Shown here piece after piece: positions 1-30,210 of a stretch of 30,210 bases of DNA; within the stretch, counting starts at the first letter, position 1; the number at the start of each line of letters is the position of its first letter. Below the pieces are notes generated by a model that worked only from the letters and a program-made list of their open reading frames with translations, had not been told where the DNA came from and did no database searches. The stretch lies in the IMG/VR virus record IMGVR_UViG_3300042555_000660, positions 1-30,210 of that record. The stretch is one strand, 5' to 3'. The position numbers were made by a program, and so were the translations under genes. This DNA is from a virus.

Positions 1-180
1 CGTTCTAAGCCTTTTCATACAGATTTGACGGCAGTGCGCCCAACCCCGTTCCGACTCTCGCCAAAATAGATTTCTTCCGGGGGGGGTGGTAGGGTCGTGG
101 TAATATATAATTGATCATTCATCTCTTTAGGCTTGACGAAAATTGATTGATGCTGTTTACCCTTCTGAACGGAGTCTCTT
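1..180. repeat. Untranslated leader, copy A (direct repeat of 28665-28844)
   Basis: No gene is visible here. The stretch is nearly identical to 28665-28844 apart from an 18-bp block at 46-63 that is replaced by an unrelated sequence in the other copy, and a few substitutions near 124. It contains a run of eight G, an AT-rich patch near 102-118 and repeated TTGAT words. In copy B it sits directly upstream of the small terminase gene, so it may carry a promoter, an operator or a packaging site. Confidence 0.85.
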
Positions 181-411
181 TCACGGTTTATTTAACTCTT
201 CATCATCCTCCACGAGCCGCCTTGATTTGCGCCTCAGGACTGAGCCGAATGACAGCGTTGATTCAGTCTCCATTCCGCGCTTTCGGAAGAACTCATTGCA
301 CTTCTTCCTGATCTCAGCTTGGCTGATCTTTCCCGGATGACCGCCCTCGTCTCCTGCTTTAGAGAGACGAAGCGGCTTGCCGTTCATGGTTGACCATCCG
401 TCCTCGTTCAT
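181..411 (-). CDS. Conserved small basic protein, 76 aa (cassette A)
   Basis: I do not recognise a family. The protein is rich in Arg and Lys in its middle and C-terminal half and ends in an acidic patch (EDDEEL), so nucleic-acid binding is possible but unproven. The start ATG at 411 overlaps the TGA of the upstream 149-aa gene (ATGA) and has an AGGAG 8 nt upstream, so it is probably translationally coupled. A second copy at 28845-29075 differs at about 10 of 76 residues, which shows that the frame is maintained. Confidence 0.75.
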   Translation of the reverse strand: MNEDGWSTMNGKPLRLSKAGDEGGHPGKISQAEIRKKCNEFFRKRGMETESTLSFGSVLRRKSRRLVEDDEELNKP

Positions 412-857
412 GCGCCGATCTCCTGCTTGGCGAGGTATTCATTGATCTGGTTCCATTCCTCAACCATTGGCCTGAGAGCATCAGATGCGAGCTTCAGGTA
501 TTCGACATTTCCAGTCTCAATCGCCACCTTCCAACGATCTCGCAATTCAGAGAATGCTTTTACAAACCGAGCCGTAGATGGGATGGGGTCAGCATTTTTA
601 TCTGAATCAGCAATCCTTGCTGAAACCTCAAACCCAAGTTCGACGATGATCTTTGCCTCGGTGCGGATAGCCTCATCAAACCCCCAGTTTTTCTCAAAAC
701 ATTCCCGACATGATCTTTCCCCCTTTCCGGAATATTGATTCATAAACTTCATCCGCTTCCATGCATCAATAACGATGTGCTTTGGAGTTCCTTCAGGGAA
801 GACGACTCCCTCAGGTGTGAGTTGTATTCCGTAATCTTGTTCTAGTGTTAGTTGCAT
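408..857 (-). CDS. Cassette A variable protein, 149 aa
   Basis: Function unknown. The start at 857 (MQLTLEQ) is chosen because the allelic gene at 29072-29509 also begins MQLT and both are preceded by an A-rich leader. The two alleles share the first four residues, a weak central pattern (W, G, R, WG, then I-x-x-x-LG) and the final QEIGA, but little else. The centre has two cysteines (CRECF). The frame could extend upstream to 959, but that part overlaps the 196-aa gene. It is probably a nucleic-acid-associated or regulatory factor, judged only by its neighbour. Confidence 0.7.
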   Translation of the reverse strand: MQLTLEQDYGIQLTPEGVVFPEGTPKHIVIDAWKRMKFMNQYSGKGERSCRECFEKNWGFDEAIRTEAKIIVELGFEVSARIADSDKNADPIPSTARFVKAFSELRDRWKVAIETGNVEYLKLASDALRPMVEEWNQINEYLAKQEIGA

Positions 858-1438
858 TGTTTTTGTAATTTCTTTTGGTTTTTTACTTCTTGGCGTAGGC
901 GGGTTTGCCTCTCGCTTTCTGACATTTTTCCGGGGTTCTTTTCCCTTCTCGTTGACCATCCTGCCTTGGCTGACGCCTTGTAGACTTTGGAGCTTTCCAG
1001 CATCTTTTGGCCTCTAGCATGGATGCCAAACTCCTCCTCATTCCTCTTTACCCAATGACTTACGTCAGCCTTTGTTTTCCCGATCTTCCTCCCGATCTCT
1101 GAGAGGCTCATCCCGCAGAGATCCCACTTCTGACTCTGCAGTGACCAGAGCAGTGTAATGACCCTAATGCCCACGGCCTCAAGCGTTGCTGCTGATAGCC
1201 CAGATGTCCCTGTGATTCGTTCCAAGGCCTTCTTTAGTTGAGAAGCGGCATCCGATGATTGAACCGAGTCAATGTATTCCTCTAAAAACTCCCGGCTGTC
1301 ATCAGGAAGGCTTTCCAATATGTGCCGCATATCAATGTCACGAAGCGGATCATAAGTTGGATTGTATGGCTGGCGCATGGCCTCGATTGAGTCATTGACC
1401 CAAGCCCGGCCTGCCGCTTGCGGGGTGCAGGAGATCAT
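848..1438 (-). CDS. Helix-turn-helix DNA-binding protein, allele A, 196 aa
   Basis: Residues 111-131 (SLSEIGRKIGKTKADVSHWV) read as a helix-turn-helix of the kind found in phage regulators and small terminase-like proteins. The C-terminal 40 residues are strongly basic. ATG at 1438 follows a strong ribosome binding site (GAGGAGG) and overlaps the TGA of the 63-aa gene. The first 14 residues match the allele at 29514-30038 almost exactly (MISCTPQAA-RAWV), after which the two proteins differ. It could be a transcription regulator or an origin- or packaging-site-binding protein. Confidence 0.75.
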   Translation of the reverse strand: MISCTPQAAGRAWVNDSIEAMRQPYNPTYDPLRDIDMRHILESLPDDSREFLEEYIDSVQSSDAASQLKKALERITGTSGLSAATLEAVGIRVITLLWSLQSQKWDLCGMSLSEIGRKIGKTKADVSHWVKRNEEEFGIHARGQKMLESSKVYKASAKAGWSTRREKNPGKMSESERQTRLRQEVKNQKKLQKQCN

Positions 1439-1626
1439 TCCCGTTCCTCCTCGTTAAGGATCTCCACCTCTGGCGTCGGCATCGCCGGGGGCAGATCAAA
1501 GTGCTGTCTCTGGTCTGCCATCCCGGCCTCATATGCCGCCCGGCACCTCTCTTCGATTGTTGGGATCTTGTTGTTAGGGCCGAGGTATCTGGCTCCCTCG
1601 GTGTTCCACCAGTTGGCGAATGTCAT
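1435..1626 (-). CDS. Conserved small protein, 63 aa
   Basis: Unknown family. It begins MTFANWWNTEGARYLG and ends in an acidic tail (EILNEEERE). The start at 1626 overlaps the TGA of the replication initiator gene (ATGA). The upstream sequence is A/C-rich (AACCCAAACCCCAAACAAC), with no Shine-Dalgarno motif. The segment from 1435 to 1610 recurs at 30035-30210 with three base differences that I can count. It links the replication gene to the variable cassette. Confidence 0.7.
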   Translation of the reverse strand: MTFANWWNTEGARYLGPNNKIPTIEERCRAAYEAGMADQRQHFDLPPAMPTPEVEILNEEERE

Positions 1627-2627
1627 GTTGTTTGGGGTTTGGGTTGGTTTTTGCTGGCGAGGTATTCGCGCCTGACGGACTCAGGCCACGTTTTGAATGG
1701 GAACGTCGAAGCTGTGGGGTGGACTTCTAGTGAGTCCGGATATTCCTGAGACCGCCACGCGAAGGCGTCGGCCTCGTCGATGTCCGTCTTGGGCTTAGGC
1801 TTTGCCGTCGGTGAGAATGCCGGGGCGTCCTGCCATCTCCTCTCCGAGATCCATGTCTCGGGTGAGGGGATGAACTTGCCGTTGTCCTGCCGCCATTCTT
1901 TCGACTTCTTGAACGCCTCCAACGACCGGATGAGATCATCCTGTGGCGGGAGAGCGTGGATTGATGAAGAGAATGCCGACTGCGCCCGGTAGAGGTTTTT
2001 GCGTCGGTTTTCGGGGTATGCCTTCCAAAACTCCGAAAAGCGTTGCTCGATCCGATTCACCGATGGTGTTTCTTGCGTCGAGGATACGGCTAAAACTGAT
2101 GATTGGCTTCCGTCAATGTCTCCACCGCGGACTGCTGTTTTTTCTCCTGTTTTTTCAATCCTCGACGATACCTCAACCATCACCACATCCTCCTCCACCC
2201 CCTTGGGGGGTAGGGGGGATATATTGGTTATTGGTTTATGGTTATTGGTTGGCATTGGGGTAGCATTGGGGGGGCTATCCAACCCCATATGGGTGTCGCA
2301 TGGGGGGGCCATAGCCCCCCTATGGCCCCCCCATCGTGCCTCTGCTCCTTTTTTGCCTCCCTCGGTTTGCTTTTTGAAGTTACGGATCTCCTTGTCAGCC
2401 CTTTCGTGACTCCATCCGCCGCTGATGCTGGTGAAAAACTCACCGAGGATAGCAGCGACGACATCATCGGGCATCCTGACCCTCCGTGCGATGGTCTTCA
2501 GGTCGGGCAGATCCCCGTCCTTGTCATAGTAAAGGTCCAGCAGGCGGCGGTAGCACAGATCCTCGTCGTTTGAGAGGTGAGCCGTCGCGCCCCGGTAGTC
2601 GCCGATGTGGAAAGAGAAGTAATTCAT
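1623..2627 (-). CDS. Replication initiator-like protein, DUF1376/YdaU N-terminus, 334 aa
   Basis: The N-terminal ~95 residues follow the DUF1376 (YdaU) pattern: FSFHIGDYRGATAHLSNDED, then YRRLLDLYY, an EFF motif and WSHERAD. A low-complexity Pro/Asn-rich linker follows. The C-terminal part (FWKAYP..., then FIPSPETWISERRW) resembles the DNA-interaction domain of phage replication initiators. Such proteins usually recruit host replication functions at an origin. The start at 2627 (MNYFSF) matches the family start. The linker DNA holds direct repeats and a 15-bp hairpin (see 2226-2334), as in lambda O, where the origin lies inside the gene. No helicase or polymerase is encoded nearby, so host enzymes are presumably used. 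Confidence 0.75.
   Translation of the reverse strand: MNYFSFHIGDYRGATAHLSNDEDLCYRRLLDLYYDKDGDLPDLKTIARRVRMPDDVVAAILGEFFTSISGGWSHERADKEIRNFKKQTEGGKKGAEARWGGHRGAMAPPCDTHMGLDSPPNATPMPTNNHKPITNISPLPPKGVEEDVVMVEVSSRIEKTGEKTAVRGGDIDGSQSSVLAVSSTQETPSVNRIEQRFSEFWKAYPENRRKNLYRAQSAFSSSIHALPPQDDLIRSLEAFKKSKEWRQDNGKFIPSPETWISERRWQDAPAFSPTAKPKPKTDIDEADAFAWRSQEYPDSLEVHPTASTFPFKTWPESVRREYLASKNQPKPQTT
2226..2334. other. Probable replication origin inside the initiator gene
   Basis: The coding DNA of the linker contains two 11-bp direct repeats (GGTTATTGGTT at 2226-2236 and 2240-2250), two 9-bp direct repeats (GCATTGGGG at 2252-2260 and 2263-2271) and a perfect hairpin with 15-bp arms at 2300-2314 and 2320-2334 around a 5-nt loop. 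Just upstream (about 2195-2220) are G/C tracts. The encoded peptide is low complexity, so the DNA rather than the protein seems to be constrained. The lambda origin inside gene O is the precedent. Confidence 0.55.
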
Positions 2628-2682
2628 GCGAGAATTAGCTCCGCTTGGTTCAGATTCCACGCCGGCCCGAAGTTAATGCGTC

Positions 2683-3411
2683 CTACTTCCATGTTAAAAT
2701 CCTCCATGCTGTTGCTGCCATTTGAGGAACCTGGGCATTCCCAACGGCGCGAGTTCGCTCCACCCTTCGGGGAATCCCATTCGCACTTCCGAATGAGTCG
2801 GGTGCGGGTATGTCATGCCGAACTTTAGCTTCACATAGTCCCGCCATTGATCGAATCGCTCCCTCCCGTTGTCCTTTCTCCGAGAGGTAGTCCCACCCTT
2901 CCAATCGGTTGCGATTGGGGTTGGCAACAATCCAGATTCGTTCTCTTCGGTGATCGTAACCGGCGAAGTTAGCCCCCAACACTCCCCATTGAGCATCATA
3001 CCCCATTGAGGCCAAGTCCCAGAGAACTCTTCCAACCCCCCGAATAGTGAGTGCTGGCGAGTTTTCCACGAAGACTCCGACTGCGGGTTGAACCTCGCGA
3101 ATGACCCTTGCCATCTCGGCCCACAGTCCTGATTGATCTCCTTCGATTCCAGCCCCCCCCCCGGCAACGCTGATGTCGGTACATGGGAACCCCCCTGCGA
3201 TGACATCGACTTTGCCCCTCCATTCGATCCCGTTGAAATCTCGGATGTCTCCGAAGATTGGGAAGGGAGGTAGTATTCCGTCGGCTTGTCGCTGTTTGAG
3301 GACTGCTTGGCAGTAGGGTTCGATTTCAACTGCTGCGACAGTTGTGTGTCCGAGGAGGTGTCCACCAAGGATGCCTCCACCGGCTCCAGCGAAGAGGTGT
3401 AGTTCGCGCAT
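2683..3411 (-). CDS. DNA cytosine-5 methyltransferase, compact, 242 aa
   Basis: The product transfers a methyl group from S-adenosylmethionine to C5 of cytosine. Visible motifs are I (FAGAGGG, 7-13), IV with the catalytic Cys77 (GGFPC, 73-77), VI (ENSP, 116-119), VIII (RRERIWIVA, 155-163) and IX/X (RTRAVGNAQVP, 219-229). At 242 aa it is short for the family, and only about 55 residues lie between motifs VIII and IX/X, so a normal target recognition domain appears to be missing. The start at 3411 (MRELHLF) fits the family; longer upstream readings overlap another gene. There is no restriction enzyme partner, so it probably protects phage DNA from host restriction. A second long frame covers almost the same DNA. 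Confidence 0.9.
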   Translation of the reverse strand: MRELHLFAGAGGGILGGHLLGHTTVAAVEIEPYCQAVLKQRQADGILPPFPIFGDIRDFNGIEWRGKVDVIAGGFPCTDISVAGGGAGIEGDQSGLWAEMARVIREVQPAVGVFVENSPALTIRGVGRVLWDLASMGYDAQWGVLGANFAGYDHRRERIWIVANPNRNRLEGWDYLSEKGQREGAIRSMAGLCEAKVRHDIPAPDSFGSANGIPRRVERTRAVGNAQVPQMAATAWRILTWK

Positions 3412-3416
3412 ATCAT
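2694..3416 (-). CDS. Overlapping-frame ORF within the methyltransferase gene, 240 aa
   Basis: An open frame of 240 codons runs through nearly all of the methyltransferase gene in another frame of the same strand. Its ATG (3416) lies 5 nt before the methyltransferase ATG and overlaps the TGA of the preceding gene; both ATGs can share one AGGAG. The first ~90 residues are Ser/Thr-rich. From residue 97 it reads like a structured protein: DCGPRW, SWKT, TWPQWGMM, GECW, LLPTPIATDWKGG, then HPTHSEVRMGFPEGW near the end. I associate these motifs with phage methylase-linked proteins. It could be a real nested subunit, or a frame that looks conserved only because the main frame is. Confidence 0.5.
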   Translation of the reverse strand: MICANYTSSLEPVEASLVDTSSDTQLSQQLKSNPTAKQSSNSDKPTEYYLPSQSSETSEISTGSNGGAKSMSSQGGSHVPTSALPGGGLESKEINQDCGPRWQGSFARFNPQSESSWKTRQHSLFGGLEEFSGTWPQWGMMLNGECWGLTSPVTITEENESGLLPTPIATDWKGGTTSRRKDNGRERFDQWRDYVKLKFGMTYPHPTHSEVRMGFPEGWSELAPLGMPRFLKWQQQHGGF

Positions 3417-3661
3417 GCGAGGCAAAGCTCCTGTTGTGCGAAGGCGCAATCGCGGATGAAGTAGGAGGCATGGCGCTTCCCTGCCTTGGAACTGACCATG
3501 ACTTCCTTAATATCGTGACCGGCCCTCCGTAGTTCGTGGACACGGGCGGCGAGTCGGAAGCATCCGTACTCGTTGAGGGCATCCAGCGCCGTGAGAGGCT
3601 TGCCAGAGAGGAGGTGATCCAGAATAACCTGGGCTTGAGTCGGGTTGCTGTGGGCGCTCAT
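3413..3661 (-). CDS. Small helix-turn-helix protein, 82 aa
   Basis: The sequence NPTQAQVILDHLLSGKPLTA followed by DALNEYGCFRLAARVHELRR resembles the phage helix-turn-helix family that Pfam calls HTH_39. This is followed by a basic segment (SSKAGKRHASYF). It is likely a DNA-binding accessory protein. The start at 3661 is supported by AAGGAGGG about 5 nt upstream and by an overlap with the stop of the nuclease gene. Its TGA overlaps the ATG of the alternative methyltransferase-frame ORF, so all three frames are probably translated from one message. Confidence 0.75.
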   Translation of the reverse strand: MSAHSNPTQAQVILDHLLSGKPLTALDALNEYGCFRLAARVHELRRAGHDIKEVMVSSKAGKRHASYFIRDCAFAQQELCLA

Positions 3662-4707
3662 TTTGCCCTCCTTTCCTGCACGAGGCTGATCGTCCCAGCC
3701 CCCTCGGTGATGGCGCATGGAAACGGCTCCGTGGTAAAGTCTGCCCATGCTTTCTGCAGCCCCTTTGCATCAACCTTTAGGAACGGGGCAAGCTTGGCTA
3801 TCCCCATGCCTTTAAGGACTTTCAGAAGCACCTCCTCGGCATCGACCGATTCGCTGCCCTTCCGGTTCTGAAGCCTCCACCCGGGGACTTCCTCGCCAGC
3901 CTCGATGGCAGCCTTGACCTTATCGCTGACGGCGAGATCCTTGAAGATGGCTTCAAGCTTCTTGAAGGCTTGCAGGGCCATTGCTGCATTCTGAGGCGAC
4001 GCCTCGATCCACTTGCGGCTTATCGTAGCCGGGAGAGCATCGACCACTGTCAGGGCCGTCTCTGCTGGCTTTACCCAGACCGAACAAGACTCACGGCGAG
4101 CGCACCAGTTGCACCCGTCATTCTCCTGCGGTTGCTGGGAACCATCCTTTAGACGCTCAAAGATCGGAAGCACGATTGCCTCGGCCTCCTGCCTTGTGAA
4201 GGTAGCAATGTGATATTCCGTCTCCGGGTCATCGAGTGGAATGATTGCGACCTGACAATAATCTACTTGCTCGTGATCCATCAGCATTAGCCCATAACAG
4301 GCAAGCTGCTCGGTATAGGCTTCAGGCCCGGCGATCATCGCGCCTGACTTAAAGTCAACGATGGTCAGGATCTTCTCCCCATTTTCATCCTCCTCGCTTG
4401 AGTATCCCCAGGCGTCAATGGTTCCAAAGTTTAGCTCCTCCAAGTCTTCATTCAGGAGTGAGAACTTCTGCTCAACACCCCGGAGTGCATTGATGAGTTT
4501 GTAAAGGCGATCAACTCCGCGCAGGGCCTCCGGTTCAGCATGGGGAGCCTTGCTAGGGCTCCCGCTGAAGTTGAGGGTATCGGCGATCTGCTGGTGAAGC
4601 ATCGTCCCCCTGCCTGCCGCTTCCCCGGCGGCTTTGCCGCCGAGGAAGTGAACGCATTTTGCCAGCTTGGGAAGGGTGCTTGGTCCGTGTGGATGGTGAT
4701 CGCTCAT
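3658..4707 (-). CDS. Cas4/RecB-like PD-(D/E)XK exonuclease, DUF2800-like, 349 aa
   Basis: The likely role is to resect double-stranded DNA ends for the annealing protein encoded just upstream. Visible features are an N-terminal His motif (RGTMLHQQIAD), the core GTIDAW, then TIVDFKSG with Asp and Lys, and EQLACYG, followed by a cysteine cluster CNWCARRESC. With the early Cys in LAKC this could hold a 4Fe-4S cluster as in Cas4 and AddB. The start at 4707 (MSDHHPHG) has a strong AAAGGAGG and overlaps the stop of the RecT-like gene. The C-terminal ~120 residues are helical and unassigned. Phage DUF2800 proteins fit best; a true RecE or lambda Exo relative is less likely. Confidence 0.8.
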   Translation of the reverse strand: MSDHHPHGPSTLPKLAKCVHFLGGKAAGEAAGRGTMLHQQIADTLNFSGSPSKAPHAEPEALRGVDRLYKLINALRGVEQKFSLLNEDLEELNFGTIDAWGYSSEEDENGEKILTIVDFKSGAMIAGPEAYTEQLACYGLMLMDHEQVDYCQVAIIPLDDPETEYHIATFTRQEAEAIVLPIFERLKDGSQQPQENDGCNWCARRESCSVWVKPAETALTVVDALPATISRKWIEASPQNAAMALQAFKKLEAIFKDLAVSDKVKAAIEAGEEVPGWRLQNRKGSESVDAEEVLLKVLKGMGIAKLAPFLKVDAKGLQKAWADFTTEPFPCAITEGAGTISLVQERRAK

Positions 4708-5540
4708 GCGGCCTCCTTTCCTGCTCCCACAACGATCTCTTCCCACTTGGAGACGAGACGCTTCAGGACGTTCTTAGGGAGGTCTGCAACGTATTCAGCC
4801 CCGCCCTTGTTTGCCCCCTTGCGGTTGACGAATCCAAGCACCGCTGCCTCCGGAACCTCATCCCGATCCATCAGCTTAAACAGCTTCTCCAGATCCGTGT
4901 TCAGCGACTCGTCACAAGTGACATCGACCTTGACGGGGGCTGGTAGGGCAGGGGATGGTTCTGCCTTCGCGGCTACAACCTCGACCGCTTCCTCGATCAC
5001 CTTTTCCTGACTTCTCACGGCTCGGAAAGGTGACGGGGAGGATGGTTGGCTTCGACCGGGTGGGTCAAAATCCTGAACCTCCTCAGGGGTGTAGACTCCC
5101 GAGGTGACGGCAGGGTAGACGGCCCTGACCCCCTCGCTGATGCACCTTGCGGTGAGCATCTGCCGGGGATATTTCATCCATTGGTTCTGGTAGATCCCGG
5201 CTCGTTTGGCGTCCTCGATGCTCCAAGTAACCGTCAGGCTCCCACCCTGAGGATGGGAGAATGTGCCGCTGACCTTGGTGTCGGTTCGCTCGTCCCATGC
5301 GACCGATCCTCCAGCCGCCTGAAAGCGAGCTAGGATGGCGTCGGCGCGTAGGGCAGGCCTTCCGTTGATGATGTGATATTCCTTCGCCGCTGAGGCCGGG
5401 TGACGACCTTCAGACTGCGCGACAAGGAACAAGGCGAGGGCCTGCTCCGGGGTTTTAAGCCCGAACAAGCCTGACTTGGCGATGGCCCCTGCCATGCGCT
5501 CCATCTCACCGAGTGGCACGAGTGCGTTCGTGTTGCTCAT
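4704..5540 (-). CDS. RecT-like single-strand annealing protein, 278 aa
   Basis: The protein likely coats single-stranded DNA and anneals complementary strands during phage recombination and end repair. Diagnostic stretches are EGRHPASAAKEYHIINGRPAL, ADAILARFQAAGG, a short beta-rich section ending in GTFSHPQGG, and MKYPRQMLTARCISEGVRAV before YTPEEVQD. The C-terminal ~100 residues are Pro/Glu/Ala-rich and end in a helical segment. The start at 5540 is preceded by AAGGA. The gene sits directly between the SSB-like gene and the nuclease gene, the usual setting for a two-component recombination system. Confidence 0.75.
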   Translation of the reverse strand: MSNTNALVPLGEMERMAGAIAKSGLFGLKTPEQALALFLVAQSEGRHPASAAKEYHIINGRPALRADAILARFQAAGGSVAWDERTDTKVSGTFSHPQGGSLTVTWSIEDAKRAGIYQNQWMKYPRQMLTARCISEGVRAVYPAVTSGVYTPEEVQDFDPPGRSQPSSPSPFRAVRSQEKVIEEAVEVVAAKAEPSPALPAPVKVDVTCDESLNTDLEKLFKLMDRDEVPEAAVLGFVNRKGANKGGAEYVADLPKNVLKRLVSKWEEIVVGAGKEAA

Positions 5541-5550
5541 GGTCAGTTCC

Positions 5551-5817
5551 TTAGAAGGGGAGATCGTCGTCCTCGTCTGCGGCGGCTACGGGAGCAACCG
5601 GGGCAGGCTTGGGTGAGTTGGCGTATTGGCCCTGATCCTCCTTGGGCTGGAGCTTCAGGCTCATGTATTTCTCCCCAGTCTCGCGGTCGGCGTTGATCCA
5701 TGCCGAGAGCCAGAACTCCTGCCCATCGAGGAGGGTGATTTTGCCTCGGTAATCCGGGCGGGTTTCGACTCCTGCCTTGTCGTTCCTTTTGAGGGAACCT
5801 GTCATTGGCTTTGCCAT
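5551..5817 (-). CDS. SSB-like small protein (DUF736-like), 88 aa
   Basis: The body (GSLKRNDKAGVETRPDYRGK, then WLSAWINADRETGEKYMSL) is a short beta-rich fold resembling DUF736 proteins. A flexible Pro/Ala linker follows and the protein ends DEDDDLPF, which is the acidic tip used by single-strand DNA-binding proteins to contact partner enzymes. It probably binds single-stranded DNA or modulates the adjacent annealing protein. The start at 5817 is taken over a longer frame because the upstream codons overlap the resolvase gene. Its leader is A/C-rich (ACAACCAACACAACACAC), without Shine-Dalgarno. Confidence 0.7.
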   Translation of the reverse strand: MAKPMTGSLKRNDKAGVETRPDYRGKITLLDGQEFWLSAWINADRETGEKYMSLKLQPKEDQGQYANSPKPAPVAPVAAADEDDDLPF

Positions 5818-5839
5818 ATGTGTGTTGTGTTGGTTGTGC

Positions 5840-6211
5840 CTAGTAAGCCCGGACGATTTCGTCCTCACTTGCCTCGGCGGTGTTGTTTGAGGCGACCAAA
5901 TCGGAACGCCTCAAAATTGTTAGAAAGTCTTCAGCGGAGAGAATGCATAGCCAAGGGCGGTTGTTCCGCTTATGGGCGACCACGGGGATCTTCTTCCCTG
6001 CGTCGGTGCATGCCTGAGTCATGGCCGTGTAGATGCTTAGGGTCTCGGTGCGCTTCACCTCCCAGTGAATGGTCGGGAGGCTGGGGCAGACGACATCGGG
6101 GCTTTCGTTCCCCCCCGAGAACTGCTGACCTCGACGTGCCTGAAACCCAGCCTCCCGAAGTTGATCCCTCCACTCGCGCTCACCACGGCATCCCTTGGCT
6201 CGGCTGTTCAT
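5840..6211 (-). CDS. Holliday-junction-resolvase-like PD-(D/E)XK nuclease, 123 aa
   Basis: The sequence carries GCRGEREWRDQLREAGFQARR, QQFSGGNESPDVVC and IHWEVKRTE, matching the nuclease core of Hjc/Hjr-like resolvases: an N-terminal Glu, the Asp of PDV, then E-x-K in WEVKR. It probably cuts branched DNA made by recombination or replication before packaging. At 123 aa it has a typical length. The start ATG at 6211 overlaps the stop of a 25-aa membrane peptide gene. The last 30 residues are acidic and look flexible. Confidence 0.8.
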   Translation of the reverse strand: MNSRAKGCRGEREWRDQLREAGFQARRGQQFSGGNESPDVVCPSLPTIHWEVKRTETLSIYTAMTQACTDAGKKIPVVAHKRNNRPWLCILSAEDFLTILRRSDLVASNNTAEASEDEIVRAY

Positions 6212-6285
6212 GACTTTGGCAGGATGAAGAGGGCCAGCAGGAGGAGGGCAGCCAAGGCGAGGGCGCAGATGGTGTCGGCACTCAT
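6208..6285 (-). CDS. 25-aa membrane micropeptide
   Basis: The short frame encodes a single hydrophobic helix: MSADTICALALAALLLLALF followed by ILPKS. The start at 6285 has an excellent GGAGGAG, and both ends overlap neighbouring genes by ATGA-type junctions, so it is probably translated. Its function is unknown; small phage membrane peptides may alter host envelope functions. It is too short for routine gene callers. Confidence 0.65.
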   Translation of the reverse strand: MSADTICALALAALLLLALFILPKS

Positions 6286-6467
6286 TGGTTCTCCTCCGGG
6301 TAGACTTTCTTCAGCCGCTTGAGCGCATATTCCGTGACCTTCCAGCCGAGCTTCTCAGCGTCGGTGGCAGGGTAGGAGATGAGGCGCTCGGGACGTCGGA
6401 TGCCGCCGACGTTGTGGACGAATGAGAGGGCGCGGACGGCCTCTTGGGATGCGAGGGCGTTGCTCAT
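6282..6467 (-). CDS. Small hypothetical protein, 61 aa
   Basis: No family is recognised. The product begins MSNALASQEAVRALSFVHNV and ends KRLKKVYPEENQ; the C-terminal half is basic and probably helical. The start at 6467 has AAGGAGG upstream and overlaps the stop of the 58-aa gene. It belongs to a tightly packed run of tiny genes between 6208 and 6899. Confidence 0.65.
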   Translation of the reverse strand: MSNALASQEAVRALSFVHNVGGIRRPERLISYPATDAEKLGWKVTEYALKRLKKVYPEENQ

Positions 6468-6640
6468 TTGCCGTCCTCCTTCAGAAGCCTCATGTATTCG
6501 CGCCACAGGCGGTCTTTCACTGCGGCCTCGTATCCGGTCACCCGGCGATACCATGCCCAGATCCGACCCAGTAGGGTCTGAGGCTTCTTCTGGAACGAGC
6601 GGACGTATTCCAGCGCGGCGTCGAGGGTCGGATCGCTCAT
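6464..6640 (-). CDS. Small hypothetical protein, 58 aa
   Basis: The frame encodes a basic, Trp- and Tyr-rich peptide starting MSDPTLDAALEYVRSFQKK and ending REYMRLLKEDGK. It has no recognised domain and no clear ribosome binding site of its own, but its ATG at 6640 overlaps the stop of the upstream 33-aa gene, so it is likely translated by coupling. Confidence 0.55.
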   Translation of the reverse strand: MSDPTLDAALEYVRSFQKKPQTLLGRIWAWYRRVTGYEAAVKDRLWREYMRLLKEDGK

Positions 6641-6738
6641 TTTGAAAAGCGGCTCATGGCCGAGGCGAGGATCTCTGCAAACTCCCGGCGTCCGATGAAC
6701 AGGATGCCGCCAGCGACTGCGAAAAGTAGGGCGATCAT
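6637..6738 (-). CDS. 33-aa membrane micropeptide
   Basis: The peptide starts MIALLFAVAGGILFIGRREF, one hydrophobic helix followed by a short basic and polar tail ending MSRFSK. GGAGG lies 7 nt before the ATG at 6738, and both ends overlap neighbours. Function unknown. Confidence 0.6.
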   Translation of the reverse strand: MIALLFAVAGGILFIGRREFAEILASAMSRFSK

Positions 6739-6899
6739 TTTGCGGCCTCCATGTCTTCGGGGTCGGAGAGAAGCACCATTTCGAGAATGGCGCGGATGAA
6801 TGAGGAGACGGGGCGCTTTGTCCGTTTGGCCTCCGTTTTGATGATTTCGGCCAACTCCGCGGATGCCATGAAATTCATCAGTTTTTTTGGTTTCTTCAT
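6735..6899 (-). CDS. Ribbon-helix-helix (Arc/CopG-type) DNA-binding protein, 54 aa
   Basis: The pattern NFMASAELAEIIKTEAKRTK followed by RPVSSFIRAILEMVL matches a ribbon-helix-helix fold: a short strand, a helix, a turn, then a second helix. Such dimers bind DNA palindromes and usually regulate their own operon. It is the first gene of the micro-ORF run, directly downstream of a 143-bp intergenic region with two palindromes (6955-7015) that would be natural operators. The start at 6899 has an A/C-rich leader (CCCACAACTAC). The protein is probably an early-region regulator. Confidence 0.65.
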   Translation of the reverse strand: MKKPKKLMNFMASAELAEIIKTEAKRTKRPVSSFIRAILEMVLLSDPEDMEAAK

Positions 6900-6954
6900 G
6901 TAGTTGTGGGTCAATTCGTTTCGTTCAATTATTCATTACATACATTTTACTTCA

Positions 6955-7015
6955 CCCGTCCTACGTCCGGATGCAGTTTTGCATGACGGGAATGATCTAA
7001 TCACAAAGATTAGAT
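6955..7015. promoter_or_regulatory. Operator-like palindromes upstream of the ribbon-helix-helix gene
   Basis: The 143-bp gap between 6900 and 7042 holds a perfect 8-bp inverted repeat ATCTAATC / GATTAGAT (6995-7002 and 7008-7015, 5-nt spacer) and a nested inverted repeat made of ATGCA/TGCAT (6971-6975, 6980-6984) inside CCCGTC/GACGGG (6955-6960, 6985-6990). Neither is followed by a T-run in the direction of transcription, so protein-binding sites are more likely than terminators. Confidence 0.45.
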
Positions 7016-7042
7016 TTTCGTAAACAAAAATCTTAATTTTTT

Positions 7043-7504
7043 TTACGCCTTCCGTAACTGCATATCCATGAGCAGTTTACGGATGAACTTCCCACGGGGA
7101 AGCTTCCCTCTGAGGGCATCGAACAGATCCCAATCGGCGGCAGAGAGACACAATGAGCGGCTTTGCTGAACCCTTCCGCGCCCCTTGCCCTTGGGTCTGC
7201 CAGCACCCACCCTTTTGCCACCCTTTGGCTTGCGATAAAGCCGAATCCACCCGGGCATCGGGCCGACTTGATACGGTGCCCCATACTCAGCGCCCCCGAC
7301 GTTTTTGACCTTGCGCCAGATGCACTCCCCGTTGGGCTTGATCTCGCCGGGAACCCACTTCCCATCTACCTCCGCGCCCAATAGCTCCTTGAGCCGAATG
7401 CGGTCATTCTGCCGCGCCGTTATGCGGAAAAATATACGATCCCTTGGCCCTGTTCCCGTCTGAACGAAACAGGTAGCACCTCGCAAAAAGCGGAGGGAGT
7501 TCAT
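7043..7504 (-). CDS. Putative regulator with AT-hook-like linker and RHH-like C-terminus, 153 aa
   Basis: The N-terminal ~90 residues have no assignment. A very basic linker near residues 95-112 (GGKRVGAGRPKGKGRGRV) resembles an AT-hook. The C-terminus (SRSLCLSAADWDLFDALRGK, then FIRKLLMDM) reads like a ribbon-helix-helix segment. It is probably a DNA-binding regulator of the early genes. The gene stands alone between two intergenic regions, and a sigma70-like promoter lies so close to its ATG that the message may be leaderless. Confidence 0.6.
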   Translation of the reverse strand: MNSLRFLRGATCFVQTGTGPRDRIFFRITARQNDRIRLKELLGAEVDGKWVPGEIKPNGECIWRKVKNVGGAEYGAPYQVGPMPGWIRLYRKPKGGKRVGAGRPKGKGRGRVQQSRSLCLSAADWDLFDALRGKLPRGKFIRKLLMDMQLRKA

Positions 7505-7509
7505 GATTC

Positions 7510-7537
7510 AACATACGCCCGTTTTGAAAAATGTAAA
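7510..7537 (-). promoter_or_regulatory. Sigma70-like promoter of the 153-aa gene, possibly leaderless
   Basis: On the minus strand TTTACA (7532-7537) and TATGTT (7510-7515) are separated by 16 nt. The A of the start codon (7504) is 6 nt past the -10 box, about where transcription would begin. A 10-bp palindrome GCGTTAACGC (7584-7593) and a further GTTAAC at 7565-7570 lie upstream and may be operators. Confidence 0.4.
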
Positions 7538-7605
7538 CAGACAGACCCGCCCCGATTGATTCCCGTTAACAAGGGAAGCGCAAGCGTTAACGCCTCAAGG
7601 ACATA

Positions 7606-7854
7606 TCACCACTCAATCCTCCTCCACCGATCCCTCCACAGGAGGTCGCTCATCCGGTTGGCGAGGGCGATGATTCGCACCTCTGGCTCCGAGGGAAGGA
7701 GCAGGTGAAGGGCCTCGTGGCAGACCGTGTCGAGCCTCTCCCGGCTGTTCTGGGAGGGGTCAACTTCGATCAGGTCGGGGGCGTGAGCCATGCCGTGGGC
7801 CTTCTCCTTTCCGAGCTTCCGGTCGCGGATTTTTAGCGTCCGGGGGAGCTTCAT
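7606..7854 (-). CDS. Small HExxH metalloprotease-like protein, 82 aa
   Basis: The motif CHEALHLLL is a zincin-type HExxH zinc-binding site in a short helical protein with a basic N-terminus (PRTLKIRDRKLGKEKAHG). Small HExxH proteins are common in phages; known relatives include SprT-like and ImmA-like proteins, but I cannot decide between them. A third zinc ligand is not obvious. The ATG at 7854 overlaps the stop of the upstream 64-aa gene. A 101-bp intergenic region follows the stop. Confidence 0.6.
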   Translation of the reverse strand: MKLPRTLKIRDRKLGKEKAHGMAHAPDLIEVDPSQNSRERLDTVCHEALHLLLPSEPEVRIIALANRMSDLLWRDRWRRIEW

Positions 7855-8045
7855 TGCAGGCGTTCCTCGATCTTGTCCATGAGCATGGAGTGGAAGTCGG
7901 CGAGGGCGTCCAGCATGTCCTCGTGGTTGTCTGTGCTGAAGCGCAGTCTGAACGGTAACTCGATTCCGTCGATGGCCACATCAAGGCATAGGCACCAGCG
8001 GATCTTGCCCTCTGGAATCTTCTCGCTCTCGGTGACGACGCTCAT
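7851..8045 (-). CDS. Small hypothetical protein, 64 aa
   Basis: No family is recognised. The N-terminal half has two nearby cysteines (RWCLCLDV) and looks beta-rich; the C-terminal half is an acidic helix ending MLMDKIEERLQ. Both ends overlap neighbouring genes by ATGA junctions, which supports it as a real, translationally coupled gene. Confidence 0.6.
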   Translation of the reverse strand: MSVVTESEKIPEGKIRWCLCLDVAIDGIELPFRLRFSTDNHEDMLDALADFHSMLMDKIEERLQ

Positions 8046-8293
8046 TTTGCTGGGCGGTAGTGCCAGACGGGGCGCTTGCCTTGTCCGGGGATTCTCATGG
8101 TGAACTTCTTACGCTCCATAATCCCCTCTCCGACGGCTCTGTCGCAGAATGCCTTCGCCTGCGACTTCTCCCAGCCGTAGTGCGACATGACGGCTTGAAG
8201 GGTGATCCATCCCTCGGGGATTTCATCGGCGGGGCCCCCGGAAATTTGAGCGGCGATCTCATCCAGCCAATCATTTGCGCTTTTCCGTTTCAT
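8042..8293 (-). CDS. Winged-helix-like small protein, 83 aa
   Basis: The stretch EGWITLQAVMSHYGWEKSQA followed by FCDRAVGEGIMERKKF and WHYRP looks like a winged helix-turn-helix: two helices, a recognition helix, then a beta wing. It is likely a DNA-binding regulator of unknown target. The start at 8293 (MKRKSAND) is chosen because the longer frame would overlap the phosphoesterase gene. No Shine-Dalgarno is visible, but the ATG lies only a few bases beyond the neighbour's TAG. Confidence 0.6.
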   Translation of the reverse strand: MKRKSANDWLDEIAAQISGGPADEIPEGWITLQAVMSHYGWEKSQAKAFCDRAVGEGIMERKKFTMRIPGQGKRPVWHYRPAK

Positions 8294-8297
8294 GAGT

Positions 8298-9053
8298 CTA
8301 AAACGGCAGACGCCAGCCGTGGTCTTCTCCTTCGCTCGGCCCGGTGAAGAGCCAGACTTGGGAGGCAGGCTTCTTCCCCTCGCGGATCTCTGCGGCGACA
8401 AGGCCCATGCCCCACCCCATGGTGGCCCGTCGGCAGGAGGCGTAGGTCATTTCACGCTTCCGAGTCAGGGTGCCGACGCAGTAGCCGTGCGAAGCCTTCA
8501 TCGTGCGACCGGGGGCCTGCATGGCGCGGTGGGTGTGGGCAAAGACTACCCTGCCTCCGTAAGCCTCGGCCATGTCGCGAGCGGCCATCTCATTGTAGAA
8601 GGTGCCGTGGGTGAAGAGGACATCCCCGATCATCAACTTCTGATAGATGCCATCGTAGTGGATGACGCGGGTTCCCATCTTCCGACACTCCTCCTCGATG
8701 TGGTAGAGGGCGCGTGATGCTGCATACGCAATCACGGCGTTCGGTGAATTGGAGAGGGAAGCGAGACGAGCTTCGTGATTCCCCAGAAGGAATGTGTCTG
8801 CCTTTAGCTCACGCAGGAACATCAGGCCCCCGTCGATGTCCGGGGCGACTGGTTCGGCTGAGTCGGCGTCGATGCCACGCGCCCCACTGCGGAAAGCTGA
8901 TGTGTCCATCGCATCCCCGAGGTGCAGGATGCGGTCTGGCTTGAACTTGGCCTTGGCCTCCAGCACGGCGGCTTTGGCAGAGGGGCAGATGTGCTTCCCA
9001 TGACTGCACCCAATGGCAAGCACCTTTGTCCAGCGCGAGGCGATGTTTGCCAT
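8298..9053 (-). CDS. Calcineurin-like metallophosphoesterase, 251 aa
   Basis: The five metal-binding motifs of the family are visible: GCSHGKH (15-21), HLGDAMD (44-50), LLGNHE, THGT and FAHTHR. The first Asp-x-His is replaced by CSH, a variation seen in some subfamilies. The enzyme probably hydrolyses phosphodiesters or nucleotides; its phage role is unknown but could be RNA or DNA end processing or nucleotide signalling. The start at 9053 lies 16 nt after TTTGACA (9070-9076), with no Shine-Dalgarno. It sits between lysis genes and small regulators. Confidence 0.8.
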   Translation of the reverse strand: MANIASRWTKVLAIGCSHGKHICPSAKAAVLEAKAKFKPDRILHLGDAMDTSAFRSGARGIDADSAEPVAPDIDGGLMFLRELKADTFLLGNHEARLASLSNSPNAVIAYAASRALYHIEEECRKMGTRVIHYDGIYQKLMIGDVLFTHGTFYNEMAARDMAEAYGGRVVFAHTHRAMQAPGRTMKASHGYCVGTLTRKREMTYASCRRATMGWGMGLVAAEIREGKKPASQVWLFTGPSEGEDHGWRLPF

Positions 9054-9082
9054 ACACTCTCGGAGGCCGTGTCAAAGGTGGT

Positions 9083-9658
9083 TCACGCCACCAACTCCCG
9101 CTTGATCGCCTCGATGCGGTTCATCCAGCCGTTCCTGAACTTCTCAAGCTTCGGATTGCCAGCGATGATCGCCTCGTAGCGGCGGCGGGATTTTTGGAGG
9201 AAGGCCATCGCGAGTCCGTGGCTATCTGGCGACGCCATCGCGGATCTGCGGGTTTTCTCGCCGAGGATGCCGTCCACGATGATGTTTGCCCCGTAGTCAT
9301 TGATGGCGTTCTGGAGCATCCGGATCGCGGTGCGGGTGCCTTGGTTCACGCCCTGAACGAAGGCCACCTCCTGCACGGGCGAAGGAAGGCCGGCGAAGGG
9401 CATCCAATCGCACTCATAATAATGCGCCGCGATGGCCCGGGCTGTCGGCTCGGCAGGCGGTGGGGCGATCCGGTCGTGCTTGACTGTCAGCCCTGCAAAG
9501 GTGGCCCCTCCCGGGTCATCGGGGTCGTTCTCCCAGCGGATCGTCTCGCCGTCCTTTTCATAGACGCATTCCCAGCGGAGGACGAGGCCGAGCGACTTCC
9601 GGAATCGGGAGGGGAGGCCCGCATCTTCAGCGGCGTTGAGGATGTCGGAGCGTTTCAT
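9083..9658 (-). CDS. Endolysin, glycoside hydrolase family 108 muramidase, 191 aa
   Basis: The enzyme cleaves the peptidoglycan sugar backbone at the end of infection. The family signature is present: a Glu at residue 30 (RWECVY) followed by DPDDPGGATFAGLT at 45-58, and later ECDW and a Val-Asp-Gly-Ile-Leu-Gly segment near a C-terminal peptidoglycan-binding helical region. Length is normal for GH108 (about 170-200 aa). No signal peptide is visible, so release should depend on a holin. The two small membrane genes upstream are candidates. Confidence 0.85.
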   Translation of the reverse strand: MKRSDILNAAEDAGLPSRFRKSLGLVLRWECVYEKDGETIRWENDPDDPGGATFAGLTVKHDRIAPPPAEPTARAIAAHYYECDWMPFAGLPSPVQEVAFVQGVNQGTRTAIRMLQNAINDYGANIIVDGILGEKTRRSAMASPDSHGLAMAFLQKSRRRYEAIIAGNPKLEKFRNGWMNRIEAIKRELVA

Positions 9659-9895
9659 GAGGAGAGGTGGAGAGAGCGAGGATTTACCATGCAGATCATG
9701 GAGAACATAAAGATGGAGAAGGGGAAAAATATGGAACTCATGAACTCAGGAAGGAAACGGAGAAGAGGCACTTGGAAGACAGCGAGACCAAGAAGTGTGC
9801 ATTCAGCTTTTCAGCTTGCTCTTATGCCCGACCCGCGACGTCACGGACCGTTCTGGCTTGCTGTCCTTTCCTGAGTTCATGAGTTCCATATTAAT
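9659..9895. repeat. Intergenic region with a 25-bp inverted repeat and a 34-bp phased repeat
   Basis: No gene is visible in these 237 bases. Perfect 25-bp inverted arms lie at 9728-9752 and 9868-9892, separated by 115 bp; the outer end of the right arm abuts the stop codon of the holin-like gene. At 9686-9719 is a purine-rich sequence matching 13285-13318 at 30 of 34 positions. The region looks like an inserted element or the remains of one. Confidence 0.7.
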
Positions 9896-10111
9896 TCATT
9901 TTGTCTCGGCGAATTTCTGAACGACCTTGGCGCCCGCTGCGGTGGCGAGCGTGATTTCGAGCAGGCTGCCGACGCCGTGGGGGATGTCCTGTCCGGTGAG
10001 GAGCCAGCGGCAGATGACGAGGACGACCAGCGAGAGAACGACCGCAAGCGAGAACCTCGTCATGGACGGTGATCCCGGCTCATCGCTCAGCAGGGCGCGC
10101 AGGAAGGTCAT
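9896..10111 (-). CDS. Holin-like small membrane protein, 71 aa
   Basis: Two hydrophobic segments are visible: one at about 20-38 (FSLAVVLSLVVLVICRWLL) and a weaker one at about 46-62 (GVGSLLEITLATAAGAKVV), with a short charged tail ending AETK. Size, topology and position beside the endolysin and spanin genes suit a holin that forms membrane holes to release the endolysin. No family motif confirms this. Its ATG overlaps the stop of the 34-aa gene. Confidence 0.55.
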   Translation of the reverse strand: MTFLRALLSDEPGSPSMTRFSLAVVLSLVVLVICRWLLTGQDIPHGVGSLLEITLATAAGAKVVQKFAETK

Positions 10112-10212
10112 TTGCGGAAGCGTTTGAGGAAGTCCCCGATCTCAGGCAGGAAGCAGATGGTCAAGAACATGAGGAGCGAGCCGAGCGCCCCAGCGAGGAA
10201 GCATGTGATCAT
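10108..10212 (-). CDS. 34-aa single-span membrane peptide
   Basis: The peptide begins MITCFLAGALGSLLMFLTIC and ends DFLKRFRK, so it is one membrane helix with a basic cytoplasmic end. A GAGG lies 6 nt before the ATG, and both ends overlap neighbours. It could be an antiholin or a pinholin-like element of the lysis cassette; this is inference from context only. Confidence 0.5.
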   Translation of the reverse strand: MITCFLAGALGSLLMFLTICFLPEIGDFLKRFRK

Positions 10213-10658
10213 AGGAACCTCGGGCGGTAGATGCGCCATGCCAGCCAGAGACCCATGCAGGCGAGTTCGACAATGATCACCATGCGCCAGAAGGCGATCT
10301 CCTTGAGTGCCTTCCGCTGTTTGGCTTTCCAGAGTTCGGCCTGCTCCTGAGACTGAACGAGTCGGACGCTCTGATCGTCCACCTTGGCGGCGTAGTCGGT
10401 CAGCGCGGTGCTGGCTTGGTCGAGGTGGGCGTTGAGTTGTTCCAGAGTGCGCAGTCCGAGAGGGGTGACATTGGCCCGGAGGAGAGATGCGCTCTGCTTG
10501 GCCGCAGAGACGGAGGAGACGACCGCTGCCGGGGAGGGAGTCAGCACGGCCTTGGGGGCCGAGGTGCAGCCCGTCACGCCGAAGAGGGCAATCGTGGCGG
10601 CCAGCATCGCCGCGCAGAGTAGGAGCAGCAGTTCGAGGGGGTCTTGGAATCGCCTCAT
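10209..10658 (-). CDS. Candidate unimolecular spanin (lipoprotein plus C-terminal membrane anchor), 149 aa
   Basis: The N-terminus is a lipoprotein signal with a lipobox VTGC (Cys31) after a long hydrophobic run. The middle is Ala/Gln-rich and helical, likely coiled coil (LNAHLDQASTALTDYAAKV). The C-terminal ~20 residues form a membrane helix (MVIIVELACMGLWLAW) followed by a basic end. A lipid anchor in the outer membrane plus a C-terminal inner-membrane helix is the architecture of the T1 gp11 u-spanin, which fuses the two membranes at lysis. An Rz1-like outer spanin would lack the second anchor. The start at 10658 lies 13 nt after TTTGACT. Confidence 0.6.
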   Translation of the reverse strand: MRRFQDPLELLLLLCAAMLAATIALFGVTGCTSAPKAVLTPSPAAVVSSVSAAKQSASLLRANVTPLGLRTLEQLNAHLDQASTALTDYAAKVDDQSVRLVQSQEQAELWKAKQRKALKEIAFWRMVIIVELACMGLWLAWRIYRPRFL

Positions 10659-10682
10659 GCAAGAGGCGCGGAGTCAAAATCC

Positions 10683-10925
10683 CTACTGCTTTTCTAGCGT
10701 TCGCAGGCGTGACTCGTGGTCAGCGAGCAGGATGTCGTGACGCTTGTCTGTCTCGGCATTGGCTTCCATCCGGATCAGGACGGCCTCGATCTTTTCAATC
10801 CGGGTATTCGCCGCCGTGAACTCCTCCTTCGTGACGAACTTGGTGCCCAGCAGGGCGACGCCCAGCAGGGCGCCAGTCGTGGCAACTTTCAGGGCGAGAT
10901 CGAAGTATTTGGCGATGTCATTCAT
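10683..10925 (-). CDS. Membrane-anchored coiled-coil protein, 80 aa
   Basis: The protein has one membrane helix at about 13-30 (KVATTGALLGVALLGTKF) and then a charged coiled coil (EEFTAANTRIEKIEAVLIRM) to the end. This resembles an Rz-type inner-membrane spanin or an XhlA-like lysis accessory with reversed order. It follows the tail fibre gene with an ATGA overlap and opens the lysis cassette. If it pairs with the neighbouring lipoprotein it could be an i-spanin; the lipoprotein's own second anchor makes that uncertain. Confidence 0.6.
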   Translation of the reverse strand: MNDIAKYFDLALKVATTGALLGVALLGTKFVTKEEFTAANTRIEKIEAVLIRMEANAETDKRHDILLADHESRLRTLEKQ

Positions 10926-13252
10926 GATCCGTAGAGAATCCTCATGTCGGTGATATTGAAATAAGTGGTAACTGCGGCTGATGCCGCTGTGCTGCTGTTG
11001 ACAACTACAGCATCCAACCAATTTAATGCCGTTGTCCCGTTTGTTGTCGGGCCTCCGGTGATCGGATACCCAGAGACAAGGGCTGGGCGGTTGTTTCCGA
11101 ATGAATAGAAGAGGGAGACATTTCCAGCCCCGTCGGAGATTACCCCATAGCTACTGATCCTGAGGTTTGTTGCATTGACCCACGGCCCCGTCGTGTAGGC
11201 CGTGCCATTGTGAGCGAACGCCCTGATGGATTGCACGCCGCCATTCGATCCAAGCTCAATTCCGAAGCCTCGGTCGGTCAGGGCATTTGCATCCGATGTT
11301 GCAGGAACGCCGCCGTTTCCCCCGTAATACATTCTCGCTATCGTCGTCGGGTCATTTGGGCCTTGGTAAACGAAGTTTCCGCGAAGCATAAAACCAGATC
11401 GAATTGCGTATTCGATGCCACTTCCGCTGAGATCCCACACCGAGGTCATGTTGCGGGCCACAGAGCATCGAGCGTAGGAAGAGGCGGCGGTTAAATTATT
11501 TATTTGAAGTCGGAAATAATTCCCACTGGAGTTTACCGACGCCACCCCGCGCAAAACTCCTGTTGTGGGAATTATTTGAGGGCGGAATACTTTGTATAAG
11601 TTGAAGAACTCCTCATCGCCCACCAGCGAGCGCGTCATCAGTGAGGAGGCTGTTGCGGCGGTCTGGCTGGAAGACTCCAGCGGTGAGGTGACCCAGCTTG
11701 TGCCGTTGAAATACCTGATGACCTCGATCCTGCTCGGAGCAAATGCGACGCCCCCGATGGTGCAAGTCCCCGCGCCGATCATGACCTCATAGTTGTCGCC
11801 AGCCACCGCCGAGGATGGGTCAGTGATCGTCAGGGTCGCCGTCGTGATGTAGCGGACGCCAGTGGCTGCGGTGAAGTTGGCCGAGCGGATGACCGCCGTG
11901 GCCCCGGTGCCCGGGTCTCCCTTGGTGAACGAGCCGCTGCCCCATGAGCCAGCGGTCTTGGGGCCATAGAGGCGGTTGCCCAGCGTGTCGATGTAGAGGT
12001 CGCCATCCGAGCCGAGTCCAGCGGAGGGCACCGTTGTGCCGCTCAGGATCGTCCTCTTGTTGGCGAGGTCTGAGACAAGTCCGGTCACCTCGCTCTGGGC
12101 GTGGGTGTGGATGCTAGCAGCCTTGCCAGCGAGTGCCGAGGTCGTGGCTGCGGCGTCGGCCTTGGAGGCCAGATCACTGACAAGGTTGGTGATTTCGCTC
12201 TGAGGATGGGTGTGGGCCGATGGCGTGAAGGTTGTCGGCCTGTTGGCAATCGCCGTCCACTCGGGGGTGATGTCACCAAGCTCGATGTAGGAGCTTTCGA
12301 CAACCTTCGAGCCTGTGCCCTTGTAGAGCCAGCGGCGTCCATCGATCGTCGTGACAATGGCCCCCGTGATGATCTGGGCCTGCTGAGGCGCGGTCAGGTC
12401 GGCGATGGTTCCGGAGGAGACGACTTGCACGCCTGTGGAAAGTGAAGGAAGGCGATCCAAGGAGATCGTGCCGGAGGTGATCAGCGAGGCATCATGGGCC
12501 AGAGGGGGGCGCGCATCCGAGAGCCGGGCGTCGGTCGTGGAGACGGCCCCGAGTTCGGAGAGTGTCGGGACGCGGTGGACGTGATCGGCACGGGCCGCTG
12601 TCGCTGAGGAGCCGACAGCGGAGGTCGATCCGAGATCGGCAGGGGCTGTTGTGGCAATGTTCGGCTTGCCGTCCAGCAGGCCGTCGGTCTCGGCTTGCGA
12701 ATAAACGGAGAGATTCCCACGGGCAGATGGCGCCGAGCCCAGCCCGGCGAGGTTGCCGCTCTTGGTCAGGACATCGGCGGCGGCGGGATAGTCGGGATTG
12801 GCCTGAGCCAAGGCTCCCTCGTCGCCACGGATCACATCGTTGGCAATGACAGATGGCAGAGTCACCGAGGAGGTGATCACGCTGCCGACCGTCCACTGCA
12901 CCTCGAGCATGGCGCGGAGGCTGGACCCCTCGGAGGCCGAGGTGAAGAGAGCGTCGATCTCGGCGGTGTTGAGGGTCAGAGCAAAAGTGTATTTCGCAGA
13001 GGTGCCGCTCCCGGTTTTTGTCCAAGACAAGGCGCTGGCGATGTAGCCGCTCGCATAGGCCCCGCTCCGCTTCAGCCCAAGGATGCCAGTAGCCCCGCTG
13101 CCGAGATCGGTGACCACGCCATTGGTCAAAAACTGAACCTCAACCGGCTCGGCATCCCGGCGCTTCAGGTCGAGCGACTCGATCAGCATCCCTCCATTGG
13201 CAGGGAGATCGTCCAGAAACGTGCGGTCGGCGAGATCGATGAAGAGCTTCAC
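10922..13252 (-). CDS. Tail fibre / receptor-binding protein, 776 aa
   Basis: The N-terminal ~170 residues look like a beta-rich attachment domain (FIDLADRTFLDDLPANGG). Modular repeats follow: ADHVHRVPTLSELG, then HTHPQSEITNLVSDLASK and HTHAQSEVTGLVSDLANK, whose His-x-His motifs can bind metal ions in trimeric fibres. A Gly-rich collagen-like stretch (GSWGSGSFTKGDPGTGA) leads to a C-terminal beta domain of about 300 residues that probably contacts the host surface. The start is a GTG at 13252 placed exactly 13 nt after TTTGACA. Its stop overlaps the first lysis gene. Confidence 0.8.
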   Translation of the reverse strand: MKLFIDLADRTFLDDLPANGGMLIESLDLKRRDAEPVEVQFLTNGVVTDLGSGATGILGLKRSGAYASGYIASALSWTKTGSGTSAKYTFALTLNTAEIDALFTSASEGSSLRAMLEVQWTVGSVITSSVTLPSVIANDVIRGDEGALAQANPDYPAAADVLTKSGNLAGLGSAPSARGNLSVYSQAETDGLLDGKPNIATTAPADLGSTSAVGSSATAARADHVHRVPTLSELGAVSTTDARLSDARPPLAHDASLITSGTISLDRLPSLSTGVQVVSSGTIADLTAPQQAQIITGAIVTTIDGRRWLYKGTGSKVVESSYIELGDITPEWTAIANRPTTFTPSAHTHPQSEITNLVSDLASKADAAATTSALAGKAASIHTHAQSEVTGLVSDLANKRTILSGTTVPSAGLGSDGDLYIDTLGNRLYGPKTAGSWGSGSFTKGDPGTGATAVIRSANFTAATGVRYITTATLTITDPSSAVAGDNYEVMIGAGTCTIGGVAFAPSRIEVIRYFNGTSWVTSPLESSSQTAATASSLMTRSLVGDEEFFNLYKVFRPQIIPTTGVLRGVASVNSSGNYFRLQINNLTAASSYARCSVARNMTSVWDLSGSGIEYAIRSGFMLRGNFVYQGPNDPTTIARMYYGGNGGVPATSDANALTDRGFGIELGSNGGVQSIRAFAHNGTAYTTGPWVNATNLRISSYGVISDGAGNVSLFYSFGNNRPALVSGYPITGGPTTNGTTALNWLDAVVVNSSTAASAAVTTYFNITDMRILYGS

Positions 13253-13319
13253 ATGGTCAAGGGGATGTCAAAACACTGAGACTCACCATGAAGAGCATGG
13301 AGAACATGAAGGTGGAGAC
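13253..13319. repeat. Intergenic region with second copy of the 34-bp phased repeat
   Basis: Positions 13285-13318 match 9686-9719 at 30 of 34 bases. The unit reads as imperfect 9-bp and 12-bp steps of CATGRAGA/ACATGAAG. It lies between the glycosyltransferase stop and the TTTGACA element of the fibre gene. Confidence 0.65.
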
Positions 13320-14327
13320 TTAGGCCGGGACAAAGGGCTGAGTCCTCACCCGAAGATGCCCACGGCATTCCCCCTCCTGCTCATGGTAGGCGCGGTGGTG
13401 GAGGATCTCAGGTTTCCCAGCCTGCCGTTTGATGTGGTCGCAGGCGACATGAGGGACGCAGGCGATCCTGAGTCCCGCCGGGTGCCATCGTGACCAGCAG
13501 AGAAAGAGATCCTGAGTCCCCCTGCCGTCGTAGCCGCAGAAGTTTGCATGGGCCAAGGCCCCCTTGGAAAGCAGGGTGCAGCCGAGTCCGCACCAGTCTG
13601 AGGGGACGACTGCCCCGTAGCCGATCCCGGGATAGGCAAAGTCCATCCAGCCGCGCCGTCTCCATCCATGCTTTGCGGTGACCTCCCAGATGTTCCCGTC
13701 GGGGGGAGAGGATTTCACCCGTTCCATGAGCCGACCCATCCGCTTCTGTTCCTTCTCGGAAGTGGCAGAGCGCAGCCGCTCTTCGCATTTCTCAAGCAGG
13801 AGTTTCAGCCGGGGCTTCAGCTTCCTCTCTTTCGGCAGGAAGTCCTCCGCGATCTGGTGACGATGATCACCGAAGCCTCCGAGGAATAGACCGTTCGGGT
13901 AGGTGGCGGCGGCGATGTCATAGTGGGGCGATCCGTCGGCCTGTGGCATGGCAAGCGTCCACTCCAGAACCCGGAGCGAGTCGGCTGTCGGGATCGTGTC
14001 ACTCTCAACTGACCAGCACATCGAGGCCCTGATCTTCCGGGCAAAGGAGAAGGCCGATCCCTGAAGCAGGGCGATCCGAAGCTGGGCTTCCTCCTTGTAG
14101 TTCGTCGAGGTGTCGTCCTTGATGGCGTGCTTCAGGACGGAGACCTTCCAGCCTTCGGGAAGCTCCGACTTGGCAAGCTCTGCGGCGGCTTCGGCCTCCT
14201 TGCTCTCATCGGTCGCAAAGATGAAGTGGGCCTCCTCGTGGTGGGCGGCTGCGGCGGCAATGGCCCGAATGCACTGGGGCCAAGCGTGGAGGTAGGTGCG
14301 GGTTGCCGCGACGGCGATGGCGATCAT
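13320..14327 (-). CDS. Glycosyltransferase-like protein, 335 aa
   Basis: The sequence opens with a nucleotide-sugar-type beta strand (IAIAVAATRTYL) and has an acidic ESDTIPTADSLR motif near residue 108 that can serve as the metal-binding DxD equivalent. The C-terminal part, GYDGRGTQDLFLCWSRWHPA followed by ACVPHVACDHIKR, matches GT-A enzymes in which a late Asp and His complete the active site. The acceptor is unknown. It lies between the Ser/Thr-rich tail protein and the fibre, so modification of a virion protein is possible. The leader is A/C-rich (TTCAACCCACAATTC). Confidence 0.7.
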   Translation of the reverse strand: MIAIAVAATRTYLHAWPQCIRAIAAAAAHHEEAHFIFATDESKEAEAAAELAKSELPEGWKVSVLKHAIKDDTSTNYKEEAQLRIALLQGSAFSFARKIRASMCWSVESDTIPTADSLRVLEWTLAMPQADGSPHYDIAAATYPNGLFLGGFGDHRHQIAEDFLPKERKLKPRLKLLLEKCEERLRSATSEKEQKRMGRLMERVKSSPPDGNIWEVTAKHGWRRRGWMDFAYPGIGYGAVVPSDWCGLGCTLLSKGALAHANFCGYDGRGTQDLFLCWSRWHPAGLRIACVPHVACDHIKRQAGKPEILHHRAYHEQEGECRGHLRVRTQPFVPA

Positions 14328-14352
14328 TTTGAATTGTGGGTTGAATTTTCTT

Positions 14353-16173
14353 TCAGTAGCCGGGAGTGACCGACCAAGTGAAGACTGCGGGTTTCAGAGG
14401 GGGCTGGATTGGTGAAGGGGCGAGTTCTTGAACCTCCGCAACAGTATCAAAAAACCGAGTGCACACTCCTTGGGGGGCTTGTCGAAATTGAGTAACAGCA
14501 GCCGATGGCGAGGAGGATGAGACGATCTGCGCCGAGTAAAGCGATGTTCCCGTAGAGGAACCAACGGCAGTCCTATAAATTGCGTTAAGCAGGCCCACTT
14601 GCCATTCCCGACCAGCCCCAAGCTGTGTTACCGTAATTGAAGAAGTAAATAGATTAGATGTGTTCCCAAATCCTCCCCCCGCTGATCCCCATAACGTCGT
14701 GGTCTCCCCGCCAGTGTTAAAGGACACGGTAGTTGATTTCTGAATTGTGCCCGTATTCGTGCCCGTTGCGTTCGCGGATATTGTTGTTATGAATGCAGAA
14801 GCGGGTGGCTCGAGCAATGGGGCGTAGCGACTCCATTGACCAAACTGGGAGATGGGAATGTTGCTGACGGATGGGTTGGCTGACAGCGTGACGCCAGCCG
14901 ATGTGCCAGTGTCGGTGTAATGGGCCATCCGCTCCTGTGGGTAGCTGAACCCAGCGGAGGGAAATGGCCCTAGTTCGATGCCGTAAAAACTAGAGCGGGT
15001 CGGGGAAGTCCAAATAAGCCGAGTCTCTTCCATGCTTCCATCAGAGCTACCAGTGTTGACTGGTGCGCTGGCAATCCTGCTTGCCGTTGTGGAAAAAGTC
15101 TTATATGGCACTTCAACAGTCTGGAACCCCCCCCACTTAGGCAGGACGGTTGTTAACTTTGAAGTGGTGGATACCACAACCGCAGAGGATGACGAAACGT
15201 GGTAGCCAATCTCATTCTCAGACTGATATTCTGAAACTGTGGAATTAAAATCCCAGCTAGTTGTGATGTCCATGCCAGCCAGCCAGCCGTCATACGTCTC
15301 GTTAGGAAAGCTGGTATATTGAGAAGGCTCCGTGTAGTAGAGGACATCTTTCAATGGCCCTGCGGCAGTTGTCACCCCGTAGTCGGTTTCTGTAACAGTT
15401 ACCACAACACCAGCGCCCGTTACATAGGGAACGCTGTAACTAACAACATTTGCCGATCCAGATTTTGAATAACTGCCGCTGACCGTTGACCCTGCCGCTG
15501 ATGTTGCTACTGGGGCGGGCGAAGATGCCGCATTGGGAATGAAAAAAACATTATCCCGCCCGTTTGCATAGGCAGAATTGTAATAGCTGTCATAGACTGT
15601 GGTTTGACCCCGCGCCCAACTAAGTGTCGTCATGCTGGGGCCTGTCACTGAAGTTGCCGCCTTGGTTGCGGTTGTTGTCGATGTAACTGCGCTAGATGTC
15701 GTAAGAACTGTAGTTGAAGGATAGGTCAAGGTTCCAGTTCCAGTTCCAGACGTTATTGCTGTTGTTGTGACTTTACGGGGCGCAAGTGTAGAACCCCCAT
15801 ACCCAAAGAATCCCCCTCCAACAGAGGTCGATGAGGCTGCGCTAGATGTCGTAACCGTGATGGTTGCGCTGGCCGCTGATGTCACAAAGCTGGAAAAAAC
15901 ATTTGCGGATGCCGTTGCTGGCTCGTTGTAGCCAGACGTTACTCCGTAAATTGTGGTTGATCCAAGATTGTTAGTATCTGGAATTTCAGAAGTGAAAGAG
16001 AAGCTGTTGTTTGGAACCCACTCCATGCCATTCCAGCTATTGCCATAGGCCGCAGAAAGCGTCGTGGTTAATGTAATTGAAACATAGGTCTTGGAATACG
16101 ACGAAGGCCCGTTTGTGATTTTCCATGATCCGATGGGAACCGTGACTGTGCGTGGAATAACCCAAGAGTTCAT
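14353..16173 (-). CDS. Ser/Thr-rich tail-associated protein, 606 aa
   Basis: About one third of the residues are Ser or Thr by direct count over the first 100. Long low-complexity runs such as TVTTSSAASSTSVGGGFFGY and STTVLTTSSAVTSTTTATKA alternate with aromatic-rich beta segments. No known tail domain is recognised. The gene lies between two tail-tip genes and the glycosyltransferase and is less GC-rich than its neighbours by eye, suggesting separate acquisition. It may be an extended beta-rich tail tip or side fibre. ATG at 16173 overlaps the upstream stop. Confidence 0.7.
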   Translation of the reverse strand: MNSWVIPRTVTVPIGSWKITNGPSSYSKTYVSITLTTTLSAAYGNSWNGMEWVPNNSFSFTSEIPDTNNLGSTTIYGVTSGYNEPATASANVFSSFVTSAASATITVTTSSAASSTSVGGGFFGYGGSTLAPRKVTTTAITSGTGTGTLTYPSTTVLTTSSAVTSTTTATKAATSVTGPSMTTLSWARGQTTVYDSYYNSAYANGRDNVFFIPNAASSPAPVATSAAGSTVSGSYSKSGSANVVSYSVPYVTGAGVVVTVTETDYGVTTAAGPLKDVLYYTEPSQYTSFPNETYDGWLAGMDITTSWDFNSTVSEYQSENEIGYHVSSSSAVVVSTTSKLTTVLPKWGGFQTVEVPYKTFSTTASRIASAPVNTGSSDGSMEETRLIWTSPTRSSFYGIELGPFPSAGFSYPQERMAHYTDTGTSAGVTLSANPSVSNIPISQFGQWSRYAPLLEPPASAFITTISANATGTNTGTIQKSTTVSFNTGGETTTLWGSAGGGFGNTSNLFTSSITVTQLGAGREWQVGLLNAIYRTAVGSSTGTSLYSAQIVSSSSPSAAVTQFRQAPQGVCTRFFDTVAEVQELAPSPIQPPLKPAVFTWSVTPGY

Positions 16174-16763
16174 GCGAAAACCCAGTTCCAGTATGAGGTG
16201 TAGGGAAGCTCGAAGGGCCCTGCTCCCGTGCGGCTCGTCCGGTAGCTTTCGACCGGAACTGCACTGATGCTCTTCTTTAACAGATTGAAATAGACCCCCT
16301 CCACGCTGACGGACACTAAAACCTTAAAGCTAGAGGGGGGGGAATCTGCCGCAGCCGTTGCCATTGCTGGCTGTGTGGTTCCACTGTTAATAGTGCAGGA
16401 ACTAACAGATCCTGCAGTTGTGGTCGCTTCAACCCAAAACCACTTTGTGCCGCTGGCCTGTGCCGTGAAGTCGGTGAAGATATTGGATGGCATGACCCCG
16501 CCGACCGATCCGGGCTGGAATCGGAAGGTGATCGTCCCTGATATCTGTGAGGTTACAATCTGATCCCACGGAGACTTGGCCGGGGCGGTCGGACCACCTC
16601 CGGAGACATTCAGCGAGTAGCCGCCCGATGATCGCACAAAGGTATAGCCGCTGCCGGGCTGAATCTCACGGGCTCGAAGCTCGCCGTCGATCCATGTGGC
16701 GAACCGTTCCCAGATCGCGGGCGTGAACGATCCCCCGCTTGTGAGCCGTGGACAGCGAGGCAT
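16170..16763 (-). CDS. Tail tip-region protein, 197 aa
   Basis: No family is recognised. The N-terminus (LTSGGSFTPAIWERFATWID) is followed by beta-rich segments (GYSLNVSGGGPTAP, SGTITFRFQPGSVGG) and a conserved-looking WFWVEATTTAGSV. The start at 16763 is preferred because it overlaps the previous stop (TGATG), whereas the longer frame would overlap the 221-aa gene by 67 bp. Position after the tape measure gene suggests a distal tail or tail-tip component. Confidence 0.65.
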   Translation of the reverse strand: MPRCPRLTSGGSFTPAIWERFATWIDGELRAREIQPGSGYTFVRSSGGYSLNVSGGGPTAPAKSPWDQIVTSQISGTITFRFQPGSVGGVMPSNIFTDFTAQASGTKWFWVEATTTAGSVSSCTINSGTTQPAMATAAADSPPSSFKVLVSVSVEGVYFNLLKKSISAVPVESYRTSRTGAGPFELPYTSYWNWVFA

Positions 16764-17428
16764 CAGGTGTAGAGTGTCGGTTCCCAACCAAGCTGGCCGC
16801 TCGCTCGATACTCGCGGGAGATCCTCCATTTGTTATTAGGGAGCGCGGAGGCATTCATGCCCGTCAGGAGCCAGTTCCCCCCTGACGGGAGGACCGGGGT
16901 GTTGCTTAGGCCGGTGGCCACCTTGCCGATGTCGGCCATCGAGGGGAGGGTGTTTTCGTCATCTGTAATAGAAAGCGTGATGGAGGGCTTGAGCACGCTC
17001 TCGATTCCCTTGCACCAAAGTCTACAATACGAAATGAGTCCAGTGCTCCCTTTGCCTTCTTCGATGAAGTCGGAGTATTTCTTTGCCCCGGTCTCACAGT
17101 CGGCGATGATGGCAAGATCGGAGGAGGAAAGGAACCAAGTCTGGCTCGGCGCGAACTTCCAGAAGCTCTTTAGCGGCTCGGTCGAGGTCGTCGTGTGGAT
17201 CTCGTAGGAATAGTTGGTGGCTGGAGGAGGTGCGGGATTCGTCCCGGTGTTGTCCCCCACGTCCTCGTAGGTGACCCGGTAGAGGCCGTCGTCGTAGCTC
17301 TTGGTGGCGTTGACGGCGTCCGTAGGGATCGCAGGAAATGCGCTGAGGTTCTCAAGGGTCGTGGTGGTGACCCATGAATTGAGCTTGGCATCCCAGCGGG
17401 CTGATTTGGAAACGATGGTGTCGGGCAT
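16763..17428 (-). CDS. Distal tail-like protein, 221 aa
   Basis: The gene directly follows the tape measure gene, where siphoviruses usually encode the distal tail protein or tail-tip initiator. The sequence is beta-rich (ARWDAKLNSWVTTTTLENL, LYRVTYEDVG) with three cysteines, but no specific family motif is clear. The start at 17428 is close behind the tape measure stop (6-nt gap). Confidence 0.6.
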   Translation of the reverse strand: MPDTIVSKSARWDAKLNSWVTTTTLENLSAFPAIPTDAVNATKSYDDGLYRVTYEDVGDNTGTNPAPPPATNYSYEIHTTTSTEPLKSFWKFAPSQTWFLSSSDLAIIADCETGAKKYSDFIEEGKGSTGLISYCRLWCKGIESVLKPSITLSITDDENTLPSMADIGKVATGLSNTPVLPSGGNWLLTGMNASALPNNKWRISREYRASGQLGWEPTLYT

Positions 17429-17434
17429 GATCTT

Positions 17435-19141
17435 TTACGCTGGGGCAAACTCGGCCTGACCCTGCGATCCCTTGGAAAGGCTCTGGTGGATCTTTTGAAG
17501 CAGGCCGGTCTGACGCTTGTTTTCCTCAAGGATGGGGTTGCCACCGCCCCCGATGGAGATGCCGCCGCCGCCGACCTTGGCAAGGCTGTCGGCGAAGATG
17601 GACTGCTTCACTGCGGCGGCTTGACCGATATCGGCAGGGTTGAACACGGTATCTTTCTTGACGCGATTGGCGTTGTCGGCAGTAGCTTTGGCGTTTGCGG
17701 CCAGAGTTGCAGCCGTCGGGGTGAAGGAGGAGAACTTGATGCCGTCAAATTGCGTGGACAACCTAGCCTTGATTTGCTCAGCCGAGTCTTGAAGGGCAGA
17801 GCGGTTCGCATCTGCGGCTGCTTTCGCATCAGCAACATAATCAATCCCCCCGGCCTTATTCTCTGCCGCAATCTGGTCCACGGACTTGGTGTCCAGTTTC
17901 CCGTTGTTTTTGAGTCTGTCCTGAATAGCGAGGATGTTTGCCTCTGCCGACTTTTGAATCTGTTGCTGTTTTGCAATCTGAGCATCCAGCTCTTTCCCCC
18001 CGGCTGCACCATAGGGCATGAAATTTTTTTTGCGGGTGAGTTCTTGCTCCTTGAAGAATGCATCATCCCTCTGCTTGATGCTTAATTGCTCTGAGTTTTT
18101 AAGGTTCCCACGCTCCTCTTTTGATAATCCCTTGAAAGTTATGTCGTGCACCTTATTGGTGATCTTTTCAATGAAGGCCGCGAAATAATTCAGTGGCTCC
18201 CTGAATGCCGAGAAAAGTGCGTCCTTCAGCTTTGAGCCTTGGATCACCAACTCAATGCCAAAAAGCTTCAGCGCATCACCAGAAAGCGCAAATCCAATGA
18301 GTTTGCTAATGTCATCAAGCGCATTTTTCGCGGCAGCTTTCCAATTCGTGGAGAAGTTCCCAGCAACAATACCAAGATTTTTCCCCAGTGTTGTGAGGTC
18401 AACTCCATCGATCCCATTTGCCAACTTGTCCAAGAGTCCGGTCATGCCGCTTGCCATCCCGACAAACAGCCCCTGCAACTTGGGGCCGACGCGACCCAGC
18501 GAGTCGCTTGCCTTGTCGAAGATCCCCGCATTCTGACCAAGCAGCTTTGCCGTCTCGGAGATGTTCCCGGCGTTCTTGAAAGCCGGGTCCATGAACACCT
18601 GAAGCAGCTCGCCGCCACTCTTGCCAAACAGGGCCATGCTAGCCGCTGCCCTCTCGGTGCTATTAGGCAACTGCGCGATGGCATTGCCGATCTGTGCGAA
18701 GGCTTGGCCAGAATCAATCGAGGCGAGGCTCTGAGGATCGAGCCCCATGCTCTTGAGCACATCGGCCTCCTTCCCTCCTCCGACAGCAGATGATAGGGCC
18801 TTCTGCATTTTGTTGACCGCAGGGCCGAGCTTCTCGGCATCGACCCCGGCATCCTTGAAGCCCTGTCTCAGACCATAGAGTGACTCGACGGCAACGCTGG
18901 TCCGGTTTGAGAGATCAGTCAACTCGCCGCCCAGATCGAGCGCACCTTTCATTCCGTTCATGACGGCAGTGACTGAGCCGACGGAGGCAACGATCCCCGC
19001 AAGTGGGGCAATAAGCTGCTTGAACCCGCCAGAAGCCATCTTCGAGGTGGCTGCGGAAACAGCACTGGTCGCCCTGTTCAGCGACTGCTGGAGGCCGGAG
19101 GTGTCCCCTCCAATCCCGAAGATGATGCTATCGTTGGCCAT
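17435..19141 (-). CDS. Tail tape measure protein, 568 aa
   Basis: The N-terminus (FGIGGDTSGLQQSLNRATSA) is typical of phage tape measures. A hydrophobic segment near 45-65 (LIAPLAGIVASVGSVTAVM) is followed by long helical regions with many Gln, Lys and Ala. This protein is wound inside the tail and sets its length; with the usual rule of about 0.15 nm per residue, 568 aa predicts a tail of roughly 85 nm. The start at 19141 lies 16 nt after TTTGACA, whose TGA is the stop of the preceding gene. Confidence 0.85.
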   Translation of the reverse strand: MANDSIIFGIGGDTSGLQQSLNRATSAVSAATSKMASGGFKQLIAPLAGIVASVGSVTAVMNGMKGALDLGGELTDLSNRTSVAVESLYGLRQGFKDAGVDAEKLGPAVNKMQKALSSAVGGGKEADVLKSMGLDPQSLASIDSGQAFAQIGNAIAQLPNSTERAAASMALFGKSGGELLQVFMDPAFKNAGNISETAKLLGQNAGIFDKASDSLGRVGPKLQGLFVGMASGMTGLLDKLANGIDGVDLTTLGKNLGIVAGNFSTNWKAAAKNALDDISKLIGFALSGDALKLFGIELVIQGSKLKDALFSAFREPLNYFAAFIEKITNKVHDITFKGLSKEERGNLKNSEQLSIKQRDDAFFKEQELTRKKNFMPYGAAGGKELDAQIAKQQQIQKSAEANILAIQDRLKNNGKLDTKSVDQIAAENKAGGIDYVADAKAAADANRSALQDSAEQIKARLSTQFDGIKFSSFTPTAATLAANAKATADNANRVKKDTVFNPADIGQAAAVKQSIFADSLAKVGGGGISIGGGGNPILEENKRQTGLLQKIHQSLSKGSQGQAEFAPA

Positions 19142-19159
19142 TTCTATCTGAGAGGGGTG

Positions 19160-19711
19160 TCAAAAGCCCCTCACATTCATGCCGGGATACTTCTTGGCGA
19201 TGGTTGAAACCTTTTTGAACACCCCCCTTTTCAGGTTGGACTTGAAGTAGGAGGTGCGACCGTTGATGGCCTTGAGCAGGGCGACGCGGCCCATGCTCCT
19301 GACCGTGGTCAGCATCGAGTTCTCGATAATCAGCTTGAAGAGGCCCCCGGATTTTTTATCGCTCACCTTGACTTGATGGTCATAGGTATTGCCCTTCACG
19401 GTGGCCTTGGTGACATAGCCGGGGGCCTTGACCGGCGTCATGAGCTTGTCGGCAATGGCAAGCCAGGACTGTTTGGCAAGTCCGCGACGTTTCAAGAGTT
19501 CCTGCATCTCCGGTTTGCTGATTTTTCCCTTGGCCTGTCTGGCGCGGATCTTCCCGGCATCTGCTGCCTGCTGGTTGGAAATGGTCTTTTGCAGGATCGC
19601 ACCGGTCTCCGAGATGATAACTTGCTTGAAGCTTACCCCGCTCAAGCGGGAGAGATCCCTCATGGCCCGGTTGAAGTTGCTCGTGTCGATGGTCAGGCCG
19701 TTCTTGCTCAC
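19160..19711 (-). CDS. Basic tail-region protein, 183 aa
   Basis: The protein is strongly basic and helical, beginning LTIDTSNFNRAMRDLSRLSG with an ISETGAILQKTI segment. This order loosely recalls HK97 gp10-like or gpZ-like tail completion proteins, but I cannot confirm it. Its position between the frameshifted chaperone and the tape measure is unusual, since these normally adjoin. The start is a GTG at 19711 preceded by GGAGG and overlapping the stop of the chaperone fusion (GTGA). Confidence 0.65.
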   Translation of the reverse strand: MSKNGLTIDTSNFNRAMRDLSRLSGVSFKQVIISETGAILQKTISNQQAADAGKIRARQAKGKISKPEMQELLKRRGLAKQSWLAIADKLMTPVKAPGYVTKATVKGNTYDHQVKVSDKKSGGLFKLIIENSMLTTVRSMGRVALLKAINGRTSYFKSNLKRGVFKKVSTIAKKYPGMNVRGF

Positions 19712-20354
19712 TCTTCCTCCTCGATGTCAACCGCTGCGGCCTTGGCAAAGGCCATGAGGTCGTCGATCTGGACAGTCGCCGGGGCCGACTCCTTGACCGT
19801 CCAGCAGTCGTGCGAGCGGAGCGCGGCGTGGTAGTAGGCATTCACCCGGTAGACAGGCATCTCCATCAATGCCTCTTCGCTGAAGCCCCCCTCCTTGGCC
19901 AATGTGAAAATCAGCGAGGCGAGGGAGGGAGGCTCGATTAGTTTGGGGGTGCGTTCTCCGAGGGGGCCGAGGAGGGCTTTGGAATCACCTCGACCGAGGT
20001 CTCTTTCTCAAGGCCCGTGACGGTCACGAACCAGTCGGCTCCGGCCTTCAGATCCTCGGGGGTCAGGGTCTCCAAGAAGGCGTCCTTGTCCACGAGGTAG
20101 GCAGACTTGTTCAGCGTGTTCAGAGCGACCCGCTCGATGGGGGCTGCGATCAGGTAGATGAAGGCAAAGAGCAGTTCTTCGTTGCGATCCTCCTCCTCGA
20201 TGTCGAGCCAGCGCAGAATCCGCTGGAGCTTGAGCTTGACCCGATTACTGAAGGGGCGAACCTTGACCCCGCCGATCACCGGCTCGTCTGCATAGATGCG
20301 TTCGTTGAGGGGAATGTCATCCCGGTAGAGGGTGTCCTTGGTGATGTCGTTCAT
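19708..20354 (-). CDS. Tail assembly chaperone G-T fusion made by -1 frameshift, 215 aa
   Basis: The zero frame from 20354 reaches its TAA at 19938. Ribosomes slipping -1 at CCCAAAC (19941-19947) enter a frame that runs to 19708 and adds 77 residues (LIEPPSLASLIFTLAKEGGF onward, with PVYRVNAYYHAAL). This is the lambda gpG-gpGT arrangement: the fusion protein brings tail tube subunits to the tape measure and is absent from the virion. The downstream part has only a TTG as a possible independent start and no ribosome binding site, which supports frameshifting. Confidence 0.8.
19884..19947 (-). promoter_or_regulatory. -1 programmed frameshift signal: slippery heptamer, 6-nt spacer, 11-bp stem
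   Basis: On the minus strand the heptamer C CCA AAC (19947-19941) is followed by 6 nt that include the zero-frame TAA. Then AGCCTCCCTCC (19934-19924) can pair with GGAGGGGGGCT (19894-19884) along its full 11 bp, with one G-U pair and a 29-nt loop. X XXY YYZ heptamer, short spacer and stable stem are the standard elements of -1 frameshifting. Confidence 0.85.
19938..20354 (-). CDS. Tail assembly chaperone G-like protein, 138 aa
   Basis: The unshifted product begins MNDITKDTLYRDDIPLNERI and includes the helical region RVKLKLQRILRWLDIEEEDR. Its length is close to lambda gpG (140 aa). It should act with the fusion product in tail assembly. The start at 20354 follows the stop of the 150-aa gene by a few bases. 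The last sense codons, CCA AAC, form part of the slippery heptamer. Confidence 0.8.
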   Translation of the reverse strand: MNDITKDTLYRDDIPLNERIYADEPVIGGVKVRPFSNRVKLKLQRILRWLDIEEEDRNEELLFAFIYLIAAPIERVALNTLNKSAYLVDKDAFLETLTPEDLKAGADWFVTVTGLEKETSVEVIPKPSSAPSENAPPN

Positions 20355-20358
20355 GGCT

Positions 20359-20811
20359 TTAGAGTTTGGAGAGTAGCTTGGCTCTCTGCTCCTCGGTCGC
20401 CGTGGAGGGGATGTAGGCGGCGCGGCCACCCCTGACGACCTTGATCGTCGGGGTCTGCTCCCTGATCGCATCCCTGAGCGACTGAAGCGTCTTCTGGTAG
20501 TAGCGCATGTAGGTGATCGGGTGGTCGGGATTGGCATCGAGCCACTCCTTGTCCATCCACCGCTTTATGAACTCGGCGGTGGAAATCTTCTCTCCGGAGA
20601 AGGAGTTGAACGTGATCTCCTTGTCGGCCATGAGCCAGACAACGGTCCGGCGAGGCTTGCCGTCATGGCCCTGCTCGATGGTGTCGAGGTATCCCTGCGG
20701 GGCCAGTTCTCCACCGGAGGTCGCTGCCGCCGCGACGAGGTGGGTGTTTGCGCTTTTGAGCGGGTGCTCGTGGTCTGCGAGCACGCTGAGTTTGGTGTTG
20801 GTGTCGATCAT
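20359..20811 (-). CDS. Tail-region protein, 150 aa
   Basis: No family is recognised. A Pro/Gly-rich N-terminal part is followed by a mixed region (TVVWLMADKEITFNSFSGEK) and a helical C-terminus with RYYQKTLQSLRDAIREQTPT. Position between the tube-like proteins and the chaperone suggests a minor tail or tube-associated protein. Its leader contains CTGACA 7 nt before the ATG, a weak relative of the late-gene heptamer. Confidence 0.6.
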   Translation of the reverse strand: MIDTNTKLSVLADHEHPLKSANTHLVAAAATSGGELAPQGYLDTIEQGHDGKPRRTVVWLMADKEITFNSFSGEKISTAEFIKRWMDKEWLDANPDHPITYMRYYQKTLQSLRDAIREQTPTIKVVRGGRAAYIPSTATEEQRAKLLSKL

Positions 20812-20834
20812 GTGAGAATGTCAGGCCGCGATTG

Positions 20835-21164
20835 CTAGGCCACCGTGTTCGGGAAGTGCTTCCCGCTGTATTTCCAGTTGGGAAAGTCGTCGTTCTTCTC
20901 GGTCTGCGAGTAGCTGTCGATGATGATGGTCCCGCCCGTGATCGTGGAGGGGATGTTCGAGGAGGATACTCCGAGCGCGATAGAGGGATAGTCGCCCGAT
21001 CCCTCGACGGAGAACTCTCCGGTGGGGTCGAACCTCGCGGCCTCGCTGAAGGCTCCGGTGCGATCCTTGAGCACCTTGGTCTCGACCTTGCGGGAGGTCG
21101 TGACCTTGGAGATGGTTCCGCTGGTGAAGGAGGAGATGCCGAGTGAGGCGGTGATGGCTGGCAT
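20835..21164 (-). CDS. Tail tube-like protein, copy 2, 109 aa
   Basis: This protein and the one encoded at 21182-21520 are paralogues: both start MPAI, share SGT-I/V then VT, a V-x-T-x-V-x-K block, S-V-x-G-x-G near the middle and a GT...S...E-x-N-x-D-x-P ending. The beta-rich composition and position suit a major tail (tube) protein, though 109 aa is short for that role. The leader is A/C-rich (AAACCAACCGACCACGACC). Confidence 0.65.
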   Translation of the reverse strand: MPAITASLGISSFTSGTISKVTTSRKVETKVLKDRTGAFSEAARFDPTGEFSVEGSGDYPSIALGVSSSNIPSTITGGTIIIDSYSQTEKNDDFPNWKYSGKHFPNTVA

Positions 21165-21181
21165 GGTCGTGGTCGGTTGGT

Positions 21182-21520
21182 TTAAATATTGCTCCAGCGG
21201 AGGGCTTCGATGGAAAAGTCGGGGTAGTCCTCATTGGACTCGTCCACGGAGACCGAGGTGACGGCCACCGTGCCGGTCGTGATGGTCACGCCGACGCCTG
21301 CGGTGCCTGCGACGGCCAGCGTGAGGGCCGGTGCGCCCTTGCCCTTCACCGAGATCTTGGTCTCTGTCATCGGAAGGACTCCCGCCTGAACGGTGACGCC
21401 GCTGGCGTTCTTGACGGTCTTGACCTCGCGGGAGGCATCCTGTGTCACCTCGTTGATGACGGTGCCGGAGCCGGGGGTGACGAGTGCTAGGAATGTGGAG
21501 GTGACGCCGATGGCAGGCAT
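21182..21520 (-). CDS. Tail tube-like protein, copy 1, 112 aa
   Basis: This is the first of two tandem paralogues (see 20835-21164). It is beta-rich with many Val, Thr and Gly residues (AVAGTAGVGVTITTGTVAVT). One copy may form the tube and the other a modified ring or decoration, or a heteromeric tube may form. A recent duplication is unlikely because identity is low. Confidence 0.65.
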   Translation of the reverse strand: MPAIGVTSTFLALVTPGSGTVINEVTQDASREVKTVKNASGVTVQAGVLPMTETKISVKGKGAPALTLAVAGTAGVGVTITTGTVAVTSVSVDESNEDYPDFSIEALRWSNI

Positions 21521-21523
21521 ATA

Positions 21524-21625
21524 TTATTTGGAGGGTTCGGGTTCGGGAGCAGGGGCGGGTGATTTCACGACATCCTTCTCGAGGATCAAGGGGTTTGGAA
21601 TTGGCTCATTGGGCTCGTCGCTCAT
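21524..21625 (-). CDS. 33-aa Pro/Glu-rich peptide
   Basis: The frame encodes MSDEPNEPIPNPLILEKDVV followed by KSPAPAPEPEPSK. It fills the gap between the tail terminator-like and tube-like genes. Its ATG lies exactly 13 nt after TTTGACA (21639-21645), the same spacing as in other late genes, which is the main reason to believe it is translated. Function unknown. Confidence 0.5.
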   Translation of the reverse strand: MSDEPNEPIPNPLILEKDVVKSPAPAPEPEPSK

Positions 21626-21640
21626 GGAAGTGCTGGCGTG

Positions 21641-22057
21641 TCAAACGGACTCGGAGACCCCGAGCATGCAGGCGATCTCAGCCACCCATGCGTGGTCCTC
21701 TTGGGAGGTCTTTGTGCCGCTGACCCAGATGCCGTTGAAATCTGGCTGGAAGCTGTCACCCGTGGGCCAGTTCGTGTTCAGGTAGCCGGGCGTGAGCGCG
21801 GCCCGAAGTGAGTTGATGGTCGAGACGAAGGTCGCCATCGAGGCACTCCCAAGCAGGGAGGGTGCGGTGATCTTCACGGTCAGCTCGGCCTTGTGGAGGC
21901 CACCGGCAATCTGATCCACCGAACCGCAGGAGACGATCAGGTTCACCGACTCAGGAGAGAGTTCGGCGTAGTCGCTGCCGAGGTTGATCTGGGTGGCGGT
22001 GAATGCCGAGGCGGCAAGGGCCGTCCTCATGCTGGTTTCGATAAGCAGTGGGTTCAT
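21641..22057 (-). CDS. Tail terminator-like protein, 138 aa
   Basis: The position between connector and tube genes and the size fit a tail terminator (lambda gpU-like) that caps the tail and joins it to the head. The sequence starts MNPLLIETSMRTALAASAFT and contains beta-type segments (KAELTVKITAPSLLG). No family motif proves it. The start overlaps the TAA of the previous gene (TAAATG). The TGA at its end is embedded in the TTTGACA element that precedes the 33-aa gene. Confidence 0.55.
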   Translation of the reverse strand: MNPLLIETSMRTALAASAFTATQINLGSDYAELSPESVNLIVSCGSVDQIAGGLHKAELTVKITAPSLLGSASMATFVSTINSLRAALTPGYLNTNWPTGDSFQPDFNGIWVSGTKTSQEDHAWVAEIACMLGVSESV

Positions 22058-22392
22058 TTAGATGCTCGGACTGCGGTGACTTTGATTTCGTTCCCAAGAG
22101 GGGAACCGAGGAGTGAGGTGGCGCTTTCGACCGTGTAGGTGAGATTCTCAGCCACCAGCAGGACGGTGGTCCCCTTCGAGGGCTTAGCAGCACGGCCAAC
22201 GGGCCAGCGAAGAATGATCTCACGATCAATGTTGAACCCGCCGAGATCATTCATTTCGGTCCCAACCTGGGGCGTGCTGACATGGGCGTAGAAGGTGCGA
22301 CCAGAAATGGTGACCTGTGTGCCGAGAGCATCGGCGAGTGTTGCAAGCCCCTTCGCATGGAAGGCGGCGATTGCTGATCGAGACAGGGCCAT
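22054..22392 (-). CDS. Head-tail connector-like protein, 112 aa
   Basis: This is the first gene after the capsid terminator and is the right size for a neck protein of the lambda gpFII type. It has a helical start (LSRSAIAAFHAKGLATLADA) and beta strands (ILRWPVGRAAKPSKGTTVLL). Assignment rests on order and size. Its ATG is 13 nt after TTTGACA (22406-22412). Confidence 0.55.
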   Translation of the reverse strand: MALSRSAIAAFHAKGLATLADALGTQVTISGRTFYAHVSTPQVGTEMNDLGGFNIDREIILRWPVGRAAKPSKGTTVLLVAENLTYTVESATSLLGSPLGNEIKVTAVRASK

Positions 22393-22417
22393 GCAGAGAG
22401 GCCCCTGTCAAAAGCAG

Positions 22418-22449
22418 AAGGCCGTCCCCCACGCACGAGGGACGGCCTT
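22418..22449 (-). terminator. Hairpin terminator after the capsid gene
   Basis: Perfect 11-bp arms (AAGGCCGTCCC at 22418-22428 and GGGACGGCCTT at 22439-22449) enclose a 10-nt loop just downstream of the major capsid stop codon. On the minus strand the stem is followed by a modest T-rich stretch (CTGCTTTTG). This would reduce transcription into the tail genes relative to the capsid gene, or protect the capsid message 3' end. Confidence 0.75.
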
Positions 22450-22471
22450 GCTTGTGTGCCTAGTGGAGGAC

Positions 22472-23329
22472 TTAGGCGGCGGTGACGATGAGGCCCATCG
22501 TTCCGGAAGTGACGGCCTTGGCCGCACCGAACATCACCTCGGCGGAGGCGACGAGAGCGCGGGAGCTGCGGTCTGCCATCACGTTGTAGTAGATGGAGAG
22601 GCCGAGCTGCTCGAGGACCACCACGTCGCTGATGAGATACTCGTCACGGACGTGATCGAGCGCAGGAGCGGCGGAAGCAATCGCGAGAGCCTCGGGGCTG
22701 CAGGCGAAACCAGCGAGGCGGGTCTGACCGCTGAACTGGTTGGCGTAGAACACGCCGTTGTCGAAGCCGTAAGCGCCCTTGTCGAGCGTGATCGAGGTCG
22801 TCGCCGTCGGGATGATCCCGGAGTAGAGGGTCGGCGAGAGCACGAGGCCCTTGCTATTGCTCTTGCTCACGGAGGCCCAGAGCTTGGCGAGATCGCCAGC
22901 GGCGAAGTTGGCAGTGGCCGTCGCGGGAGCAACAACTGCCGCGCCGTAGTTCGCAACGGTGATCGGGGTCGTGACGATGCTCCATATCTTGTCAGCGAGG
23001 GCGTTCAAGTTGATCTTGACGAGCTTCTCGAGCTTGATCGCGTTCTGGATGTCCACATAGTCCAGTCCGAAAGGCTGGTAGATGTGATCGAGGGCGACAG
23101 TCGCCTTGTCCAGAGTCGTGCCGCCGGTGCTGTTGAAGCTGGTCGGGTTGGTCTGGGTGGAGGCGGTTGCCGTGGCGACGGGCACCTGAACGGTGTCCTT
23201 GGGCTTCTTGACCTCTGAGGAGAAGTCGGTGCTGAAGAGGTTCAGGGCGGCCAAGCGATTGGCGAGGACCGTCTGAGCCTGCTCCGAGATCGTGCTCGAA
23301 ATGAGCGCGGAATCGATGGTGTTTGGCAT
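22472..23329 (-). CDS. Major capsid protein, 285 aa
   Basis: The gene lies directly after the protease/scaffold gene and before the connectors, and a strong hairpin follows it, all typical of a major capsid gene. The sequence has an N-terminal helical arm (ISSTISEQAQTVLANRLAAL), beta-rich central parts and a C-terminal domain with VRDEYLISDVVVLEQLGL. The size is near that of many HK97-fold capsid proteins. The leader is very A/C-rich (CCCAACCCAACCCAACCCACC), without Shine-Dalgarno despite the need for heavy expression. Confidence 0.75.
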   Translation of the reverse strand: MPNTIDSALISSTISEQAQTVLANRLAALNLFSTDFSSEVKKPKDTVQVPVATATASTQTNPTSFNSTGGTTLDKATVALDHIYQPFGLDYVDIQNAIKLEKLVKINLNALADKIWSIVTTPITVANYGAAVVAPATATANFAAGDLAKLWASVSKSNSKGLVLSPTLYSGIIPTATTSITLDKGAYGFDNGVFYANQFSGQTRLAGFACSPEALAIASAAPALDHVRDEYLISDVVVLEQLGLSIYYNVMADRSSRALVASAEVMFGAAKAVTSGTMGLIVTAA

Positions 23330-23390
23330 GGTGGGTTGGGTTGGGTTGGGGTTTGCTTGGCTTTCCTGAGAGCGTTATTGCCTCATGAAA

Positions 23391-24011
23391 TTAGTTGCGG
23401 CGGGCGGCGAAGATCGCGGCCTTGTGCTGCTTGAAGAGTTCGGCGGCGAGTGCCTTGTCGCCTGCCTCAACGGCGGCGAAGTAAGCCTCGGCGGGATTGA
23501 ATGGAGCGGCCTGCGCCTCGATCTCGATCTCGACATCAGAGGGGAGGAGACCAGCGGCCCGGAGGGCGATGCGCTTGAGATCCTCAAGCTTGGCGATAGC
23601 CAGATCACGCTTCTCGACTTCGGCCTTCAGCGCGGAGAGATTCCGGTGGGCGGTCTCCAGATCGGCGCGGAGGTTGATGACCTCGGCTTTGGTGTTCTCA
23701 AAATTGAGAACAACAGCCGATAGCTTGGAGGAGAGCTTCTCCTCGGGGAGTTCCTCCACCTCGGCGGCAGGCTCGGGAGCAACCACTTCGGCAGCAGACT
23801 CGACCGCATCAGCGGGGAGATTCTGTGTGCCTTCAGGGCCACGGACTTCTTTCGGCCCCTCGGGGTCGTGCTGTGTGCCCTTGGGGCCGTCCACCTGAAG
23901 CTCGACGACGGCCTCCTCGGCCTTCTCCTCTTCGGGCTGGGACTCGGTGACTTCCACCTTGGTCTCCTCGACCTCGGCTGGAACTTCTTCTGGGGCGGTG
24001 GGTTCGCTCAT
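23391..24011 (-). CDS. Possible internal-start scaffold protein, 206 aa
   Basis: An in-frame ATG (MSEPTAPEEVPAEV) at 24011 falls exactly where the protease-like domain ends. Translation from it would give the acidic and coiled-coil scaffold alone, as Nu3 is made from within lambda gene C. No clear ribosome binding site precedes it, so this rests on domain position and precedent. Confidence 0.35.
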   Translation of the reverse strand: MSEPTAPEEVPAEVEETKVEVTESQPEEEKAEEAVVELQVDGPKGTQHDPEGPKEVRGPEGTQNLPADAVESAAEVVAPEPAAEVEELPEEKLSSKLSAVVLNFENTKAEVINLRADLETAHRNLSALKAEVEKRDLAIAKLEDLKRIALRAAGLLPSDVEIEIEAQAAPFNPAEAYFAAVEAGDKALAAELFKQHKAAIFAARRN

Positions 24012-24482
24012 AGCTTGAAAGAGTCCGGACGGATTGGCGGCAGGTTGATCAACGAGGGCCACGGCGTAGATTTCCACCGGGCGGGCGTAGCGGTATTCGT
24101 CGATCTCCTCGGAGATGCCGGAGAACTCGATGGAAAGACCGAATGAGGAAGGCATCATCTCGGCCATCTCGCAGATGCGCTCGTATTCCTCACCGCTCTT
24201 GATGAGGTGGAAGTCGGCGCGGAGCTGATTGCCGTCGATAACGAAGTCACGGAGGACTCCCTCGATCTCACCGAATCCGCTGCCGTGGTCGCTCTTGACC
24301 TGAAGCCCGTCGATGTAGGTCTCAGCAGCAGCTTTGACCATTTCGAGGGATGTCTGGTCGATCCAGATGCCGTGACCCTTGGCCTCGACCCCGGCTGTGA
24401 TGACCGAGACGCCGCGCAGAATGCCAGCCTCACGGTCAACACGTGATCCGGTAGCGGCGGCGAAGAAGGAGAGCTTCTGCAT
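23391..24482 (-). CDS. Prohead protease fused to scaffold, 363 aa
   Basis: Residues 1 to about 155 look like a prohead serine protease, with a His in KSDHGSGFGE and a Ser in MPSSFGLSIEFSG, ending VEIYAVALVDQPAANPSGLF. A long acidic Pro/Glu/Val-rich section follows, with two GPxGTQ elements, then a coiled coil and a basic end (LFKQHKAAIFAARRN), as in scaffolds that bind the capsid protein. The start at 24482 (MQKLSFF) lies 17 nt after TTTGACA; the frame is open for 20 more codons upstream, overlapping portal. An in-frame ATG at 24011 sits at the protease/scaffold border. Confidence 0.75.
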   Translation of the reverse strand: MQKLSFFAAATGSRVDREAGILRGVSVITAGVEAKGHGIWIDQTSLEMVKAAAETYIDGLQVKSDHGSGFGEIEGVLRDFVIDGNQLRADFHLIKSGEEYERICEMAEMMPSSFGLSIEFSGISEEIDEYRYARPVEIYAVALVDQPAANPSGLFQAMSEPTAPEEVPAEVEETKVEVTESQPEEEKAEEAVVELQVDGPKGTQHDPEGPKEVRGPEGTQNLPADAVESAAEVVAPEPAAEVEELPEEKLSSKLSAVVLNFENTKAEVINLRADLETAHRNLSALKAEVEKRDLAIAKLEDLKRIALRAAGLLPSDVEIEIEAQAAPFNPAEAYFAAVEAGDKALAAELFKQHKAAIFAARRN

Positions 24483-24501
24483 ATTGGAGAAGCGCGGAGT
24501 G

Positions 24502-25986
24502 TCAAACGGCAGGGTCTGCCACTGGCTCCGCGGTGGGGACAACTGGCGAGCCGGGAGCAGGAGGGAATACTTCGTTCACGCTGATCTCGACCCCCTCCTC
24601 GGCGGCGATCTCCATCACCCGCTTCTTGCGACGGACGGCTGCGCGGATCGTGTCGTCGAGAACCTTGTCGTGATCCTTCCCCTGCATGTTGTAGAAGTCC
24701 TGCGGAGAGATCTGACCACGGAGGAGCATGTCGCTGTAGAGGCGGCCATCCCGCCCGATGTCGACGGAGACCTTCTGCGGTGCCGTGAACTCGCACCTCC
24801 ACCAATCGCTGCCGTCGTTCGGCATTGGCAGGCGTCCGCTCTGGATCTCCTGCCAGACCCAGAACCTCCAGAAGGGGGCGGCGAATGACTGAATGATAAT
24901 CTCCTGAATGCGACCGATGGTCTTGGCGGCGTCCTCCATCGCAAACCTCATGGTCGCGCCCCCGGCCTCCTCAGGATCGAAGAGGACCGAGGCGGGCATG
25001 TTGAACCCGTGCGCGATGTCGCGTCTGAGGTATTTCAGGAAAGTGTCGAGGTTTGCCGATGGGTGGGCATTGTTGAACGACTCGATCTTCTCTCCCGGCT
25101 TCAACTGCGGGATGATCGACCCATCGGTCATCAGATCCTTGGTGATGCTGCCGCCTCCCGCCTGCACCTTCTGAAGCGATGAACCGAGGCCGATGCTTCC
25201 TGCCTCTGGTGAGGTGATGACGAAGGCCAGCGAGGAACCGAGCTTGGCGCTCATCTTCTCGTAGCCGAGGATCTCGGTGATATCCTGCAAGTGATCGGCT
25301 GCGCGGTGCAGCCACGGGCGGGATCTCACCTGACCAATCCGGTCCACCTTCCCAACTCGGGTGAGGTCATCGGCAGAGATCTCGTTATACTCGGCGTAAT
25401 TGCCGGGGGCCTTCAGCACCCGGTAGCGGGTGGGGGCACCGAGCTTGGAGACCTTCACGCCGTCCACCCATCCGTCCTTCACATCGCCGTGGGCCGATCC
25501 GACATTCTCGCCCGGGATGATCCGGAACATGGCGCGGTCAGAGTTCGATGTCTGCTTCTGCCAGAAGACATCCCCGGCCAACGCCATCTGCTTCACGAGC
25601 AGCTCCTGGGCGTCGTAGAAGTTGACTTGCTTGGAGACATCGACGCCGAAAGCGGAGTTGCCGCAGGCGTCCTCGAACGCCTGCTCGGCGAGGCGGTTCC
25701 ATGACTCATCGGCGGTCTTGGCCTGCGGGATGAGAGGGCCGACGAACTTGGCAACGCCATCCACGGCCCGAGCGGCGAGGCCGATGTTTTCGTAGAGGAA
25801 AAACGACTTCTTGGTCTGCTCGATCCGCGCCGAGGGAGTGAGAGACTTGGAGGCGTCCAGCGTCGGCGTGTAAATCCACATCCGCTGCGGGGAGGCGATG
25901 CCGTCCGCAGATGAGAAGTTGGTTGCCTTCTTAGGGCGGCCCGCTCCGGGTCGCGCACCACCACGCTTTGATTTCGGTTCGCTCAT
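24502..25986 (-). CDS. Portal protein, lambda gpB-like, 494 aa
   Basis: The protein forms the dodecameric DNA entry ring. Features typical of lambda-type portals are visible: LFLYENIGLAARAVDG-like start of the body (SFFLYENIGLAARAVDGVAK), DVFWQKQTSNSD, a long segment with RPWLHRAADHLQDITEILGY, and FLKYLRRDIAHGFNMPASVL before MRFAMEDAAKTI. The N-terminus carries a basic GGARPGAGRPKK motif, unusual for a portal. The start at 25986 lies 13 nt after TTTGACA (26000-26006). The stop TGA is embedded in the next TTTGACA. Confidence 0.85.
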   Translation of the reverse strand: MSEPKSKRGGARPGAGRPKKATNFSSADGIASPQRMWIYTPTLDASKSLTPSARIEQTKKSFFLYENIGLAARAVDGVAKFVGPLIPQAKTADESWNRLAEQAFEDACGNSAFGVDVSKQVNFYDAQELLVKQMALAGDVFWQKQTSNSDRAMFRIIPGENVGSAHGDVKDGWVDGVKVSKLGAPTRYRVLKAPGNYAEYNEISADDLTRVGKVDRIGQVRSRPWLHRAADHLQDITEILGYEKMSAKLGSSLAFVITSPEAGSIGLGSSLQKVQAGGGSITKDLMTDGSIIPQLKPGEKIESFNNAHPSANLDTFLKYLRRDIAHGFNMPASVLFDPEEAGGATMRFAMEDAAKTIGRIQEIIIQSFAAPFWRFWVWQEIQSGRLPMPNDGSDWWRCEFTAPQKVSVDIGRDGRLYSDMLLRGQISPQDFYNMQGKDHDKVLDDTIRAAVRRKKRVMEIAAEEGVEISVNEVFPPAPGSPVVPTAEPVADPAV

Positions 25987-26024
25987 GCATGAGCGCACCT
26001 GTCAAAAATCAATCGAAAATCAAA

Positions 26025-26100
26025 TGGCGCAGCCCCTCGGAATTGAACCGAGCCAGATGGTTTTGGAGACCTTCTCGCCAGCCTTGGAACATTGGACTGC
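26025..26100 (-). tRNA. tRNA-Trp (CCA)-like gene with degenerate D-arm
   Basis: On the minus strand 76 nt can form a 7-bp acceptor stem (GCAGTCC with GGGCTGC, one G-U), an anticodon loop CTCCAAA giving anticodon CCA, a perfect T-arm (CTCGG-TTCAATT-CCGAG), and end in an encoded CCA after a G discriminator. The anticodon stem has one A-A mismatch. The D region contains GG but I cannot fold a normal 4-bp D-stem. It lies between the joiner and portal genes. It may be a divergent functional tRNA or a decaying one. Confidence 0.65.
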
Positions 26101-26185
26101 TAAATTGGTTCCCGGCTGGGCTGACCATATCAAGCCGCCGAAAAAGTCGAGCGGCACCGGGATCTCTCAGGCGTCCCCGAGAAAA
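26101..26185. other. Short intergenic segment between joiner gene and tRNA-like sequence
   Basis: No gene is seen in these 85 bases. On the minus strand GCCGC and GCGGC can pair around a 12-nt loop containing five T, which may be a weak hairpin after the joiner gene. Confidence 0.4.
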
Positions 26186-26488
26186 TCAAACCGACCAGCG
26201 GAGGTTGCTGAAGTCAGGACTGGTGCCAAGCTGTCTGGTCTGGACAGATGCGCTCGCGTCCAGAACGGCGATGCACTCCTCGATGGCGTTCAGATAAACC
26301 CACTTGGGAAGGGTCACTTCTCCATTCGCAGATCCACCCTCGGCACTCGTCCCGGTGATGGTGACATCCTCAACGGCTTGATTGAACACCTTCGTGGCGA
26401 GATCGCGCAGATCCTCCAGAGAGGAGTTCCTGAGGAGATAGCTCTTGATGCCAGAAATCTTGGCATGGTCGGGAGTGTTCGAGGCCAT
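26186..26488 (-). CDS. gpW-like head-tail joining protein, 100 aa
   Basis: The small size and place between the large terminase and portal match lambda gpW. The sequence is helical at the start (SYLLRNSSLEDLRDLATKVF) with a beta section (VTITGTSAEGGSANGEVTLP) and a second helix. Assignment depends on order. Its ATG is 13 nt after TTTGACA (26502-26508). Confidence 0.55.
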   Translation of the reverse strand: MASNTPDHAKISGIKSYLLRNSSLEDLRDLATKVFNQAVEDVTITGTSAEGGSANGEVTLPKWVYLNAIEECIAVLDASASVQTRQLGTSPDFSNLRWSV

Positions 26489-26501
26489 GAAGGCCCCGCC
26501 A

Positions 26502-26508
26502 TGTCAAA
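26502..26508 (-). promoter_or_regulatory. Late-gene leader heptamer TTTGACA (type example)
   Basis: TTTGACA stands 13 nt before the ATG of the joiner gene. Other copies on the same strand are at 26000-26006, 22406-22412, 21639-21645 and 13266-13272 (all 13 nt before a start), 19158-19164 and 9070-9076 (16 nt) and 24500-24506 (17 nt). One-base variants at 28647-28653 (TTTGACC) and 10672-10678 (TTTGACT) also have 13 nt. The spacing to the start codon is too short for a -35 promoter box serving that gene. Confidence 0.6.
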
Positions 26509-26510
26509 GG

Positions 26511-28238
26511 TCAGGGGGCCTGCTGCGCCTCAACGTAGCGTCTAAGAATCCACCAGATCACGACGTGCAGTTTCGAGCAGTCGCCATAGTGATCTTGCGA
26601 AACAGACTTCCATGTCTTTGTTTTTCGATCCTGCGAGTCGATCTTCCTCTGCCCCATGTGTCCGACCATGAACTCTTCGGAAACATCGGATGCAAAAAAC
26701 AGACGAGGCGCATCCTTCTTCCCGATCTTGGATTCATAGAGCGAACATTTCGCCTGATAATCCGAGTATAGGTAGAGAGGCAGTCCCCCGTAGTTATCCA
26801 GCCGGCTCTCTCGGAATGTTCCAACTTGAGCGCCAGAACCTTTGCTTGGGTAAAGGATCTGCCCCGATCTGAGGCAGACGTTATACACAAGCTCTGTGAA
26901 ATCACCGCTGTCTATAAGCCCCTGCTGGACTTTCGCAAACCGATCAGTTCCGCGGATCGGATAGGAAAGCGTTGGGATGAGTCCAAGCAGATCCTCCGGG
27001 CCAAGCACGGTGCCGTGGTCGATGACGTAGCTCGTTCCATCTCTGGCCCATGCCTGGACACTCCAATGCGTCCGCTTCTCTCCAACGTCCGAGCATAGGG
27101 TGACAAGTGCAGGGTCAATAGGGCATTCCTTCAGCTTAAAATCATCCGACCGCATGGAGGTTACATCGGCATCACTGACTCGGGTGTGGATGTTTTCCCA
27201 GACGCCGGCCCCACGCTTCATGGTGAACTTTTTCAGCGGCTCAATATCTCCACGATGTTTGGCCTCATTAGCCTTGATCCACTCGACCACAAGGTCACCC
27301 CAAGGTATCCACCAGACCGCCCACGCCGGGCAGGTGATCGATGTCACCCTTGCCATCGGGTATGGATTGAAGGCCCTATAACTGCCAGCCATTGCAAGCC
27401 GCCTGCGGTTCTCGCTGGTGTCGGGGAATGTAGCTTTGCATTCCTCGAACTCGCACTCATATCGGGTTGTCTTTGCTGTTGCGTCGTAGTCGATGACCTC
27501 AGAGTCGGGAAGCGTCACCCGCTCATATTTGATCTGCTCCCATTTGTAGAGTTGCCACCTCGAACAGGAAGGGCATTGGAATCCGCGCCGGCGGTCGTCG
27601 CCTTCCGCATACTCGGCGTCCATGTCGTGAGGAGCTTCCTTGTCAGTCTCCCACCCTTGGGTGACTAGGATCGTCTTCCGGTTCCATCGGTCATGATGCC
27701 GCGCCTTCATCTCCCCGATCATTCCCTTCTCCCAGATCCAAGTCTCGTCGCCGTAGCAGTAACGGATGCTCTTTGCCTGAAGTCCGGAGATGTTCGCGCC
27801 AGTCAGGAACATGCTCATGTGGGGAAAGAGCATTTCCGTCTTTCTCTTATCGTGCCGATCCATTCCGTCCATGATGGCTGCGATGGGCTTGCATGCCTTC
27901 AGTTCAGGAATCAGCCGCGACTCGGCCCAGTCCTTGATATCTTTGTCGGTGCTTCCTGCTATCAGCATTGGCCCAGGCTCGACAGCGATGGCAAAGAGGC
28001 TAACCGCTTCCATGACCGTAGTCTTGCCGGCTCCAGTGCAGGCCCTCACCACCACCTTCTGGTGATTGAGGTCACAGCATGCCTCGATGATGTCGTTGAG
28101 GTGGGGGGCGTTGTTGGAGTTGAACGTCGTGGACCGAGCCGAGTGTGGAATCCTGAACCACTTCTCCAGCCACGAGACCGCCGACCCGACATGCCGACGG
28201 AAGACTCCTTCTTTGATGCCTTGGACAAGAGGACTCAT
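26511..28238 (-). CDS. terL: Terminase large subunit, GpA family, 575 aa
   Basis: The motor that cuts and packages DNA. The ATPase domain has Walker A ACTGAGKT (66-73) and Walker B-like YCYGDE (160-165). A cysteine pair CPSC (222-225) and CEFEEC (262-267) form a zinc-ribbon-like insert between ATPase and nuclease domains, as in GpA proteins. The nuclease domain begins near TLCSDVGEKRTHWSVQAW with an Asp typical of the RNase H fold. The length is a little below lambda gpA (641 aa). The start overlaps the small terminase stop (ATGA). Confidence 0.9.
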   Translation of the reverse strand: MSPLVQGIKEGVFRRHVGSAVSWLEKWFRIPHSARSTTFNSNNAPHLNDIIEACCDLNHQKVVVRACTGAGKTTVMEAVSLFAIAVEPGPMLIAGSTDKDIKDWAESRLIPELKACKPIAAIMDGMDRHDKRKTEMLFPHMSMFLTGANISGLQAKSIRYCYGDETWIWEKGMIGEMKARHHDRWNRKTILVTQGWETDKEAPHDMDAEYAEGDDRRRGFQCPSCSRWQLYKWEQIKYERVTLPDSEVIDYDATAKTTRYECEFEECKATFPDTSENRRRLAMAGSYRAFNPYPMARVTSITCPAWAVWWIPWGDLVVEWIKANEAKHRGDIEPLKKFTMKRGAGVWENIHTRVSDADVTSMRSDDFKLKECPIDPALVTLCSDVGEKRTHWSVQAWARDGTSYVIDHGTVLGPEDLLGLIPTLSYPIRGTDRFAKVQQGLIDSGDFTELVYNVCLRSGQILYPSKGSGAQVGTFRESRLDNYGGLPLYLYSDYQAKCSLYESKIGKKDAPRLFFASDVSEEFMVGHMGQRKIDSQDRKTKTWKSVSQDHYGDCSKLHVVIWWILRRYVEAQQAP

Positions 28239-28633
28239 TTGATCTTGTCCATCTCCCGCAGGATGTTCTCAATCAGAAGATCGCATTCGGCATCCAGCAC
28301 AAGTCTGACGCCTACTTCATCTAGGCCGGCCAGCTTGCCGGGAGCATTGTTCCTGAAGGAGTTGATCTCGGCGCACCAGATGGCAGCGATCTTCTGGCCG
28401 TCTGACCTGACGCTTTCCTTTGTGACAACGGATGCCTGGAGGATCTCTCGCTCAATCCGCGCCTTCACGGCCTGCTCTTCTCGCAGATCTGCCGTCGCCT
28501 TCTCCTTGCGCTCCTTGGAGACTTGGAAGTCTTCCGTAGCCGTTCCTTCCTTGATGCGCCGGTTGGCATGACGCTTGGATATTCCTGCGCGTTTCTCTAT
28601 GGCTTCGCGCTCCTTATTAACTGGTCTACTCAT
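28235..28633 (-). CDS. terS: Terminase small subunit, 132 aa
   Basis: The gene directly precedes the large subunit and overlaps it. The N-terminus is basic with a helix-turn-helix-like stretch (IEKRAGISKRHANRRIKEG), followed by a charged coiled coil (KERKEKATADLREEQAVKAR) and an acidic helical end, as in small terminases that recognise the packaging site. The start at 28633 lies 13 nt after TTTGACC. The packaging site is probably in or near this gene or the upstream leader. Confidence 0.75.
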   Translation of the reverse strand: MSRPVNKEREAIEKRAGISKRHANRRIKEGTATEDFQVSKERKEKATADLREEQAVKARIEREILQASVVTKESVRSDGQKIAAIWCAEINSFRNNAPGKLAGLDEVGVRLVLDAECDLLIENILREMDKIK

Positions 28634-28844
28634 GTTAGTAGCTATGGGTCAAACGGGACTGGATCGTTCTAAGCCTTTTCATACAGATTTGACGGCAGTG
28701 CGCCCAACCGCGTGGACCCGACGACGGAAATAGATTTCTTCCGGGGGGGGTGGTAGGGTCGTGGTAATATATAATTGATCATTCATCTCTTTTGTCTTGA
28801 CGAAAATTGATTGATGCTGTTTACCCTTCTGAACGGAGTCTCTT
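28634..28844. repeat. Leader upstream of the small terminase gene (copy B of 1-180)
   Basis: No gene is visible in 211 bases. From 28665 the sequence repeats positions 1-180 with 45 of 45 leading bases identical, then an unrelated 18-bp block (28710-28727), then near identity. It contains eight consecutive G, an AT-rich patch (GTAATATATAATTGATCATT) and repeated ATTGAT words. It probably holds a late promoter, operator or packaging signal. Confidence 0.8.
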
Positions 28845-29075
28845 TCACAGTTCATTTAACTCTTCATCATCCTGCACGATGCGCCTTGATTTGCGCCTCA
28901 AGACTGATCCAAAGGAGAGAGTTGATTCAGTCTCCATTCCGCGCTTTCGGAAGAACTCATTGCAGCGTCGCCTGATCTCAGCTTGGCTCATGCGTCCTGA
29001 ATAACCTCCCTCGTCTCCTGCTTTAGAGAGACGAAGCGGCTTGCCGTTCATGGTCGACCATCCGTCCTCGTTCAT
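28845..29075 (-). CDS. Conserved small basic protein, 76 aa (cassette B)
   Basis: This is the second version of the gene at 181-411, with about 10 substitutions in 76 residues, most of them conservative (K to R, I to M, L to I). The start overlaps the stop of the variable 145-aa gene and has AGGAG upstream. Its conservation contrasts with the divergence of the two genes upstream of it. Confidence 0.75.
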   Translation of the reverse strand: MNEDGWSTMNGKPLRLSKAGDEGGYSGRMSQAEIRRRCNEFFRKRGMETESTLSFGSVLRRKSRRIVQDDEELNEL

Positions 29076-29509
29076 GCGCCGATCTCCTGCTTGATCTCAA
29101 GGCCGACGTCGACCATGGGCTTTAGAAGCTCCCATAGCTTCCTCTTGCGCTCGATGTCCCATCCGCGCCGCTCATCGTGCATCTTGCGCTCCCACGCGAG
29201 GAAGCTGGCATTGGTTGCCTCGATGGTGACGATGCCAGTTGATTTGTCTGCCGGGTTGAGGCGTGGCTTTTCCTCGGGGAAGGTGACGCCGAGATCCATC
29301 TCGATCTGGACTTCTGAGTCTGCGACGAACTCCACGCCCCATTCTGCGGTGGCGCGGTCGCGGCTAAACTTAACCAGCTTTGAGCCGAGGTGCTTGGCGG
29401 CAACACACTTGGCGTGAAGCTGGAACCAATCCTCTTTTGAGAGTGACGGGTTGTTTAGGTCGGTGATGATGCCGCTGATTAGCGGGTTATTGATGTCTGT
29501 TAGTTGCAT
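29072..29509 (-). CDS. Cassette B variable protein, 145 aa
   Basis: Function unknown. It occupies the place of the 149-aa gene in cassette A, sharing MQLT at the start and QEIGA at the end. The central WFQLHAKCVAAKHLGSKLVK and RDRATAEWG segments align only weakly with the other allele. The second half is charged and helical (FLAWERKMHDERRGWDIER). The start at 29509 is chosen by analogy; its leader is A/C-rich (AACAACTAAACC). Confidence 0.7.
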   Translation of the reverse strand: MQLTDINNPLISGIITDLNNPSLSKEDWFQLHAKCVAAKHLGSKLVKFSRDRATAEWGVEFVADSEVQIEMDLGVTFPEEKPRLNPADKSTGIVTIEATNASFLAWERKMHDERRGWDIERKRKLWELLKPMVDVGLEIKQEIGA

Positions 29510-29513
29510 TGGT

Positions 29514-30038
29514 TTAGTTGTTTTTGAAACGGTTAATGGCTTGCTGTTTTGCTGACGTGAATGGGTCGGTGGCCTTCTCCTTGAAGACTTCCCGACTGCG
29601 CTCTGACTTCCGGAACTTAGTGACGCTGAAGGCGGCATCCTTGCCGCTCATGTAATCCGTCCATGCCGTTGTGTAGTGGCTGACGAGTGCGCGGGTGCAG
29701 CCTAGCTCACGGGCGATCTCTGCCTGTGACCTGAAGCCGTTTAGCTCATCGAGACCCCCGGCACAGGCGAGGCCGTGAAGGCTCACCCTGGTATTGCTGG
29801 ACTCCATAAGCTTGCTGATGACCCGTGCAAACAACTCCCGGCTATTGCCAGCGTGATCGTCCTTCTGCCGCTTCAGCTTCTCGACGACCTTGGTGGCAAT
29901 GGCGATGGAGCAACCTAGCTCCTCGGCGATGACTTGCTCCTCGGTATCGATTTCGGAGGCCATGTCCGGGGTGTAGGCATTGGATAGGCAGTCGGCCACC
30001 CATGCCCGATGTGCCGCTTGTGGGGTGCAGGAGATCAT
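29514..30038 (-). CDS. Helix-turn-helix DNA-binding protein, allele B, 174 aa
   Basis: Residues 103-122 (RSQAEIARELGCTRALVSHY) form a clear helix-turn-helix; a second similar pattern (EQVIAEELGCSIAIATKVVE) lies near 34-53. The C-terminus is basic (FRKSERSREVFKEK). The first 14 residues match allele A, the rest does not. The start at 30038 has the same strong GAGGAGG. It is a regulator or site-specific DNA-binding protein whose specificity presumably differs from allele A. Confidence 0.75.
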   Translation of the reverse strand: MISCTPQAAHRAWVADCLSNAYTPDMASEIDTEEQVIAEELGCSIAIATKVVEKLKRQKDDHAGNSRELFARVISKLMESSNTRVSLHGLACAGGLDELNGFRSQAEIARELGCTRALVSHYTTAWTDYMSGKDAAFSVTKFRKSERSREVFKEKATDPFTSAKQQAINRFKNN

Positions 30039-30210
30039 TCCCGTTCCTCCTCGTTGAGGATCTCCACCTCTGGCGTTGGCATGGCCGGGGGCAGATCAAA
30101 GTGCTGTCTCTGGTCTGCCATCCCGGCCTCATATGCCGCCCGGCACCTCTCTTCGATTGTTGGGATCTTGTTGTTAGGGCCGAGGTATCTGGCTCCCTCG
30201 GTGTTCCACC
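30035..30210 (-). CDS. Conserved 63-aa protein, copy B, 5' end cut by the window
   Basis: The segment repeats 1435-1610 with three base differences (two in the first 40 bases after 30041 affect Glu/Pro-rich C-terminal codons). The first five codons lie beyond the window end. It shows that the two cassettes are joined to the same upstream gene. Confidence 0.75.
   Translation of the reverse strand, partial: WNTEGARYLGPNNKIPTIEERCRAAYEAGMADQRQHFDLPPAMPTPEVEILNEEERE

Follow-up and report, generated by a model that had tools for sequence, protein, structure and literature searches.

At a single locus in the phage fragment analysed here, one C5-cytosine methyltransferase is very probably split between two polypeptides, alpha and beta, that are translated separately from frames 0 and +1 of a shared piece of DNA. 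The source record (IMG/VR record IMGVR_UViG_3300042555_000660; the whole stretch of 30,210 nucleotides is hereafter referred to as the window) is a phage fragment; its genes include those for terminase, portal, tape measure, RecT and exonuclease, along with RusA-like and primosomal genes. The computational evidence shows that each of the two frames is coding, identifies the one under selection in every segment, and establishes that the start arrangement is conserved. Expression, complex formation, activity, the function of the beta segment as a recognition domain, the target sequence and an anti-restriction role are inferred in the absence of protein or methylation data. We further consider it likely, as a joint proposition, that the locus represents a widespread phage and prophage class with near-co-extensive same-strand frames and 0, +1, 0 switching of the selected frame, in which (i) conserved ambiguous starts (ATG/GTG-A-ATG or ATGATATG) set expression, with recurrent use of dual starts, (ii) recognition cassettes were exchanged with both frames open, and (iii) motif X hopped between frames at least four times. 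Long same-strand overlaps with both products conserved have rarely been documented in bacteria and their phages.

The features of the locus in the window, all of which lie on the minus strand, are the following:

2683..3411, minus strand: alpha subunit, the C5-cytosine DNA methyltransferase frame, 242 codons plus stop (242 aa), with motifs I-VIII and X
2694..3416, minus strand: beta subunit, the +1 frame protein, 240 codons plus stop (240 aa), with a target-recognition-like segment and motif IX
3409..3416, minus strand: paired start codons ATGATATG (beta ATG 3416-3414, alpha ATG 3411-3409), read from the sequence
3413..3748, minus strand: upstream gene of 111 aa, a conserved phage gene of unknown function (PHROG 4973), with its TGA stop at 3415-3413
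3428..3432, minus strand: AGGAG, 11 nt from the beta ATG and 16 nt from the alpha ATG, read from the sequence
2917..3411, minus strand: segment selected mainly in frame 0, encoding alpha motifs I-VIII; both frames are constrained over roughly alpha codons 96-165
2797..2916, minus strand: segment selected mainly in +1, the target-recognition segment of beta (LLPTPIATDWKGG...) over an unstructured alpha linker, as judged from identity, pLDDT and substitution pattern
2760..2780, minus strand: motif IX of beta, MGFPEGW, residues 213-219, from the beta alignment with invariant M213
2725..2742, minus strand: motif X of alpha, GNAQVP, residues 224-229, with invariant G224 and P229; codon-position counts indicate selection in frame 0 again

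The two co-extensive frames of the original prediction, with ATGs 5 nt apart at 3416 and 3411, were thus borne out in both coordinates and frames, beta being in the +1 frame relative to alpha. In the enzyme that we propose, alpha would provide the AdoMet-binding and catalytic core (motifs I-VIII) plus motif X, and beta would provide the target-recognition-like segment plus motif IX; a single enzyme with the usual order of motifs I-VIII, recognition domain, IX and X is inferred to form from both. Across the recognition segment alpha would be an unconserved linker, open only to reach motif X, and across motifs I-IV beta would be a weakly conserved leader, open because beta starts beside alpha. 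Both frames in the window may be translated by re-initiation at the ATGA of the upstream gene, and in most relatives one Shine-Dalgarno sequence would serve ATG/GTG-A-ATG. The inferred function of the enzyme is most likely to shield phage DNA from host restriction.

Residues 2-171 of alpha were matched by PF00145 (E=1.3e-30), and residues 1-238 matched PHROG 363 ("DNA methyltransferase"; E=4e-61). With P76-C77, E116-N117, R158, G224 and P229 invariant in the alignment, alpha meets the catalytic-core criterion for C5-cytosine methyltransferases, i.e., motifs I, IV (PC), VI (EN), VIII and X. It does not meet the criterion of a target-recognition domain and motif IX within the same chain, both of which map to the +1 frame. 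The beta protein of the window matched PHROG 1008 ("DNA methyltransferase"; E=1.5e-18), as did 49 of 49 aligned beta homologs. No match to beta was found in Pfam, and sequence searches of the PDB with beta and with a beta profile retrieved nothing relevant. Three elements are conserved in beta: SWKT-Q-SL...TWP-WGMM overlaps alpha motifs VI-VIII, PTP-x-D-KG falls within the recognition segment, and LNP...EW-MGWP-GWTDL corresponds to motif IX. As had been cautioned, the beta motif TWPQWGMM is the alpha segment DLASMGYDAQWG read in another frame, both coming from one stretch of DNA. The beta profile also matched gp55 of Mycobacterium phage Philonius just before motif X. This protein is a single chain in which the elements PTP-x-D-KG and LNP...EW-MGWP-GWTDL occur together with motifs I-VIII and X, and this arrangement therefore supports the assignment of the beta elements to the usual motif order. 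The Philonius locus itself (L095; gp55, 1670-3322) has an intermediate layout, with the later recognition modules, IX and X in frame 0 together with I-VIII, and with a 172-codon +1 frame that still has the first recognition modules. In the AlphaFold2 model of alpha, the catalytic core and the motif X helix are confident, and the core can be matched to M.HhaI across about 170 columns; residues 169-223 were mostly below a pLDDT of 50. The model of beta alone was poor (mean pLDDT 53). A subunit that acquires its fold on its partner would be expected to model poorly in isolation, and a recognition-domain fold is not shown by the prediction.

Homologous loci were collected from phages and bacterial genomes. 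A tblastn search with beta gave matches in 185 phage records. Searches with each of the two proteins provided 21 and 65 viral loci, and a scan of bacterial genomes with a tightened beta alignment provided 147 relatives, 80 of which were taken for analysis. The relatives from bacterial genomes were found in Pseudomonadota, Verrucomicrobiota, Planctomycetota, Acidobacteriota, Nitrospirota, Spirochaetota, Patescibacteria and others. Flanking genes in a sample of the bacterial loci matched PHROG integrases, a CII-like activator, a DNA primase and a head maturation protease, and several of these loci are therefore prophages. The doubly read gene recurs across many bacterial phyla, with well over a hundred phages and prophages carrying it, and the overlap between alpha and beta is typically about 200-490 codons. 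Among the loci with both profiles, beta and motif IX were in the +1 frame in essentially all, and motif X was in frame 0 in about 150 and in the +1 frame in five. Overlaps of roughly 430-490 codons were seen in four loci (L066, L067, L068, and L075), where the PTP-x-D recognition modules of beta are repeated and alpha runs open past them, apparently for no other purpose than to get to motif X.

The number of stop codons expected in beta was calculated by permuting the synonymous codons of alpha while keeping the alpha protein and its codon usage. For the window alone, the probability of an open beta frame under this permutation was about 0.003. No stops were observed in beta in 54 loci (254 expected), and only three were observed in 118 non-redundant homologous co-start loci (494 expected); taken across loci, the evidence against a chance open frame is overwhelming. 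Frequent stops in the second frame of homologous loci, which would have refuted the original prediction, were thus not encountered. The N-terminal part of beta was likewise free of stops in the co-start loci, with 30 expected over alpha codons 2-50 and 29 over codons 50-90. Seven loci in which beta starts internally served as a control, and here the unused stretch over codons 2-50 contained 17 stops, compared with 17.1 expected. For the reverse test the beta codons were permuted through the recognition segment and stops in alpha were counted. None were observed in the 125 loci with motif X in alpha (302 expected), and 30 were observed in the five loci with motif X in beta (38 expected). Since alpha is stop-free only with motif X in alpha, it is kept open only where motif X must be reached. 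The loci share ancestry and the summed stop counts are therefore not independent, which is why the contrasts carry the weight; the contrasts and the use of each locus in one pair only (see below) lessen the non-independence by descent and do not abolish it.

The frame under selection was determined segment by segment. Among the relatives with the same recognition segment as the window, alpha was 51-84% identical over codons 1-95 and beta 18-36%, whereas over codons 167-205 beta was 79-90% identical and alpha only about 56%; over codons 223-240 alpha was again the more conserved frame. The alpha frame is predicted to be disordered, linker-like and poorly conserved where a target recognition domain had been suspected to be missing, and beta as the supplier of specificity and motif IX, as had also been suggested, is the best fit to these identities, activity in trans being inferred. 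Codon-position spectra were compiled from 21 pairs, in which each locus was used once, by counting the differences at alpha positions 1:2:3. Over alpha codons 1-95 (motifs I-IV) substitutions fell mainly on alpha third positions (129:69:367), and the counts were 171:90:265 over alpha codons 96-165. They were 473:183:140 in the recognition segment, where substitutions fell mainly on alpha first positions, which are beta third positions, and 81:39:108 around motif X. The reversal of the spectra between segments was significant (chi-square, P about 1e-70 and 1e-19), and the selected frame switches 0, +1, 0 along the gene. Third positions of alpha codons, which normally vary most, vary least in the recognition segment. 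A lack of excess constraint at synonymous sites of the methyltransferase frame, a further observation that would have refuted dual coding, was therefore not seen, and the beta signal is not inherited from alpha. The warning that an alternative frame can inherit apparent conservation from the main one thus holds for some of the similarity and fails for the beta signal as a whole, in which the codon-position spectrum is reversed.

Three other explanations of the locus were weighed. That beta is merely a chance open frame, with conservation inherited from the methyltransferase frame, is hard to reconcile with three stops where 494 were expected, with none where about 59 were expected in the beta N-terminus of the co-start loci, with the stronger conservation of beta than of alpha in the recognition segment and with the reversed codon-position spectrum; the +2 control frame, moreover, has many stops and a weaker similarity excess. 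Inheritance does have an effect, as the +1 null identity was about 0.3 after permutation of synonymous codons at 65% alpha identity and the N-terminal 90 residues of beta exceeded the similarity of the +2 control frame only slightly. We nevertheless give this explanation practically no credence and regard it as ruled out by the stop and codon-position tests. Programmed ribosomal frameshifting could produce a single polypeptide by a shift from frame 0 to +1 after motif VIII and back to frame 0 before motif X, and the order of motifs in the DNA is indeed normal, with I-VIII, recognition segment, IX and X across frames 0, +1 and 0. Two shifts would be required, however, and beta should be unconstrained upstream of the shift, whereas no stops occur there and beta is conserved across alpha codons 100-165. 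The conserved start codons of beta would remain unexplained, as would the finding that alpha is stop-free in the recognition segment only with motif X in alpha. Such a fusion appears very unlikely and was ruled out because beta is already constrained ahead of any shift site and because its starts are conserved.

The remaining possibility accepts two subunits and takes beta to be accessory or regulatory, with specificity residing in alpha as reported for M.EcoHK31I, whose recognition domain was assigned to alpha in the published work (PMC3404938). The corresponding alpha segment in the window is only about 40 residues long, is predicted to be disordered and is less conserved than beta over the same DNA. 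In loci with motif X in beta, alpha just ends after motif VIII, and hence no recognition domain is kept in alpha. We consider an accessory role of beta improbable, and two separately translated subunits with the recognition segment in beta remain the preferred reading.

Under the two-subunit reading the initiation of both frames has to be accounted for. In the window the TGA of the upstream gene overlaps the beta ATG (ATGA, 3413-3416) and stops one base short of the alpha ATG. It had been proposed that one AGGAG can serve both starts, which is unlikely in the window because 11 and 16 nt are far for a Shine-Dalgarno sequence. Coupled re-initiation of both frames is likelier in this phage than a single shared Shine-Dalgarno sequence because the beta ATG overlaps the upstream stop codon. 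The poor Shine-Dalgarno spacing for both starts remains a caveat, and an alpha start farther upstream is not excluded (the frame is open from an ATG at 3582). Among the homologs, 83 of 136 loci have the beta ATG at position +4 relative to the aligned alpha start, usually as ATGAATG or GTGAATG; in the clade of the window it is found at -5 or -8 instead. Residue 2 of alpha is Asn in 81 loci and is encoded by AAT in 80 of these and by AAC in one, the codon AAT thereby creating the +4 beta ATG. Of the 88 loci having ATG, GTG or TTG at +4, 12 show a codon other than ATG or GTG at the aligned alpha start, and alpha therefore probably begins upstream in some of these 12. The commonest spacing of the detected Shine-Dalgarno sequences was 12 nt to the alpha codon and hence 16 nt to beta (39/70), which fall either side of the reported optimum of 13-14 (PMC9841429). 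In eighteen loci beta starts internally.

A comparable initiation site is known from Thermus rnpA-rpmH (AUGGAUG), where AUGs four bases apart in different frames give two overlapping proteins from one initiation site; according to the paper that added E. coli genes, it was the sole bacterial case described until then (PMC9841429). The loci studied here likewise have adjacent starts in different frames, commonly four bases apart. They differ in that the short rpmH is nested in rnpA and the products are unrelated, whereas the products here appear to be parts of one enzyme.

Recognition segments have moved between loci. The recognition segment of the window in beta is 79-90% identical to those of L002, L003 and L007 from other clades and only about 40% identical to those of its near neighbors L009 and L012, the catalytic part of which has about 80% nucleotide identity to the window. 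Three further loci (L016, L018, and L019) are 92-93% identical in motifs I-VIII and differ in their recognition segments. Such changes, as in these three loci, occur with both flanks near-identical and both frames open; differing recognition segments on near-identical backgrounds indicate that cassettes move while both frames remain open. Motif X is in beta in L052, L055, L062, L080, L153 and L166, and on the alpha tree this location requires seven changes, at least four of which are forced by well-supported branches. Exceptions with a broken frame are few. One stop is present in beta of L003, and alpha of L128, L129 and L141 has a stop before motif X; in a prophage of E. coli PCP07014 (L179) both frames are interrupted at almost the same point. 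Any of these broken alleles could still reflect a sequencing error.

The smaller polypeptide of M.EcoHK31I is reportedly encoded inside the larger one in another frame, with both polypeptides required for activity, and the beta protein of the window is similarly encoded in an alternative frame of the alpha gene. In M.EcoHK31I (YGGCCR) the larger polypeptide contains motifs I-VIII and X and the smaller one motif IX, and the recognition domain was assigned to alpha (PMC3404938). The original prediction had named this enzyme as a precedent. The motif layout agrees, with two polypeptides, I-VIII and X on alpha and IX on beta, but the location of the target-recognition segment does not, since selection and conservation map it to beta here. 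Further differences are that the overlap here comprises approximately the whole gene, with starts usually 4-8 nt apart, and that motif X was relocated to beta in some lineages. The layout of the locus resembles that of M.EcoHK31I, and membership in the same family is not claimed without a sequence-homology comparison. When E. coli genomes were searched with a relative from an enterobacterial phage, four prophage-like copies were recovered from chromosomes, and nothing carried the label EcoHK31I. M.AquI is a natural C5 methyltransferase that is split after motif VIII, its small subunit having the distal variable region, IX and X (PMC3404938). The enzyme proposed here would likewise be a split C5 methyltransferase; unlike in M.AquI, motif X is normally on alpha (the window and about 150 loci), so that the small subunit does not combine IX with X, and the DNA of the two genes is almost entirely shared. 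The loci with motif X in beta are AquI-like in content, yet overlapping.

A search of the open-access literature found no report of this arrangement as a widespread family. PHROG 1008 and PHROG 363 are catalogued as separate families, without any indication that the two overlap and belong to one enzyme. The public records examined (L088-L097, L178, and L180-L182) either annotated a single frame or had the beta start trimmed to avoid the overlap. Alpha alone was annotated in MW202462, MG592390, MW722521, MT584811 and E. coli PT62, and beta alone, as "hypothetical protein," in PP083311. Both frames were annotated in Samy, Bora and Katalie136, with beta trimmed in this way, and in SOVA965 a CDS named DNA-cytosine methyltransferase sits in the beta frame. 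The present analysis argues that specificity lies in the subunit that these records omit or truncate, and predictions of methylation motifs from alpha alone would seek target specificity in the wrong protein. It would also widen the single characterized case, M.EcoHK31I, into a broad group. Because more than a hundred homologs exist, the trade-off between two frames becomes measurable segment by segment, and loci in which one frame is released from a segment, where stops reappear, provide natural controls. The loci further represent a large natural set of dual start sites on which the ribosome's choice between closely spaced initiation codons could be tested.

Two additional families of unknown function, PHROG 26627 and PHROG 35493 (68-71 aa), matched beta in 44 and 43 of the 49 homologs, respectively. 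The matching region is the C-terminal part of beta (window 2694-2800, minus strand). Since they match most beta homologs, both families appear to represent short gene calls made within the overlapping subunit, as far as can be judged from these sequence matches.
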